Source: Methyloprofundus sp. (GTDB lineage Bacteria; Pseudomonadota; Gammaproteobacteria; Methylococcales; Methylomonadaceae). From it: 62,735 nucleotides of DNA. The stretch covers positions 1 through 62,735 of the forward strand of contig JAQRMR010000055.1 of assembly GCA_028599115.1 (NCBI GenBank). The letters run 5' to 3'. Of this stretch, positions 1 through 62,735 are shown piece after piece; position 1 is the stretch's first letter; every line of letters begins with the position of its first letter. The notes beneath the pieces were generated by a model. It did not search any database. It saw only the letters and a list, made by a program, of their open reading frames with translations, and had not been told where the DNA came from. Position numbers and translations under genes: made by a program.

Positions 1-432
1 AAGTACCCAGTTATGGGTAGTGGTGGTTTTATGAGTTACGCTACTGAATATATATCTGAAGAAAATACAATTATCTTGGGAAGAAAAGGGAATATCAATA
101 AACCAATTTTAGTAAAAGAAAAGTACTGGAATGTAGATACTGCATTTGGCTTGCACCCTAATAAATTAAAATTGAATTTTAATTATCTATATTATTTTTG
201 TATTAGGTACAACTTTGAGCAACACAATAAAACAGTGACTATACCAAGTCTAACAAAATCCACTTTGCTCTCCATAAAAATCCCACTTCCCCCAATCACC
301 CTACAAAACCAATTCGCAGAACGCATACTAGCCATAGAAGCCCAAAAACAACAAGCCCAAGCCAGCCTGCAAAAATCAAATGACTTATTTAATAGCCTGC
401 TGCAACGTGCGTTTAAGGGTGAGTTAACATGA
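1..432 (+). CDS. hsdS: Type I restriction-modification specificity subunit HsdS, 3' part only
   Basis: The reading frame is open from the first base (K-Y-P-V before the first Met), so the 5' end lies outside the window. The visible ~143 residues look like the second half of a target-recognition domain. They start with a YPVMGSGG segment, contain the IPLPPITLQNQFAERI stretch typical of the end of an HsdS half, and finish with a helix (about residues 100-140) of the conserved-region type that spaces the two recognition domains. HsdS gives sequence specificity to the HsdM/HsdR complex. hsdM should lie upstream, out of view. The stop overlaps an ATG (ATGA) that opens only a 21-codon frame. hsdR follows 2 kb downstream, beyond an inserted two-gene cassette. 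Confidence 0.88.
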   Translation, partial: KYPVMGSGGFMSYATEYISEENTIILGRKGNINKPILVKEKYWNVDTAFGLHPNKLKLNFNYLYYFCIRYNFEQHNKTVTIPSLTKSTLLSIKIPLPPITLQNQFAERILAIEAQKQQAQASLQKSNDLFNSLLQRAFKGELT

Positions 433-522
433 TAGCTAGTGATTTACTCCCTCAAGTGTTTGAAGTTTTGGAATTAACCCCGTTTAAACTGTAAAATGTG
501 CCTATATAGCCAAGGGTAGACC

Positions 523-1800
523 ATGAAAATAAATAAAATACAGATACAAAACTTTAAAGGGTTTGAAAACAAGTCGTTTTCCTTTAACTCACAAGTAACG
601 GTTTTGATTGGTGATAATGGTTCTGGTAAAACGACTATTTTAGAAGCTCTTTCATTTATTCTAGGTACTTTCTTTCTGGGAGTGGATGGCATTACTTCAC
701 GGCCATTGAAGCAAAGTGAAAAAAGAAGAGTAGCCCTTTCCTCTGATAATATTGAGGTTCAACTCCCTTTCTCTATTTCTGTTCAACACAGTTTGGCCGG
801 ACAAGATTTTAGCTGGGAAAGAAGCACTAATAAGAAGCTAGGTGGGGCAACAAGCTACAAAGGTGCTCGGGATCTTATTAATATGGCTGAAGCCTATACT
901 GATAGGGTAAGAGATAAGGATGTTATGCCTGATGATTTACCCTTAATTGCCTATTATGGAACAGGTCGCTTAGCCCGCGAGAAACATGAGAAGTTAACCT
1001 ATGCAAAAAAAGGCTCAAGATTAGATGGCTATTACATTGCATTAGATCCAACAACCTGTAAAAAACGTTTTTTAAGCTGGTTTAAAACCTTTGAGGATTC
1101 TAAATTAAAATTTAATAAGGATGATACGCTTTACATTGCCTTTACCAATGCTATTACAAGTATGGTTCCCAGCTGGAATAAGCTTCATTTTAGCTGGGAA
1201 TTAGACGATATGCTTGGCCAGTTAAATAATAAAGAATGGATGCCTTTTTCTGATTTAAGTGATGGGTATCAGAATATTATTCGTTTGGCAGCAGATATTG
1301 CTTATCGTGCGGTTACTCTAAACCCGCACCTTGGTGAGCAAGCTGTACTTGAAACTGAAGGTGTTGTGCTTATTGATGAACTGGATATGCACTTGCACCC
1401 AACATGGCAAAAAAATGTAATTGCAGACTTGAAGAAAACATTCCCAAAGATTCAGTTTATTATTACCACGCACTCGCCATTTATCGTGCAGTCACTGCGA
1501 GCAGATGAGTTGATTAACTTAGATCATCAAAGTGGTGAGTCTCCAATGATGAAAAGCATTGAGGAGATTGCAGAGAATGAGATGCATATTGCAGAACCTC
1601 AACGTAGTCAGCGTTTTCTGGAGATGCAATCTCTCGCGTCGAGATATTTTGATTTAATTGAGGATGGGAAAACATCTAAGAATAATGATGCAACTAGAGA
1701 GATAAAAAATCAGCTCGATAAAATAGAGTTAGAATTTAGTGAGGATCCTGTTTATGTCGCCTTAATGAAGGCTGAGCGGAAAACAGAACTCACCTCATGA
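523..1800 (+). CDS. ptuA: Septu-like AAA/SMC-type ATPase (PtuA-like)
   Basis: A 425-residue ATPase of the ABC/SMC-like AAA type. It has Walker A GDNGSGKT at residues 30-37, an LSDGYQN signature-like segment at about 245-251, Walker B LIDELD with D285/E286, and an H-loop ITTHSP with H317. The N-terminal MKINKIQIQNFKGF is typical of RecF/SMC-like defence ATPases. The last four bases overlap the start of the downstream HNH nuclease gene, which strongly suggests a coupled pair. ATPase plus TIGR02646-type HNH protein is the Septu (PtuA-PtuB) anti-phage architecture, also found as the effector of some retrons. No reverse transcriptase is visible here. The cassette sits between hsdS and hsdR. The assignment to Septu rests on pairing and motifs, not on a profile search. 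Confidence 0.75.
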   Translation: MKINKIQIQNFKGFENKSFSFNSQVTVLIGDNGSGKTTILEALSFILGTFFLGVDGITSRPLKQSEKRRVALSSDNIEVQLPFSISVQHSLAGQDFSWERSTNKKLGGATSYKGARDLINMAEAYTDRVRDKDVMPDDLPLIAYYGTGRLAREKHEKLTYAKKGSRLDGYYIALDPTTCKKRFLSWFKTFEDSKLKFNKDDTLYIAFTNAITSMVPSWNKLHFSWELDDMLGQLNNKEWMPFSDLSDGYQNIIRLAADIAYRAVTLNPHLGEQAVLETEGVVLIDELDMHLHPTWQKNVIADLKKTFPKIQFIITTHSPFIVQSLRADELINLDHQSGESPMMKSIEEIAENEMHIAEPQRSQRFLEMQSLASRYFDLIEDGKTSKNNDATREIKNQLDKIELEFSEDPVYVALMKAERKTELTS

Positions 1801-2438
1801 GACCTGTTGATAAGACTTTATTTCTTGGTAATCAAGTAAGCTACGATCCTTATGGTAAGGCAAAGGATCATTTGATTGAGGCGTTAGGTGATTTTTGTAG
1901 CTATTGCGAAAGACAAGGGGTTAGATCTGCATTGGCAGTTGAGCATATTGAAGATAAGGATACGCACCCCCTAAAGAAATATGATTGGAATAATTTCTTA
2001 TTGTCATGCACTAACTGTAACTCTATTAAAGCTAGAAAAGATATAACAGCTGCTTTATTGCCGGATAGAGATGACACTTTTAATATTTTCAGTTACTTGG
2101 AAGGTGGTTATATTAAGGTAAATGCAAGTGTCAATTTGGCAGTGAAGCCAAAAGCACAAGCCTTAATTGATTTGGTAGGACTGGATAGAATACCAAGTCG
2201 AAATGGGTATTCGGGAACAGATAATTTATGGCAGGGACGAAAAAAAAGCTGGGAGTTAGCTCAACGTTATCTTATTAAATATCAAAAAAATGAATGTGAT
2301 GTAGAAACGATAAATGATTTGGCTCTGAATAATGGTTTTTGGTCGGTCTGGATGACGGTGTTTCAAAATCACCCAGAGGTTCGACAAGCATTAATTGATT
2401 CCTTCCCGGGAACAAATGTCACATATTTTTCAGAGTGA
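1797..2438 (+). CDS. ptuB: Septu-like HNH endonuclease (PtuB-like)
   Basis: A 213-residue protein starting MRPVDK, as in the TIGR02646 family of HNH nucleases paired with defence ATPases. The zinc/HNH core is visible: C34-x2-C37, a VEHI segment with H50, N66 in WNNFLLSC, and C71-x2-C74 followed by N75 and K78. The family is thought to cut nucleic acid when its ATPase partner detects infection. Its ATG lies in the ATGA overlap with the ATPase gene, so the two are probably translationally coupled. The gene ends 9 bases before hsdR, so the cassette is inserted in frame-tight fashion within the restriction operon. Confidence 0.8.
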   Translation: MRPVDKTLFLGNQVSYDPYGKAKDHLIEALGDFCSYCERQGVRSALAVEHIEDKDTHPLKKYDWNNFLLSCTNCNSIKARKDITAALLPDRDDTFNIFSYLEGGYIKVNASVNLAVKPKAQALIDLVGLDRIPSRNGYSGTDNLWQGRKKSWELAQRYLIKYQKNECDVETINDLALNNGFWSVWMTVFQNHPEVRQALIDSFPGTNVTYFSE

Positions 2439-2447
2439 CTATTTAAT

Positions 2448-5400
2448 ATGAGTAACTTCACCTTTATCCAAGCAGACTTTCCTAGTTTGTATGCTGATGC
2501 ACTTGAAGCGGAACAGTTGACCTTTGTTTCCCCCAAAGCTGCTGCAATATTCTGCCGTAGCACTCTTGAGAATGCGATTAACTGGTTATATGACCATGAT
2601 GCCAAGCTAACACGCCCTTGGCGGGCTGATTTGAATACCTTAATGCATGAGCATTCATTTCAATCTTTATTTAATCGGGCTTTATTTGATCAGCTAAATT
2701 TAATCCGCAAAACGGGCAATATCGCGGCACACGGCAAGAATGTCAACCAGCAAGAGGCTTTGGCTTCGTTGCAGTATCTGTTTCGGTTTATGCGTTATCT
2801 TGCTATTGATTATGGTGAGACGATTCCTGAAACGCAGGTGTTTGATGAAAGCCTGATCCCAAGTGCTAACCCCCAGGCTGAAAGCGCACATGATGTGCAG
2901 GCTATGTTGGCTGAGGTGGAAGCTAAAAATAAGTCTGCCCGTGAAGCTGAGAAAAAACAAGCGGAGCTTGCCGATGAAAATACTGAATTAAAACAGCAAA
3001 TAGAACAACAACGCTTGGCTTTATCTGCCCGTAAAGCGCAGCGTGAGAAAGTGGTTGATATTGATGTTGAAGTACCTTTGTTGGTGTCAGAAGCCGAAAC
3101 ACGTCGCCGTTATATTGATGTGTCGCTTAAAGAGGCGGGTTGGGATGATTTACGTGACGGTTATGAGCTTGAATATGAAGTAACGGGAATGCCTGTTAGC
3201 ACCAACCGTAGCGGTATTGGTTATGTTGATTATGTCTTATGGGGTGATGATGGTTTGCCGCTTGCTGTTGTTGAAGCTAAAAAGACGATGGCAGATCCCC
3301 GCAAGGGTAAGCATCAAGCCGAGTTGTATGCTAATTGTTTAGAGCAAATGCACGGGCAACGTCCTATTATTTTTTACAGTAATGGTTTTGAAACTTACCT
3401 TTGGGATGACCAGTTTTATCCTGAACGTGAAGTGCAGGGCTTTTATGATAAAGATGAACTGGCTTTATTGATTGATCGCCGTGTTACGCGAGTTGATTTG
3501 CGTGAGTTTAAGGTTAATAAGGCAATATCGGGGCGGGCTTATCAATTGCAAGCCATTGTACGCGTGGCTGAAAATACGGTGTCTACTAATCAGCAAGGTC
3601 AGTTACGTGGTCGTGCTAGACAAAGTTTGTTGGTGATGGCAACGGGGAGTGGTAAAACAAGAACCGCTGCGGCTATTGTGGATATGTTGACCAAGTGTAA
3701 TTGGGCAAAGCGTGTGCTGTTTTTGGCAGATCGTAATGCCTTAGTCTCTCAAGCTAAAAATGCGTTTAATGAATATTTACCGCATTTATCAGCGATTGAT
3801 TTAACCAAAGAGAAAGAAGATAACAGTACGCGCTTAGTGTTTTCTACCTATCCCAGCATTATGAACCGTATTGATGGTATGAATGATGGCGAGCGTTTTT
3901 ATGGGGTTGGTCACTTTGACTTAATCATTATTGATGAGGCGCATCGCTCTGTTTACCAGAAGTATAAGGCGATTTTTGATTATTTTGATGCCTTATTAGT
4001 TGGTCTAACAGCGACACCAAAGAAAGAGGTGGATCATAATACCTATGGCTTGTTTGGTATTGAGGATGATAACCCAACTTTTGCTTATGAATTAAACACG
4101 GCGGTGGCTGAAGGTTATCTTGTGCCACCTAAAGCGGTGTCTGTACCGTTGAAGTTTGTACGGGATGGGATTCATTACAATGACTTGTCAGAAGCTGAGC
4201 AAGCGCAGTATGAAGAGAAGTTTGGTGACCCAACTGAAGGCGAGGCTGCTGAAGATATATCCAGTACGGCATTAAATACATGGCTGTTTAATACTGATAC
4301 GGTTGATAAAGTACTTGCGCATTTAATGACGAATGGCGTTAAGGTGCAAGGCGGTGATAAGTTGGGTAAAACCATTATCTTTGCCAAAAACCATACCCAT
4401 GCGGTGTTTATAGAAGCACGGTTTAATAAGAACTATCCTGAATATGCAGGTAAGTTTCTGCGTGTGATAGATAACTATGAAACTAAAGCCCAAAACCTAT
4501 TAGAAATCTTTGTTGATCCTTATGAGGAGCAGGAACCACAAATAGCGGTGTCGGTCGATATGATGGATACGGGTGTTGATGCGCCGCGTGTGGTTAATCT
4601 GGTGTTCTTTAAGCAGGTGAAATCTGCAACGAAGTTTTGGCAAATGATTGGACGTGGTACGCGTTTGTGTCCTGATTTATTTGGACAGGGACAAGATAAA
4701 GAAGACTTTTTGATCTTTGATTATTGCCAGAACTTTGAGTTCTTTGATGCTAACCCTGATGGTGTTGAAGGTAAGGTTGTCAAAAGCTTAACCCAGCAGG
4801 TATTTGAAGCTAAGTTAGAAGTGGCACTATTGATTAGGGAAAAAACAGAAAGTACTGATGAGCAAAGGGAGTTGGCTGCCTCATACATCAACGAACTACA
4901 TGCATTAGTATCATCACTTGATAAAGAGCGGTTTGTTGTTAAGGCTGCATTACGCGAGGTGGTAGAGTTTAGTCAGAAATCACGCTGGGATAGTGTATCT
5001 AAAGGCGATATGCTGGAGATTAATACGCATCTGTCATCATTGGTCTTACCCGCTAAAGAGGATGATGAGCAGGCAAGACGCTTTGATATTTTGATCTTGA
5101 ACTATCAACTGGCACTGTTAACAGGTGCATACAGTACAGATCGCTATATCAATAAGATAAGTGGCATCGCTAATGATCTATTGGGAAAACAGAATATCCC
5201 TGCTGTTGCTTTGCAAGTGATGATGTTAAATGATTTACAGTCTGAACCGTTCTGGATGGCTGTTAATATCAATCGCCTAGATGAGGTGCGCTTGGCACTG
5301 CGTGACTTGATGAAGTACCTTGATACAAGCGAGCAGCTTAATATTATTACTAGCTTTGAAGATGAGCTTGATTACGGTGGCGTTGCTGAACATGATCTTA

Positions 5401-5906
5401 TTCCTGCCTATGGTAGATTGCAGAGCTATAAAGACCGAGTGGAATCGTATGTACGTAATCATAAAGATCACCTTGTTATTCAAAAGCTGAAAACTAATAA
5501 GCCCATTACTGAAACTGAGATTAACACACTGGAAAGTATTTTATTTGATGGTAAAACGGTCGGTACAAAGCAGGAGTATATCGATAATTATGGCGATAAA
5601 CCGTTAGGCGTATTTATTCGTGGCATTGTGGGGTTAGATGTTACCGCTGCTCAAGATGCCTTTGCTGATTTTATTCAGTTGGGATCATTACGTGGCGACC
5701 AAATGACCTTCATGAATACCATCATCACGCATTTAAGTAAGAATGGATTTATTGATAAAGCGATGCTTTTTGACCCTCCTTTTACCAATCTTCACCAAGA
5801 TGGCTTGGTGGGTGTTTTTAATGATGCGGCTGCTATGAAAGTGATTCATTTGATTGATAGGGTTAATGGCAATGCGTTGGCAGTTGGGAATGTTGTTTTT
5901 AAATAG
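2448..5906 (+). CDS. hsdR: Type I restriction enzyme R subunit HsdR (with N-terminal DUF4145 domain)
   Basis: The 1152-residue motor and nuclease subunit of a type I restriction enzyme. Residues 1 to about 130 resemble a DUF4145 domain, followed by a charged coiled-coil-like stretch (about 145-200). The PD-(D/E)xK nuclease has D261 in GYVDYVLW and E276-A-K278. The helicase has Walker A ATGSGKT at 398-404, DEAH at 496-499, the motif V/VI region DTGVDAPRVV and MIGRGTRLCPD, and an EcoEI-type C-terminal region. It translocates DNA by ATP hydrolysis and cleaves unmodified DNA with HsdM/HsdS. It starts 9 bases after the ptuB-like gene and is probably co-transcribed with it. Length is normal and no frameshift is seen. 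Confidence 0.93.
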   Translation: MSNFTFIQADFPSLYADALEAEQLTFVSPKAAAIFCRSTLENAINWLYDHDAKLTRPWRADLNTLMHEHSFQSLFNRALFDQLNLIRKTGNIAAHGKNVNQQEALASLQYLFRFMRYLAIDYGETIPETQVFDESLIPSANPQAESAHDVQAMLAEVEAKNKSAREAEKKQAELADENTELKQQIEQQRLALSARKAQREKVVDIDVEVPLLVSEAETRRRYIDVSLKEAGWDDLRDGYELEYEVTGMPVSTNRSGIGYVDYVLWGDDGLPLAVVEAKKTMADPRKGKHQAELYANCLEQMHGQRPIIFYSNGFETYLWDDQFYPEREVQGFYDKDELALLIDRRVTRVDLREFKVNKAISGRAYQLQAIVRVAENTVSTNQQGQLRGRARQSLLVMATGSGKTRTAAAIVDMLTKCNWAKRVLFLADRNALVSQAKNAFNEYLPHLSAIDLTKEKEDNSTRLVFSTYPSIMNRIDGMNDGERFYGVGHFDLIIIDEAHRSVYQKYKAIFDYFDALLVGLTATPKKEVDHNTYGLFGIEDDNPTFAYELNTAVAEGYLVPPKAVSVPLKFVRDGIHYNDLSEAEQAQYEEKFGDPTEGEAAEDISSTALNTWLFNTDTVDKVLAHLMTNGVKVQGGDKLGKTIIFAKNHTHAVFIEARFNKNYPEYAGKFLRVIDNYETKAQNLLEIFVDPYEEQEPQIAVSVDMMDTGVDAPRVVNLVFFKQVKSATKFWQMIGRGTRLCPDLFGQGQDKEDFLIFDYCQNFEFFDANPDGVEGKVVKSLTQQVFEAKLEVALLIREKTESTDEQRELAASYINELHALVSSLDKERFVVKAALREVVEFSQKSRWDSVSKGDMLEINTHLSSLVLPAKEDDEQARRFDILILNYQLALLTGAYSTDRYINKISGIANDLLGKQNIPAVALQVMMLNDLQSEPFWMAVNINRLDEVRLALRDLMKYLDTSEQLNIITSFEDELDYGGVAEHDLIPAYGRLQSYKDRVESYVRNHKDHLVIQKLKTNKPITETEINTLESILFDGKTVGTKQEYIDNYGDKPLGVFIRGIVGLDVTAAQDAFADFIQLGSLRGDQMTFMNTIITHLSKNGFIDKAMLFDPPFTNLHQDGLVGVFNDAAAMKVIHLIDRVNGNALAVGNVVFK

Positions 5907-5965
5907 CTTTGGCCGTGTTAAGGAAGGATGCTGATCAGAAAACAACAGATTATGTTGTGGTGGGT

Positions 5966-6088
5966 GTAACTTCTCATTATCCACAGGATCGAACTCCTGA
6001 ATAAATGGAACGCAGGTCTTTAGCCTGCATTGATTCAGCGGCAGGCTAAAGGCCTGCGTTCCAGTGCTCGTTGATAATGAGAAGTTAC
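5966..6088. mobile_element. MITE-like element, copy 1 (123 bp)
   Basis: A 123-bp non-coding element with 16-bp terminal inverted repeats: GTAACTTCTCATTATC at 5966-5981 and its exact reverse complement at 6073-6088. It is flanked by a perfect 9-bp direct repeat GTGGTGGGT (5957-5965 and 6089-6097), which looks like a target-site duplication. Inside is a second palindrome with 23-bp arms (6006-6028 and 6041-6063; one G-T mismatch) around a 12-base loop. Copies of identical length lie at 37409-37531 and 62500-62622 in the same orientation. There is no coding capacity, so mobility would need a transposase in trans. GTAA ends and 8-9 bp duplications are compatible with an IS66-type transposase, but that is a guess. 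Confidence 0.85.
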
Positions 6089-6133
6089 GTGGTGGGTATA
6101 CTAATTACATCACTGTAAGCAGGTAGCTTGTTT

Positions 6134-6157
6134 GGGGTAGGAAGTCCTTCCTACCCC
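6134..6157. other. GC-rich hairpin between hsdR and hflD
   Basis: GGGGTAGGAAG at 6134-6144 is the exact reverse complement of 6147-6157. The element sits 5 bases downstream of the minus-strand hflD stop. Neither side has the T-run of an intrinsic terminator. It may still protect the 3' end of the hflD transcript. Confidence 0.4.
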
Positions 6158-6162
6158 TGATG

Positions 6163-6801
6163 TTATTGTTCCTCTTTAGCGATCTCACTTAATAAAAACT
6201 CTACTTCAGCCAGCATTTTTTTTCTAAAGAACAAAAATCGCCAACGGCTCCCGCCACATTGCCGCCAAAGCATTGTTGAACGAATACCAGCTAATAATAG
6301 GCTGCGAATTTTATTAATCACTTCTTGTGATGACAAATACGATGGATCACCGTTGACCATAATTCTTGGGGCTAAGGTGCTGACCGTTGTGTGGTAAATA
6401 TCTGCAATATTAGCCAATACATTTCCATGGGTAGCGCCGAAATGTTCACTTTGTTGGCTAGCCACTTCTAATTTCTGATGGACTTTACTTTGCATATCCG
6501 GGTAATCAGAAAACTTACTTTCTAAAAAAACCAAAGAGGCGACATACCGTGCTTGATCAGGGTTGGTCAGTTGGTTGGTGCTCAGTTGTTTTTGTAATTG
6601 TTGCAAGCCGGTTTTTACGCCTGCCAGTCCGCCGTAAATGTCTGCAGGGTTGTCGACATTAAAAGCGATCAAGCTTTCAATGCTGGCTTTAAATGCATCG
6701 GCATCCGCTTTTCCAGTTGTGGCAAGTTGATGAACTAAATAAACAGACTGGGCGACACCAGCAAGTGCAATGCTTTGGTAGGTGAGTGTTTTAAATGACA
6801 T
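6163..6801 (-). CDS. hflD: HflD-family protein (DUF489), high-frequency lysogenization protein homologue
   Basis: 212 residues, the usual length of HflD (YcfC) proteins. The YQSIALAGVAQSVYLVHQLA opening and the C-terminal LLLAGIRSTMLWRQCGG segment match the family, in which E. coli HflD is a peripheral inner-membrane protein that antagonises lambda CII. Its general cellular role is poorly known. In many gammaproteobacteria it lies beside mnmA/purB. Here it instead follows a rhodanese gene with a 3-base gap and is probably translated from the same minus-strand mRNA. Confidence 0.9.
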   Translation of the reverse strand: MSFKTLTYQSIALAGVAQSVYLVHQLATTGKADADAFKASIESLIAFNVDNPADIYGGLAGVKTGLQQLQKQLSTNQLTNPDQARYVASLVFLESKFSDYPDMQSKVHQKLEVASQQSEHFGATHGNVLANIADIYHTTVSTLAPRIMVNGDPSYLSSQEVINKIRSLLLAGIRSTMLWRQCGGSRWRFLFFRKKMLAEVEFLLSEIAKEEQ

Positions 6802-6804
6802 AAA

Positions 6805-7239
6805 TTAGCAAGGTTGGGTTGTAGTGCAAGTAGTCTGAGTGGGACGTTTTTCACGTAACCATGAGCTAATCCCTGTTGATAAGTGTGCAATGTGTGACAT
6901 GTTTAATTGGCTGCTTAAGTAAGTACCTACGCGTCCACTACGGTTTCCTGAGTGACAAACCAAGATAACTTCTTGGTCAGGCGATGATTTAAGTGATTGC
7001 AGTGTATTAACCCATTTTTCAGGATCTGAATTTCCATTTTTATCAAAAAAATTTAACGGGTGGCTGCCAGGAATGATACCGGTTTGTTGCCATTCTTGCT
7101 TGGTTCGTATGTCAATCACTAAAGCGCCTGCATTGATTTTTTCTTGCATGTCAGCGGTGGATAGGTTTTTTAAGTTTTCCGCAGAAAGAAGGGGAGATAT
7201 AAAAATCGACAGAAATAAAAGAACTTGAGTAATACGCAT
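6805..7239 (-). CDS. Periplasmic single-domain rhodanese
   Basis: 144 residues with an N-terminal signal peptide (MRITQVLLFLSIFISPLLSA, cleavage after about residue 20) and one rhodanese domain. The active-site loop is CHSGNRSG, with the catalytic cysteine at C95, and VIDIRTKQEW is the usual N-terminal rhodanese motif. Exported PspE-like rhodaneses carry sulfane sulfur on the loop cysteine, but the physiological acceptor is rarely known. The extreme C-terminus carries two more cysteines (C138 and the last residue, C144), which could form a disulfide or bind metal. It is the first gene of a pair with hflD and is divergent from copZ-copA (112 bases between starts). Confidence 0.88.
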   Translation of the reverse strand: MRITQVLLFLSIFISPLLSAENLKNLSTADMQEKINAGALVIDIRTKQEWQQTGIIPGSHPLNFFDKNGNSDPEKWVNTLQSLKSSPDQEVILVCHSGNRSGRVGTYLSSQLNMSHIAHLSTGISSWLREKRPTQTTCTTTQPC

Positions 7240-7351
7240 AGAATTTATCAGTTTGAATAAGTTAAAGTTGCTAAATTTATATCATGATTATTGTTTATGA
7301 GTCGAGTATGATAGAAAGTTATTTTATTATTTACTTATACTTAAGGGTGCA

Positions 7352-7567
7352 ATGATGACGGATAGCGTAAAACTAACAGTAACTGGGATGAAATGTGGTG
7401 GCTGTGAAAAAACAGTGACAGATAAATTAATGGCTGAAGAGGGAGTGTTGAAAGTTGTTGCGAATCATGCGGATGATGAAGTAACTGTTGAGTTTGATGG
7501 TAATGAAATTGAAGAAGATGATGTGATTGAGCTAATTGAAAAACTGGGTTTTGCGGTACAAGACTAA
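7352..7567 (+). CDS. copZ: CopZ-like copper chaperone (HMA domain)
   Basis: A 71-residue heavy-metal-associated domain protein with the metal-binding loop GMKCGGC near the N-terminus and an acidic C-terminal half (EIEEDDVIELIEKLGF). Small soluble proteins of this type carry Cu(I) in the cytoplasm and hand it to a P-type ATPase. The start is preceded by AAGGG at good spacing. A CPC-type Cu ATPase gene follows after 69 bases, which supports the copper assignment over other metals. Confidence 0.88.
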   Translation: MMTDSVKLTVTGMKCGGCEKTVTDKLMAEEGVLKVVANHADDEVTVEFDGNEIEEDDVIELIEKLGFAVQD

Positions 7568-7636
7568 GCTTAAATCATTAAAAAATGATTGAATTCAGAC
7601 AACAGGCATAAATGCCTATCAATATAGAGAAGAGCG

Positions 7637-9961
7637 ATGAGTGAAGAAAATTCCCCTCAAGATTCCAAACAAGCACCAACAGAAATGCGCTTGTCTATTT
7701 TAGGTATGCGTTGTGCCGGCTGTGTAGCCCCTGTAGAAACAGCATTAAGTTCGGTTGCTGGGGTTATTTCAGTTAAAGTAAATTTAGCCGATCATTCTGC
7801 GATAGTGCAAGGCGATGCAGATCCCGATTTACTTAAAAAGGCGTTACAAGAATCAGGTTATGATGGCGCGGTGATGGAAGGTTTTGAGGATCCTTCAGAG
7901 CAAGAGGAAATGGAACTCCAGCGTTATAAACAACTAGTCCGTAAATCGGTAGTTGCAGGCGTATTTGGTATTCCTTTAATGATTATGGGGCATTTTGGTG
8001 GTGTACCTGATATAGGTTCAGAAGCAGGCAATTGGTTTTGGCCTGAAATTGCATTGCTCACCTTATGGATATTATATTATTCCGGTGGTCACTTTTTTGT
8101 TGGAGCCGTTAAGTCATTAAAGGCTGGGCAAGCAAATATGGATACCTTAATTGCATTAGGTACAGGGTCTGCATGGTTGTACTCTTGTGTAGTTATTGAT
8201 TATGCGGATTATTTACCTTCGCTTTCTGCGCATGCTTATTTTGAAGCATCCATTATTATTTTAGCTTTTATCAATTTAGGCGGCGCTTTAGAAACCAAAG
8301 CCCGTGGAAAAACATCTAGCGCTATTCGTGCATTAATCGGCCTTCAGCCACGAACCGCTAGAGTGGTGCGTGAAGGTGCTGAGTTGGATATACCGATTGA
8401 AGAAGTAGGCTTAGGCGAAACTTTACGTGTCAGGCCGGGTGAAAAGATTGCTGTTGATGGAGTGCTGATTGAAGGTCATTCCAGTGTTGATGAATCAATG
8501 CTAACCGGTGAATCTTTACCGGTAGAAAAAGCAGAAGGCGCTAAAGTTGCAGCCGGCACAATGAACCTAAAAGGTAGCTTTTTGTATACTGCAACACGAA
8601 TTGGCCGTGATACTGCATTAGCACAAATTATTAAATCAGTCCGTGAAGCGCAAGGTAGCAAACCAGAGCTGGCAAAACTCGCTGATAAAATCGCCAGTAT
8701 TTTTGTACCGGTTGTTGTTGGTATTTCAATCTTTACCTTTATTCTTTGGGCGAGTTTTGGCCCTGAACCTTCAATGGCTTATGCTTTTGTGACAGCAATG
8801 ACTGTTTTAGTGATTGCCTGTCCTTGTGCCTTGGGTTTAGCAACGCCGATTTCAGTGATGGTAGCGGTAGGGCGATCAGCACAAGCGGGTATTTTGATTC
8901 GCAATGGTGAGGCTTTACAGGTTGCTGGTACGATTAATTGTTTGGTCGTTGATAAAACCGGTACGGTAACGGAAGGTAAGCCGACGGTTTCTATGATTGA
9001 AGCATTGGGTACTTATAAGCAAGATGAAGTTTTACAGTTGGCGGCCAGTATTGAAAAAGGGTCAGAGCATCCATTAGCTGATGCGATTATGCGCGCGGCA
9101 GCTGACAAATCGTTAAAATTAACCCGTGCGAAGAAATTTACTGCTGTTGCTGGGCATGGTGTTTCTGCCATGCTTAAAGATAAAGCGGTTTTATTTGGTA
9201 ATGCAGCCTTAATGGAGGCAGAAGGTATTGCTTATGATGAATTTACCATTCGTATGCAATATCTTGCAGAACAGGGGCAAACGCCAATGTTATTAGCAGT
9301 GGATAAGAAAGTGGCGGGTATTATTGCTGTTGCTGATCCTATCAAAGCAGATTCTGCAGAAGCAATTAGTGCTTTAAAACAGCAAGGCGTACGTGTCTTA
9401 ATGGTAACCGGTGATAACCAAGCAACCGCACAAGCGATTGCTGATAAAGCGGGTATTCATGAAGTAAAAGCACAAGTCTTACCGGAAGAAAAAGCGGCTA
9501 TTGTCAAAGAGCTACAAGCAGAAGGTTTAATTGTGGGTATGGTGGGTGATGGAATTAATGATGCTCCAGCCTTAGCGCAAGCAAATGTTGGAATTGCCAT
9601 AGGAACAGGGACTGATGTAGCAATAGAAAGTGCAGATATTGTTGTTTTACAAGGTTCGTTATTGAAAGTGCCTGAAGCTGTTTTATTGTCTAAAGCAACG
9701 GTTAAAAATATTCAGCAGAATTTATTTGGTGCGTTTATTTATAACTCACTGAGTATTCCGATTGCAGCAGGTTTGTTATACCCTGTGTTTGGTATTTTAT
9801 TAAGCCCAATGATTGCGGGTGGGGCGATGGCGATGTCTTCAGTCACTGTTGTTGCTAATGCCAATCGCTTACGTTGGATGGATTTAAACGATACCGAAGA
9901 AAAAGCCTATAAACAGCAAGTTATCGAGTTATTTGCTGCATTTAAGAAAAGCTGGACTTAA
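7637..9961 (+). CDS. copA: Cu(I)-translocating P1B-type ATPase CopA
   Basis: A 774-residue inner-membrane copper exporter. It has one N-terminal HMA domain with GMRCAGC (residues 23-29). The transmembrane CPC motif (C395-P396-C397) defines the Cu(I)/Ag(I) class. The phosphorylation site is DKTGT at 439-443, SEHPLA is the HP motif, TGDN is the nucleotide-domain motif, and GDGINDAP lies at 637-644. The ATPase pumps cytoplasmic Cu(I) outward and would take metal from the CopZ-like protein encoded just upstream. Many CopA proteins have two HMA domains; this one has one plus the separate chaperone. lpxD follows 15 bases downstream and may be read through. Confidence 0.95.
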
Positions 9962-9976
9962 AAAGGAATAAAAAAA

Positions 9977-11029
9977 ATGCAAATGCGATTATCTGATATA
10001 CAGCAGCATGTCGGTGGAGATTTAGCGGGTGATGCAAATGTTGTTGTGCAAGCGGTTAATTCTTTGGAGTTAGCGGTAGCAGGTGAGATATCCTTTGCTG
10101 AAAATGATAAATATTTAGCAGCTGCGGAAAAAAGTGCGGCTTCTATTTTATTAGTGCCAAAGAGCTTTCCTGATTTAATCGGTAAAAATATTCTTAAAGT
10201 GGATAAGCCAAAAGAAGTTTTTATCGGCATTATGATGCTATTTGAAGATAATAGCTTAAAGTTTTCAGGTATTCATTCATCTGCGGTAATCTCAGAAAAC
10301 CAGGTGTCTTTAGCTGAAGGCGTAGCGGTTGCCGCGCAAGTCAGTATTCAAGAAAATGTCAGTATAGGTAAAGGTTCGGTAATTGATTCCAATACGCATA
10401 TCGCACACGATGTGGTAATTGGTGAAAACTGCCGTATAGGCCCGAATGTCTCACTTTTATCTAAAGTAACTATTGGCAATAATGTCATTATTCACGCAGG
10501 GACGGTGATTGGTGGTGATGGTTTTGGTTATTACTGGGATGGCGAAAAACAGAAAAAAGTGCCTCAGCTAGGGGGTGTTGTTATCGAGGATCATGTTGAA
10601 ATTGGCTGTAATGTTTGTATCGATAGAGCAACTTTCGGTATGACGCGTATTGGTAAAGGCACTAAAATTGATAACCTCGTACAAATTGCCCATAACAATG
10701 ATATCGGTGAGCACTGTATTATTGTGGCGCATGTTGGTTTGTCCGGCAGTGTGACCTTAGGTAAGCGAGTGACTTTAGCTGGGCAGGTAGGTATAGTAGA
10801 CCATATTACCATGGGTGATGGCTCAACAGCTGCTGCTCGAACTGGAATTACCAAAGATGTACAAGCAAACCAAGTTGTTTGGGGTGTGCCAAATAGGCCG
10901 ATTAAACAAGTGATGCGTGAACTGGCGAGTATTCCTAAATTACCTGCTTTATTGGGGCAGGTGAAAAAAATGGTGAAGCAAATTAATTCATTAGAAGAAC
11001 GACTATCTACGTTAGATAAAAAACAATAA
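9977..11029 (+). CDS. lpxD: UDP-3-O-acylglucosamine N-acyltransferase LpxD
   Basis: 350 residues; third step of lipid A synthesis, transferring a 3-hydroxyacyl chain from acyl-ACP to the 2-amino group of UDP-3-O-acylglucosamine in the cytoplasm. It has an N-terminal uridine-binding domain (about 1-100), then a long left-handed beta-helix of hexapeptide repeats, and a C-terminal helix. The catalytic histidine is H239 in VQIAHNN, the same number as in E. coli. A second in-frame ATG lies two codons in, and the AAGGA at about 9962 suits either. The gene is unusual in lying away from the bamA-skp-fabZ-lpxA-lpxB cluster, behind copA. Confidence 0.95.
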   Translation: MQMRLSDIQQHVGGDLAGDANVVVQAVNSLELAVAGEISFAENDKYLAAAEKSAASILLVPKSFPDLIGKNILKVDKPKEVFIGIMMLFEDNSLKFSGIHSSAVISENQVSLAEGVAVAAQVSIQENVSIGKGSVIDSNTHIAHDVVIGENCRIGPNVSLLSKVTIGNNVIIHAGTVIGGDGFGYYWDGEKQKKVPQLGGVVIEDHVEIGCNVCIDRATFGMTRIGKGTKIDNLVQIAHNNDIGEHCIIVAHVGLSGSVTLGKRVTLAGQVGIVDHITMGDGSTAAARTGITKDVQANQVVWGVPNRPIKQVMRELASIPKLPALLGQVKKMVKQINSLEERLSTLDKKQ

Positions 11030-11074
11030 TTAATACCTAGTAGATTTTTAAACAGTAGGAGCTTGCTAAAAAGA

Positions 11075-11653
11075 ATGGGACTATTTAATAGAATGCAACG
11101 ATTTGATGGCTTCGAGCTAGATTGGAAGCGCTTGATTATTTTATCGACCTGCGTGCTATTAATCGGTTTAAGTTTAACTATCACCAGTATTATTCGTCCT
11201 GATATTAAAATCTTAGGTGCAACAGGTTTTTCTTTGCTTCCTTTAAGTGGTATTTTGATTTTATCCTTGGGTTTGCTGGAATGTTTGGATGCTTTTTTAG
11301 CAAAAGAACAGCGCGAGGTTTTACAAAACCTGCAAGTAGGTGTGCTGGATACCGTAGTGGGTATTTTTATTGTTACTAGCGTATCGGGGCATGCTCAGGA
11401 TATTAGTATTTTAATTGCCGCGTTTTTAATTGTTCGGGGCACAGTACGCATTACTTTAGCTAAAGCAATGAAGTTGCCAAGAACGCTGGAAACTGTTTTG
11501 TGTGGGCTTGTCTCGGTCATTTTAGGTGTGTGCGTTTGGCTCTCATGGCCGACAACAGATAGTTGGTTTTTGTCTTTTTGTTTGAATGCTGAAATAGCAG
11601 CTCGCGGCTGGGCAATGACTTCTTTTGCATTATGGATAAAAAATCAAAATTAA
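11075..11653 (+). CDS. Six-helix membrane protein, HdeD/DUF308-like
   Basis: About 192 residues with six predicted transmembrane helices. The segment VGVLDTVVGIFIV, followed by the helix SILIAAFLIVRGTVRI, resembles the HdeD/DUF308 family, whose biochemical role is unsettled (acid resistance in E. coli). The frame can be extended to a TTG at 11063, but AGGAG at 11057-11061 would then be only one base away, so I prefer the ATG at 11075. The gene ends one base before lnt, so the two are likely co-translated and both proteins are in the inner membrane. Confidence 0.6.
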   Translation: MGLFNRMQRFDGFELDWKRLIILSTCVLLIGLSLTITSIIRPDIKILGATGFSLLPLSGILILSLGLLECLDAFLAKEQREVLQNLQVGVLDTVVGIFIVTSVSGHAQDISILIAAFLIVRGTVRITLAKAMKLPRTLETVLCGLVSVILGVCVWLSWPTTDSWFLSFCLNAEIAARGWAMTSFALWIKNQN

Positions 11654-11654
11654 T

Positions 11655-13232
11655 ATGAACTGTAATTTTCGTACCCCGTGGTTTTTACCTGTTTTATCCG
11701 GCTTCTTTATTGGTACTAGCTATATTCCATTCCCGCCTTGGGCTTCTTTATTTGGCTTTGTGCCTTTATGGATTTTTTGGGCGCAGCAAACGCGTTTAAA
11801 GCCGGTCATTTTAAGTGCTGTATTGGCAACCTTTGTTTTTACCATGATTGGTTTTAACTGGGTGACTTATTTAATGCATGAGTTTGCTCATTTGCCATGG
11901 TTGGCTGCTATCGGGGCAATGATTTTGTTTGCATTAATTGCACATCTTTTTGTACCTTTAGCTGGCGTGTTGTGGTTTTTGGGGCGAAAGTATCAGTTGT
12001 ATGAGGGGCGAGGTTCTATTTTTGCGATGGGCTTATTAACAGCATTAATGCTTTGGTTATTGCCCATGCTGTTTAAATGGAATTTTGGTTATTCATGGTA
12101 TGGCTCAGAAGTGCCGCTGTATCATATTGCGGAATATATCGGTTTTAGTGGTTTAAGTATGTTGACTATTTTAGCCAATGTGCCGCTGTATTTCGCGTGG
12201 CAACAAAGGGATTCAAAACGCGGAAAAACATTACTAATGCGCGTGGTTGTCGCCTTTTTGTTATTGAATGTTTGGGGCTTAAATACCAAGGCATGGCTAC
12301 AAGTGCCAGAGACATCATTCAATGTGTTATTAGTGCAAGCAAATATTGGTAATGCACAAAAAGTAGCGGCTCAATTTGGGCGTGGAGGTTATGCCGATAT
12401 TATTCACCAATATCAAATGCTCACAAAAGCAGGATTGAATGAGCATAAAGAACAAAAGGTTGATTTTGTTGTTTGGTCAGAAACGGCATTTCCAACCGTT
12501 TTAAGCCCGAAAAATAGCGATAATGATAATTATTATGTGCAAAAGTTAATTAAATCAATACAAGCAAATAAAGTATCGTTGATTACAGGGGCTTATGCCA
12601 AGCAAGCAACAACAGGTAAAATCACCAATTCGCTGTTTACGATAGATGCAGAAGGGGAAGTGCAGCCAAATTACTATAGTAAATCGATTTTATTAGCGCT
12701 AGGGGAGTATATTCCGTGGGAGGATGAATTTCCTGTGTTACGGGAATTAATGCCGATGGTCGGTAGTTTTGGGCATGGTAATGGCCCGAATGAGCTATTA
12801 TATTTAAATGATTTTAAAATTGGCGCGCAAATCTGCTATGAAAGTTTATTTCCTGAATTTAGTACAGCATTAGCAGATTTAGGCGCACAATTTATTGTTA
12901 ATGTAACCAATGATTCTTGGTATGGTACTTGGCAAGAGCCGTATCAGCATAAAGTGATGACTTTAGCGCGTGCAGTAGAAATACGCAGGCCTTTGATTAG
13001 ATCAACAAATACTGGGATTTCTACCGTTGTTTTGGCGACTGGGGAAGTTTTAGCTGAGTCTCCGATGCAAGAGCAGTGGTATGGTTTATATACAGTCCCC
13101 TACAGCAAAGAGCCTAAGCCGACATTTTATCAGCAGAATATTTATTTAATGCCGTTTACTTTAGCAGGCATATTGCTGCTTTTACTTTTATTAGGCATTA
13201 AAGGGCGAAAATTCAATAATTCCCGAGCCTGA
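11655..13232 (+). CDS. lnt: Apolipoprotein N-acyltransferase Lnt
   Basis: 525 residues; the last step of lipoprotein maturation, adding a third acyl chain to the N-terminal cysteine at the periplasmic face of the inner membrane. It has an N-terminal bundle of about seven transmembrane helices, then a periplasmic nitrilase-like domain with the catalytic triad E276 (VVWSETAFP), K343 (YYSKSILL) and C394 (AQICYES), close to E267-K335-C387 of E. coli. One transmembrane helix lies at the C-terminus. The start directly follows the stop of the upstream membrane-protein gene. Lipoprotein clients in this window include LpoA and DolP. Confidence 0.95.
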   Translation: MNCNFRTPWFLPVLSGFFIGTSYIPFPPWASLFGFVPLWIFWAQQTRLKPVILSAVLATFVFTMIGFNWVTYLMHEFAHLPWLAAIGAMILFALIAHLFVPLAGVLWFLGRKYQLYEGRGSIFAMGLLTALMLWLLPMLFKWNFGYSWYGSEVPLYHIAEYIGFSGLSMLTILANVPLYFAWQQRDSKRGKTLLMRVVVAFLLLNVWGLNTKAWLQVPETSFNVLLVQANIGNAQKVAAQFGRGGYADIIHQYQMLTKAGLNEHKEQKVDFVVWSETAFPTVLSPKNSDNDNYYVQKLIKSIQANKVSLITGAYAKQATTGKITNSLFTIDAEGEVQPNYYSKSILLALGEYIPWEDEFPVLRELMPMVGSFGHGNGPNELLYLNDFKIGAQICYESLFPEFSTALADLGAQFIVNVTNDSWYGTWQEPYQHKVMTLARAVEIRRPLIRSTNTGISTVVLATGEVLAESPMQEQWYGLYTVPYSKEPKPTFYQQNIYLMPFTLAGILLLLLLLGIKGRKFNNSRA

Positions 13233-13365
13233 ATTATCTTTTGACGACACAGCTGCGTAGCTTGCTATACGCCTGTATTTCTAACACGGCTGTGTAGCCA
13301 AAACCCTGCGTCATACTTTCGGGTATTATTAAACCCTCGCCCCTAAAAATAAAAGCACAAAAAAG

Positions 13366-13908
13366 TTACCACATTAAATCATCAGGAATTTGGAAGTCTG
13401 CATACGGATCATCTGCCGCAACTTCCTCTTGTGCTGCATCATTTAGCAGCACTATAAAGCTAGCATCGCGCTGACTGATTTTTTCTGCAACAGGGCTAGG
13501 AACAACTTCGTAACCATTGCTATAGCGCACAATGGCTAATTTTCCTTTACCTATGCCTTTGGAGACCTGCTCGTTGACATAAATTGTTTTTACTTTATTG
13601 GCATCAGTAAAGTTATAAGCACTGCCATCATCGTCTTTTGCCTGAATATTTAGTTTTATCAGCTGGTTAATTTGCGCAATAATCGCTTTTTTATCGGCAA
13701 TATCTTTTTGCTGCTGATTTAATGCCTTATCTTTGGCTTGTTTTTCTGCTAATGTTTTTTGGGCTAGCAAAGTTGCTTCGCTGGTTTGCGTGGTTTTACT
13801 ATTGCGTTGTTCTTTTGATTGTTTATACTTCTCTTTCTTAGATTTGTTTACTTTGCTTTTATTGGTAAGGCCAGATTTTAAAAGTTGGTCTTGTAAAGAA
13901 ATTGCCAT
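13366..13908 (-). CDS. DUF2058 (YaiL-like) protein
   Basis: 180 residues. The N-terminus (LQDQLLKSGLTNKSK) leads into a long lysine/glutamine-rich coiled-coil-like stretch (about 20-75). The C-terminal domain ends with DDPYADFQIPDDLMW, a hallmark of the DUF2058/YaiL family. The family is called nucleoprotein or polynucleotide-associated in databases, but the function is not established. The gene stands alone on the minus strand between lnt and lpxB. The 133 bases between lnt and this gene hold no recognisable element. Confidence 0.88.
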   Translation of the reverse strand: MAISLQDQLLKSGLTNKSKVNKSKKEKYKQSKEQRNSKTTQTSEATLLAQKTLAEKQAKDKALNQQQKDIADKKAIIAQINQLIKLNIQAKDDDGSAYNFTDANKVKTIYVNEQVSKGIGKGKLAIVRYSNGYEVVPSPVAEKISQRDASFIVLLNDAAQEEVAADDPYADFQIPDDLMW

Positions 13909-13992
13909 GCAAGTGCCTATGATAAATTAATAGAATAATGGAAGGATTATAGTGGAATCACTCGACTCTATAAATAGTGGAGCAATAGCTTA

Positions 13993-15135
13993 ATGAATGA
14001 AATTTCTAAACGTGTCATGTTAGTGGCTGGTGAATCCTCTGGTGATCATCATGCGGCTAATTTATTTCTTGAGCTAAAAAAACGCGACCCAAAGGTGCAA
14101 GGCATTGGCATGGGAGGCAAAAAAATGGCTCAAGCTGGCATAGAGATACATTACGACTCCTCCAATATTGGGGTGATTGGTGTGGTTGAGGTCATTAAGC
14201 GCTACGGGGAAATTAAGCATGCTTTAAATGAAATGAAGCAGCTATTGTTAGATCAGCGGCCAGATTTATTAATTTGTGTGGATTATAAAGAGTTCAATTT
14301 TAAACTCGCAGGTTTTGCTAAAAAAAATGGTATTAAAGTGCTGTTTTATGTCAGTCCACAAATTTGGGCGTGGCGACCAGGGCGTGTTGTCAAGTACGGT
14401 AAAGTAATTGATATGATGGCGGTTATTTTTCCTTTTGAAGTACCGTTTTATGAAAAAGAAAATGTACCTGTGCGTTATGTCGGCCACCCTTCTGTTGATA
14501 AAGTACGGGCTCAGCGAAGTGTAGCAGAGGATTTGGCTTTATATGATTTACAAGCTGATGCACCTATTATTGGGATTTTACCCGGTAGTCGTACCGATGA
14601 AATTAACCGTATGTTACCCATTATGCTAAAAGCAGCTGAAGTCATCCAGCAAGCAAAGCCCAATGTGCAGTTTGTTTTACCGCAAGCAGATTCAGTGAGT
14701 GATGAGCTATTACAAAATTCATTTCAGCACTCTAATATTAAAGTGCAAGCGATTAATAATCAGTTTTATGATGTAGTGCAATGCTGCGATGCAGTGATGA
14801 CTGTTTCCGGGACTGCTACGCTAGAAATTGCTTTATTAGAAGTGCCGATGTTAGTGGCTTATAAATTGTCTTTTATTACTTATTTATTGGCAAGAGTATT
14901 GGTCGATGTGGAGTTTATTGGCTTGCCTAATATTATTGCAGGAAAGTCAGTGGTGCAGGAGTTTATTCAAAAGGAAGCCTCTGCGCATAATTTAGCGAAT
15001 GAAATATTACATATTTTAGATGATGAAGCTTATGCTGGCAGCCTTAAAGAAGGTTTGCAGTTAGTGAAAGAAAAGATCGGTAAGGGTGGAGGCTCAGAGA
15101 ATATGGCGGAATTAGCGCTGGAAATGCTGGCCTAA
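13993..15135 (+). CDS. lpxB: Lipid-A-disaccharide synthase LpxB
   Basis: 380 residues, the usual size. A membrane-associated GT-B glycosyltransferase (GT19) that joins lipid X to UDP-2,3-diacylglucosamine. The N-terminal VMLVAGESSGDHHAA loop, VSPQIWAWRPGR, VGHPSVD and the donor-site ILPGSRTDEI segment are all characteristic. TGGAGC upstream of the ATG serves as ribosome binding site. The gene is monocistronic here and ends at a strong terminator hairpin. lpxA and fabZ are not adjacent. Confidence 0.95.
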   Translation: MNEISKRVMLVAGESSGDHHAANLFLELKKRDPKVQGIGMGGKKMAQAGIEIHYDSSNIGVIGVVEVIKRYGEIKHALNEMKQLLLDQRPDLLICVDYKEFNFKLAGFAKKNGIKVLFYVSPQIWAWRPGRVVKYGKVIDMMAVIFPFEVPFYEKENVPVRYVGHPSVDKVRAQRSVAEDLALYDLQADAPIIGILPGSRTDEINRMLPIMLKAAEVIQQAKPNVQFVLPQADSVSDELLQNSFQHSNIKVQAINNQFYDVVQCCDAVMTVSGTATLEIALLEVPMLVAYKLSFITYLLARVLVDVEFIGLPNIIAGKSVVQEFIQKEASAHNLANEILHILDDEAYAGSLKEGLQLVKEKIGKGGGSENMAELALEMLA

Positions 15136-15155
15136 AATCTTGGTGACAGGCATAA

Positions 15156-15181
15156 AAAAGCCCAGCAATAACTGGGCTTTT
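15156..15181. terminator. Bidirectional intrinsic terminator, lpxB / yccA-like gene
   Basis: AAAAGCCCAG (15156-15165), loop CAATAA, CTGGGCTTTT (15172-15181). A perfect 10-bp stem with A/T runs on both sides, located between the convergent lpxB (+) and Bax inhibitor-like gene (-), so it can serve both. Confidence 0.85.
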
Positions 15182-15209
15182 CAGCAATATTAACTAAAAG
15201 CTTTTAGCT

Positions 15210-15878
15210 CTAGTCATCACCACCAAACGCGCCTAATAACTGTAATAAGCTTAGGAATAAGTTGTAGATAGAAACATATAAGGAAACCGTCGCTAAAATA
15301 TAGTTAGTTTCGCCGCCATGAATGATGTCACTTGTTTGGTATAAAATCATTGCTGACATTAATAAAATGAACATTGCTGAAACAGCTAAAGATAAAGCGG
15401 GGATGGAAAATACCATTGCGCCAATACCTGCTAAGAAAGCAACTAAAATACCGACCATTAAAAACCCGCCTAAAAAGCTGAAGTCTTTACGGGTTGTTAG
15501 TGCGTAAGTAGATAAACCAATAAAAATGGCCCCTGTGCCGCCTAATGCAGTCATTACCAATTGATGACCATTGCTGAAAGCAGATAGGTAGTGGTTGATA
15601 ATTGGACCTAGTGTTAATCCCATGAAGCCTGTTAATGCAAAAATAAACACTAAGCCTAAAGCGCTGTTGCTAAATTTACTGGTTAAAAATAATAATGCAA
15701 AATAACCAATCATGGTGACGATAGGGCCTAAAGGTGGCATGTTTAGCGTCATGGCTAAGCCTGCTGTCATTGCACTGAAGAGTAGCGTCATAGACAGTAG
15801 CATATAAGTATTTCTTAAAACCTTGTTTGTCGCTAGCGTACTTTCGCTAACGGGTGTTGCTGCAACATTTAATCTCAT
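15210..15878 (-). CDS. Bax inhibitor-1/YccA family membrane protein
   Basis: 222 residues with seven predicted transmembrane helices. A short N-terminal tail (MRLNVAATPVSESTLATNKV) is followed by the helix bundle with the family segment GAIFIGLSTYALTTRKDF. The C-terminal half ends LSLLQLLGAFGGDD, with the acidic tail common in this family. E. coli YccA modulates FtsH proteolysis of membrane proteins; other family members are proton-sensitive calcium leaks. Which role applies here cannot be told from sequence. It is monocistronic, divergent from the globin gene. Confidence 0.9.
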   Translation of the reverse strand: MRLNVAATPVSESTLATNKVLRNTYMLLSMTLLFSAMTAGLAMTLNMPPLGPIVTMIGYFALLFLTSKFSNSALGLVFIFALTGFMGLTLGPIINHYLSAFSNGHQLVMTALGGTGAIFIGLSTYALTTRKDFSFLGGFLMVGILVAFLAGIGAMVFSIPALSLAVSAMFILLMSAMILYQTSDIIHGGETNYILATVSLYVSIYNLFLSLLQLLGAFGGDD

Positions 15879-15971
15879 TACAAAGTACCTTTAAAATGGT
15901 GGATAATTGCAGCCAATCTTACAAGAGTTTTACTCTTATTAATATTAGTTTAGATAAATATAGATAAAATT

Positions 15972-16367
15972 ATGACAGAAACACAACCGCAGACACCTTA
16001 TTCAGTAATGGGTGGTGAAAAAGCAATCTTAAGTCTTGTTGATCGTTTTTATTTTTATATGGATACATTGCCGGAAGCGACAGATGTACGAGCTGTGCAT
16101 CAAGAGGACTTATCCAGAGCAAAAGACAGGTTATTTAAATTTTTATCGGGCTGGTTAGGTGGGCCTGATTTATTTGCACAAGAATTTGGGCACCCTCGTT
16201 TAAAACAGCGACATTTCCCTTTTGTGGTAAACCAAAAAGGGCGTGACCAATGGATGTTATGTATGAATAAGGCTTTATATGAAATTAGTATGCCTGATGA
16301 GCTTAGAAAAAATATTAAGCAAGCGTTAAGTGACTTAGCAACGCATATGATGAATGTAGAAAATTAA
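15972..16367 (+). CDS. Group II truncated haemoglobin
   Basis: 131 residues with a 2-on-2 globin pattern. The GGEKAILSLVDRFYFYM helix has Y27 near the B10 position, the EFGHPRLKQRHFPF segment carries the proximal histidine H81, and QWMLCMNKAL holds W94 at the G8 position diagnostic of group II. Such cytoplasmic haemoproteins bind oxygen and nitric oxide. A c-type cytochrome gene follows about 20 bases after the stop (11 bases to an alternative ATG), probably in the same transcript. Confidence 0.92.
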   Translation: MTETQPQTPYSVMGGEKAILSLVDRFYFYMDTLPEATDVRAVHQEDLSRAKDRLFKFLSGWLGGPDLFAQEFGHPRLKQRHFPFVVNQKGRDQWMLCMNKALYEISMPDELRKNIKQALSDLATHMMNVEN

Positions 16368-16387
16368 ATTATTAAAGGATGAAGAGA

Positions 16388-16831
16388 ATGACAAAATTAT
16401 CACTAGCAAAGAGCTTAGGTTTTATTGCTATTGCGATAAGTAGTTGCGCCACTTATGCTGAAACGAATGAAGATCCGATGGTATTGCGTGAAATTATGCA
16501 GGGAATGCAGCTTAGTATGCAGCAGATTGAGCAAGGAATTGCTGAGAAAGATTGGGATTTAGTTAGCCAAAATGCTTTTGCCATTGCTGACCATCCGGCG
16601 CCACCATTATTAGAGAAGTTGAGGATTTTTGCTTATATCAATACTGATTTAGGCGAGTTTAAAGAGTTAGATAAACAAACGCATGGTTCGGCAAAAGAGT
16701 TGGCGGAGTTAGCGCTAAGGGAAGACAAAGCTCAGCTACAGGCTACCTTTACACACTTGCAAGAAAGCTGCGTGCAATGCCACGAAGAGTTTCGTGCCGA
16801 ATTTCAGGCGTATTTTTACGAACAAAACTAG
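16388..16831 (+). CDS. Periplasmic cytochrome c'-like (class II) haem protein
   Basis: About 147 residues. The signal peptide ends near TYA. A four-helix-bundle-like mature part leads to a C-terminal haem-binding motif C-V-Q-C-H (in SCVQCHEEFR), the class II arrangement with haem near the C-terminus. About 16 residues follow the motif, longer than in typical cytochrome c'. The ATG at 16388 is preceded by AAAGGA at 8-base spacing. The ATG at 16379 lies inside that site and is less likely. Some cytochromes c' bind nitric oxide. Together with the truncated globin upstream, an NO- or oxygen-related role is possible but unproven. Confidence 0.75.
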   Translation: MTKLSLAKSLGFIAIAISSCATYAETNEDPMVLREIMQGMQLSMQQIEQGIAEKDWDLVSQNAFAIADHPAPPLLEKLRIFAYINTDLGEFKELDKQTHGSAKELAELALREDKAQLQATFTHLQESCVQCHEEFRAEFQAYFYEQN

Positions 16832-16846
16832 TGAAAAAAGCTTCTT

Positions 16847-17500
16847 TTAGCGTGTGCCAAATACAACAATAGATTTTCCATGCGCTGAAATTAGCTCTTT
16901 ATCTTCCATTTCTTTTAAGACGCGGCCGACCATTTCACGTGAGCAACCGACAATACGGCCAATTTCTTGGCGAGTAATATGTAATTGCATGCCATCAGGG
17001 TGAGTGATTGCATCTGGTTCTTTGGTTAAGTCAATAAGCGCATGGGCAACACGGCCTTCAACATCAATAAAAGCTAAGTCAGAATATTTTCTGCTTGTAG
17101 TGAGTAAACGTGTAGAAAGTTGTTCACCAAATAAATAAAGTAAATCTAAGGCGTGCGGTGCCAAATCAGTTTTTAATAGAGCATGGATACGGGCATAGCT
17201 GATTTCAGCTAATTGACTAGCGGCTTTAGTTTTAACGTACACTTGGCGAATTTCTGAGCCTTTGAATACGCCGATTTCACCGATGAAATCATTTTTATTT
17301 AGATAAGCGAGAATTAGTTCATGGTTATTATCGTCTTCAACATGGATACTAACAGAGCCTTCAATAATAAAATGCAAGCAGTCCCCTGTATCGCCGGGCC
17401 GAATAAAAGTGGTTTTATTGGGGTAGCTGCGGACATGGCAAAAGTGGAGCAGTGCTGTGATTGCTTTTTCGCGGTCTTCTAGTGATGGGGAAAAGGACAT
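16847..17500 (-). CDS. crp: cAMP receptor protein family regulator (CRP/Vfr-like)
   Basis: 217 residues. The cAMP-binding domain has the phosphate-cassette segment FIGEIG (E75 = E72 of E. coli), R85 (= R82) and the TS pair of the hinge helix. However, the residue equivalent to S83 is glutamine (Q86). The C-terminal helix-turn-helix TRQEIGRIVGCSREMVGRVL keeps the R, E and R that read TGTGA half-sites in E. coli CRP. It ends HGKSIVVFGTR, almost as in E. coli. It is a global transcription activator. It converges on the cytochrome gene with only 15 bases between them. Confidence 0.92.
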   Translation of the reverse strand: MSFSPSLEDREKAITALLHFCHVRSYPNKTTFIRPGDTGDCLHFIIEGSVSIHVEDDNNHELILAYLNKNDFIGEIGVFKGSEIRQVYVKTKAASQLAEISYARIHALLKTDLAPHALDLLYLFGEQLSTRLLTTSRKYSDLAFIDVEGRVAHALIDLTKEPDAITHPDGMQLHITRQEIGRIVGCSREMVGRVLKEMEDKELISAHGKSIVVFGTR

Positions 17501-17567
17501 AATTTATTTTATTGATGTAAAAGACATGGTGAGTCTTGTTAATAAAAAACGTTTAAGTAGTAAAGAT

Positions 17568-17920
17568 AGAGTTGGTCGTAAGCCGGGTTTTGTCGAGGAC
17601 AGTCATTCATCTAGGCCATAAGTCACCCTATGGCTCAAGCAATCTACCCAGAAGCCGCGCGAGCAGCGCGTCTGCTTCTCTATTTGATCTTGCTCCAGAT
17701 AGGGTTTACCATGCCGCTCCTGTTGCCAGTTACGCGGTGCGCTCTTACCGCACCATTTCACCCTTACCGAATACCCGAAGGTATTAGGCGGTTTATTTTC
17801 TGCTGCACTTTCCGTAGGCTCACGCCTCCCAGAAGTTATCTGGTATCTTGCTCTGTGGAGCCCGGACTTTCCTCTGTATTAATTGTAAACAAGTAATAAA
17901 GCGACTGCCTGACCAACTCT
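17568..17920 (-). ncRNA. rnpB: RNase P RNA (type A)
   Basis: On the minus strand the RNA starts at about 17920 (AGAGTTGGTCAGGCAGTCGC) and contains the universal GAGGAAAGTCCGGGCTCCA near the 5' side. It holds AGAGTAAGGTGC-type core segments and GGCTTACGACCAACTCT at the 3' end. The first ten bases (17911-17920) pair exactly with the last ten (17568-17577), forming P1. Length is about 353 nt, normal for type A. It is the catalytic RNA that trims tRNA 5' leaders with RnpA. Apparent ORFs inside it are spurious. It is downstream of rsmI on the same strand. Confidence 0.95.
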
Positions 17921-17926
17921 GGCCTT

Positions 17927-17955
17927 ATTATAGCTTATTTGTTAATTGGTGTTAT
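17927..17955 (-). promoter_or_regulatory. rnpB promoter
   Basis: On the minus strand there is a perfect TATAAT (-10) at 17927-17932, seven bases before the predicted RNA 5' end at 17920. A weaker -35 (ATAACA, 17950-17955) lies at 17-base spacing. The -35 overlaps the stop codon of rsmI, so the RNA has its own promoter at the very end of that gene. Confidence 0.75.
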
Positions 17956-18812
17956 GCCTGGTTGTGCTCTGACAGCTCTAAGGCTGTTTGGTAGAGTAAT
18001 TTCTTGCGCGCGCCAGTGATTTCAACAGCTAGGCTAACGGCTGTTTTCATGCTGCATTCTTTTAATAAGCATTTAAGGGTCTTTAGTTGCTGTTCATTTA
18101 AAGTATCAGGTTTTTTTTCTATGGGTTTTGGGCTCACCATGACGACAAATTCACCACGGCGCATATTGCTATCTTCATTAACCAGTAGAAGCATTTCTTC
18201 AATACTACTTTTAATGATTGTTTCGTGTAACTTGGTTATTTCTCGGGCAATAGAGACTTCATGCCCAGCTGGGAGGATGCAGGATAAATCTTCAATACAA
18301 GCTGCAATACGATGGCAAGACTCATAAAACACCCAGGTATGCGGGGTATTAAGTTGTTCTTTAAATAAAGTTTGTCGAGAGCTGGAGGTGCGAGGTAGAA
18401 AGCCTAAAAATGAAAAATTGCTGACAGCTAAGCCTGAGGCGGAGAGGGCGGCAATTAGGGCGCAGGCTCCTGGGATGGGGGATACTTTTATGCCAGCAGA
18501 ATGCGCTAAAGCAACAAGAGGCATGCCGGGGTCGCTGATTAAAGGTGTGCCTGCATCAGAAATAATAGCAATCGACGTGCCTTGCTTTATTTTCTCGATT
18601 AACCCCTCGGAGGCATGTTGTTCATTGTGTTGGTGTAATGAAGAACAATGAGTGGAAATTCCATAATGTTGTAATAAAGTGCGAGCATGGCGAGTATCTT
18701 CAGCGCAAATAAGGTCAACATCTTTGAGTGTTTCTATGGCGCGCAAGCTAAAATCGGCTAAGTTGCCGATAGGAGTTGCTATAACATAAAGGGAGCCTTG
18801 TGCTTGTGGCAT
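17952..18812 (-). CDS. rsmI: 16S rRNA (cytidine-1402-2'-O)-methyltransferase RsmI
   Basis: 286 residues. The N-terminal GSLYVIATPIGNLADFSLRA and LICAEDTRHARTLLQHYGI, then SDAGTPLISDPG and PGACALIAALSASGL, are the SAM-binding signatures of the tetrapyrrole-methylase-like RsmI family. The C-terminal helical domain is present. It 2'-O-methylates C1402 of 16S rRNA in the decoding centre. It is divergent from lpoA, as in E. coli (yraL-yraM), which supports the assignment. Confidence 0.94.
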   Translation of the reverse strand: MPQAQGSLYVIATPIGNLADFSLRAIETLKDVDLICAEDTRHARTLLQHYGISTHCSSLHQHNEQHASEGLIEKIKQGTSIAIISDAGTPLISDPGMPLVALAHSAGIKVSPIPGACALIAALSASGLAVSNFSFLGFLPRTSSSRQTLFKEQLNTPHTWVFYESCHRIAACIEDLSCILPAGHEVSIAREITKLHETIIKSSIEEMLLLVNEDSNMRRGEFVVMVSPKPIEKKPDTLNEQQLKTLKCLLKECSMKTAVSLAVEITGARKKLLYQTALELSEHNQA

Positions 18813-18928
18813 AATTAAATCCTAAGGTATTAGTGGGCGCTAAATAATAGTAGTATTATACGTTGCGTCGCTATATTAAGCGTGAAGTATTGGTAGTCGT
18901 TAAATTTTATTATTGGGGTGGGGTTAGC

Positions 18929-20818
18929 GTGTTATTTTCCAGAAGAAATATAGAGCGATGGGCTTTTTTATCTATTTTTTTTGTAGCAAGTTGTGTTTCA
19001 CAGCCTAATGTGAGTAATTCATATCAAACCTCGAAAATTAACCCGGAAGCAGAAAAACTGCTGGCTAATAAAAATTATGTGCAAGCATCTGAGTTATTTT
19101 TACGTTTAGCAAAGGACAATCCGCAGCAAGTAAATTTTTATAAATTGCAAGCGGCAGAAGCCCAGTTAAGTGCCGGACATGATGAAAAAGTGAGGGAGTT
19201 AATAAGTTCGGTTGATGTTAATCAGCTTACTGAGCAGCAGCGTAATCAATTATATTTATTATTTGCTCAGCTTTATTTAAATGAAGGCAATGCAGAGCAA
19301 GCACTTGAACGATTGCAGCTGGTTGTAACCAGCAGCTTAATAACTAGGCAGAAACGGATTTATTACGAATCAAAAGCCTTTGCGTATGTGTTAACAGGAC
19401 AGTTAGATGATAGTGTGCGTGAACGTATTTTATTAAGCCAAATTTTAACTAAGCAAAATGATAAGCTGGATAATCAAAAAGCCATCATGTCGGTATTGGC
19501 TTTAATGCCTATACGTGATTTAGAAGAAAATACACAGCGACAGCAAGGGAGTGTTTACCAAGGTTGGGCAGAACTAGCGCTGATAAGTAGAGTCAATTTA
19601 AAAGGAACGCCAAAATTTGGCCGGCAACTTAGTGAGTGGGAAGGGCGGTATTTATTTCATCCTGCGCATGCACTGATTGCATCAGAATATTTCTTGAATA
19701 TTCAGTTAGCCATAGCTAATGTGCGGAATATAGCAGTGTTTTTACCTGAGTCTGGCGTGTATGCTAAACATGCTAAAGCAATAAAAGAAGGCTTTATGGC
19801 GGCTTACTATCAACAAGAAGAAGCATTGCGACCTAATGTGCGCTTTTACGATACGGCTGAGTTAGCGGTTGATTTGTTATATGAACAGGCGGTAGCTGAA
19901 GGGGCGCAGTTAATTATTGGGCCGCTTAATAAAGCGACGTTAAAAGCGTTATTAAAAACGGAAACACTCAAAATACCTGTTTTAGGATTGAATTATGCAG
20001 AAGAGCTTAAGAATGTAAATTTATATCAATTTGCCTTAAGCCCCATTGATGAAGTAAAGCAAGTTGTTGAGCAAGCAAAATTAGCTGGCTACCAAAATGC
20101 ACTAGTCTTAGTGCCAGATAGTTTGCTGGGTGAGCGGATTGCTGGGTACTTCCAAACTGCGTGGGAGCTTGATGAGGAGCGAGTGCTATCGGTACAAAAA
20201 TTTACGTTAGGGACAACTGATTTTAGTCTACCGGTTAAAGTGATGCTGAATGTACAGGAAAGTGAATTCCGATATAGAAAATTACGTCAGGTAGTGGGTG
20301 CGGTGGAATATAATTCACGCCGTCGACAGGATGTTGATGTGATTTTCATGGTAGCAAACGCTCAAGAGGCTCGATTAATTAACCCGCAGTTCTATCATAA
20401 TAGGGCGGGGAGTGTTGCTGTTTATGGTTTATCTCGTGTCTATAGCGGCAAGCAAGACCCAAGAAATAATGTTGACCTTAATGGTGTGGGTTTTTGTACT
20501 ATTCCTTGGTTGTTTGATGATGCATACCAAGGTGACTTAAATAAGCAGGCATTAAGCTCGACATGGAAACAGTTTCCAGATAAATTTCTGAGTTTAATTG
20601 CTTTTGGAATAGATGCATATAATATTGTCCCGCATTTAAATCAGTTGAAAATCATGCGCTACGAAGGTACGACCGGTGAATTATCGTTAAATAATAGCAA
20701 CCGAATTACGCGCAAGTTGGTGTGTGCTAATTTTAAGCAAGGGCTTGCGGAATTATTAAGTAAAGAGGCAGAAATGGGCGGACAAGAGGTGGGTCTTGAG
20801 GTAATTAGTGAAAATTAA
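18929..20818 (+). CDS. lpoA: Penicillin-binding protein activator LpoA (outer-membrane lipoprotein)
   Basis: About 629 residues. The frame is open from a TTG at 18863, but the GTG at 18929 fits better. It is preceded by GGGG at 5-base spacing and gives a compact lipoprotein signal (SRRNIERWAFLSIFFVASC) with the lipidated cysteine at C22. The N-terminal half is TPR-like (about 35-230). The C-terminal half is a periplasmic-binding-protein fold (NIAVFLPESGVYAKHAKAIK, IIGPLNKATLKALL). LpoA reaches through the periplasm to activate PBP1A. It heads the conserved lpoA-yraN-diaA-dolP operon and overlaps yraN by 11 bases. Confidence 0.9.
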   Translation: MLFSRRNIERWAFLSIFFVASCVSQPNVSNSYQTSKINPEAEKLLANKNYVQASELFLRLAKDNPQQVNFYKLQAAEAQLSAGHDEKVRELISSVDVNQLTEQQRNQLYLLFAQLYLNEGNAEQALERLQLVVTSSLITRQKRIYYESKAFAYVLTGQLDDSVRERILLSQILTKQNDKLDNQKAIMSVLALMPIRDLEENTQRQQGSVYQGWAELALISRVNLKGTPKFGRQLSEWEGRYLFHPAHALIASEYFLNIQLAIANVRNIAVFLPESGVYAKHAKAIKEGFMAAYYQQEEALRPNVRFYDTAELAVDLLYEQAVAEGAQLIIGPLNKATLKALLKTETLKIPVLGLNYAEELKNVNLYQFALSPIDEVKQVVEQAKLAGYQNALVLVPDSLLGERIAGYFQTAWELDEERVLSVQKFTLGTTDFSLPVKVMLNVQESEFRYRKLRQVVGAVEYNSRRRQDVDVIFMVANAQEARLINPQFYHNRAGSVAVYGLSRVYSGKQDPRNNVDLNGVGFCTIPWLFDDAYQGDLNKQALSSTWKQFPDKFLSLIAFGIDAYNIVPHLNQLKIMRYEGTTGELSLNNSNRITRKLVCANFKQGLAELLSKEAEMGGQEVGLEVISEN

Positions 20819-21158
20819 GCTAACATCCTCTGAAAAAGGCGCGTATTACGAAGAAGTAGCCCTTCAGTACTTAGTAGAGCAAGGGATGGCGTTGAAAGAA
20901 CGAAATTACTTATGTAAATTAGGTGAGTTAGACCTAATTATGTTCGATAAAACGTTTTTAGTTGTGGTGGAAGTTAGGTATAGAAAAAATAGCCTTTATG
21001 GTGGAGCGCTAGAAAGTATTACTACGGCTAAGCAAAAAAAGATTATCGCAGCAACGCAGTATTATTGTCAGCAATCAAAAATCAAATTACCTATACGCTT
21101 TGACGTGGTAGGGATAACGGGAAATAATTCACCTGAATGGGTGAGGAATGCTTTTTAA
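20808..21158 (+). CDS. yraN: YraN family protein (UPF0102), endonuclease-like fold
   Basis: 116 residues, the usual size. KGAYYEEVALQYL, CKLGELDLIMFD and LVVVEVRYRKN resemble the D...ExK core of the restriction-endonuclease-like fold (E in GELD, E in VEVR, followed by K). The GTG start lies inside the 3' end of lpoA. The cellular role is not firmly established; Holliday-junction or DNA-uptake roles have been suggested for relatives. It is placed between lpoA and diaA exactly as in E. coli. Confidence 0.9.
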   Translation: MKIKLTSSEKGAYYEEVALQYLVEQGMALKERNYLCKLGELDLIMFDKTFLVVVEVRYRKNSLYGGALESITTAKQKKIIAATQYYCQQSKIKLPIRFDVVGITGNNSPEWVRNAF

Positions 21159-21161
21159 ATT

Positions 21162-21758
21162 ATGAATTTGCAAGAAAATATAAAACATCACATTATTGAG
21201 AATATCCAAACCCAGCAAATAGTGATGGCTGAAAAAGGTGAATACATAGAATTTGCTGCACAAAAAATTGTTGATGCTTTATTAGCGGATAGAAAAATAC
21301 TTTGCTGTGGAAACGCGGGTTCAGTTTCAAATGTGCAGTATTTTGTCTCACTAATGGTCAATCGTTTTGCAAGAGAGCGACCTTCGTTACCTGCAATTTC
21401 CTTGGTCAATGACGTGCAAATGATCAGCACGACTGCAAGCATGCAAAACTATGATGAAATTTACGCAAAGCAGCTACGTGCCTTAGGGCAAGAGAGTGAT
21501 ATATTATTGATATATTATGCGGATGGCGATACGACAAGTTTATTGAAGTTGATCAATGCGGCGCATGATAAAAATATGCCTGTTATCTTATTTTCTGGTG
21601 AAAATGATGACTCCTTAGAGGTTGCTCTACATGATAATGACCTTTGTGTTAGTGTGCCTAGTCAGGTGGTGCATAGAGTGAATGAAACGCAGCTGTTAAT
21701 CACTCACTGTGTTTGTGATTCGGTGGATAGTCAATTGTTTGGTCATTTACAAGCATGA
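21162..21758 (+). CDS. diaA: DiaA-like SIS-domain protein (DnaA-associated)
   Basis: 198 residues, one SIS domain. The alignment to E. coli DiaA is clear by eye (VNRFARERPSLPAISL, YAKQLRALGQESDILL). The sugar-phosphate loop, GNGGSA in the isomerase GmhA and GNGTSA in DiaA, is here GNAGSV, so isomerase activity is unlikely. DiaA binds DnaA and promotes initiation at oriC. Its place between yraN and dolP supports DiaA rather than GmhA. It overlaps dolP by four bases (ATGA). Confidence 0.88.
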   Translation: MNLQENIKHHIIENIQTQQIVMAEKGEYIEFAAQKIVDALLADRKILCCGNAGSVSNVQYFVSLMVNRFARERPSLPAISLVNDVQMISTTASMQNYDEIYAKQLRALGQESDILLIYYADGDTTSLLKLINAAHDKNMPVILFSGENDDSLEVALHDNDLCVSVPSQVVHRVNETQLLITHCVCDSVDSQLFGHLQA

Positions 21759-22333
21759 AAAAAAGTGTACTGATTATTGTTTTATTTCTAGTGACTGCCT
21801 GTACACAGTGGGTGGCGAACATCAATGGCTTAGAGTTTTTACATGATAGAAGAACGCGTGAAGATATTCTAAAAGATGAGCTTATTGAACAGGAAGCCTA
21901 TAGAAAAGTAGCTGCCTTAAGTGGGTCAATGCAGAAAGTGCGTGTTAAACTGAGAGCATATAATGCTCAGCTCTTAGTAACAGGGGAGGCTGAATCAGCA
22001 AAAGCACGTGATAAAATTATTGCCAATATTAGAATTATAAAAAATATACGCATTATTTATAATGAAATGCTCGTTAAGCCGTTAGCAAGTAAAGAGCTAA
22101 TGAATGAGGATGCTGTTATAAGTAAGCAAGTAAAGCATGCATTGCTAAATGTTAACGAGCATGCTGACTTTGATGAAACACGAGTCAAGGTGGTGGTATC
22201 GTCAAAAAATGTGTATTTAATGGGTTTATTGTACGAAAATGAAGCTAGGTCGGTTGCGGTTAAAATACAAAAAATAGAGGGTATTCGTAATATTATTACT
22301 TTATTTGAATATATAGAGCAGGAAAGTCCATAA
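21755..22333 (+). CDS. dolP: BON-domain outer-membrane lipoprotein DolP (YraP)
   Basis: 192 residues. The lipoprotein signal MKKSVLIIVLFLVTAC places the lipidated cysteine at C16. Two BON domains follow (about 45-115 and 120-190; second one VKVVVSSKNVYLMGLLYENEA). DolP maintains outer-membrane integrity and affects BamA. It is the last gene of the lpoA-yraN-diaA-dolP operon and is translationally coupled to diaA. The 285 bases after it contain the hps promoter and a small palindrome (22394-22415). Confidence 0.9.
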   Translation: MKKSVLIIVLFLVTACTQWVANINGLEFLHDRRTREDILKDELIEQEAYRKVAALSGSMQKVRVKLRAYNAQLLVTGEAESAKARDKIIANIRIIKNIRIIYNEMLVKPLASKELMNEDAVISKQVKHALLNVNEHADFDETRVKVVVSSKNVYLMGLLYENEARSVAVKIQKIEGIRNIITLFEYIEQESP

Positions 22334-22530
22334 AAATAGAAGAGCGATAATGACTCTATAGGGAAGTAGGTGATTTAAATAATGAAAATGATGAATATTG
22401 TGCAATTGCAATATTATTGTTCTTAAAAAACAAAAGAATAGAAAGTTTTTATCAGCTAAAGCCTAGGATGGTTTGCTGTTGAAAAGAGGGTGAATAGATG
22501 AGTGAGTAATGCTTTAAATGCCAATAGAGA

Positions 22531-22558
22531 TTGACATTGACCAGCATTCTGATTTAAA
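22531..22558 (+). promoter_or_regulatory. Candidate promoter of the hps-hpi operon
   Basis: TTGACA (22531-22536, perfect -35) is followed after 16 bases by TTTAAA (22553-22558, 4/6 match to -10). The predicted start lies near 22565, leaving a leader of about 55 bases. A GGAG ribosome binding site sits just upstream of the hps ATG. A strong -35 suits a highly expressed central-carbon gene. Confidence 0.5.
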
Positions 22559-22618
22559 GTTCTGTTCGCATAAAAATAAAAGTATGTCACAAAATTATAA
22601 CTAAATTGGAGTATTAAC

Positions 22619-23260
22619 ATGGCAACACCATTAATTCAAATGGCATTAGATTCATTAGATTTCGACGCAACAGTAGCACTTGCTGAGCAAGTTGCAGATT
22701 CAGTTGATATCTTTGAAATCGGTACACCATGTATCAAGCACAATGGCATTAACTTAGTAAAAGAATTAAGAGCTAGATTTCCAGAGAAATTACTTTTAGT
22801 TGACCTTAAAACAATGGATGCTGGTGGATACGAAGCAGCACCTTTCTATGAAGCTGGTGCAGATATCTGTACAGTTCTAGGTGTTTCAGGTTTAGCAACA
22901 TGTCAAGGTGTTATCGGTGCAGCTAATGCAAACGGTGCAGAAGCTCAAATTGATTTAATCAACGTTGGCGACAAAGCAGCAGTATCAAGAGAATGTGTTG
23001 CAGCTGGCGCTCAAATCGTTGGTGTTCACACAGGTCTAGATGCACAAGCAGCTGGCGACACACCTTTCAATGACTTAGCATTAATTGCTGACCTTGGATT
23101 AGATGTACGTGTTTCTGTTGCTGGTGGTATTAACCAAAATACAGTTCAAGACGTAGTTCGTGCTGGCGCAGACATCATTGTTGTTGGTGCAGCTATCTAC
23201 GGTGCAGCATCTCCAGCAGAAGCTGCTCGTGAAATTCGTGAATTAGTAGACGCTGCATAA
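22619..23260 (+). CDS. hps: 3-hexulose-6-phosphate synthase (RuMP pathway)
   Basis: 213 residues, OMP-decarboxylase-like TIM barrel with the DLKTMD motif (D62, K64, D67) that holds the catalytic and metal residues. The enzyme condenses formaldehyde with ribulose 5-phosphate to D-arabino-3-hexulose 6-phosphate and needs Mg. Codons are unusually uniform and optimal-looking compared with neighbours (GGT, GCA, AAC, ATC), as expected for a very abundant protein. hpi follows after 14 bases. This is the diagnostic gene for RuMP formaldehyde fixation. Confidence 0.96.
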   Translation: MATPLIQMALDSLDFDATVALAEQVADSVDIFEIGTPCIKHNGINLVKELRARFPEKLLLVDLKTMDAGGYEAAPFYEAGADICTVLGVSGLATCQGVIGAANANGAEAQIDLINVGDKAAVSRECVAAGAQIVGVHTGLDAQAAGDTPFNDLALIADLGLDVRVSVAGGINQNTVQDVVRAGADIIVVGAAIYGAASPAEAAREIRELVDAA

Positions 23261-23274
23261 GGCGGAGATAGACT

Positions 23275-23820
23275 ATGTGGCAACAAGAAAATCAGCAATT
23301 AGTCGTTAATAAGATTTCAGAAATTCTTGATGCGACTGATCTTGCTTATGCAGAGCAAATGACTGCAATGTTCGATGATGCAAAAAGAATTTTTATCTCT
23401 GGAGCAGGTCGTTCAAAACTAGTCGGTAACTTTCTAGGCATGCGTTTAATGCATAGTGGTTATGATGTTAGCATGGTAGGTGAAATTGTTACTCCAAGTA
23501 TCAAAAATGGTGATTTATTAATCATCATTTCAGGATCTGGAGAAACAGAACAATTAGTAGCATTCACAAATAAAGCTAAAAGCGTGGGTGCTAAAATTGT
23601 TCTAATTTGTTCAAAAGAAAAATCAACCATTGGTGATTTAGCTGATGGTGTTTTTCAAGTTGGTAAACAAGACCTGTATCAAACAGTGAAAGGTATGCCA
23701 ATGGGAACAGTTTTTGAACTATCTACCTTATGTTTCCTAGAAGCTGTTGTTGCTCATTTGATTTGGGAAAAAGGTATCCCAGAAGAGAAAATGAGAGAAA
23801 GACACGCTAATATGGAATAG
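23275..23820 (+). CDS. hpi: 6-phospho-3-hexuloisomerase (RuMP pathway)
   Basis: 181 residues, one SIS domain: FISGAGRSKLVGNFLGMRLMH and IIISGSGETEQLV form the sugar-phosphate loops, and the C-terminal GIPEEKMRERHANME is typical of the family. It converts 3-hexulose 6-phosphate to fructose 6-phosphate. It is in an operon with hps, with GGAG before the ATG. A strong terminator follows immediately. Confidence 0.95.
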   Translation: MWQQENQQLVVNKISEILDATDLAYAEQMTAMFDDAKRIFISGAGRSKLVGNFLGMRLMHSGYDVSMVGEIVTPSIKNGDLLIIISGSGETEQLVAFTNKAKSVGAKIVLICSKEKSTIGDLADGVFQVGKQDLYQTVKGMPMGTVFELSTLCFLEAVVAHLIWEKGIPEEKMRERHANME

Positions 23821-23825
23821 CATTG

Positions 23826-23854
23826 AAAAACGAGCAGCTCTGCTGCTCGTTTTT
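23826..23854 (+). terminator. Intrinsic terminator after hps-hpi
   Basis: Stem AAAAACGAGCAGC (23826-23838) and its reverse complement (23842-23854) around a 3-base loop, continuing into a run of Ts to 23858. It separates hps-hpi from tkt, which therefore needs its own promoter or read-through. Confidence 0.9.
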
Positions 23855-23880
23855 TTTTCTGCTAACCAAAAAATTCAAAG

Positions 23881-23907
23881 AAAGGTATGAAGAAAATTCA
23901 TGCCTTT
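23881..23907 (+). promoter_or_regulatory. Hairpin in the transketolase leader
   Basis: AAAGGTATGAA (23881-23891), a 5-base loop, TTCATGCCTTT (23897-23907). An 11-bp stem with one G-T pair, about 35 bases before the tkt start. It could stabilise or regulate the tkt message. No ligand-binding architecture is recognised. Confidence 0.35.
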
Positions 23908-23942
23908 TATACGTTTACTAATTTATAAATCAGGAGAAGAAT

Positions 23943-25928
23943 ATGTCTTCGCGTAGAGAACTTGCGAACGCCATACGAGCTTTAAGCATGGATGCCGTAC
24001 AAAAAGCTAAATCAGGACACCCAGGCGCACCAATGGGGATGGCTGATATAGCAGAAGTATTATGGAATGATCATCTAAAACATAACCCAACAAACCCAGA
24101 GTGGGCAGATCGTGATAGATTTGTCTTATCAAATGGTCACGGGTCTATGTTAATTTACTCATTATTACATTTGTCAGGTTATGACCTGCCTATGGATGAG
24201 CTAAAAACATTCCGTCAACTACATTCTAAATGTGCGGGACATCCAGAATATAGCTATGCTCCTGGTATTGAAACAACAACGGGTCCTTTAGGACAAGGGA
24301 TTACGAACGGTGTTGGTTTTGCAATGGCTGAAAAGTTACTAGCAGACCAGTTTAACCGCCCTGGACATGATATCGTTGACCATAATACTTACGTATTCTT
24401 GGGTGATGGTTGTTTAATGGAAGGTATTTCTCATGAAGCATGCTCTTTAGCAGGTACATGGGGTTTAGGTAATTTAATTGCATTCTGGGATGACAATAAT
24501 ATCTCTATTGATGGTCACATTGATGGATGGTATACAGATGACACCGTAAGACGTTTTGAGTCATACGGCTGGCATGTTATTTCAGTTGATGGTCATGATT
24601 CAGATGCAATCAATGCTGCAATTGTTTTAGCTAAAGCAGTAAAAGACAAGCCTTCAATGATTTGTTGTAAAACAATTATTGGCTTTGGTTCTCCAAATAA
24701 AAGCGGTAGCCATGACTGTCATGGTGCGGCATTAGGTGATGAAGAAGTTGCATTAACACGTGAGCAACTTGGTTGGACCTCTGCTCCTTTTGAAATTCCA
24801 GCTGATGTTTATGCAGGATGGGACGCTAAAGCGTCAGGTGCAGATAAAGAATCAGCTTGGGACAAGAAATTTGCTGCTTATGCAAAAGAATTTCCTGAGT
24901 TAGCTGCTGAATTCAAACGTCGTATGGCGAAGGAATTACCTGCAAACTGGAAAGAAGCAACTGATGCAATCATCGCTGATACAAACGAAAAAGCTGAGTC
25001 TTTAGCTTCTCGTCAAGCATCACAAAAAACAATTGCAGCGTTAGCACCTGTACTACCTGAGTTCTTAGGTGGATCAGCTGATTTAACAGGGTCTAACTTA
25101 ACAAGCTGTGCAGATTTCAAACATGTAAGCGGTAAAGAGAACGGTAACTATATCTCTTACGGAGTACGTGAATTTGGTATGTATGCAATCATGAACGGTA
25201 TGGCTCTACACGGTGGTTTAATGCCATTCGGCGGAACATTCCACATGTTCTCTGATTATGCGAAAAGTGCATTCCGTATGGCTGCATTGATGAAAATTCG
25301 TACTGTTGCTGTCTTAACACATGACTCTATCGGTCAAGGTGAAGATGGACCAACGCATCAGCCGATTGAAAATACGTCAGCAATGCGTTTCATTCCTAAT
25401 ATGGATGTATGGCGTCCTGCTGATTCAGTAGAGGTTGCTGTTGCTTGGACTGCTGCTGTTGAGCGTTTAGATGGACCATCTAGCTTAATATTAAGTCGTC
25501 AAGGTATTCCAGGGCGTAAACATGATGCTGCTGATTTTGATGCAATGCGCAAAGGTGCTTATGTACTTGTAGAAGCTAAAGGAACTGCTGATATTGTTCT
25601 AATTGCAACAGGTTCTGAAGTTGACCTAGCTGTGAAAGCACAAGAAGCGCTTGCTGCTGATGGTGTTAATGCCCGTGTTGTTTCTATGCCGTCAACGAAT
25701 GTTTTTGATCGTCAAGATCAAGCTTACAAAGACAGTATATTAATTCCTGGCGTTAAACGTGTTGCAGTTGAAGCGGGTGTTACTGATTTCTGGCGCAAGT
25801 ATGTTGGGCTAGAAGGTGCAGTAGTTGGTATTGATACATTTGGTGAATCTGCACCAGGTGGAGTACTAATGGAGCACTTTGGTTTTACAGTCGCTAACGT
25901 TGTTAAAACTGTTAAAGAAGTACTGTAA
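23943..25928 (+). CDS. tkt: Transketolase
   Basis: 661 residues, full length. The thiamine-diphosphate site begins G154-D155-G156 ([14 protein letters not shown]) and ends in [22 protein letters not shown] at the N-terminus and [15 protein letters not shown] in the pyrimidine-binding domain are family hallmarks. In the RuMP cycle it interconverts fructose 6-phosphate, glyceraldehyde 3-phosphate and pentose phosphates to regenerate the ribulose 5-phosphate formaldehyde acceptor. It has an AGGAGAAG ribosome binding site. Two motif-repeat protein genes follow within 110 bases, preceded by an imperfect hairpin at 25974-26008. Confidence 0.96.
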
Positions 25929-26036
25929 TTTTAAAGTAAGCTAAGACTAGATGCGTTAAAGTATCTAACTGCAGAAAACTGCTGATAGAAAAAGCATCAG
26001 TGGTTTTCCGTTTCTTACGATAAATAGGTGAATTGC

Positions 26037-26669
26037 GTGAAAAAAAATAATTTAAAAAAAGGCTTATTTACTGCCTTATTACTTGTTAGCTCAGTTGTAA
26101 CAGCTGGCAATAAATATCCAGCAGCTGATTTTAAACCAACAGTTGTTTATCAAAATACTGACTATAAACATGCCGAGTCTGCTGCATCATTTGGTGAAAA
26201 AGCTCAGGATGATAGTAACTTTCCTGCAGCAACATATAAGCCGGAAGTTTTGTTTCATGATACTGAATATAAGCACAACACTAAAGTTGCTAATGTTCCT
26301 AACTCAGCAAGTGCAAGCTTTACTGATGACGCAGTAAGCACAAGCTCTGATGAATCTGGCGAAGCAAGCTCTGATGAGACTGTAAGTCCAATCCTAGCGC
26401 TAATTATTTTAGCGGTTGCTGTTTTCTTGTTTCGTAAAAAGTCAGGTTCTAAAGCTGCAGTAGATAATTCTGGTGAGTTAACTGGTGTTGCGAAATACTT
26501 ACAAAAAAAAGCTCCAAAGTTATCTGGCGTAGCTAAGTATCTAGAGACACATCAGCCAACACCAAAATCTGGTGTTGCTAAATATGTTGCAAAAAGAGTT
26601 GTTGAAGCAAAAAAAGCAGCAGCAGAAAAAACAACTGGTGTAGAAAAATATATGCGTAAAAAAGGATAG
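26037..26669 (+). CDS. Unrecognised membrane protein with periplasmic repeats and four cytoplasmic GVAKYL-type motifs
   Basis: 210 residues from a GTG at 26037, preceded by AGGTGA at 6-base spacing; an upstream in-frame GTG at 26028 overlaps that site. Residues 1-23 look like a signal peptide. Residues 26-45 and 61-80 are two copies of a 20-residue repeat, [YF]PAA[DT][FY]KP...[YF]xx[T]xYKH. After a Ser/Glu-rich linker there is one transmembrane helix (about 117-132) followed by RKK, so the C-terminus should be cytoplasmic. That tail carries TGVAKYL (149-155), SGVAKYL (163-169), SGVAKYV (178-184) and TGVEKYM (200-206) in Lys/Ala-rich, probably disordered sequence. I do not recognise the family. 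It is 3 bases from the next gene, which has the same motif, and lies between tkt and tal. Confidence 0.8.
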   Translation: MKKNNLKKGLFTALLLVSSVVTAGNKYPAADFKPTVVYQNTDYKHAESAASFGEKAQDDSNFPAATYKPEVLFHDTEYKHNTKVANVPNSASASFTDDAVSTSSDESGEASSDETVSPILALIILAVAVFLFRKKSGSKAAVDNSGELTGVAKYLQKKAPKLSGVAKYLETHQPTPKSGVAKYVAKRVVEAKKAAAEKTTGVEKYMRKKG

Positions 26670-26672
26670 AAA

Positions 26673-27323
26673 ATGGGGGTTTTATCAAAGATTTTTCCTA
26701 AAAAAGCAGTTGAGACAAATATTTATCGTACAGAAGCAAGTCCTAAAAAAAGGTCTAGTGTTGATGAATATCTCGAAACTCATAGTGCTAGTTCGCATAA
26801 GTCAAACTTAAGGTCTAAGAAATTAACTTGTGTTGACAGATATGTAAGTACTAAAAATGAGTCTGGAGTTGAATTGACTGCAGTGGAAAAGGATGAGATA
26901 AATTCTCGTATTACTGCAAGAATAAAACTGAGAAAATCTGAGGAGAGCTTAATGAGTGTTGAAGATAAAGAACTTAGTGGTGTAGCTAAATACGTTGAAA
27001 GCCAAAAAGAGCTAAGTGATGCGGCTGCATTAGATGTGCAACCTCTTACTGGCGTTGCTAAATATTTAGCAGCTATTATCAGTAATAAGCCTGTTGCGAC
27101 TGGTGTTGCTAAATATTTGTTGAATCGTACTGAAGCTAAGGTAAGTAGCGTAGACCGATATGTTACCAATAAAGCATTGGCAGATAAAAATAAACCTAAA
27201 GTTGTTATTATTCCTGATTCAAGCGTTACTAAGTATTTAGATGGTATTTCAACTATGCAAACAAGCCGCGTTGCTAAATATCTTGCCAAAAAAGTAGTTT
27301 CAGATAAACAAGTTGTTGCTTAA
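26673..27323 (+). CDS. Unrecognised cytoplasmic protein with eight GVAKYL-type motifs
   Basis: 216 residues with no signal peptide or membrane helix, and a good AGGA ribosome binding site. The sequence is low in aromatic and hydrophobic residues except for a motif [ST]xV[ADT][KRE]Y[LV] at 28-34 (SSVDEYL), 52-58 (TCVDRYV), 102-108 (SGVAKYV), 126-132 and 143-149 (both TGVAKYL), 158-164 (SSVDRYV), 183-189 (SSVTKYL) and 198-204 (SRVAKYL). A degenerate copy may lie at 69-75. The layout is that of a multivalent linker with short binding helices, as in EPYC1- or CsoS2-like scaffolds, but there is no sequence relation that I can name. It ends at a strong terminator. Confidence 0.78.
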   Translation: MGVLSKIFPKKAVETNIYRTEASPKKRSSVDEYLETHSASSHKSNLRSKKLTCVDRYVSTKNESGVELTAVEKDEINSRITARIKLRKSEESLMSVEDKELSGVAKYVESQKELSDAAALDVQPLTGVAKYLAAIISNKPVATGVAKYLLNRTEAKVSSVDRYVTNKALADKNKPKVVIIPDSSVTKYLDGISTMQTSRVAKYLAKKVVSDKQVVA

Positions 27324-27402
27324 TTAAGTTACTATTTGTCTAATCGCTTATATTTAATAGCTATCACTTCTGACATTGTTAGTGATAGCTGCTAAATACT
27401 TG

Positions 27403-27450
27403 AATCTATTTTCCTTAATGAATATTAAGGAAAATAGATTTTGTTTTTTA
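27403..27450 (+). terminator. Intrinsic terminator after the motif-repeat genes
   Basis: A 17-bp perfect stem (27403-27419 with 27424-27440), GAAT loop, followed by TTGTTTTTTA. A second hairpin (AGCTATCACT at 27359-27368 with 27381-27390) lies just before it. Transcription from tkt through the two repeat genes should end here. Confidence 0.85.
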
Positions 27451-27549
27451 TACCCAGTGAACATTAAGAGCAAAAGCTAATAATGTGATTGTCTCTGTAA
27501 AAATTCAACCTAACATCCATACATGGCTTTTATCGGCCGATTCAATTTC

Positions 27550-27580
27550 CAGCATATGATAAATATGCTGTTTTTATTTT
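27550..27580 (+). terminator. Terminator-like hairpin directly upstream of tal
   Basis: CAGCATAT (27550-27557), loop GATAA, ATATGCTG (27563-27570), then TTTTTATTTT. An 8-bp stem with a U-run ends about 30 bases before the tal ATG. It looks like a second terminator or an attenuator in the tal leader. Confidence 0.55.
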
Positions 27581-27608
27581 AACTTTTAATACATAAGGTA
27601 CCTTATTT

Positions 27609-28592
27609 ATGGCTAATTTATTAGATCAACTTAAAGCGGTAACAGTTGCAGTTGCGGATACAGGCAATATTGGAGCGATTAAAGAATTCACTCCTCGTGA
27701 TGCAACAACTAACCCTTCATTAATTACTGCTGCTGCACAAATGCCAGAATACCAAGGTATTGTTGATGATACTTTATCTGCTGCACGTGCAACTTTAGGT
27801 GCTACTGCAAATTCAAAAGAAGTTGCTGCATTAGCGTTTGATCGCTTAGCAGTTTCATTTGGTTTAAAAATTCTAGAAATCGTTCCACAACGTGTTTCGA
27901 CAGAAGTTGATGCGCGCTTGTCTTATGATACTGATGCAACAGTAGAGAAAGGCCGTGACCTTATTGCGCAATACAAAGCGGCAGGTGTTGATAGTGACCG
28001 TATCTTAATTAAAATTGCAGCAACTTGGGAAGGTATCCAAGCAGCTAAAATTTTAGAAAAAGAAGGTATTCATACAAACCTAACATTAGTTTTTGGACTA
28101 CACCAAGCGATTGCTTGTGCTGAAAATGGAATTACTTTAATTTCTCCATTTGTTGGTCGTATTCTTGATTGGTACAAAAAAGATACAGGTCGTGATTCTT
28201 ATGCGCCTGCTGAAGACCCAGGTGTTGTTTCTGTTACAGAAATTTATAATTACTACAAAAAATTCGATTTCAAAACTGAAGTTATGGGCGCAAGTTTCCG
28301 TAATTTAGGTGAGATCACTGAACTAGCAGGTTGTGATTTATTAACAATTGCTCCAGCATTACTATCTGAGCTACAAGCAACGGAAGGTGAGTTACCGCGT
28401 AAACTTGATCCTGTTGCTGCTAAAGCAATGGATATTGCTGAAATCAATGTTGATAAAGCAACATTCGAAAAAATGCATGCTGCTGATCCTATGGCAACTG
28501 AGAAGTTAGCTGAAGGTATTAAAGGTTTTGAAAAAGCATTAGAATCTTTAGAAGAACTATTAGCTAATCGTTTAGCTGAAATCGAAGCTTAA
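27609..28592 (+). CDS. tal: Transaldolase
   Basis: 327 residues, TalB type. The Schiff-base lysine is K135 in [16 protein letters not shown] is the N-terminal phosphate-side motif, and [15 protein letters not shown] follows. It transfers dihydroxyacetone between sedoheptulose 7-phosphate and fructose 6-phosphate, and in the RuMP cycle helps to regenerate ribulose 5-phosphate. It is separated from the upstream repeat genes by 285 bases with two terminator-like hairpins, so it probably has its own promoter or depends on read-through. It shares a downstream terminator with metG. Confidence 0.96.
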
Positions 28593-28612
28593 TCATTAAG
28601 TTTTAAGCAAAG

Positions 28613-28637
28613 AAAAGGCCTACATTGTAGGCCTTTT
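28613..28637. terminator. Bidirectional intrinsic terminator, tal / metG
   Basis: AAAAGGCCTAC (28613-28623), 3-base loop, GTAGGCCTTTT (28627-28637), continuing TTT. It is located between the convergent tal and metG, with A/T runs on both sides. Confidence 0.88.
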
Positions 28638-28668
28638 TTATGTCTGATGGTTTATTCGGTGTTATTGC

Positions 28669-30690
28669 TTATTTAACACGCATCCCCGCAACAGCACCGT
28701 CATCTGGGTGTAATACCCATAAGTCCTCGCCTCCTGGGCCAGCAGCAAGTACCATACCTTCAGAAAGGCCGAATTTCATTTTTCGTGGTTTAAGGTTTGC
28801 TACCACAACAGTTAATTTCCCTTCTAGGTCTTCAGGGGCATACGCTGATTTAATACCTGCAAAGACATTTTTCTGTTCATCACCAATATCAACAGTTAGC
28901 TGTAATAATTTATTAGCCCCTTTAACATGCTCGGCTTTAACAATTTTAGCAATACGCAAATCAATTTTGGCAAAGTCATCAAACTCAATTTCAGGTGCAA
29001 TTGGCTCAAATTTCTTAGCGACTGGTTCAGCAATTTTTGCTAAGTTTTCTTTTGATTCTTCTACAATAGCGGCAATCTTAGTTTCATCAACGCGTGTCAT
29101 TAAGGCTTTAAAAGGCTTAATATTGTGGCTTAATAAAGGAGATGTTTTTGCAGTAATCCATTGCTCAGCATTAATACTTAAAAAATCTTCACTATCCGCA
29201 GCAAGTTTAGGTAAAACAGGGCTTAAGTAGCTGACTAATAAACGGAATAAATTGATTCCCATCGAGCAAATGTCATGCAACTCTTGGTCTTTACCTTCTT
29301 CCTTAGCCACTAACCAGGGCTTTTTCTCATCAATGTATTGGTTGGCCTTATCGGCTAAGCTCATGATTTCACGCATGGCTTTACCATATTCACGTGTTTC
29401 GTATAGTACAGCAATACTTTCGCTTGCCTCGGTAAATTGTGCAAATAATTCAGGTTCAGCACATTGTGCAGAAAGCTTGCCATCAAAACGTTTTTTAATA
29501 AAACCGCTACAGCGGCTAGCAATATTGACTACTTTACCGACTAAATCAGAATTTACACGTAGAGTAAAATCTTCAAAGCTTAAATCAATATCATCCACTC
29601 CTGAACTAAGCTTGGCAGCAAAATAGTAGCGTAAATATTCAGGATCTAAATGATCTAGGTAGGTACGTGCTTTAATAAACGTACCACGCGATTTTGACAT
29701 TTTCTCGCCATTAACAGTCAAGAAGCCATGTGCAAATACTGCGCTAGGCGTACGGAAGTCAGCACCATTAAGCATGGCAGGCCAAAATAAAGCATGGAAA
29801 TAGATAATATCTTTACCTATAAAATGGTATAGCTCTGTTGTGCTATCTTTCGCCCAGTACTCATCAAAATCTAAACCTTGTTTGTCACACAGGTTTTTAA
29901 AACTGGCCATATAACCAACAGGCGCATCTAGCCAAACATAAAAATATTTACCCGGCGCATCAGGAATTTCAAAACCAAAATAAGGTGCATCACGTGAAAT
30001 ATCCCAACCTTGCAAGCCGCTTTCTAGCCATTCAGCTAGTTTATTGCTGACTTCCGGCTGTAAATGACCTTCAGTCGTTGTCCATGATTTTAGCATCTCG
30101 TTAAAATCGGCTAAATTGAAAAAGTAATGTACCGAGTCTTTTTCAATGGGTTTTTCACCTGAAACAGCAGAGACCGCATTTTTTAATTCAATGGGTGAAT
30201 AGGTTGCACCGCAAGCCTCACAATTATCACCATACTGGTCTTTAGCGTCACATTTAGGACAGTCGCCTTTAATAAAGCGATCCGGTAAAAACATTTCTTT
30301 TTTAGGATCATAAGCCTGAGTAATGCTGCGCGAGCTAATATGCCCGCCATCGCGCAAGCGTGTATAGATAAGGCTAGAAAAGTGCTTGTTTTCTTCAGAG
30401 TGCGTGCTGTGATAGTTATCAAAGGCAACACCAAAATCCGTGAAATCTTGCAAATGCTCCTTACCGACCTGTGCAATTAAGGTTTCAGGCTCTATCCCTT
30501 CTCGATCCGCTTTCAGCATAATCGGTGTGCCGTGCGTATCATCAGCACAAACATAATGACATTGGTTGCCACGTTTTTTTTGAAAACGAGCCCAAATATC
30601 AGTTTGGATATATTCCACTAAATGGCCAAGATGAATGGGGCCGTTAGCATAAGGTAAGGCGCTAGTAATAAGGATTTTTCTATCTGACAT
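28669..30690 (-). CDS. metG: Methionyl-tRNA synthetase
   Basis: 673 residues, the long MetG form. The class I signature is PIHLGH (18-23). A zinc knuckle [18 protein letters not shown] lies near 145-165. KMSKS is at 330-334. The C-terminal OB-fold tRNA-binding domain starts at about residue 570 ([20 protein letters not shown]) and mediates dimerisation in E. coli. It is divergent from apbC, the same arrangement as metG-apbC in E. coli. Confidence 0.96.
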
Positions 30691-30867
30691 AAAAGGAAGA
30701 AATGTTGATATGACGGTAAATAAAATAGCTGTATATTATGGCATAAAATAGCTTATTATTTTGATATGTACAGTGACTAATCATGGTTAAAACTAGAATG
30801 CCTTTGCATAACCTAGTAAAATACTAGGTTATTAATTGACGAAACCCATTTTTAGTAGGTAATTCCT

Positions 30868-31953
30868 ATGATTGAAAAACAGCAAATAGAAAACGAATTA
30901 AAAAATATAATTGACCCCAATGTGAATGTTGATTTAGTCAGCGCTAAATCCGTTAAATCTATAGTGGTTGAAGAAGGAAAGGTGCAAATAAAGATTGAGC
31001 TTGGTTATCCTGCAAAAAGCTTTATTGAAGGTTTTAAACAGCAAATTACTGATAAAATTCAATCGCTAGAAGGTGTAGCAACTGTTGCTGTGGATATTGG
31101 CGTGAAAATTGTTGCACATGGTGTACAGAACACTTTAAAGCCCATCGAAAATATCAAAAATATTATCGCTGTGGCATCAGGGAAAGGAGGGGTAGGTAAG
31201 TCGACCACTTCTGTCAACTTAGCGCTTGCATTGGCCTCAGAAGGTGCGCGAGTTGGTATATTAGATGCTGATATTTATGGGCCAAGTATTCCTACCATGC
31301 TAGGTTTATCGGGCTACCCTGAAAGTAAAGATAATAAAACTATGATGCCTAAAGTTTCTTATGGCATACAAACTATCTCAATAGGTTACCTAATTGATCC
31401 AGATCAGCCAATGATTTGGCGTGGCCCTATGGTAACTAACGCATTGCAGCAACTATTAAATGATACTAACTGGGATAATTTGGATTATTTAATTGTCGAT
31501 TTACCACCAGGCACGGGTGATATTCAGTTGACATTATCACAACAAATTCCTGTCAGTGGTGCTGTTATCGTTACCACACCACAAGATATAGCCTTGATTG
31601 ATGCACAGCGTGGCTTAGGTATGTTTGAAAAAGTCAGTGTGCCTGTATTAGGCATTATTGAAAATATGAGTATGCATATTTGCAGCAACTGCGGCCACGA
31701 AGAAGCTATTTTTGGTGAAGGTGGGGGCGCTGCAATGGCAGAAAAGAATAAACTAGAATTGCTCGGTTCTTTGCCTTTAGATAAACAAATACGTGAATTT
31801 GCAGATTCTGGTCGCCCAACAGTCGCCGCTATTCCTGATAGCCGACCTGCTGAAATCTACCGTGAAATTGCGCGTAAGATGTCCGCTAAGTTGGCATTAA
31901 AGAGTAAAGATTTTAGTAGTAAATTCCCTAATATCGTCGTACAAAATACCTAA
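30868..31953 (+). CDS. apbC: Iron-sulfur carrier ATPase ApbC/Mrp
   Basis: 361 residues. An N-terminal MIP18/DUF59-like domain (about 1-85) is followed by the P-loop NTPase with deviant Walker A GKGGVGKS (105-112). The C272-x2-C275 pair (ICSNCGHE) would bridge a [4Fe-4S] cluster between subunits. Proteins of this family deliver Fe-S clusters to apo-proteins. The intergenic region with metG contains a 9-bp inverted repeat (AACCTAGTA at 30810-30818 with 30822-30830) close to the start. Confidence 0.94.
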   Translation: MIEKQQIENELKNIIDPNVNVDLVSAKSVKSIVVEEGKVQIKIELGYPAKSFIEGFKQQITDKIQSLEGVATVAVDIGVKIVAHGVQNTLKPIENIKNIIAVASGKGGVGKSTTSVNLALALASEGARVGILDADIYGPSIPTMLGLSGYPESKDNKTMMPKVSYGIQTISIGYLIDPDQPMIWRGPMVTNALQQLLNDTNWDNLDYLIVDLPPGTGDIQLTLSQQIPVSGAVIVTTPQDIALIDAQRGLGMFEKVSVPVLGIIENMSMHICSNCGHEEAIFGEGGGAAMAEKNKLELLGSLPLDKQIREFADSGRPTVAAIPDSRPAEIYREIARKMSAKLALKSKDFSSKFPNIVVQNT

Positions 31954-31984
31954 TATACGTCTATGTAGGTGAAAATAGCTCTCT

Positions 31985-32027
31985 AAAAGTAATGATAATT
32001 AAATAATAAAAATTATCATTACTTTTT
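31985..32027 (+). terminator. AT-rich terminator-like hairpin after apbC
   Basis: A perfect 16-bp stem (31985-32000 with 32011-32026), 10-base loop, then T-rich sequence. Stability comes from length rather than GC. It lies between apbC and the yrbG-like gene, about 75 bases before the latter's start. Confidence 0.6.
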
Positions 32028-32101
32028 ATCTCTTGATAATAGTACGGTTTAAAATTTTTTATGGCACAATAAGCAATTTTTAAACCAACTTAAAATATCA
32101 G

Positions 32102-33073
32102 ATGGATTATATTGCTTTAGTCTTAGGGCTAGTCGTTTTAGTTTTTGCGGCAGACTGGTTTGTGGATGGTGCTTCTGCCATCGCAAAAAACTTTGGAGTT
32201 TCTCCGTTGTTAATTGGTTTGACCATTGTTGGTTTAGGGACTTCAGCACCCGAAATTCTTGTTGCTTCTATTGCCTCTTTTCAGGGGAACCCAGGTTTAG
32301 CGATTGGTAATGCTATTGGGTCTAATATTGCTAATATGGGGTTGATTTTAGGCTGTACGGCCTTAATTGCGCCGCTTGCTTTTCATTCTGGTTTATTAAA
32401 GCGTGAACTACCTGTTTTAATGGCGATTAGCATTTTCTGTTATGTACTGGCTTTGGATGGGCTAAGTGTTCTGGATGGTGTTTTTATGTTGCTTGCTCTG
32501 GCAGCATTTTTGTATTGGTTGATTCAATCTGCGATTAAAGCACGAAAAAATCAAGATGTTTTAACGCAAGAAATGGAAGATGAGTTGCCGGAAGCGATGT
32601 CCAACACTAAGGCATGGCTTTATTTGCTTGGCGGTTTAATTGGCTTGTTGATTAGCTCTAAAGTATTGGTTTGGGCGGCAGTGAATATTGCACATGCAAT
32701 GGGTGTTAGTGATTTGGTGATAGGTTTAACCATTGTTGCTTTAGGCACTAGCTTACCAGAGCTTGCAGCCTCAATTAGTAGTGTATTGAAAGGGGAAGAT
32801 GATTTGGCGATTGGTAATGTGATTGGTTCAAATGTTTACAACCTTTTAGCTGTTTATTCACTGCCTGCATTGATTGCACCTGGGTTGGTCGAAGCGAGTG
32901 TTTTAGAGCGTGATTTCCCTGTGTTATTGGCTTTTACTGCGGTTTTATTCCTTTTGGGGGCAAGCTTTGTTAAGTTAGGTAAAATTAACCGTTGGGAAGG
33001 TGCGGGGCTATTATCAGCGTATCTTTATTATCAATGGGTTATTTATCAAAGTACCTTGCTGGTTGCTGTTTAA
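32102..33073 (+). CDS. yrbG: Calcium/sodium antiporter, YrbG family (CaCA)
   Basis: 323 residues, about ten transmembrane helices in two inverted halves. Each half has the alpha-repeat: GLGTSAPEILVA in the first and ALGTSLPELAAS in the second. A charged cytoplasmic loop (KARKNQDVLTQEMEDELPEA) joins the halves. The family exchanges Ca2+ or K+ for Na+ or H+ across the inner membrane. The ribosome binding site is weak. It stands at the head of the kdsC-lpt-rpoN run, as in E. coli, where yrbG-kdsD-kdsC is found. kdsD is absent here. Confidence 0.9.
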   Translation: MDYIALVLGLVVLVFAADWFVDGASAIAKNFGVSPLLIGLTIVGLGTSAPEILVASIASFQGNPGLAIGNAIGSNIANMGLILGCTALIAPLAFHSGLLKRELPVLMAISIFCYVLALDGLSVLDGVFMLLALAAFLYWLIQSAIKARKNQDVLTQEMEDELPEAMSNTKAWLYLLGGLIGLLISSKVLVWAAVNIAHAMGVSDLVIGLTIVALGTSLPELAASISSVLKGEDDLAIGNVIGSNVYNLLAVYSLPALIAPGLVEASVLERDFPVLLAFTAVLFLLGASFVKLGKINRWEGAGLLSAYLYYQWVIYQSTLLVAV

Positions 33074-33110
33074 ATGGTAAATTTTATTAAATTGATAATA
33101 AGTAGATTGT

Positions 33111-33635
33111 ATGCAGAGTAGAATTGAAAAAGCGAAAAAAATCAAAGTGCTGGTTTTAGATGTTGATGGTGTTTTAACCGATGGCAGTTTATTTTTTGAC
33201 AATAAAGGTAATGAGTATAAAGGCTTTAATGTGCAAGATGGCTTAGGGATTAAGCTAATGCAAAAAGCTGGGATTCAAATTGCAGTTATCTCTGGGCGTG
33301 CTTCAAAACCCGTTAAGTTAAGAATGGAAATGCTGGGCATTAAATTAGTCTATTTAGGGCAGTTAGAAAAAGGCATTGCTCTGGAAGAAATTTTGCATAA
33401 AACAGGGTGTAAAGCGGATGAACTGGCGCATGTTGGTGATGATTTAATTGATTTACCCGTTTTTACGCGGGTTGGTTTTGCTGTTGCGGTAAGAAATGCC
33501 AATGAACAAATATTGCCTTATGTGGACTGGCAAACAGAGTTGTCTGGTGGGCAGGGTGCAGTACGTGAAGTGTGTGATTTTATTTTGCAATCACAGGGAA
33601 AAATGGATGCACTGGTTGAGTCGTTTAAAACTTAA
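33111..33635 (+). CDS. kdsC: 3-deoxy-D-manno-octulosonate-8-phosphate phosphatase KdsC
   Basis: 174 residues, compact C0-type HAD phosphatase. The nucleophile motif is DVDGVLTDG with D17 and D19. AVISGRASKPVKLR is motif II, and GDDLIDLPVF the acidic motif IV. It dephosphorylates KDO 8-phosphate, the last step before CMP-KDO formation for the LPS inner core. lptC starts two bases after its stop. Confidence 0.94.
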   Translation: MQSRIEKAKKIKVLVLDVDGVLTDGSLFFDNKGNEYKGFNVQDGLGIKLMQKAGIQIAVISGRASKPVKLRMEMLGIKLVYLGQLEKGIALEEILHKTGCKADELAHVGDDLIDLPVFTRVGFAVAVRNANEQILPYVDWQTELSGGQGAVREVCDFILQSQGKMDALVESFKT

Positions 33636-33637
33636 GT

Positions 33638-34204
33638 ATGATTGCAAATTATAAAGGTTTAGCTGCGTTAGTGGTTTTGGCTGTTTTTTCTATGTGGATG
33701 CTAAAACGCAGTCCAGATAGCACAGTGCTGAAATCATTGGCTAAACCCACGCATGATGTGGATTATTTTTCCGTCGGCTATACTAAATTACAGATGGATG
33801 AATTTGGCTTTCCGAGTAGTCAACTGTCTGCTGATTATGCGGTGCATTATCGGGATAGCGCTGAAATAAAGTTAATAAACCCCGTTAATTTAGTGTTTAA
33901 AACGCCAGCGCCGCCTTGGGTGATTAGTTCTGAGGAAGGTGTGTTAGCGGATTCTGGGGAGACGCTTTTTTTGCAAGGGCATGTGGATATTAATCGTAGT
34001 GAATCTGATTTAACGCAGCAAGTTGATATTCAAACTCGAAATTTAACGATTGCACCTAAAAAATCTTATGCAGAAACGGCAGAATGGGCTGAAATGGTGA
34101 CAAAATACGATGTTGTTTCAGGAGTAGGAATGAAACTTTTATACGCATCGCCATTGAAAATAGAGTTATTATCTAAAGTAAGAGGTCGCCATGTTTATCA
34201 GTAA
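33638..34204 (+). CDS. lptC: LPS export protein LptC
   Basis: 188 residues: one N-terminal transmembrane anchor (about 5-22) and a periplasmic beta-jellyroll (DYFSVGYTKLQMDEFGFPSS at the start is typical). It passes lipopolysaccharide from the LptBFG transporter to LptA. It overlaps lptA by 14 bases, so the two are translationally coupled. Confidence 0.92.
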   Translation: MIANYKGLAALVVLAVFSMWMLKRSPDSTVLKSLAKPTHDVDYFSVGYTKLQMDEFGFPSSQLSADYAVHYRDSAEIKLINPVNLVFKTPAPPWVISSEEGVLADSGETLFLQGHVDINRSESDLTQQVDIQTRNLTIAPKKSYAETAEWAEMVTKYDVVSGVGMKLLYASPLKIELLSKVRGRHVYQ

Positions 34205-34709
34205 GGTAAAAAGAAGCGTTTGTTTTTTGAGCTTAATGTGGGTGGCGACAGCAACTTTTGCGCTTGAGGGTGACACCAAGGAACCCATTACATTAGAATC
34301 GAATTCTGGTTTTTTTGATGATAAAGAAGGCGTTAGCATTTATACGGGGGATGTGATTATTATCCAGGGAAGTTTGCGTATGGATGCTGATAAAGTGGTT
34401 ATTTATTTAGATGAAAAGCGAGAAATACAAAAAATGATAGCCACAGGGAACCTTGTTAAAGTAAAACAAACACCAGAAGGTGATAAGGAAGACTTGAATG
34501 GCAAGGCTTTGCAGGTTGATTATAGCCCATTGAGTAAGCGCTTGATTATGACAGGGAAGGCTGTTTTATGGCAGGGTGCTAATAAAACAGCGAGTGAATA
34601 TATTGAGTACGACTTGAATAGCGAAGTGATTAAAGCGGGTGATGGAATGGCGAGTGATAAGCGTGTTCATGTTACTTTGCAGCCAAGTAGTGAACCAACG
34701 AAAGATTAA
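34191..34709 (+). CDS. lptA: Periplasmic LPS-transport bridge protein LptA
   Basis: 172 residues with a signal peptide (cleavage near ATATFA) and an OstA/LptA jellyroll: [20 protein letters not shown] and [20 protein letters not shown] are family landmarks. It forms the periplasmic bridge between LptC and LptD. It overlaps lptC upstream and lptB downstream (TAATG). Confidence 0.94.
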
Positions 34710-35434
34710 TGACAGAATTAAGAGCGGAAAATATTGGTAAAGTTTACGGTAAGCGTGCGGTTGTTACGGATGTTTCTCTGCGTGTGAAGAGTAATGAAAT
34801 TGTTGGTTTGTTAGGCCCAAATGGGGCAGGGAAAACGACCAGTTTTTATATGTTGGTCGGTTTGGTCAAAGCAGATTCTGGACGGATTTTTTACGATGAA
34901 AAAGATGTGACTGTCTATCCTATGCATGAAAGGGCTAGGCTGGGGATTGGTTATCTGCCGCAAGAGGCCTCGGTATTTAGAAAATTGAGTGTAGCAGATA
35001 ATTTACGTGCTGTTTTGGAGCTAAGAAAAGAACTTTCAAAAGCGCAACGAGAGCAGATTATTGATGATTTGTTGAATGAATTTAGCATTACCCATATACG
35101 CGATAATATTGGTATGGGGTTGTCGGGAGGCGAGCGTAGGCGCGTGGAAATAGCCCGTGCTTTAGCAACAGATCCTGAGTTTATTTTATTAGATGAGCCC
35201 TTTGCGGGGGTTGACCCAATTTCTGTCTTAGAAATACAAGAGATTATTTCTCACTTAAAAGAGCGTAATATTGGTGTATTGATTACCGAGCACAATGTTC
35301 GCGAGACACTAGGTATTTGCGATAGAGCTTATATATTGAATGCAGGACAGGTGATTGCAGAAGGGTCGTCTGAAGAAATTGTGGCTAATGAAGAAGTGCG
35401 ACGTGTTTATTTGGGCGAGAATTTTAGTTTATGA
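34709..35434 (+). CDS. lptB: LPS export ABC transporter ATPase LptB
   Basis: 241 residues: Walker [10 protein letters not shown] (36-44), signature [15 protein letters not shown], Walker [12 protein letters not shown], and the H-loop in ITEHNVRET. It powers extraction of LPS from the inner membrane with LptFG, which are encoded elsewhere. The ATG overlaps the lptA stop by one base. rpoN follows at 33 bases. Confidence 0.96.
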
Positions 35435-35467
35435 GGATGAAACAATGCAGCAGCTAAGGGAGTGTCA

Positions 35468-36925
35468 ATGAAGCAAGCATTACAGCTTCGAATGGGGCAG
35501 CAATTATCAATGACGCCTCAGTTACAGCAGGCGATCAAGCTGCTGCAGCTTTCTACGCTTGATTTACAGCAGGAAATTCAGCAAGCTTTGGATTCTAATA
35601 TGATGCTGGAGGTTGAAGAAGATGAGTCGTCAGCACTGCCAAGTGATGAGATTAATGAGGAAAAAATAGATACCACGGATCAAATGAAAAGTGAGGGCTC
35701 GCAATCCGATATACCTGATGAATTACCTATTGATAGTTCTTGGGATGATGTTTTTGAATCGGTGCAAATGGGTGTGGCTGCAGCCCCTGCCGCGAGTGGG
35801 GATCTTCCGGATTTTGAGGCACAACGAAGCAAAGCGGAAAGCTTACAAGATCACCTGACTTGGCAGATGGAAATGCAACCCTTTACTGATAGAGATCGTG
35901 TTCTGGCGGTCGCTATTATTGATGCAATTGATGATGGTGGTTTTTTAGGTGTATCGGTTGATGATATTTATCAAGGAATGTTGCTACAGTTAGATGAATT
36001 GGAGTTGGATGAGGTTTATGCAACGTTGCATCGAGTGCAACAGTTTGATCCGCCTGGTGTTGCGGCAGAAGATTTACAAGATAGTTTGCGGTTGCAGTTG
36101 TTGCAGCTTGACGACAGCACGCCTTTTAAAACGGAGGCATTAGAGCTTGTTGAGCGATTTTTAGATTTATTAGCGACTCAAGAGAGTGCTAAGTTAATGA
36201 AAAAGATGGCGGTATCAGAGCCTAAATTGGCTGATATTGTTAGTTTGATTCGTTCGCTTGACCCAAGGCCAGGTGAAGCGATTGCTGTTAAAGTGTCAGA
36301 ATATGTGGTGCCAGATGTCTTTGTTAGTAAGGTAGAAGGTGAGTGGCGAGTGGAATTAAATCCGGATATTGCACCTAAATTACGGGTAAACCCGTTTTAT
36401 TCAGGGTTAATTAAGCGAGCTGATAATAGTAAAGATAATACCAATATGAAGGAGCATCTGCAGGAAGCACGATGGTTGATTAAGAGTTTGCATAGCAGAA
36501 ATGATACCTTATTGCGGGTAGCAAGAAGCATTGTCGAGAAACAAACGGAATTTCTTGAGCATGGTGCTATTGCAATGAAGCCGATGGTGTTGAGGGATGT
36601 TGCTGAAGAATTAGAGCTACATGAATCGACGATATCGAGAGTGACCACACAGAAGTATATGCATTTACCGAATGGCATTATAGAGTTCAAATATTTTTTC
36701 TCTAGTCATGTTTCTACTGCAAGTGGTGGGGAGTGTTCGGCAATTGCTATTCGAGCTTTTATAAAAGAGTTAGTGAGTAATGAAAACCCAGTAAAACCGC
36801 TAAGCGACAATAAAATGGCGGAGATGCTAAAAGAAAAAGGAATAAATGTTGCGCGACGAACAATCGCTAAGTATCGTGAGGCAAGTTCTATTCCGTCATC
36901 AAGCCAAAGAAAGCGGCTTTTGTAA
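35468..36925 (+). CDS. rpoN: RNA polymerase sigma-54 factor RpoN
   Basis: About 485 residues. Region I is glutamine-rich (LRMGQQLSMTPQLQQAIKLL), region II acidic (about 50-110), followed by the core-binding domain, a helix-turn-helix (LRDVAEELELHESTISRVT) and the RpoN box ARRTIAKYREA near the C-terminus. The ATG at 35468 is preceded by AGGGAG at 5-base spacing; the GTG at 35462 lies within that site. It directs transcription from -24/-12 promoters with enhancer-binding proteins. It lies between lptB and hpf, the standard proteobacterial order. Confidence 0.96.
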   Translation: MKQALQLRMGQQLSMTPQLQQAIKLLQLSTLDLQQEIQQALDSNMMLEVEEDESSALPSDEINEEKIDTTDQMKSEGSQSDIPDELPIDSSWDDVFESVQMGVAAAPAASGDLPDFEAQRSKAESLQDHLTWQMEMQPFTDRDRVLAVAIIDAIDDGGFLGVSVDDIYQGMLLQLDELELDEVYATLHRVQQFDPPGVAAEDLQDSLRLQLLQLDDSTPFKTEALELVERFLDLLATQESAKLMKKMAVSEPKLADIVSLIRSLDPRPGEAIAVKVSEYVVPDVFVSKVEGEWRVELNPDIAPKLRVNPFYSGLIKRADNSKDNTNMKEHLQEARWLIKSLHSRNDTLLRVARSIVEKQTEFLEHGAIAMKPMVLRDVAEELELHESTISRVTTQKYMHLPNGIIEFKYFFSSHVSTASGGECSAIAIRAFIKELVSNENPVKPLSDNKMAEMLKEKGINVARRTIAKYREASSIPSSSQRKRLL

Positions 36926-36981
36926 GAAAGTAGTACAATACAAAATTATTTTTATCAGAGCATTATAATTAGGAGAAGGAT

Positions 36982-37275
36982 ATGCAAGTTAGCATAACAG
37001 GTCATCATGTCGAAGTAACTGAAGCAATGAAGCAGCATGTGGAAGAAAAAATCGGCAAATTAAAGCGTCATTTTGATAACGTTGTTGATGTACATGTGAT
37101 TTTAACAGTTGAAAAATTAGAGCAGAAAGCAGAAGCGACTGTGCAAATCAGTGGTGCGAAGTTATTTGCAGAAGATACTCAGGAAGATATGTATATGGCG
37201 ATTGACCATATGGTTGATAAACTAGATCGTCAAATTATCAAGCATAAAGAAAAAGCAGGCAACCATAGAGGTTAA
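36982..37275 (+). CDS. hpf: Ribosome hibernation-promoting factor (short HPF)
   Basis: 97 residues, the short HPF/YhbH form: MQVSITGHHVEVTEAMKQHV, VHVILTVEK and EDMYMAIDHMVDKLDRQI. It binds the 30S decoding region and promotes 100S dimers in stationary phase. AGGAGAAGG precedes the ATG. In many relatives ptsN and rapZ come next. Here the operon ends with a hairpin and a mobile element. Confidence 0.93.
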   Translation: MQVSITGHHVEVTEAMKQHVEEKIGKLKRHFDNVVDVHVILTVEKLEQKAEATVQISGAKLFAEDTQEDMYMAIDHMVDKLDRQIIKHKEKAGNHRG

Positions 37276-37345
37276 TTGTTTAAGCCGTCTGATAAGGAAT
37301 TGTCAGACGGCTATTAAAAGGGTATAGATTATTTACGCTATAGGT

Positions 37346-37395
37346 CTTGTAAATATTGGTTTTAATAAACTTAGAACCAATACTTACAAGGTTTT
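37346..37395 (+). terminator. Terminator-like hairpin after hpf
   Basis: A 16-bp stem with one mismatch (37346-37361 with 37375-37390), followed by GTTTTA. An earlier GC-rich hairpin (AGCCGTCTGA, 37283-37292 with 37303-37312) directly follows the hpf stop but lacks a T-run. Confidence 0.6.
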
Positions 37396-37408
37396 AAAAT
37401 AGTTTCAG

Positions 37409-37531
37409 GCAACTTCTCATTATCTACAGGATCGAACTCCTGAATAAATGGAACGCAGGTCTTTAGCCTGCATTGATTCAGCGGCAGGCTAAAGACCTGC
37501 GTTCCAGTACCTGTTGATAATGGGGAGTTAC
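37409..37531. mobile_element. MITE-like element, copy 2 (123 bp)
   Basis: Same length and orientation as copy 1, with only a few substitutions. Two of them fall in the inverted ends (GCAAC for GTAAC on the left, GATAATGGGG for GATAATGAGA on the right). The internal 23-bp palindrome arms are perfect. It is flanked by an 8-bp direct repeat AGTTTCAG (37401-37408 and 37532-37539). It sits between hpf and mgtE, where ptsN would be expected in many relatives. Confidence 0.85.
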
Positions 37532-37569
37532 AGTTTCAGGGTTAGTTAAACGGTAATAAAAGGATAAAT

Positions 37570-38919
37570 ATGTCAGCAAGTATCGCTCAAGAGCAGTCAG
37601 ATCTACATTTAGAACAAATTATGAATGCCCTTGATAATGGTGCGCTTTATGACGCAAGGGGACATTTACATGGTCTGTATCCTGCAGAAATTGCATTATT
37701 ATTAAGTTCATTACCAATTGATTATAGAAATCAAATTTGGAGTATTATCTCACCTGAAATGATGGGTGCTGTATTAGTTATTTTGCAAGGGGAAGTGCGT
37801 ACGGGCTTGATAGAGCAGGCAACAGCGCAGCACTTAATTGATGCAACGAATGAGTTAGATATTAGTGATTTAGCTGTCTTAGTGGGAGACTTTCCTGCGA
37901 TTGTGCGTGACAAAGTTTTAGAGAAAAAAGGTGATAGTCGATTAGAGACCGCTTTATCTTATGATGGACGAACGGCTGCTGGGGTAATGGATTTAGATGT
38001 CTTGACTATTCAAGCAGATTTAAGCGTTGAAGCCGTTTTACAGTTTTTGCGAGGGCAGCCTAAAATAGCTACAAACATGGATAGCTTGATTGTTGTTGAT
38101 GAAGGTGACAGTTATCGAGGAATGGTGCATATATCGACATTGCTGACTAGTGATACACACCTTGTTGTTTCAGATATTATGGCGTTAGATAAAGCAATTG
38201 CTTTGAATATGCCGGTAACCGATGTGGCTTTATTATTTGAACAGCATAATATTCTATCGGCAGCGGTGGTTGATGAGCAGGGCTTAGTAAAAGGTCGTGT
38301 TTCTATTGATGATGTTTTGGATATTGTCAGGGATGAAGCGGAGCATGTTGTTTTAAGTTCCGCGGGCCTTGATGAAGAGCATGATTTATTTTCACCTATT
38401 TTAGTTAGTGCTAGACGCAGAGCGGTATGGTTAGCGGTTAATTTATTTACCGCATTTTTAGCGTCATGGGTGATTGGTTTATTTGAGGCAACGATCGCTG
38501 AGATCGTAGCTTTGGCTGTACTAATGCCGATTGTAGCGAGTATGGGGGGGATTGCAGGAAGTCAGACCTTAACACTGGTTATTAGAGGTTTAGCGCTGCA
38601 TCAAATTAGCGCATCGAATTCTATGAAGTTTTTAGGAAAAGAATTAGCAATTGGGGCTGTTAACGGTATCGTTTGGTCTGCTGTTGTTGCTACGCTTGCT
38701 GGGTTGTGGTTCTCAAACCCAGGGCTGGGCATGATGTTAGGTGGCGCGATGATTATTAATCTATGCTGTGCTTCATTAGCCGGTGTATTAATTCCGCTAT
38801 TTTTGCAGAAAAAAGGAATCGACCCAGCCTTAGCAGGAGGGGTTTTACTAACCACGGTTACCGATGTGATTGGTTTTATGTCATTCCTAGGTTTGGCAAC
38901 TATCTTTTTAACTAATTAA
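37570..38919 (+). CDS. mgtE: Magnesium transporter MgtE
   Basis: 449 residues: an N-terminal superhelical domain (about 20-125), two CBS domains (about 130-255, with VMDLDVLTIQADLS and VVDEGDSYRGMVH), and five transmembrane helices containing MGGIAGSQTLTLVIRGLAL and the DPALAGGVLLTTVTDVIGF segment of the pore. It is a Mg2+-gated channel of the inner membrane. AAAGGA lies before the ATG. A Cys-rich small protein gene follows after 24 bases and may share the transcript. Confidence 0.93.
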   Translation: MSASIAQEQSDLHLEQIMNALDNGALYDARGHLHGLYPAEIALLLSSLPIDYRNQIWSIISPEMMGAVLVILQGEVRTGLIEQATAQHLIDATNELDISDLAVLVGDFPAIVRDKVLEKKGDSRLETALSYDGRTAAGVMDLDVLTIQADLSVEAVLQFLRGQPKIATNMDSLIVVDEGDSYRGMVHISTLLTSDTHLVVSDIMALDKAIALNMPVTDVALLFEQHNILSAAVVDEQGLVKGRVSIDDVLDIVRDEAEHVVLSSAGLDEEHDLFSPILVSARRRAVWLAVNLFTAFLASWVIGLFEATIAEIVALAVLMPIVASMGGIAGSQTLTLVIRGLALHQISASNSMKFLGKELAIGAVNGIVWSAVVATLAGLWFSNPGLGMMLGGAMIINLCCASLAGVLIPLFLQKKGIDPALAGGVLLTTVTDVIGFMSFLGLATIFLTN

Positions 38920-38943
38920 TGTAATACAGACAGGAAATATAAG

Positions 38944-39318
38944 ATGATTAAAAAAGCACCTTTAGTAATGGCAATAGGAACCACTTTAATAAGTGGATTA
39001 GCAACAAATGTTAGCGCTGAAGAAAATTCTGAATTAACGGCAGGAAGTAATCCTTTTTCTATGAATGAACTGGATAGTGGTTATATGCAGCTATCTAAGG
39101 CGGATGCGAAAAAAGGCGCGAAAAAAATGCAAGAGGGTGCTTGTGGGGAAGGGCAATGTGGCGCAAGCATGATGCCAAAAGGCGCGTTAGAAAAAACCGC
39201 AGAAGGAAAATGTGCGGGAAATAAGCCAATGCCGGGCGTTAAAAAAGGTGTGAAAAAGTCTTTAGAAAAAGATATGGAAGGAAAGTGTGGTGAGGGTCGG
39301 TGTGGTAGCAATATGTAG
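38944..39318 (+). CDS. HvfA-like Cys-rich secreted peptide, candidate copper-binding RiPP precursor
   Basis: 124 residues with a signal peptide (cleavage after NVSA, about residue 24) and a lysine-rich mature part carrying EGACGEGQCG, EGKCAGN and, at the end, EGKCGEGRCGSNM. EGKCGEG repeats behind a signal peptide are the hallmark of HvfA-type precursors, whose cysteines are converted by an MNIO (DUF692) enzyme to copper-binding thio-oxazole groups. No MNIO or DUF2063 partner is next to it; mgtE is upstream and mraZ downstream. So either the enzymes are encoded elsewhere or the protein is unmodified. The similarity is by motif only. Confidence 0.65.
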   Translation: MIKKAPLVMAIGTTLISGLATNVSAEENSELTAGSNPFSMNELDSGYMQLSKADAKKGAKKMQEGACGEGQCGASMMPKGALEKTAEGKCAGNKPMPGVKKGVKKSLEKDMEGKCGEGRCGSNM

Positions 39319-39355
39319 TATTTATATGGTGAATTAAGCCAATATAAGTCTTTTT

Positions 39356-39408
39356 AAAAGCCTTTGAATTGCAATTTTTATTGACAATTTAAGGGCTTTT
39401 TTTTGCTT
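39356..39408 (+). terminator. Intrinsic terminator after the HvfA-like gene
   Basis: Stem AAAAGCCTTTGAATTG (from 39355-39357) pairs with CAATTTAAGGGCTTTT (14 of 16 positions plus G-T pairs), followed by a run of Ts. It isolates the dcw cluster from upstream transcription. Confidence 0.75.
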
Positions 39409-39612
39409 AAAATTTGGGCGCAATGAGTGCGGGCGTAGGGGGATTTAAGTATTAGAAAAATGCAATATACCTAATCTAGAATTTACATTAACAAGTAAAA
39501 ATAAGAACCTGATAGCTAATATTATTTTTGTAATCAATTTGTCTCACTTTTGGGCTGTTAAAAACTAAGCTAAGTTATTGTAGGGAAAAGAAAAATTAAT
39601 CCTGTCGGCTTC

Positions 39613-39641
39613 TTGACTAAAAAATATAGGGGAATTATTAT
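39613..39641 (+). promoter_or_regulatory. Promoter of the dcw cluster (mraZp)
   Basis: TTGACT (39613-39618) and TATTAT (39636-39641), each 5/6 to the sigma-70 consensus, with an ideal 17-base spacer. The predicted start is near 39648, immediately before the MraZ operator candidate. Confidence 0.7.
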
Positions 39642-39650
39642 TGTTACCAA

Positions 39651-39685
39651 GTGGTGAGATGTGGTGAAAAGTAGTTTTTTTTGGT
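39651..39685 (+). promoter_or_regulatory. Candidate MraZ operator: 10-bp-spaced TGGTG repeats
   Basis: GTGGTGAGAT, GTGGTGAAAA, GTAGTTTTTT and TTGGTGTTAA lie head to tail in exact 10-base register (39651, 39661, 39671, 39681). MraZ of E. coli binds TGGGN direct repeats with the same 10-base period between promoter and gene. Position just after the predicted transcription start fits autorepression of the cluster. Confidence 0.6.
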
Positions 39686-39714
39686 GTTAATTCTGAGTAA
39701 AGGGGAGGCGGAAA

Positions 39715-40182
39715 ATGTTTCGAGGTGTAACCGCCATTAACTTGGATGCCAAAGGTCGTTTTGCTATTCCTACCCGTTACCGTGAGGAGTTAAGTGAATG
39801 TTGTGATAATCAGATGGTCGTCACCATAGCCATTAATGAAAAAGGTGTTGGTGAGCCGGGGTGTTTATGGCTGTACCCTTTGCCTGCATGGGAAGAGCTA
39901 GAAAAATCAGTAAGCAAGCTGCCTACCATGAACAAAATGGCAGGAAAATTACGTCGTTTTTTGATTGGTAATGCGACGGAAGCGGTAATGGATAAACAAG
40001 GCCGATTATTACTATCAGACAAATTAAGAGAGTTTACAGGGATGAACAAAAAAATGGTGTTAGTTGGGCTGTTGAATAAATTTGAAATTTGGGATGAAGC
40101 AGCGTGGACAGCAAAAGAAAAAGCTTGGATGGAAAGTGATGATACTGAAGGCTTGGAAGCTTTAGACGACATCTCATTTTAA
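39715..40182 (+). CDS. mraZ: Transcriptional regulator MraZ
   Basis: 155 residues with two AbrB/MraZ swapped-hairpin modules: MFRGVTAINLDAKGRFAIPT and ATEAVMDKQGRLLLSDKL, each holding the DxxGR signature. It forms a ring-shaped oligomer that binds repeats upstream of its own gene and represses the division/cell-wall cluster. GGGGAGGCGG precedes the ATG. First gene of a 17-gene cluster running to lpxC. Confidence 0.95.
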   Translation: MFRGVTAINLDAKGRFAIPTRYREELSECCDNQMVVTIAINEKGVGEPGCLWLYPLPAWEELEKSVSKLPTMNKMAGKLRRFLIGNATEAVMDKQGRLLLSDKLREFTGMNKKMVLVGLLNKFEIWDEAAWTAKEKAWMESDDTEGLEALDDISF

Positions 40183-40190
40183 GGGCGTAT

Positions 40191-41117
40191 ATGAAACATT
40201 TGCCTGTACTTTATAACGAAGCATTACGAGAATTAAAAATAAAACCCGATGGTATTTATGTTGATTGTACCTTTGGGCGGGGTGGACATAGCTATGGCAT
40301 TCTTCAGCAGCTTGGACCTAGTGGGAAGCTGCTATCCTTAGATAGAGATAAAGAGGCCATTGAGTCTGAACTTGCGCAAGAAATGCTTAAAGATTCGCGC
40401 TTTGAATTGGAGCATTGCTGTTTTTCACGATTGCAAGAGCTTGTTGAACAGCGCGGCTGGTCAACTAAAATTGATGGCATACTGATGGATTTTGGTGTGT
40501 CCTCTCCTCAGTTAGATGATGCAGAGCGTGGCTTTAGTTTTATGCGTAATGGTCCGCTAGATATGCGTATGGACTGCTCAACAGGGTTATCAGCAGCGGA
40601 ATGGTTGGCAATCGTTCCTGAAGATGAATTGGTGCAAGTACTTTTTGATTACGGCGAAGAAAAATTTGCCAGACGCATTGCTAATGCTGTTGTTACTCAG
40701 CGACTAGAAACAAAGTTAGAAACAACAAAACAATTTTCTGATTTAGTGGTGGCGGCAATTCCTTATAAGGAAAAACATAAGCACCCCGCGACACGGTCTT
40801 TTCAAGCGGTGAGAATTGCTGTGAACCGAGAGTTGGATGAGATAAAAGCAGTATTGAATCAGGCGGTTAATGTTTTGGCTGCTGAAGGCAGAATGGCTGT
40901 TATTTCGTTTCATTCTCTTGAAGATAGAATTGTTAAGCGTTTTATTCGGGATGAATCGCGCGGGCGGTATACAGATTCAAAGTTACCGATGTTAGCAGAG
41001 CAAGAAGCTTTGTTGCGTTTAAAAAAATGCGGTAAAGCGATTAAGTCAGGTCGAGAGGAATTAGAGGGAAACCCAAGAGCACGTAGTGCTGTTATGCGTA
41101 TTGCTGAGCGCAAATAA
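40191..41117 (+). CDS. rsmH: 16S rRNA (cytosine-1402-N4)-methyltransferase RsmH
   Basis: 308 residues. HLPVLYNEALRELKIKPDGI, DCTFGRGGHSYGIL (SAM site), DGILMDFGVSSPQLDDAERG and VISFHSLEDRIVKRF are family signatures. It N4-methylates C1402 of 16S rRNA, the same nucleotide that RsmI (also in this window) 2'-O-methylates. It lies 8 bases after mraZ, as usual. Confidence 0.96.
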   Translation: MKHLPVLYNEALRELKIKPDGIYVDCTFGRGGHSYGILQQLGPSGKLLSLDRDKEAIESELAQEMLKDSRFELEHCCFSRLQELVEQRGWSTKIDGILMDFGVSSPQLDDAERGFSFMRNGPLDMRMDCSTGLSAAEWLAIVPEDELVQVLFDYGEEKFARRIANAVVTQRLETKLETTKQFSDLVVAAIPYKEKHKHPATRSFQAVRIAVNRELDEIKAVLNQAVNVLAAEGRMAVISFHSLEDRIVKRFIRDESRGRYTDSKLPMLAEQEALLRLKKCGKAIKSGREELEGNPRARSAVMRIAERK

Positions 41118-41122
41118 TTGGT

Positions 41123-41386
41123 ATGAATAAGCTGTTAATGCCCGCGTTATTGTTAATTTTTATGTTGACGGGATTAAGTGTTATTTATAGTAAATATAGT
41201 TCGCGGACAGCTTTTATTGAAATACAAAAAGCAGAGCAAATTTTAGATCAATTAGAAGTTAGTTGGGAGCGTTTAACCTTAGAAGAAAAAATGCTTTCTG
41301 AGCATAATAGAGTGGAAAGGATTGCGCGCAAAAAAATGAAATTAATTGCGTTGGATCGGAAAAAAATTGTTTATATCAAGCTTTAA
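41123..41386 (+). CDS. ftsL: Cell division protein FtsL
   Basis: 87 residues: a short cytoplasmic tail, one transmembrane helix (about 4-20) and a periplasmic coiled coil (AFIEIQKAEQILDQLEVSW). It forms a complex with FtsB and FtsQ in the divisome. Sequence conservation in this family is low, so the call rests on topology and position between rsmH and ftsI. Confidence 0.9.
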   Translation: MNKLLMPALLLIFMLTGLSVIYSKYSSRTAFIEIQKAEQILDQLEVSWERLTLEEKMLSEHNRVERIARKKMKLIALDRKKIVYIKL

Positions 41387-41389
41387 ATT

Positions 41390-43147
41390 ATGCTTAAGCC
41401 AAAGTTAAAAAAACAAGATTTTTCAGTAAGAAGAAAAACGCTGTACGCAATAATGATTTTAGCTGTGTTAGCTTTAATTATTAGAGCGGTACAGCTGCAG
41501 GTTGTTGATATTGATTTCTTACAAAAACAGGGGCGAAACCGACATATTAGCAAGGTGGTTATTTCTGCTTATAGAGGGCAGATTAAAGACAAAAATGGTG
41601 AAAGTTTAGCAGTCAGTGCACCAGTGGAGTCTATTTGGGTTAACCCTCAATATTGCCACTTTCCTGAAAATGAAAAAGAAACTAGGGCAGGTAAAAGAAT
41701 TAAGGAACATTGTGCCAGCTTAAACAGAGCTAAAAAAAGAAAGGTTGCGCAAATTCTAGGGCTATCGAATAAAAAAGTGGCCCGGGCGTTTAATGTAAAC
41801 AGTCAGAGAAAGTTTGTTTATTTAAAGCGCCGAGTAACACCAAAGGTAGCAAAAAAGATTAAGGCGTTAGGTTTACCTGGTGTTGGATTTATTAGGGAGT
41901 TTAAGCGATTTTATCCTGCTGGTGAGGTGACATCACATTTATTAGGCTTTACAAATATTGATGATAGAGGCCAGGAAGGCTTGGAGTTAATGTACGACAG
42001 TCAGCTGACTGGCACAAAAGGCAGTAAGTTAGTTATTCGTGACGGTAAAAGGCGAGTGATTGAAGAACAAAGTGTTGAAAATATTAAGCAGCCAGAAGCA
42101 GGGCAAGATATTGAGTTAAGTATTGATCAGCGATTACAGTATTTAGCGTATAGAGAATTAAAGGCAGGTGTTAGCCGACATAAAGCAAAATCAGCATCTT
42201 TAGTGATTTTGGAGGCGAAAACGGGAAATATATTGGCGGTTGTTAATCAGCCTTCATTTAACCCGAATACGCGGCGACATTTAACGATAGATCGTTACAG
42301 AAATAGAGCGATTACCGATATTTTTGAACCAGGTTCAACAATGAAGCCCTTAGTTGCAGCGGCAGCGCTGGACGGTGGGTTTATTAAACGTAGGCAGTTG
42401 TATTCAACTAAGGATTATAAAATTGGTCGTAACTGGGTTCGTGATGGTCATAAATATGGCATTTTAAGCTTAAGTAATGTGCTTAAAAAATCGAGTAATG
42501 TAGCGGCAAGTAAAATTGCTTTATCGATGCCGGCAGATTATTTCTGGCGTTTTTATCATGACTTAGGTTTTGGGGTGTCGCCTGCAGTTGCTTTCCCAGG
42601 GGAAGCAAGTGGCGTTCTATCAGAATATGATGGTTGGAGTAAATTTGAGCAGGCAACCTTGTCATTTGGTTACCGTTTATCAATGTCGGTTTTGCAGTTA
42701 GCACGCTCTTATACAGTATTGGCTGATGATGGTTTATTACATTCAGTCAGTTTGCTGAAGCGGACAAAAGATGAATATGCAGTGCAGGTGTTATCTGCTA
42801 AGACAGCGCGATCAGTACGAAAAATGATTGAAAAAGTGGTGCATAAAGATGGTACTGCTTACCAAGCAAGAGTTGATGGTTATCGGGTTGCAGGTAAAAC
42901 AGGCACGGTAAAAAAGGCGAGTAAAGGCGGCTACGGAAATGAATATTTATCCATTTTTGTAGGTATGGCTCCGGCGAGTAATCCAGAGCTAGTTATTGCT
43001 GTATTGGTTGATACGCCACAAGCAGGACAATATTACGGTGGGCAGGTTGCTGCACCTATTTTTTCTAAGGTTATGGCAGGGGCGTTAAGAGTTTTAAATA
43101 TCGCACCAGATGAAGAGAAAACGATGGCTGTTTTGCTGAAGAAATAA
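41390..43147 (+). CDS. ftsI: Division transpeptidase FtsI (PBP3)
   Basis: 585 residues: transmembrane anchor (about 18-38), pedestal domain, and transpeptidase with S316 in EPGSTMKPL (SxxK), SSN in KKSSNVAAS, and K503-T-G in VAGKTGTVKK. It crosslinks septal peptidoglycan with FtsW. It lies directly between ftsL and murE, with one base to murE. Confidence 0.96.
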   Translation: MLKPKLKKQDFSVRRKTLYAIMILAVLALIIRAVQLQVVDIDFLQKQGRNRHISKVVISAYRGQIKDKNGESLAVSAPVESIWVNPQYCHFPENEKETRAGKRIKEHCASLNRAKKRKVAQILGLSNKKVARAFNVNSQRKFVYLKRRVTPKVAKKIKALGLPGVGFIREFKRFYPAGEVTSHLLGFTNIDDRGQEGLELMYDSQLTGTKGSKLVIRDGKRRVIEEQSVENIKQPEAGQDIELSIDQRLQYLAYRELKAGVSRHKAKSASLVILEAKTGNILAVVNQPSFNPNTRRHLTIDRYRNRAITDIFEPGSTMKPLVAAAALDGGFIKRRQLYSTKDYKIGRNWVRDGHKYGILSLSNVLKKSSNVAASKIALSMPADYFWRFYHDLGFGVSPAVAFPGEASGVLSEYDGWSKFEQATLSFGYRLSMSVLQLARSYTVLADDGLLHSVSLLKRTKDEYAVQVLSAKTARSVRKMIEKVVHKDGTAYQARVDGYRVAGKTGTVKKASKGGYGNEYLSIFVGMAPASNPELVIAVLVDTPQAGQYYGGQVAAPIFSKVMAGALRVLNIAPDEEKTMAVLLKK

Positions 43148-43148
43148 A

Positions 43149-44600
43149 ATGATGTATTTATCGGAACTATTAAAAAATTTAGCAGAAGTAGTAAATGATG
43201 TTGAATTTTCAAAAATTGAACTAGATAGCCGAAAAATACAGGAAGGTGCCGTTTTTTTTGCGCTGGCAGGAAGTCAGCAGCATGGTATGCAGTATGCTGA
43301 GCTAGCAATTGAAAAAGGTGTTGCTGCAATTGTATATGACCCTGTGCAAGGTGGACAAACAATAGCTGAAGGCTTAAATTTTCAGCGATTAGTTGCTATT
43401 GAGCATTTAAATGAAAAATTAGGCTTGATAGCGAACCGGTTTTATAAAGAACCAAGTAAACACCTACAAGTAGTGGGCATTACGGGAACTAATGGGAAAA
43501 CATCGTGTAGTCAATTTTTAGCGCAAATGAGAGCGTCGACAGCGGTGATAGGTACATTAGGTTCGGGTGTGTATGGTGATTTACAAATAGCGAATAACAC
43601 AACGCCAAATGCCTTTGATTTGCAAAGGCTTATATCAGGCTTTGTGAAGCAAGGAATACAGCAACTTGCGATGGAAGTGTCATCGCATGGCTTAGAGCAA
43701 GGCCGAGTGAATGCAGTTAATTTTGTTGGCGCAGTGTTTAATAATTTAAGTCGTGATCATCTGGATTATCACGGCAATATGGAAAATTATTTCCTAGCGA
43801 AAAGCCAATTATTTAAATGGCCAAGTTTGCAGTTTGTGGTACTTAATGCAGATGATGAGTATTCCGAGAGAATTAAAGATGGGCTTAATACGCAAATTAA
43901 AGTATTAAGTTACCGTTTAGGTGCTGGGGCTGATGAAGATTTAGTGGCAAAAAATATTCGTTACATAGCTGAGGGTATTATTTGTGATGTCTGCTGGAAC
44001 AAGCAGAGTGCTGCGTTAAAAACAGGCTTATTAGGTGAGTTTAATTTACAGAACATATTAGCAGCCATTGCTGTTTTATTAATGCAAGGCGAGTCACTAT
44101 CAAGCAGTGTGTTGGCAGCAGATAAAGTGCAGCCTATTGTTGGCAGAATGGAATGTTTTACAGCTAAAAATGAAGCTTTGGTTGTTGTAGATTATGCACA
44201 TACACCGGATGCTTTAGAGAAAGTTTTAACGACGTTAAGGCAACATTGTCAGCAGCAGTTGAGTGTTGTTTTTGGTTGTGGTGGCAATAGAGATGTCGGC
44301 AAACGAGCTGAAATGGGGCGTATTGCTGAACAGTTGGCAGATACAGTTATCGTGACTGATGACAATCCGCGCTTTGAAGAGAGCAAAGTGATTATTAGTG
44401 ACATTGTCTCGAATTTGGACCAGCAAAAGATTAGCTGTATTGCGGATAGGAAAATGGCTATTAAGCAAGCGATAGATAACGCTGTAAAGGGTGATGTTGT
44501 GTTAATTGCTGGTAAAGGGCATGAGGAATACCAAGAGATTAAGGGTATTAAAACAGTATTTAGTGATAGGGCTTTAGTGCAGGAATTAGTGAATCAATGA
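43149..44600 (+). CDS. murE: UDP-MurNAc-tripeptide synthetase MurE
   Basis: 483 residues: GITGTNGKTS P-loop, carbamylated-lysine region, and the DNPRFE motif (VTDDNPRFE) that selects meso-diaminopimelate. It adds the third amino acid of the stem peptide. Two consecutive ATGs (43149, 43152) are possible starts. It overlaps murF by four bases. Confidence 0.96.
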   Translation: MMYLSELLKNLAEVVNDVEFSKIELDSRKIQEGAVFFALAGSQQHGMQYAELAIEKGVAAIVYDPVQGGQTIAEGLNFQRLVAIEHLNEKLGLIANRFYKEPSKHLQVVGITGTNGKTSCSQFLAQMRASTAVIGTLGSGVYGDLQIANNTTPNAFDLQRLISGFVKQGIQQLAMEVSSHGLEQGRVNAVNFVGAVFNNLSRDHLDYHGNMENYFLAKSQLFKWPSLQFVVLNADDEYSERIKDGLNTQIKVLSYRLGAGADEDLVAKNIRYIAEGIICDVCWNKQSAALKTGLLGEFNLQNILAAIAVLLMQGESLSSSVLAADKVQPIVGRMECFTAKNEALVVVDYAHTPDALEKVLTTLRQHCQQQLSVVFGCGGNRDVGKRAEMGRIAEQLADTVIVTDDNPRFEESKVIISDIVSNLDQQKISCIADRKMAIKQAIDNAVKGDVVLIAGKGHEEYQEIKGIKTVFSDRALVQELVNQ

Positions 44601-45961
44601 TAGACCTTGCGTTACATGAAATTAGTCAGTTAGTAAAAGGCGAACTGTACGGTACAGACAAAGTGATTAGTCATGTCGGTATTGATACGCGTACGCTTGC
44701 TGATAAGGCTTTATATATAGCGATAAAAGGCGAGCGCTTTGATGGCCATGATTTTATAGCGCAAGCTGAAAGTTCAGGTGCGGGTGCTTTATTACTTAGC
44801 CAAAAAGTAGCATCAAAGTTACCACAAATTATTGTTAAAGATACACGGCGTGCATTAGCAGAACTAGCGGCAGAAATCAGAAAGAGAGCTGACGTTAAAT
44901 TATGTGCAATGACAGGAAGTAATGGGAAAACAACGGTAAAAGAAATGATTAGCGCTATTTTAGCGGTGAAATCATCCGTTTTATCGACGTTAGGTAATTT
45001 CAATAATGATATTGGCGTGCCGTTAACCTTGCTTCGCCTAAAGCCAGAGCATGAATTTGCCGTAATTGAAATGGGTGCAAACCATGCGGATGAAATTGCT
45101 TACAGTAGTTATTATGCAAAACCAGATGTCGCGCTAATTACTAATGCTGCAGCAGTTCATATAGAAGGTTTTGGTTGTATTGATGGCGTGGCATCAGCAA
45201 AGGCGGAGATTATAGAGTCATTGTCAGAAAATGGCATTGCTATTTTAAATACGGATGATGACTATTTTAATTTATGGCGAGCAATAGCAGGGCAAAGAAC
45301 TTGTCTTACTTTTGGCTTAAATAGCATTGCAGATATTCGTGCTGAAAATATTAAAAGTAGCGTAAAAAAAGCACAATTTACTAGTACATTTGACTTATTG
45401 ATTAAGGGAAAGAAAAAGACGATTAATTTAGCGCTGGCCGGTGAGCATAATGTTAAAAATGCTTTGGCTGCCAGTGCCGCTTGTACAGCACTTGGTGTGG
45501 ATATTGAGCAAATAAAACAAGGCTTAGAACAGCTTGGAGCAGTGAGTGGACGGATGCAGTTAAGCGTGTCAGAGGCAGGTTATCAAGTGATTAATGATAG
45601 CTATAACGCTAATCCCGCATCATTACAGGTTGCTCTGGATGCAGCAAAAGATTCAGAGAAAGAGTTTTGGCTTGCATTGGGGGAGTTTGCTGAGTTGGGT
45701 TCAGCAAGCAAACAAGTACATATAGACATGGGTTTGCAGATTAAACAAGCAGGCGTAAAGCGATTATTTACCACAGGCGAATTAACCAAAGGCACGGTAA
45801 AGGCATTCGGTGACGGAGCAAGCTATTACACAACACAAGCTGAGTTAATTGCTGAGATACAAAAAGAAATAAATAGCGATGTCATGCTATTAGTAAAAGG
45901 TTCAAGGTCACAAAAAATGGAAGTAGTCGTAGGTAGTTTGATAGACGAGGTGAGAAATTAG
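44597..45961 (+). CDS. murF: UDP-MurNAc-pentapeptide synthetase MurF
   Basis: 454 residues: [14 protein letters not shown]-loop, [21 protein letters not shown] and [10 protein letters not shown] substrate and ATP motifs. It adds D-Ala-D-Ala to the UDP-MurNAc-tripeptide. It is translationally coupled to murE (ATGA overlap), and mraY follows two bases on. Confidence 0.96.
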
Positions 45962-45963
45962 GC

Positions 45964-47046
45964 ATGTTATTGTATTTATTTGATTATTTAGCACAGTTTG
46001 AAATGGGTTTTGGGGTATTTAAATACCTAACATTACGTGCGATTTGCGCTGCATTAACCGCACTTATTATTTCATTTTTGATTGGGCCAACAATGATTCG
46101 CCGTTTGAGCAATAAAAATATTGGCCAAAGTGTGCGAGATGATGGGCCTGAAAGCCATTTGGAAAAAGCAGGAACGCCTACTATGGGAGGCACACTTATT
46201 TTAGTGAGTATTGCTGCTAGCACCCTGTTGTGGGGAGACTTAAATAATCGTTATGTTTGGGTTGCTCTATTGGTAACCTTAACTTTTGGTGTTGTGGGTT
46301 TTATCGATGATTATAAAAAAGTTAAATTAGGCAATAGCGATGGCCTATCAGCAAGAGCCAAATATTTATGGCAATCCATTATTGCTTTAACTGCTGCAAT
46401 CTTTCTATTTAAAACGGCAGAATTGCCGGCAGAAACACAATTTATTGTGCCATTTTTTAAAGAAGTCATGCTCGATATGGGGTGGACTTATATCGTATTA
46501 ACCTATTTTGTGATTGTTGGGACCAGTAATGCGGTTAATTTAACCGATGGTTTAGATGGCTTAGCTATTTTACCAACGGTTATGGTCGCTGGAGCTTTTG
46601 CAATTTTTGCTTATTTAACAGGACATGTGAAATTTGCAGAATATTTAGCTATTCCCTACATTCCGCAAGCAGGGGAGTTGATTGTTTTTTGCTTGGCCTT
46701 AGTGGGTGCTGGCTTAGGATTTCTGTGGTTTAACGCATACCCAGCGATGGTTTTTATGGGGGATGTTGGCGCATTAGCATTAGGTGCAGCTTTGGGTATT
46801 GTTGCTGTATTAGTGAGACAAGAAATTGTACTGGTGATTATGGGAGGGGTGTTTGTTATGGAAACTGTTTCTGTGATTGTACAAGTTGCTTCTTTCAAAT
46901 TACGTGGTAAACGGGTATTTAGAATGGCACCTATCCATCATCATTTTGAGTTAAAAGGTTGGCCGGAACCACATGTGATTGTTAGGTTTTGGATTATCAC
47001 CTTTATTTTAGTTTTGATTGGTTTATCAACGTTGAAGTTGAGATAA
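45964..47046 (+). CDS. mraY: Phospho-MurNAc-pentapeptide translocase MraY
   Basis: 360 residues and ten transmembrane helices. [29 protein letters not shown] (Mg-binding Asp pair), [13 protein letters not shown] and the histidine loop [16 protein letters not shown] are hallmarks. It makes lipid I at the cytoplasmic face of the inner membrane. It has the exact E. coli length. Confidence 0.97.
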
Positions 47047-47049
47047 AAA

Positions 47050-48420
47050 ATGAATAAAGATGCCATATTAAGCAGATTAAGGAGTCAGTTTTCTCTAGAT
47101 AGAGCAACCGCTAAGGTATTGGTTGTGGGTCTTGGAAAAACAGGGGTGTCTGTTGCTTATTATTTGCGTCAGTTAGAGATTGAATTTGCTGTTGTCGATA
47201 GCAGAGATAAGCCGGCACTCAATGATGAACTGTTAGACAAAATGCTTGATGTCCCTGTTTTTACGGGTGGGTTTGATAGCAGTTTATTTAAATTGGCAAC
47301 TCATGTCGTAGTAAGTCCTGGGGTTTCTATGCAAGAGCCGGTTATTCAGCAAGCTTTATCACAAGGCGTAATCGCCTTAAGCGATATTGATTTGCTAGCT
47401 TGCTCGGTTAATAAACCCATTGTTGCGATTACCGGCTCAAATGGTAAAAGCACGGTAACGACCTTACTGGGCGAAATGGCAAAAGCGGATGGCGTTAAAG
47501 TAGCTGTTGGTGGGAATCTAGGTGTACCTGCATTAAATTTGATTGGCGAAGAAGTTGAATTATATATTTTAGAGTTATCCAGTTTTCAGTTAGAGCGTAC
47601 AACGCAATTAAATGCAACGGTAGCGACAGTACTTAATATTTCTGAAGATCATTTAGATCGTTATACAGGCATGGACGATTACATAAAGCAAAAGAAAAAT
47701 GTTTTTGCGGGTGATGGTGTAATGGTGATTAATGCTGATGATGCAGACGTGTTAAAAATGCAAGATGCCACAAGAGAGTTGCTTACTTTCAGCTTAGATC
47801 ATTCTGCTGATTATCATATTAAACAAACTGAAAAAGGGCGTTTTTTAGCCTGCAAAGATCAAGAAATATTAGCGGTTAATGAACTCGCTATTTTAGGGCG
47901 ACATAATCAAGCTAATGCATTAGCGGCGCTAGCCTTAGGGAAGGTAGTTAACTTATCCGAACCAGGCATGTGTCATGCGTTAAAGCATTACAAAGGCTTA
48001 AAGCATAGAATGCAATTTGTTGCAGATATTAAAGGTGTGCGTTGGGTTAATGATTCAAAAGCAACCAATATAGGTGCTTGTACGGCTGCATTACAGGGTT
48101 TTGATGGTAAAAAAATAATATTGATTGCAGGTGGTGATGCAAAAGGGGCGAATATGTCAGAGTTGTTGCCCAGTTTAGTTGAAAAAGTCCAAACACTGCT
48201 AGTTATAGGTAAAGATGCAGAGTTAATTAAGCAAGCTGTTAAGGGTTTAGTCCCTGTGATTGAAGTAGGCACCTTAAAAAAAGCGGTTAAAACAGCTAAA
48301 AAAATAGCGGAGGTAGGTAATATTGTTTTGTTGTCGCCAGCCTGCGCTAGCATTGATCAATTTGAGAATTATAAAGAAAGAGGCAAGCTTTTTTCCTCAG
48401 AAGTTGAGGCGTTGATGTGA
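47050..48420 (+). CDS. murD: UDP-MurNAc-L-alanine:D-glutamate ligase MurD
   Basis: 456 residues. The N-terminal UDP-binding domain is VLVVGLGKTGVSVAYYL, the P-loop is ITGSNGKSTVTTL, and LELSSFQLERT, NISEDHLDRY and WVNDSKATNIGA follow. It adds D-glutamate to UDP-MurNAc-L-Ala. It overlaps ftsW by four bases. Confidence 0.96.
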   Translation: MNKDAILSRLRSQFSLDRATAKVLVVGLGKTGVSVAYYLRQLEIEFAVVDSRDKPALNDELLDKMLDVPVFTGGFDSSLFKLATHVVVSPGVSMQEPVIQQALSQGVIALSDIDLLACSVNKPIVAITGSNGKSTVTTLLGEMAKADGVKVAVGGNLGVPALNLIGEEVELYILELSSFQLERTTQLNATVATVLNISEDHLDRYTGMDDYIKQKKNVFAGDGVMVINADDADVLKMQDATRELLTFSLDHSADYHIKQTEKGRFLACKDQEILAVNELAILGRHNQANALAALALGKVVNLSEPGMCHALKHYKGLKHRMQFVADIKGVRWVNDSKATNIGACTAALQGFDGKKIILIAGGDAKGANMSELLPSLVEKVQTLLVIGKDAELIKQAVKGLVPVIEVGTLKKAVKTAKKIAEVGNIVLLSPACASIDQFENYKERGKLFSSEVEALM

Positions 48421-49589
48421 TGATGCCTATTTGGGTGGAAAAACTAGTAGCGGGTGATACGCATTTTGATAAAGCGCTAGTCTTTGCCACTATTAGCTTG
48501 CTTTGTTTAGGTTACTTAATGGTTTCTTCTGCTTCATTGCATGTGGGAGCAGCAAGCATGGGCGATGTGTTTCATTATCCGGTTAGGCAGCTTATGCATA
48601 TTGTTCTTGGCTTGGTTGCAGCGATAGGTATTTATTGTGTGCCGATGTATTTTTGGGAAGCTTATGGCGGCTGGTTTTTTGCATTAGGCGGCGTGTTATT
48701 GATCCTAGTATTAGTACCAGGAGTGGGTGTTAAGGTTAATGGTAGTACTCGCTGGATAGCACTTCCTGGTTTTAGGTTTCAAGTATCTGAAGCGGTTAAA
48801 TTAAGTGTTGTTATTTATATGGCAGGTTTTGTTACAAGACATAGAGAACAAGTTACCGAAAAAGCGGCTGGTTTAGTCAGGCCATTGGTCTGGATTGTTA
48901 TTGCCTGTGGTTTATTGTTACTAGAGCCTGATATGGGAACTGCGGTGGTTATTTTGGTGATAGCGATGGGCATGATGTTTTTAGGGGGCGCGCGTTTAAA
49001 GCAGTTTGTTTTTCTATTGATTGCAGCCACTTTTGCAGGCGCATTGGCTATTTTTTTGTCAGAGTATAGGCAGAAAAGAATGAATAGTTTTTTGCACCCT
49101 TGGGAAGATCCTTTAGGTGATGGCTTTCAGTTGGTTCAAGCTCTCATTTCATTTGGTCGCGGTGAATGGGCGGGAGTTGGTTTAGGGTCGGGTGTGCAAA
49201 AATTATTTTATTTACCGGAAGCACACACAGACTTTTTATTTTCAGTGTTAGCTGAAGAGTTAGGTTTTATTGGTGTGCTTGCGGTGATTTTATTATTTAC
49301 AGTCATTGTTTGGCGAGCTTTTGTCATTGGTATCATGGCAGAGACAGTTGGAGAGAAATTTTCAGCCTTTATTGCTTATGGACTAGGGATCTGGTTTGCA
49401 CTTCAATCATTTGTCAATATTGGTGTCAATATGGGCATGTTACCAACTAAAGGTTTGACTTTACCTTTTATGAGCTATGGTGGTGGCAGCATGATCGTTA
49501 TGTGTGTTGCGATGTCTCTGTTATACCGAGTAAATTTAGAAGTTCAGCAAAAAATATCAGCAGGAGAAAAGGAGGTGCATTATGGATAA
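48417..49589 (+). CDS. ftsW: Septal peptidoglycan glycosyltransferase FtsW
   Basis: 390 residues, about ten transmembrane helices. The SEDS signatures NGSTRWIALPGFRFQVSE, LLEPDMGTAVVI and LPTKGLTLPFMSYGGGSM are present. It polymerises lipid II with FtsI. Three ATGs in a row at the start make the exact first residue uncertain by up to two. It overlaps murG by eight bases. Confidence 0.95.
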   Translation: MMMPIWVEKLVAGDTHFDKALVFATISLLCLGYLMVSSASLHVGAASMGDVFHYPVRQLMHIVLGLVAAIGIYCVPMYFWEAYGGWFFALGGVLLILVLVPGVGVKVNGSTRWIALPGFRFQVSEAVKLSVVIYMAGFVTRHREQVTEKAAGLVRPLVWIVIACGLLLLEPDMGTAVVILVIAMGMMFLGGARLKQFVFLLIAATFAGALAIFLSEYRQKRMNSFLHPWEDPLGDGFQLVQALISFGRGEWAGVGLGSGVQKLFYLPEAHTDFLFSVLAEELGFIGVLAVILLFTVIVWRAFVIGIMAETVGEKFSAFIAYGLGIWFALQSFVNIGVNMGMLPTKGLTLPFMSYGGGSMIVMCVAMSLLYRVNLEVQQKISAGEKEVHYG

Positions 49590-50637
49590 ACGCATCGTTA
49601 TTATGGCTGGTGGCACAGGGGGGCATATTTTTCCTGCATTAGCGGTTGCCCAGTATTTGCAAAAACAAAATTGGCAAGTCACTTGGGTAGGCACGCATAA
49701 AGGGATGGAGAGCAGAATTGTCCCTGAAAATAACATAGAAATTGATTATCTGAGTGTTAATGGGCTAAGAGGTAAAGGCAAGTTAGCTAAAATAAAAATG
49801 CCAATAATGCTGATTAAATCTTGCTTAGAGGCGAGAGCTGTTTTAAAGAAAAGGCAGCCTGATGTGGTTTTAGGGATGGGAGGATTTGTTGCGGGGCCAG
49901 GTGGTTTAGTGGCTAAATTGTTAGGTATTCCTTTAGTCATACATGAACAAAACCGTGTACCTGGAACCACTAATCGTTTATTAGCAAAAGTTGCAACAAA
50001 AGTACTACAAGCTTTTCCGGATAGTTTTAGTGGTGATAAGCAAGCAATTTTTACAGGAAACCCTTTAAGAGAGGCTTTTTTACAAGAGGCAAAAGAAGTC
50101 GTAGAAAAAACAAGTCATGCGCCTTTGCATTTATTAGTAATCGGGGGAAGCTTAGGCGCACAGCAATTAAATCAAGTGATGCCGGAAACAGCAAAGTTAT
50201 TAGCTGCCGTAGAGGTAAGGCATCAAACAGGTAGCAAAATGCAGTCTGAAGTCGAGAAAAATTATCAAGAAAAGCAGGTGCAGGCGACAGTCACAGCATT
50301 TATTGATGATGTTGCTGAGGCCTATCGGTGGGCAGATGTTGTGATATGTCGAGCAGGTGCGATGACAGTTAGTGAAGTTGCTGCGATGGGGGTTCCATCC
50401 GTTTTAGTGCCTTACCCTTATGCGATTGATGACCATCAGACTGCGAATGCTCAGTATTTATCCGATGCAGGTGCGGCGATTATTATTCAGCAAAACAAAT
50501 TAGAAATTGGCTTTTTAGCAGAAACGATTAAAGAAGTGATAAAAAATAAAGCAGTCATGGCAAATGCCGCAAAGCAAAGCGCTAAATTAGATGCAACACA
50601 GCAAGTTGCTAATTATTGTATTGAGGTGGCTAAATGA
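49582..50637 (+). CDS. murG: Lipid II synthase MurG
   Basis: 351 residues, GT-B fold: G-loops [16 protein letters not shown] and [27 protein letters not shown], and the donor loop [20 protein letters not shown]. It transfers GlcNAc to lipid I at the inner face of the membrane. GGAG lies before the ATG within ftsW. It overlaps murC by four bases. Confidence 0.97.
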
Positions 50638-52070
50638 AAATTTCTAACCATTTAGCAATTCGCCAGCCTTTGGGTGATATACAAAATATACACTTTGTCG
50701 GTGTTGGTGGGACAGGCATGAGTGGTATTGCAGAAGTTTTATGTAACCTTGGTTACGCGGTGTCGGGCTCAGATATTAAAGAAAGCCCTGTGACTAAACG
50801 ATTGCAAGAAGTAGGCATTACACTTTTTATTGGCCATCATGCTGACAATGTGGCTAAAGCAGACGTGGTGGTCACATCAACAGCCGTTGATAAAAATAAT
50901 GCTGAAGTAAAGCAAGCTTATGAAAAGCGTATTCCGGTTATTCCCCGAGCAGAAATGCTGGCAGAAATTATGCGTTTTCGTTTTGGTATCGCTGTTGCAG
51001 GCACGCATGGAAAAACCACCACAACCAGTCTCGCCGCTTGTATGTTAGCCGAGGCAGGTATGGATCCTACTTTTGTGATTGGGGGGCGATTAAATAGTGC
51101 TGGAACGAACGCTAAGTTAGGGGAAGGGCAATATTTAGTAGCGGAAGCAGATGAAAGTGACGCTTCATTTTTACATTTGCAGCCGATGATTGCTGTGGTC
51201 ACAAATATAGACCAAGACCACATGGAAACCTATGAAGGGAGTGTGGCCAGATTAAAAGATACTTTTGTCGAGTTTTTACATCATTTGCCTTTTTATGGCT
51301 TAGCTGTGATGTGTATCGATGATGAAGGGGTACGGGATATTTTACCTAGGGTGCTTAAGCCAATTAAAACTTATGGTACTCGTGCAGGTGCAGATGTTAG
51401 AGCGATCAATGTACAGCAAGAAGGTTTATGCACTAAATTTACAGTACAGCGATGGGATGAGCATGCAGATTTGCAAGTGATTCTCAATATGCCGGGCGAG
51501 CATAATATGCTGAATGCTTTAGCGGCTATTACGATAGCGACTGAATTAAAAGCAAAAGATGCTGCGATTATAAAAAGCTTAGCCGAATTTAGTGGTGTCG
51601 GAAGGCGCTTTCAGCTAAATGGTGAGCTAGCATTAGCAGAAGGTAGCGTAACTTTAGTCGATGATTATGGACATCACCCGACTGAAGCAAAAGCGACAAT
51701 ACAAGCATTAAAGCAGGCATGGCCTGATAAACGTTCCGTCGTTGTTTTCCAACCGCATCGGTATACGCGGACACGGGATTTATTTGAAGATTTTGTCAAC
51801 AACTTATCGGCTGTTGATGTGTTAGTTTTATTAGAGGTTTATGCCGCGGGAGAAGAGCCTATAGAGGGTGCGGATGGGCGAGCATTAAGTAGAGCAATAC
51901 GTATGCGTGGGCAGGTTGACCCTATTTTTGTAGAAAATACAGACGATTTGCCGGAAATTTTAGCGGGGTTACTGCGCAATGGAGACGCTCTATTAACAAT
52001 GGGCGCGGGCAATGTAGGGCATATTGCGACGGAGTTACCAGCAAAAATAACTGAGATTTTGCAGAAATGA
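50634..52070 (+). CDS. murC: UDP-MurNAc:L-alanine ligase MurC
   Basis: 478 residues: [18 protein letters not shown]-loop [32 protein letters not shown] and [14 protein letters not shown]. First amino-acid addition of the stem peptide. It overlaps murG and murB by four bases each. Confidence 0.97.
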
Positions 52071-52960
52071 ATATGCCTAAGCGCCAAATAGCTGGGCGAA
52101 TATTGCACCATGAAAAACTGGCGAAATATACCAGTTGGCGTGTGGGTGGTGAAGCAGAAAAAATGTTTATCCCAAGTGATAAAGCCGATTTAGAATTGTT
52201 TATTGAGCAATTAGATGAAAATGAACCGGTTTTTTGGCTAGGCCTAGGCAGTAACTTATTAATTCGAGATGGGGGCCTGACAGGAACTGTGATCAATACA
52301 CGGGGTAAAGTTAAGCAAATGAAATTGCTTGATGAAACACATTTGTATGTTGAGTGTGGAGTGCCTTGTGCGCATGTAGCTCGTTTTTGTACAGAAAATA
52401 ACTTAAGTAATGCAGAGTTTTTTGCTGGTATTCCGGGAACAATGGGTGGCGCGTTAAAAATGAATGCAGGTGCTTTTGGCGCAGAAACATGGTCGTTGGT
52501 TGAGCAGGTTGAAGTACAGAAACCAGGTCAGAAAATAGTGAGTAAAACAGCAGATAAATTTGCAGTAGGGTATCGTTCGGTAAATGGCATAGATGATGCT
52601 TGTTTTATGTCGGCAATATTAAAGCTGGAGCGGGCTAAAGACCAAAAAGGCCAAGAGCGAATTAAAGAATTATTGGCAAAACGGAATGCAACGCAGCCAA
52701 CTAATTTACCCAGTTGTGGCTCTGTTTTTAGAAACCCTGAAAATGATTATGCGGCACGGTTAATCGAGTCTAGCGAGTTAAAAGGATACAAAATAGGCGG
52801 TGCTGAAGTCTCGACAAAACATGCAAATTTTATTGTCAATACGGAAAGTGCAACGGCTGCAGATATTGAACAGCTCATTACTTATGTTCAGAATGAAGTT
52901 TATAAAAAACAAAATGTGTTGTTAAAAACAGAAGTTTGCATGGTCGGGAAGCCAGGATAA
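52067..52960 (+). CDS. murB: UDP-N-acetylenolpyruvoylglucosamine reductase MurB
   Basis: 297 residues, the shorter type II form. FAD-binding [12 protein letters not shown] and [32 protein letters not shown], and [10 protein letters not shown] with the catalytic serine/cysteine region. It reduces enolpyruvyl-UDP-GlcNAc to UDP-MurNAc with NADPH. In E. coli murB is elsewhere; placement between murC and ddl is common in other proteobacteria. Confidence 0.95.
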
Positions 52961-53883
52961 TGAAGCAAGTGGAAAATTTTGGCCGAGTTGCCGTTCTAAT
53001 GGGAGGTTACGCAGCCGAGCGTGACATTTCTTTAAAGAGTGGCATGGCTGTTTATGACTCACTTATTCGTAGCGGAATTAATGCGATTGCAGTTGATGTA
53101 AAAAAGAGTGTTTTAGATGCTTTGCGTGGACAAGATTTTGATAGTGCGATTAATGTGCTTCATGGGCGTGGTGGTGAAGATGGCGTTGTACAAGCTGTTT
53201 TAGAAACATTAAATATACCTTACACAGGGAGTGGTGTTTTAGCTTCAGCTCTGAGTATGGATAAATTGCGTACTAAACTTTGTTGGCAAGGGGCTAAATT
53301 ACCCACGCCTAAATGGTATGTATTGCAGACTGAGCAAGATGTTGAACGTTGCGCTCAAACATTAAACTTTCCTGTGATAGTTAAACCAGCAGAAGAAGGT
53401 TCGAGTTTAGGCATGAGCCGTGCAGAAAATAAACAAGAGTTACTCCTTGCATGGCAAGAAGCGGCAAAATACCAATGTGATGTGTATGCAGAGGCATGGG
53501 TAACGGGGCAAGAATATACGGTAGGTATTTTGGCAGGAAAAGCATTGCCAGTAATTCGTTTAGAAACCCCGCATGTTTTTTATGATTTTGATGCTAAATA
53601 TCGTGCTAATACCACGCAATATCATTGCCCAGCTGGTTTAACTGTTGAGCAAGAGTCGGAGTTAGCAGCTTTAGCATTAAGAGCCTGTGAAATTATTGGT
53701 GTGAGTGGCTGGAGCAGGGTGGATGTATTTATTGATGAACAAGGCCATCGCCAATTAATTGAAGTAAACACGGTTCCAGGGATGACGGATCATAGCTTAG
53801 TGCCGATGGCAGCAAAGCATGCAGGGATGAGTTTTGATGAGTTAGTGCTAAGAATTTTAGCAACGAGTCAGCGTAATGACTGA
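52960..53883 (+). CDS. ddl: D-alanine--D-alanine ligase Ddl
   Basis: About 307 residues from the ATG at 52960, which overlaps the murB stop by one base and follows CCAGGA; a TTG extension to 52936 lies inside murB and is unlikely. ATP-grasp fold: VLMGGYAAERDISLKSG, PVIVKPAEEGSSLGMS, EVNTVPGMTDHSLVP. It makes the D-Ala-D-Ala dipeptide used by MurF. It overlaps ftsQ by eight bases. Confidence 0.95.
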   Translation: MKQVENFGRVAVLMGGYAAERDISLKSGMAVYDSLIRSGINAIAVDVKKSVLDALRGQDFDSAINVLHGRGGEDGVVQAVLETLNIPYTGSGVLASALSMDKLRTKLCWQGAKLPTPKWYVLQTEQDVERCAQTLNFPVIVKPAEEGSSLGMSRAENKQELLLAWQEAAKYQCDVYAEAWVTGQEYTVGILAGKALPVIRLETPHVFYDFDAKYRANTTQYHCPAGLTVEQESELAALALRACEIIGVSGWSRVDVFIDEQGHRQLIEVNTVPGMTDHSLVPMAAKHAGMSFDELVLRILATSQRND

Positions 53884-54586
53884 AGAAATAAGCGATAAAT
53901 TAGGACTTAGCCTATTCATGTTAGCGGCTTTATTTGTCAGCAGCATGTTGATTATCAATTTTGTGAAGGATTTCCACCCAATTCGTTATGTACGAGTAGG
54001 AGGAGAATTCCAATATATTAAAAAAGAAGCAATTAAAGAAAAAATTAGCCCATTATTAAATACCGGCTATTTTTGGGTTGATTTGCCTGCAATACAGCAA
54101 GCCGTAATGAGCTTGCCTTGGGTAGATAAAGTACTCGTGCAGCGAGTATGGCCTAATCGATTAGAACTTAAGGTGTATGAGCAGACCCCAGTTGTGCGTT
54201 GGCGAGAAAATGAACTATTAAATGCACGCTCTGAAGTGTTTAAGCCACTTAATATAGACGGGTTTAAAGTCTTACCCGTATTAAATACGCCAGATGGACT
54301 GCAAAAAGAATATTTATTAACGATGCAAGGCATGAAGCGAGCATTATTAAAGCATGATTTGGAGTTAGCCGAGTTTAGGGTAAATAAACGATTATCTTGG
54401 TTTTTACGGTTGAAAAATGGTATGCAAATTCAGCTGGGACGTGTCGAACCATTAGAGAAATTTAAGCAGTTAATACAGACATTAACGGTGCTAGGAAAAA
54501 AAGTGAACCAGATAGCCCATATAGATATGCGTTACCCCAATGGATATGCAGTTAACTGGCAAAAGAATACAAAAATACACTGGTAA
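53876..54586 (+). CDS. ftsQ: Cell division protein FtsQ
   Basis: 236 residues: cytoplasmic tail, one transmembrane helix (about 10-30), POTRA domain (IRYVRVGGEFQYIKKEAI, then LPWVDKVLVQRVWPNRLELK) and a beta domain ending IDMRYPNGYAVNW. It recruits FtsB/FtsL to the septum. It ends in a short tandem repeat, TAAGCAA, that includes its stop codon. Confidence 0.94.
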   Translation: MTEEISDKLGLSLFMLAALFVSSMLIINFVKDFHPIRYVRVGGEFQYIKKEAIKEKISPLLNTGYFWVDLPAIQQAVMSLPWVDKVLVQRVWPNRLELKVYEQTPVVRWRENELLNARSEVFKPLNIDGFKVLPVLNTPDGLQKEYLLTMQGMKRALLKHDLELAEFRVNKRLSWFLRLKNGMQIQLGRVEPLEKFKQLIQTLTVLGKKVNQIAHIDMRYPNGYAVNWQKNTKIHW

Positions 54587-54608
54587 GCAATAAGCAATAA
54601 GCAATAAG
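54584..54608 (+). repeat. TAAGCAA tandem repeat between ftsQ and ftsA
   Basis: Three full copies of TAAGCAA (54584-54590, 54591-54597, 54598-54604) plus a partial fourth. The first TAA is the ftsQ stop codon. A 7-base unit would shift frame on expansion, but it lies outside coding sequence. It is about 40 bases upstream of the ftsA start. Confidence 0.85.
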
Positions 54609-54646
54609 AAATTTTAATTTGATAAGGCGAATTAAAGGCAGAGGTC

Positions 54647-55873
54647 ATGGTGAAACAAATAGGTCGTAATTTAATTGTAGGATTGGATATAGGAACCTCT
54701 AAGGTTGCTGCAATCGTTGGAGAACTCAACGAAGAAGGCGAAATAGAAGTGATCGGTATTGGATCTACTCCTTCTCGTGGTTTAAAGAAAGGGGTGGTCG
54801 TTAACCTTGAAGCAACGGTAATTTCCATTCAGCGTGCCATTGAAGAAGCTGAATTAATGGCCGGTTGTGAAATCAGATCGGTCTATGCAGGGATTGCTGG
54901 AAGCCATGTTAAAAGTCTTAATTCGCACGGAATTGTTGCTATTAGAGAGAAAGAAGTGACGCAATATGATATCGACAGAGTGATTGATTCTGCTCGAGCG
55001 GTAGCTATACCAGCAGACCAAAAGATACTGCATATTTTGCCTCAGGAATTTATTATTGATATGCAAGAGGGGATTAAGGAACCTATTGGTATGTCGGGAA
55101 TACGCTTGGAAGCGAAAGTTCATATGGTGACCGGTAGTGTGAGTGCCTCACAAAATATCATTAAATGTATTCGTCGATGTGAGCTGGAAGTCGATGATAT
55201 TGTCTTAGAGCAGCTTGCTTCTTGCTCATCAGTGTTAACTGACGATGAAAAAGAGCTGGGTGTTTGTTTAATCGATATTGGTGGCGGTACAACAGATATT
55301 GCGATTTTCTCACAAGGAGCGATTAAGCATACTGCTGTTATTCCTATTGCGGGTGATCAAGTCACTAACGATGTTGCTGTCGCTTTGCGTACACCAACTC
55401 AAAGTGCGGAAGAAATTAAAAAATCCTATGCCTGTGCGCTGACTCAATTAGCAGATGCCAATGAAATGATTGATGTACCGAGTATCGGTGATAGACCTCC
55501 CAGAAAGATTTCCAAGCAAAATCTAGCGGAAATAATAGAGCCGCGTTATGAAGAGTTAATGTTATTAGTGCAAGCTGAATTAAGACGTAGTGGTTATGAG
55601 GGCTTAATGGCAGCAGGAATTATCTTAACGGGCGGGAGTTCTAAGGTAACAGGGCTTATTGAATTAGCGGAAGAAATTTTTCATATGCCAGTCCGCTTAG
55701 GCGTGCCACAGCATATTATTGGGTTGACAGATGTCGTAGAGAATCCAATTCATTCGACGGGAGTGGGGTTATTGTTGTATGGAAGAGATCATGTTGTTAG
55801 CAGTGAGCAGCTAACAGACTCTGGAGAAGGTACTTTTTCTAAAATGAAAGGCTGGTTTCAAAGAAATTTTTAA
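54647..55873 (+). CDS. ftsA: Cell division protein FtsA
   Basis: 408 residues, actin-like ATPase: LIVGLDIGTSKVAAIVGE (phosphate 1), CLIDIGGGTTDIAIF (phosphate 2), ILTGGSSKVTGL, and the C-terminal membrane-binding amphipathic helix FSKMKGWFQRNF. It anchors FtsZ to the membrane. It is preceded by AGAGG and followed after 55 bases by ftsZ. Confidence 0.96.
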   Translation: MVKQIGRNLIVGLDIGTSKVAAIVGELNEEGEIEVIGIGSTPSRGLKKGVVVNLEATVISIQRAIEEAELMAGCEIRSVYAGIAGSHVKSLNSHGIVAIREKEVTQYDIDRVIDSARAVAIPADQKILHILPQEFIIDMQEGIKEPIGMSGIRLEAKVHMVTGSVSASQNIIKCIRRCELEVDDIVLEQLASCSSVLTDDEKELGVCLIDIGGGTTDIAIFSQGAIKHTAVIPIAGDQVTNDVAVALRTPTQSAEEIKKSYACALTQLADANEMIDVPSIGDRPPRKISKQNLAEIIEPRYEELMLLVQAELRRSGYEGLMAAGIILTGGSSKVTGLIELAEEIFHMPVRLGVPQHIIGLTDVVENPIHSTGVGLLLYGRDHVVSSEQLTDSGEGTFSKMKGWFQRNF

Positions 55874-55928
55874 AGTGTTGCAAGTATTTATTTAAAAAAA
55901 TTAATCAAGATAAATTTAGGGGGTAATT

Positions 55929-57104
55929 ATGAAATATGAGTTAATGGACTTAGGACTGGAAAATGCAGTTATTAAAGTAGTTGGTGTCGGCGGCGGCGGC
56001 GGTAATGCTGTTAATTACATGCAAAATAAAAATGTAGAAGGCGTGGAGTTTATTTGTGCTAATACGGATGCACAAGCACTACGTCGATTAGATGTTGAAA
56101 GTGTTATTCAATTAGGAGCAGAACTAACCCAAGGATTAGGCGCAGGAACTAATCCAGAAGTGGGTAGAGAAGCGGCTGAAGAAAATAAAGATTTAATTCG
56201 AGATGTTTTAGAAGGTGCCAATATGCTGTTTTTAACGGCAGGTATGGGTGGTGGTACTGGAACAGGCGCTATTCCTGTGATTGCTGAAATTGCCAAAGAA
56301 TTAAATATCTTAACAGTTGCTGTTGTGACTAAACCTTTTGACTTTGAAGGGAATAAAAAACAACAGGTGGCAGAGTTAGGTGTTGCAGAATTAGAAAAAT
56401 TTGTTGATTCATTGATTATCATTCCTAATCAGAAATTATTACCAGTACTTGGTGCTAATGCATCAATGAACAAAGCTTTTGGCGCGGTTAATGATGTTTT
56501 ATTGGATGCTGTACAGGGTATTACTGAGTTAATCACATCCCCGGGTATTATCAATGTAGATTTTGCTGATGTAAAAACAGTCATGTCTGATATGGGGGCT
56601 GCGATTATGGGAACGGGGCAGGCAAATGGTGAAAATAGAGCAAGAGTTGCGGCAGAAAAAGCGATTTCTTGTCCTTTATTAGAAGACATTAATCTGCAAG
56701 GTGCACGCGGTATTTTAGTGAACATATCTGCAGTTGATATGGGGATTTCTGAATTTGATGAAGTCGGGAATATTGTGCATGATTTAGCTTCAGACGATGC
56801 CGTTATTAAGATAGGTACAGCGGTAGACGAAACTTTAGGTGATGATATTAAAGTCACCGTTGTTGTGACTGGAATGGGCGCAACTAAAGGGGCGGCATTG
56901 AATAAACCGGTTAAACTTGTTCCTCCTGCAGTAACAGCGGCGACAGCAACACCATCGGGGACGGATTACTCTAGTTTTGATACACCAACAGCAACACGTA
57001 AAACCACAGAAAGTAGAGAAACTCGCTTTGGAGCGCAGCCAAAAAGTAATACAGATATGGATTATTTAGATATTCCTGCTTTTTTAAGAAGACAAGCAGA
57101 TTAA
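55929..57104 (+). CDS. ftsZ: Cell division protein FtsZ
   Basis: 391 residues, tubulin-like GTPase. The GTP signature is GGGTGTG at 107-113. NTDAQAL and the synergy-loop segment NVDFADVKTVMSDMG follow. The linker is Thr/Ala-rich (about 320-375) and leads to the conserved tail DYLDIPAFLRRQAD that binds FtsA and ZipA. AGGGGG precedes the ATG. Confidence 0.97.
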   Translation: MKYELMDLGLENAVIKVVGVGGGGGNAVNYMQNKNVEGVEFICANTDAQALRRLDVESVIQLGAELTQGLGAGTNPEVGREAAEENKDLIRDVLEGANMLFLTAGMGGGTGTGAIPVIAEIAKELNILTVAVVTKPFDFEGNKKQQVAELGVAELEKFVDSLIIIPNQKLLPVLGANASMNKAFGAVNDVLLDAVQGITELITSPGIINVDFADVKTVMSDMGAAIMGTGQANGENRARVAAEKAISCPLLEDINLQGARGILVNISAVDMGISEFDEVGNIVHDLASDDAVIKIGTAVDETLGDDIKVTVVVTGMGATKGAALNKPVKLVPPAVTAATATPSGTDYSSFDTPTATRKTTESRETRFGAQPKSNTDMDYLDIPAFLRRQAD

Positions 57105-57136
57105 TTTTTGCTTAATGTTGTGAGTAAGTTGTTAAG

Positions 57137-57210
57137 ATATGCCTAAAATAAAAGAATACTCCATGGAGACATGGAATAATTCTTGTTTAGGTAGCTAAAG
57201 TTAGGCATAT
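57137..57210 (+). promoter_or_regulatory. Nested hairpin in the ftsZ-lpxC intergenic region (candidate lpxC leader element)
   Basis: The outer stem ATATGCCTAA (57137-57146) pairs exactly with 57201-57210. Inside, AAGAAT (57152-57157) pairs with 57179-57184, and TCCATG (57160-57165) with CATGGA (57170-57175), around a GAGA (GNRA-type) tetraloop. CCTAAA at 57142-57147 could alternatively pair with TTTAGG at 57186-57191. It ends 14 bases before the lpxC ATG, which has no good Shine-Dalgarno sequence. No known riboswitch family is recognised. Confidence 0.55.
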
Positions 57211-57224
57211 AGGTTGCACAGTTA

Positions 57225-58145
57225 ATGATAAAACAAAGAACATTAAAAAATACAATTAGAGCAACGGGTGTGGGTTTACACACAGGCGATAAAATTTATT
57301 TAACGCTTCATCCAGCTGCCGAAAATACAGGTATTAAATTTAGACGGGTGGATTTGGATGAGCCGGTAACGATTGATGCAACGCCTTATATGGTGGGTGA
57401 AACGGTTTTATCAACGACGCTAGTTAAAGACGGTGTAAAAGTATCGACAATTGAGCACCTACTTTCTGCTATGGCGGGTTTAGGGGTTGATAATGCTTTG
57501 ATTGATGTATCTGCTGCAGAAGTCCCGATTATGGATGGTAGTGCAGGGCCTTTTGTGTTTCTTTTACAGTCTGCTGGCGTAAAAGAGCAATCTGCACCTA
57601 AGCAATACATCAAAATTAAACGAGAAATAAAAGTAACGGATGGTGATAAGTGGGCCGCATTTTTGCCGATGGATGGCTTTAAAGTGACCTTTACTATTGA
57701 TTTTGAGCACCCTGCTTTTGAAGATGATGTGAAAACAGCGACAATGGATTTTTCTTCTACAACCTTTGTAAGGGAAGTTAGCCGAGCGCGTACTTTTGGC
57801 TTTATGAAGGATATTGAGTTTTTAAGGGAGAATAACCTTGCCTTAGGTGGAAGCTTAGACAACGCCATTGTGATTGATGACGACAAGATTATTAATGAAG
57901 GTGGTTTGCGTTATGCCGATGAATTTGTAAAGCATAAAATGTTAGATGCAATTGGTGATTTATATTTGCTAGGACATAGCTTGATTGGTGAATATCAAGG
58001 CTATAAATCAGGGCACGGTTTAAATAATCAGTTATTAAGGGCTTTACTGGCAGAGCCAGATGCATGGGAAATGGTAACATTTGAAGATGAAGAGGATGCG
58101 CCCATTGCCTTTATGCGTTCAGCTGAAACTAGGGCTGGAGATTAA
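57225..58145 (+). CDS. lpxC: UDP-3-O-acyl-GlcNAc deacetylase LpxC
   Basis: 306 residues. Zinc ligands H78 ([11 protein letters not shown]), H237 and D241 ([16 protein letters not shown]) are at the Pseudomonas numbering, and [10 protein letters not shown] carries the catalytic histidine. Committed step of lipid A synthesis in the cytoplasm. It is the last gene of the dcw cluster, convergent with dciA, and lies behind a structured leader. Confidence 0.97.
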
Positions 58146-58150
58146 AGAAA

Positions 58151-58582
58151 TTACGAATGTTTTTTAAGCGTATTACTTAAGCTTAATAAAGCATCTTTTA
58201 GCTTACTATCAGAGGAGCCCTCCGCGCTACTCTTAATTAAATCAATACTCTGCATGGAAGGGAAAATCTTTTTCTCTTCTACTGTTGCTTTAAAAGGCTC
58301 AGGATTTAACACTCTAATCCGAATTTGCTGAATTCTTTCATTGCTCTGATCGTTCACTGCTGCTTTTATTTGCGCCGTTAAAAAACGTAACTGAGATGCC
58401 CAAACAGCCGAACTGACATAAACTAATAGCCTGCCATTATCATTAATCACACAATCTTTAATATGCGGTTTTAACTGCCCTGGGCTGGCCGCTAAAATAA
58501 TGCGTAAAATTCGTTGATGCCGGTTTAAATGACTTTGGATGGCGGATGTATATGAAAAGAACGATGCATTTTTAAAGCTCAT
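58151..58582 (-). CDS. dciA: DciA-like protein (DUF721), candidate DnaB loader
   Basis: 143 residues with the DUF721 core: CVINDNGRLLVYVSSAVWASQ then LRFLTAQIKAAV, typical of the KH-like N-terminal domain, followed by a likely disordered C-terminus. DciA loads the replicative helicase in bacteria lacking DnaC. It is next to lpxC as in Pseudomonas (lpxC-DUF721-secA), although secA is not here. It overlaps the upstream fetB-like gene by four bases. Confidence 0.85.
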   Translation of the reverse strand: MSFKNASFFSYTSAIQSHLNRHQRILRIILAASPGQLKPHIKDCVINDNGRLLVYVSSAVWASQLRFLTAQIKAAVNDQSNERIQQIRIRVLNPEPFKATVEEKKIFPSMQSIDLIKSSAEGSSDSKLKDALLSLSNTLKKHS

Positions 58583-59307
58583 AACTTATTCTCTCGGCGA
58601 TAAAAAGATTTAACAAGACTTAAGTAAAGTGCTGTCGATAAACCCGATGAGCCAAACACCATTGCCATCACCATAATCTGATAGCGTGCAGCCACAAAAG
58701 GCGAAGTGCCGGATAATATTTGCCCAGTCATCATTCCCGGTAAAGAGACTAAACCAACTGCAAATAAAGAGTTTACGACGGGGATCATAGCCGCTTGGAA
58801 GGCAATATTTCTCGCTTGAATAAAGGTATCGTGATGCGCTAATTCAGCATGTAATCGCTCTGCAGCTAGGCTGACGCTGTTCATAGAATTAGCAAAGATC
58901 ATCCCCGCAATAGGCACCATGTAGTGTGGTTCATACCAAGGGGTAAGTTGTAAGGTACCTTGGGTAATTAGTAGTAAAGTGAGCCCACCACCTAAGCTAA
59001 TTGCGGCTAAAGTATATTGGTAAAAACGCAGCCTATATTCCGCTACGGTCCCTAAGGCAATCCAGCTGGATGTCATGCACATAAAACACAGCACTAATAA
59101 AATAAACAAGCTGCTTTCTGAATCAAAAATAAAACTTAAAGCATAGCCAATCAATAATAATTGAGAAAACATGCGTAACAGTGCATAAATTGGTTTTTTA
59201 ATGCTTAAAGACCAGCGGGTAAAAATCAGCAGCACCAGTAAAACTGGGATTAGAGCAATGGATAGCTGAGTAAAACTAATGATTTCAATACTTTTGTTCA
59301 TAGTCAC
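58579..59307 (-). CDS. fetB: FetB-type ABC permease (UPF0014)
   Basis: 242 residues with about seven transmembrane helices. The family stretch PIAGMIFANSMNSVSLAAERL and SLPGMMTGQILSGTSP are diagnostic of FetB/YbbM. E. coli FetAB is an iron exporter conferring peroxide resistance. The ATPase FetA is not adjacent, which is unusual; it may be encoded elsewhere. The start is a GTG at 59307 or the ATG two codons later. It is coupled to dciA by an ATGA overlap. Confidence 0.88.
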   Translation of the reverse strand: MTMNKSIEIISFTQLSIALIPVLLVLLIFTRWSLSIKKPIYALLRMFSQLLLIGYALSFIFDSESSLFILLVLCFMCMTSSWIALGTVAEYRLRFYQYTLAAISLGGGLTLLLITQGTLQLTPWYEPHYMVPIAGMIFANSMNSVSLAAERLHAELAHHDTFIQARNIAFQAAMIPVVNSLFAVGLVSLPGMMTGQILSGTSPFVAARYQIMVMAMVFGSSGLSTALYLSLVKSFYRRENKL

Positions 59308-59319
59308 TAATTTTTGCCG

Positions 59320-59526
59320 TTAAAGGTCTAAGAAAGATTTAATTTTAGGCGCAAAGAGCCAAAGGAAAAAGATAGCGGCAGCGGTACTTAGTACAGGAAT
59401 AGCAATATCTGGGTTGGTACGCAAAGTGACTTTAGCGATGGCTAAAAGGGATATAAAAATAACTAGTTTTAATAACGCAATGAGGTAGCTTAAGCATTCA
59501 TGAATGATTTTTTTAAATAGGCTCAA
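59320..59526 (-). CDS. Small two-helix membrane protein, unrecognised
   Basis: About 68 residues from a TTG at 59526, preceded by AGGA at 6-base spacing; the frame remains open to an ATG at 59607, which has no comparable site. Two hydrophobic helices (about residues 11-31 and 43-60) flank a short TLRTNPD loop, and the C-terminus ends APKIKSFLDL. It sits 12 bases upstream of fetB on the same strand. No family recognised; it may be an accessory of the neighbouring permease. Confidence 0.5.
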   Translation of the reverse strand: MSLFKKIIHECLSYLIALLKLVIFISLLAIAKVTLRTNPDIAIPVLSTAAAIFFLWLFAPKIKSFLDL

Positions 59527-59637
59527 AGTGTATCCTGTGAAATGAAACGGTGCTGAAATAGAAAGGCTAGAGTATCTACCGGTAGCCCATATTACACTGC
59601 ATTTCATACGGGCTACTGGTTATGAGTCGGCAGGCTC

Positions 59638-60402
59638 CTAGTTCTTAATACCAATCCCCTTATGCAGCAACCATAGGCAAAAAGTAAATAATAGGACAAT
59701 AAAGCCAGAGCTAATACTAACAGCGACAGTGACATCAATATCAGACAAGCCAATTAAGCCATAACGGAAGGCATTAATCATATATAAAATAGGATTAGCA
59801 AAAGCAATTTTTTGCCATATTTCTGGCAGCATAGCAACGGAATAAAATACCCCGCCTAAGTAGCTTAGAGGGGTTAAAACAAAATTGGGAATAATCGAAA
59901 TATCATCAAAGCTATCAGCAAAAACAGCATTGATAAAACCCGCTAATGAGAAAAGAAGCGATGTTAGGATAACAACCCCAATACTAAGGTAAAGATTAGT
60001 GACACTGAGCGTAGTGAAAATCATGGAAATGCCAGTAACAACCGCGCCAACCAATAAACCACGCGTTACGCCACCGCCAATATAGCCCGTTAATATAACC
60101 CAACTGGGGACTGGCGCAACCAGTAGTTCTTCGATATGGCGCTGAAATTTAGTGGAATAAAAAGAAGACACCACATTGGAATAGGAGTGACTAATCACCG
60201 ACATTAAGATAATGCCCGGCACAATATAGTCGATATAGCTGACGCCATTAATAGGCCCAATACGTTCGCCCATTAATTGGCCAAAAATCAAAAAATATAA
60301 AGAAGTCGTAATCGCAGGGGGCAATAAAGTTTGCGGCCAAATACGTGTAAAACGGCGAATTTCTTTAAATAAAATAGTACGAAAGGCAATAGAATTATTC
60401 AT
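59638..60402 (-). CDS. ABC-2 type transporter permease (YadH-like)
   Basis: 254 residues, six transmembrane helices. The RTILFKEIRRFTRIWPQTLL opening, GVSYIDYIVPGIILMSVISH and the conserved FVLTPLSYLGGVFYSV segment match the ABC-2 permease family of YadH. The cognate ATPase (YadG-like) is not next to it. The gene follows the ubiquinone hydroxylase by two bases and is probably in its operon. The substrate is unknown. Confidence 0.88.
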   Translation of the reverse strand: MNNSIAFRTILFKEIRRFTRIWPQTLLPPAITTSLYFLIFGQLMGERIGPINGVSYIDYIVPGIILMSVISHSYSNVVSSFYSTKFQRHIEELLVAPVPSWVILTGYIGGGVTRGLLVGAVVTGISMIFTTLSVTNLYLSIGVVILTSLLFSLAGFINAVFADSFDDISIIPNFVLTPLSYLGGVFYSVAMLPEIWQKIAFANPILYMINAFRYGLIGLSDIDVTVAVSISSGFIVLLFTFCLWLLHKGIGIKN

Positions 60403-60404
60403 GA

Positions 60405-61619
60405 TTACAGAATGCTCTCGCCTTTGGCTAATTTTGGTAACTTGCCTTCTAAGCCCATTGCTCCACGCATGACTTTATTTTTAAGCGGTGTAATGCGTTC
60501 TGCTAAACCCAAGCCTAAATTTCTTAAAAATTTAAGCGGCAAGTTTTGATTGCTAAAAGCCCGATAAAAAACATCCATAACGGTCATCATTTTTAGGTTT
60601 TCATTACGGCGTAAGCGCTCATAGCGTTTTAATACTGTCATGTCAGCAATATCTTTACCGGCTTTGTCAGCATCTAATAAAACTTCTGCTAAACTCGCGG
60701 CATCTAATAAGCCGATATTCACGCCTTGTCCAGCCAGTGGGTTAATCATGTGTGCCGCATCACCCACCAAAGCAAGCCCTTGTTTAACATACGCTTGTGC
60801 ATGTTGGCGTTTTAGAGGGAAACTGGCAACTCCAAGTACTTTGGTGATTTTACCGAGACAATCAGGGAAGGTTTCAGTCATTTCCGCAATCAGCGCATCA
60901 TAAGCTAGCGTTTTTAAGCGTTTAACGGCTTCAGGGGTGTTGTACCAAACAATCGAGCCATTTTTGCCACTTAAAGGTAAAAAGGCTTGTGGTCCTGTAG
61001 CAACAAAACGCTGCCAAGTGATATCTTGCTGCTCATAGTCTGTTTCTACATTAATCACCATGGCATGCTGTTGGTAATCCCAGCTAGTCACACCAATATT
61101 AGCGACTTGTCTAAGTCGAGACTGGCCGCCATCTGCACCGACCGTTACTTTTGCCGATAAGCTAGTGCCATCTTCAAGCTCGACGGTGGTATGACCCTCT
61201 TGATATTGCAGATCCTTAATACGGCTAGGACATAACAAGGTAACATTCTTAAAGTCTTTCACACGCTCTAATAAAGCGAGTTGAGTGACGCGATTTTCTA
61301 CAATAAACCCCAGTTCATCATAATCAATTGCGGTGCTATTAAATTCTGTATCGCCAGCCGTTTCCCAAACGCGCATACGTTTAAAAGGGCAGCTGCGCAT
61401 ATTAAGCACAGCATCCCAAGCGCCAATCGTTTGTAATATTTTTTGCGAAGCAATGCTGAGTGCGGAGACGCGCATATCATGCTCTTGCTCGGCTGAAAAT
61501 GCTTCAGGGGTGGTTTGCTCAACCAATGCAACACTGAGAGAACTATTGCCTAAAGCACAAGCAACCGTTGCACCGACCATGCCGCCGCCTATAATTAAAA
61601 CATCATACTTTTGGGTCAT
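60405..61619 (-). CDS. UbiH/UbiF-family FAD-dependent hydroxylase
   Basis: 404 residues: N-terminal Rossmann GGGMVGATVACALG, a middle DG-type motif VGADGGQSRLRQ, and the second FAD motif LVGDAAHMINPLAGQGVNIG. This family hydroxylates the ubiquinone ring at the membrane face (C1, C5 or C6 depending on member). GLLDAASLAEVL resembles UbiF more than UbiH, but the position cannot be assigned from sequence alone. It is upstream of the ABC-2 permease with a 2-base gap. Confidence 0.9.
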   Translation of the reverse strand: MTQKYDVLIIGGGMVGATVACALGNSSLSVALVEQTTPEAFSAEQEHDMRVSALSIASQKILQTIGAWDAVLNMRSCPFKRMRVWETAGDTEFNSTAIDYDELGFIVENRVTQLALLERVKDFKNVTLLCPSRIKDLQYQEGHTTVELEDGTSLSAKVTVGADGGQSRLRQVANIGVTSWDYQQHAMVINVETDYEQQDITWQRFVATGPQAFLPLSGKNGSIVWYNTPEAVKRLKTLAYDALIAEMTETFPDCLGKITKVLGVASFPLKRQHAQAYVKQGLALVGDAAHMINPLAGQGVNIGLLDAASLAEVLLDADKAGKDIADMTVLKRYERLRRNENLKMMTVMDVFYRAFSNQNLPLKFLRNLGLGLAERITPLKNKVMRGAMGLEGKLPKLAKGESIL

Positions 61620-61669
61620 TATTTTTCCTCACTAGTGTCGCCATTTTTTTAGAGGTAATTATAGCCGTT

Positions 61670-62341
61670 TTATACATAGGGTGTCGGGTCAGGAATGCCG
61701 GCTTGCACAAAACCTTCATGACGAAGCCTACATGAGTCGCATTCACCACAAGCTTGGCCTGATTGCTTAGCTGCATAACAAGAAATGGTTTGTGCGTAAT
61801 CAACGCCTAAACGTGTTCCTTCTTTAATAATATCGCCTTTACTTAAATGAATGAGCGGAGCATGTATTTCGATTGCGTGACCTTCTACCCCTGATTTTGT
61901 GGCTAAATTCGCTAAAGTTTGAAAAGCGCTAATAAATTCAGGGCGGCAGTCAGGGTAGCCAGAATAATCAACGGCATTGACACCAATAAAAATATCCTGT
62001 GCATTGAGTACTTCAGCCCAACCTAAAGCAAAAGAAAGAAATACGGTATTTCTTGCTGGGACATAAGTGATAGGAATACCTTTTTGTTCTGTGGTGGGTA
62101 CTTGTAGAGATTCATCGGTTAATGCTGAACCACCAATTTCACCTAAGCCAAGCTTGATGATTTTATGTTCCATCACCTGATATTCTTTGGCAAGCAGCTT
62201 AGCTGACTCAAGTTCGACATTATGTTTTTGGCCATAGTCAAAACTTAAAGCGTAAAGCTGGTAATTTTGTTTTTTGGCGATAGCTAAAACAGTCGCGGAA
62301 TCTAAACCGCCTGAAAGAAGAATAATGGCTTTTTTTTGCAT
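61670..62341 (-). CDS. queC: 7-cyano-7-deazaguanine synthase QueC
   Basis: 223 residues: PP-loop SGGLDS at 10-15, [17 protein letters not shown] in the middle, and the C-terminal zinc site [20 protein letters not shown] (four cysteines). It converts carboxy-deazaguanine to preQ0 with ATP and ammonia for queuosine synthesis. queD and queE are not adjacent. Confidence 0.95.
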
Positions 62342-62499
62342 GGTGCTGATAAAGAGTGAATAAATTGCATTGATGCTGCCATTATACGTTAGCTATTTAT
62401 GAATGACCTTTTTCGCGTTGAAACAGGGTGAAATTTAACCTTTAAAATAGCACTGCTTTTGGAATGTCTCTCTATAACAAGTGTTTAAATTAAAACGCA

Positions 62500-62622
62500 G
62501 TAACTTCTCATTATCCACAGGATCGAACCCATGAATAAATGGAACGCAGGTCTTTAGCCTGCATTGATTTAGCGGCAGGCTAAAGACCTGCGTTCCAGTA
62601 CCCGTTGATAATGAGAAGTTAC
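62500..62622. mobile_element. MITE-like element, copy 3 (123 bp)
   Basis: Perfect 16-bp inverted ends (GTAACTTCTCATTATC and complement), a perfect internal 23-bp palindrome, and the same length and orientation as the other two copies. It is flanked by an 8-bp direct repeat AAAACGCA (62492-62499 and 62623-62630). It lies 3 bases beyond the stop codon of the EAL-domain gene, counting from its target duplication, and upstream of queC. Confidence 0.87.
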
Positions 62623-62633
62623 AAAACGCATGG

Positions 62634-62735
62634 TTATAAAGACCAATGCTCTTCGGAGAGCCAAGCATTGACCCATTGGGGTATATTTTCTGCTGGCATC
62701 GGTTTTGCAATACCATAACCTTGGGCTAATTCACA
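62634..62735 (-). CDS. EAL-domain protein, C-terminal fragment (5' end outside window)
   Basis: The last 33 codons of a minus-strand gene that enters from the right edge. The ELAQGYGIAKPMPA segment followed by a conserved tryptophan 6 residues on (NIPQWVNAW) is the usual C-terminal end of EAL cyclic-di-GMP phosphodiesterase domains. The rest of the protein, and any GGDEF or sensor domains, are out of view. Confidence 0.82.
   Translation of the reverse strand, partial: CELAQGYGIAKPMPAENIPQWVNAWLSEEHWSL

Follow-up and report, generated by a model that had tools for sequence, protein, structure and literature searches.

Gene Organization at the Locus

The window is a stretch of 62,735 nucleotides from Methyloprofundus sp. 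(GenBank assembly GCA_028599115.1, contig JAQRMR010000055.1, forward strand). It contains two small genes, P1 and P2, that lie between tkt and tal and downstream of hps and hpi. From the open reading frames and a reading of the sequence, the two genes encode 12 copies of a short motif, four in P1 and eight in P2. The genes and signals of the cluster are as follows.

22619..23260, + strand: hps, 3-hexulose-6-phosphate synthase, a candidate client (open reading frame; adjoins motif genes in both motif-bearing lineages)
23275..23820, + strand: hpi/hxlB, 6-phospho-3-hexuloisomerase (open reading frame; TIGR03127 at 192.6 bits, over the cut-off)
23825..23855, + strand: terminator-like hairpin after hpi (pattern scan only)
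23943..25928, + strand: tkt, transketolase (open reading frame; directly upstream of P1 in nearly all family members sampled)
26026..26031, + strand: Shine-Dalgarno sequence AGGTGA of P1 (read from the sequence)
26037..26669, + strand: P1, about 210 aa from the GTG, with a signal peptide, two periplasmic repeats, one transmembrane helix, and a predicted cytoplasmic Lys-rich tail with four motifs (open reading frame, sequence, 21-member alignment, AlphaFold2)
26673..27323, + strand: P2, 216 aa, without a signal peptide, with a short hydrophobic N-terminus (MGVLSKIF) and eight motifs (open reading frame, motif scan, AlphaFold2)
27402..27441, + strand: terminator-like hairpin, 18 pairs followed by a T-rich stretch (pattern scan only)
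27609..28592, + strand: tal, transaldolase, a candidate client (open reading frame; directly downstream of the motif gene in family f10 too)

The open reading frame caller begins P1 at 26028, and many homologues read V at both the 26028 and the 26037 positions. The GTG at 26037 is probably the better start because 26028 probably overlaps the AGGTGA, which is well placed for 26037. The earlier note on this DNA had implied the same GTG start, and the position of the Shine-Dalgarno sequence supports it. P2 begins 3 bases past the stop codon of P1, so the two genes are probably translated together. The hairpin at 27402-27441 would terminate a tkt-P1-P2 transcript.

Anatomy of P1 and P2

The periplasmic part of P1 carries two repeats of the YPAADFxP type. 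Its four motifs follow the consensus [ST]xVx[KR]Y[LVM]. Since the transmembrane helix is followed by RKK (positive-inside), the tail would be cytoplasmic, and the four motifs are predicted to lie on the cytoplasmic side of the membrane helix. Among the residues that never vary in the 21-member alignment of P1 are Y, P, and A in the periplasmic repeats, along with V and Y in every motif.

26115..26171, + strand: P1 periplasmic repeat 1, YPAADFKPTVVYQNTDYKH (invariant Y, P, A, and P in the 21-member alignment)
26220..26276, + strand: P1 periplasmic repeat 2, FPAATYKPEVLFHDTEYKH (21-member alignment)
26385..26438, + strand: P1 transmembrane helix, then RKK (helix 121-138 in AlphaFold2; sequence)
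26481..26501, + strand: P1 motif 1, TGVAKYL (motif scan, AlphaFold2)
26523..26543, + strand: P1 motif 2, SGVAKYL (motif scan, AlphaFold2)
26568..26588, + strand: P1 motif 3, SGVAKYV (motif scan, AlphaFold2)
26634..26654, + strand: P1 motif 4, TGVEKYM, within a conserved C-terminal TGVEKY[LM]R (motif scan, alignment, AlphaFold2)
26754..26774, + strand: P2 motif SSVDEYL (motif scan; the sole motif without a predicted helix)
26826..26846, + strand: P2 motif TCVDRYV (motif scan, AlphaFold2)
26976..26996, + strand: P2 motif SGVAKYV (motif scan, AlphaFold2)
27048..27068, + strand: P2 motif TGVAKYL (motif scan, AlphaFold2)
27099..27119, + strand: P2 motif TGVAKYL (motif scan, AlphaFold2)
27144..27164, + strand: P2 motif SSVDRYV (motif scan, AlphaFold2)
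27219..27239, + strand: P2 motif SSVTKYL (motif scan, AlphaFold2)
27264..27284, + strand: P2 motif SRVAKYL (motif scan, AlphaFold2)

The earlier note had placed four motifs in the tail of a membrane protein and eight in the next protein, between transketolase and transaldolase, and all of them are present. It had also called the motif heptad-like. The motif does have seven residues, but its copies are irregularly spaced, 14-50 residues apart. A heptad or coiled-coil repeat was thus rejected, and the pattern is that of a linear motif repeated on linkers. When shuffled 20,000 times each, P1 and P2 averaged 0.001-0.003 motifs with a maximum of 1, so the 12 observed copies are far beyond chance. 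A search of the window's own genome turned up no multi-motif protein besides P1 and P2.

AlphaFold2 was run with the P1 and P2 alignments, and the mean pLDDT was about 60, which is low confidence. Eleven of the 12 motifs were each modeled as a separate short helix that begins just after the S/T, and the linkers were of low confidence. The motif helices are at residues 153-160, 167-174, 182-200, and 205-212 in P1, and the helices of P2 are at 53-61, 103-119, 127-137, 144-153, 159-172, 184-195, and 199-215. They are rich in Lys and Arg and have a hydrophobic V-Y-L face, with a net charge of 0 to +4 and a mean hydrophobicity near zero. N-capped docking helices joined by flexible linkers would be expected to look this way.

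Searches of Families, Structures, and Literature

Neither P1 nor P2 had a match over the cut-off in Pfam, NCBIfam, or PHROGs. A search of solved structures by sequence gave nothing meaningful, and no DNA-binding or enzyme domain was found in either protein. The earlier note had recognized neither family, and no assignment with another role turned up in the three family collections. P1 reached 12.5 bits for a PEP-CTERM/PEF-CTERM sorting signal, against an NCBIfam cut-off of 23, and its transmembrane helix is internal and not at the end of the protein; this class was rejected. PF14960 (ATP_synth_reg) was not matched by P1 or P2 in the Pfam search. Two motif proteins of other genomes scored 20.6 and 17.2 bits for it over the motif (16-20 residues). 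Both scores are under the gathering cut-off of 25 bits, so membership was rejected, and the similarity is probably convergence. Literature searches with GVAKYL and other motif strings returned no relevant paper that prints the motif, and they returned no direct report of membrane-bound Hps or of a RuMP scaffold in methanotrophs.

Distribution and Linkage to RuMP Genes

Relatives of P1 are present in 119 of the 121 genomes of the window's family. Across the order, a P1 match was found in 118 of 151 genomes and HxlB in 122 of 151. Where a P1 match shares a contig with a listed hxlB, it lies within 6 kb of that gene in 79 of 80 cases. Most of the remaining P1 matches are on other contigs than hxlB, and several of these lie at the end of a contig. 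In almost every family locus sampled, P1 comes immediately after tkt, and the motif proteins of the relatives carry from 3 to 18 copies of the helix.

A class-wide sample comprised 369 genomes. Six of them have HxlB over the cut-off, and exactly these six match the P1 profile, three being Methylococcales (f1, f4) and three from f10; no motif was found in the other 363. In a phylum sample, only the window's own genome had the motif, and none was found in 348 other genomes, including 14 with HxlB-like proteins. The presence of HxlB-like proteins without the motif across the phylum sample argues that the motif is not a general feature of RuMP enzymes. Judged from the sequences sampled, it is a feature of two gammaproteobacterial methylotroph lineages.

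The linkage takes several forms. In f4 there is a rearranged order, P1-hps-hpi (L103, L110). Elsewhere a P2-like gene lies between two copies of hps (L071, L072), and second copies of the cluster read hps, tkt, a periplasmic-only gene, and a P2-like gene (L076, L077). One locus (L108; G010:C1:3510000-3529900) has hps-hpi-tkt-P2-like twice in tandem, with copies that look identical. At this locus a third hps-hpi-tkt is followed by P1, and the array is read as a recent amplification of the RuMP cluster together with its motif gene. Four genera of f4 (g38, g40, g42, and g44) have hps/hxlB with the motif undetected, and one of these genomes, G167, has tal. A scaffold built on the motif would thus not be needed for RuMP as such.

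Small secreted proteins that consist solely of YPAANFxPKVIY repeats, in 2-3 copies and ending in KVIYP, were also seen (L068:6234-6467, L069:3844-4248, and L070:4155-4481). In L068 and L069 their genes follow ABC-transporter-like genes. They are possibly paralogues of the periplasmic half of P1.

The Motif Compared With pmoA in Two Further Families

Family f10, which is probably Methylophagaceae, has the motif in 52 of 57 genomes. The gene order is hps-MOTIF-tal in 29 of the 30 loci inspected. The gene between hps and tal encodes a motif-only protein (open frames of 85-233 aa, 3-7 motifs) whose N-terminus is hydrophobic and conserved (MSxKGFxASICxFFKGLFSS type). From their sequences, the motif-bearing proteins look membrane-linked, P1 by its transmembrane helix and the f10 protein by this N-terminus. 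In the one exception to the gene order (L143; G587:C210), a Methylococcales-like P1 fragment is followed by tal-fba. The genome has 5% contamination, and L143 is possibly a stray contig. No pmoA was found in the three f10 genomes tested.

Family f6 matches Methylothermaceae. Three of its genomes (G125, G139, and G142) have pmoA, hps, and hxlB, and no motif was found in them. G125 and G142 have a motif-less relative of P1 made up of the periplasmic and membrane parts only. The RuMP genes of this family are dispersed: in the six f6 loci that were read, hps-hpi has no tkt, tal, or motif gene in the surrounding 12-18 kb. Transaldolase has been reported missing in Methylomarinovum tepidoasis IN45 and M. 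caldicuralii (PMC10950024). P1 relatives with periplasmic repeats and a transmembrane helix but without the motif (L106:8223-8864, L107:8034-8681, and L132:1007-1660) were read as well. In f6 such relatives lie between dsbC-like and mutS genes, neighbors that hint at no periplasmic partner. Only one f6 genome was seen with a motif-bearing P1 and P2 (L102; G136:C1). Its P1 has the same length as, and a nearly equal score to, the P1 of G122 (f3), so this contig may be misbinned.

Families with close pmoA relatives thus have the periplasmic and transmembrane half even where the motif is missing (f6, f2), and from these sequences this half appears to follow the pmoA-bearing families. The motif occurs without pmoA in f10, and pmoA occurs without the motif in f6. 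The motif therefore appears to follow the RuMP gene cluster and not pMMO, methane oxidation, or internal membranes.

The earlier note had asked whether the pair always accompanies RuMP genes across Methylococcales. Several lineages that bear RuMP genes, among them several f4 genera, lack the motif. Homologues lying mostly away from RuMP genes, or in non-methylotrophs, would have counted against the scaffold according to that note. Instead, the homologues are linked to hxlB (79/80 of those on the same contig) or stand between hps and tal in f10 (29/30), and in the sampled genomes no copy of the motif turned up beyond the two methylotroph lineages.

Candidate Clients

The commonest neighbor of the motif genes is hps, and the next is tal. 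In a tree of Hps (unrooted, from a modest sample), the lineages without the motif are strongly supported as separate from those with it; the exception is L128, a motif-less row on a long branch that lies next to the motif-bearing group. In the Hpi tree, by contrast, f4 genomes with and without the motif are mixed. Neighbor frequency and the two trees together make Hps the better candidate client and Tal the second, and Hps and/or Tal would be the likeliest clients. This evidence is correlative and comes from a modest sample, and some of the linkage may be due to common descent of the cluster or to its transfer.

A Possible Membrane-Tethered Scaffold

Methylotrophs run a large flux through formaldehyde and yet keep its free level low. 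How they do so has long been asked, and to our knowledge little is known of the spatial organization of their enzymes. Of the readings considered, a membrane-tethered multivalent scaffold for the formaldehyde-fixing RuMP enzymes, formed by P1 and P2, has the best support. We give this reading about an even chance of being correct. It draws on anatomy, conservation, linkage, and distribution that are read from sequence, and on helices and a topology that are predicted.

P1 would be the anchor. It would sit in the cytoplasmic membrane, and presumably also in the internal membranes that methanotrophs derive from it, and would display its four helices to the cytoplasm. P2, with eight more helices on flexible linkers, would be the cross-linker. 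Each helix, with an S/T N-cap and V, Y, and L on one face, would dock one site of a multimeric client, and many weak contacts could gather the RuMP enzymes on the membrane's cytoplasmic face, in a layer or a condensate. Formaldehyde is made by the periplasmic methanol dehydrogenase, and the enzyme layer would lie opposite this source. The hexulose phosphate synthase of Methylococcus was reportedly described as particulate in work of the 1970s (a 1974 purification), which would fit a membrane scaffold.

P1 and P2, present in nearly every sampled genome of the window's methanotroph family and with a reduced form in another RuMP lineage, are a concrete and deletable candidate for a natural formaldehyde-capture scaffold. 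The motif could also serve as a short peptide tag for recruiting enzymes in engineered users of methanol or methane.

Motif Proteins Away From RuMP Genes and Other Readings

The motif also occurs away from RuMP genes. A protein of 280-315 aa with a C-terminal Cys/His domain has several copies in four methanotrophs (G010, G028, G043, and G084). Members of this family have 3-5 motifs (L138:4323-5168, L139:4144-5070, L140:3875-4768, and L141:4481-5425), an amphipathic N-terminus, and the domain pattern CQA.T.KG.QC...VC.QH.N..F.P. In L139 a gene for a T6SS sheath-domain (VipA/VipB) protein is nearby, and in L140 one for a Zeta-toxin-domain protein. In f10, ChpA/PilL-type chemosensory kinases have several motif copies in the linker next to or between their Hpt domains (L135:3-2552, L136:3748-9894, and other f10 genomes), and in G213 the variant TSVERYI is common to the RuMP-linked protein and the ChpA kinase. 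The multivalent RuMP-linked scaffold proposed in the earlier note is thus supported in part: its predictions at the sequence level hold, but proteins without a RuMP link carry the motif too.

The Cys/His-domain protein and the ChpA kinases may dock on the same enzyme, or the direct partner of the motif may be a more general hub. The hub could be a positioning or polar protein, or the motif itself. P1 and P2 would then serve to position the RuMP cluster within the cell, and the kinases and the Cys/His-domain protein would use the same hub to other ends. Their multi-copy motifs fit this, and so does the variant shared in G213, which is consistent with one common partner but could also stem from repeat copying. 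Since the multi-motif pattern of the window's own genome is limited to the RuMP-linked pair, and the class and phylum samples are without the motif beyond the two methylotroph lineages, a general hub is possible but doubtful.

P1 could also be a transmembrane metabolon bridge. Its periplasmic YPAADFxP repeats would engage the methane/methanol oxidation machinery, its cytoplasmic helices together with P2 would hold Hps, Tal, and partners, and formaldehyde would be captured as it crosses the membrane. The separable halves fit this, with the periplasmic and membrane half found in pmoA families (f6, f2) and the motif half with RuMP clusters even without pmoA (f10). We regard such a bridge as unlikely.

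Tied to RuMP by co-transcription only, the pair could be an accessory operon factor with another role, such as a regulator, an assembly or chaperone-like factor, or an envelope protein. Families and structures assign no function, and linkage alone is no proof of interaction. However, the linkage persists through rearrangements and duplications and in two orders, the repeats are multivalent, and the domain searches point to neither a DNA-binding protein nor an enzyme, which makes this reading quite improbable.

P1 and P2 could also organize the internal membranes of methanotrophs, with luminal YPAADFxP repeats and cytoplasmic helices that zip membrane sheets. How these membranes are built is unknown (PMC9445010), P1 spans the membrane with conserved parts on both sides, and its periplasmic-plus-transmembrane half is found in families with close pmoA relatives. 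Nevertheless, the linkage is to RuMP genes, and the motif helices have a low mean hydrophobicity and a variable charge. Family f10 carries the motif without pmoA in the three genomes tested, and the motif is absent from pmoA-bearing f6 and some f4 genomes. For these two last reasons this was rejected as the main reading, and it is held to be very improbable. Less probable still are amphipathic helices that bind lipid on the membrane surface without a protein client: the Lys/Arg-rich helices with a V-Y-L face and the similarity to PF14960 (below the cut-off), the family of a small membrane subunit in mitochondrial ATP synthase, would suit them, but V and Y are invariant in every motif, which suggests a specific pocket, the net charge of 0 to +4 and a mean hydrophobicity near zero do not, and the RuMP linkage is left unexplained.

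Comparison With Known Systems

The proposed membrane-tethered scaffold of P1 and P2 can be compared with known organizers of carbon-fixing enzymes. EPYC1, the Rubisco linker of the pyrenoid, repeats a short helical motif several times along a low-complexity chain and serves a carbon-fixing enzyme. P1 and P2 are likewise predicted to repeat a short helical motif along a low-confidence chain, and they are encoded beside carbon-fixing genes. Unlike EPYC1, they are prokaryotic and have a different motif and pathway, and P1 is membrane-spanning with periplasmic repeats; database searches of Pfam, NCBIfam, and solved structures gave no relevant match. CsoS2 is a repeat-bearing scaffold of the carboxysome, and P1 and P2 are also repeat-bearing and encoded among carbon-fixation genes. 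However, P1 would be tethered to the membrane rather than to a shell, and no CsoS2 or shell family was matched in Pfam or NCBIfam. The neighbors are hps, hpi, tkt, tal, and fba, and no shell genes were noted when the open reading frames of the examined clusters were read by eye. The likeness to EPYC1 and CsoS2 is one of architecture, and these searches gave no sign of homology. The motif proteins also differ in architecture from the DAPIT-type mitochondrial ATP synthase subunit of PF14960.

Engineered assemblies of RuMP enzymes include Hps-Phi fusions and scaffoldless assemblies (cited in PMC8879981). They share the aim that we infer for P1 and P2, the capture of formaldehyde beside its source. 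The engineered assemblies are man-made, whereas P1 and P2 would, if the inferred role is true, be a natural and widely conserved counterpart.
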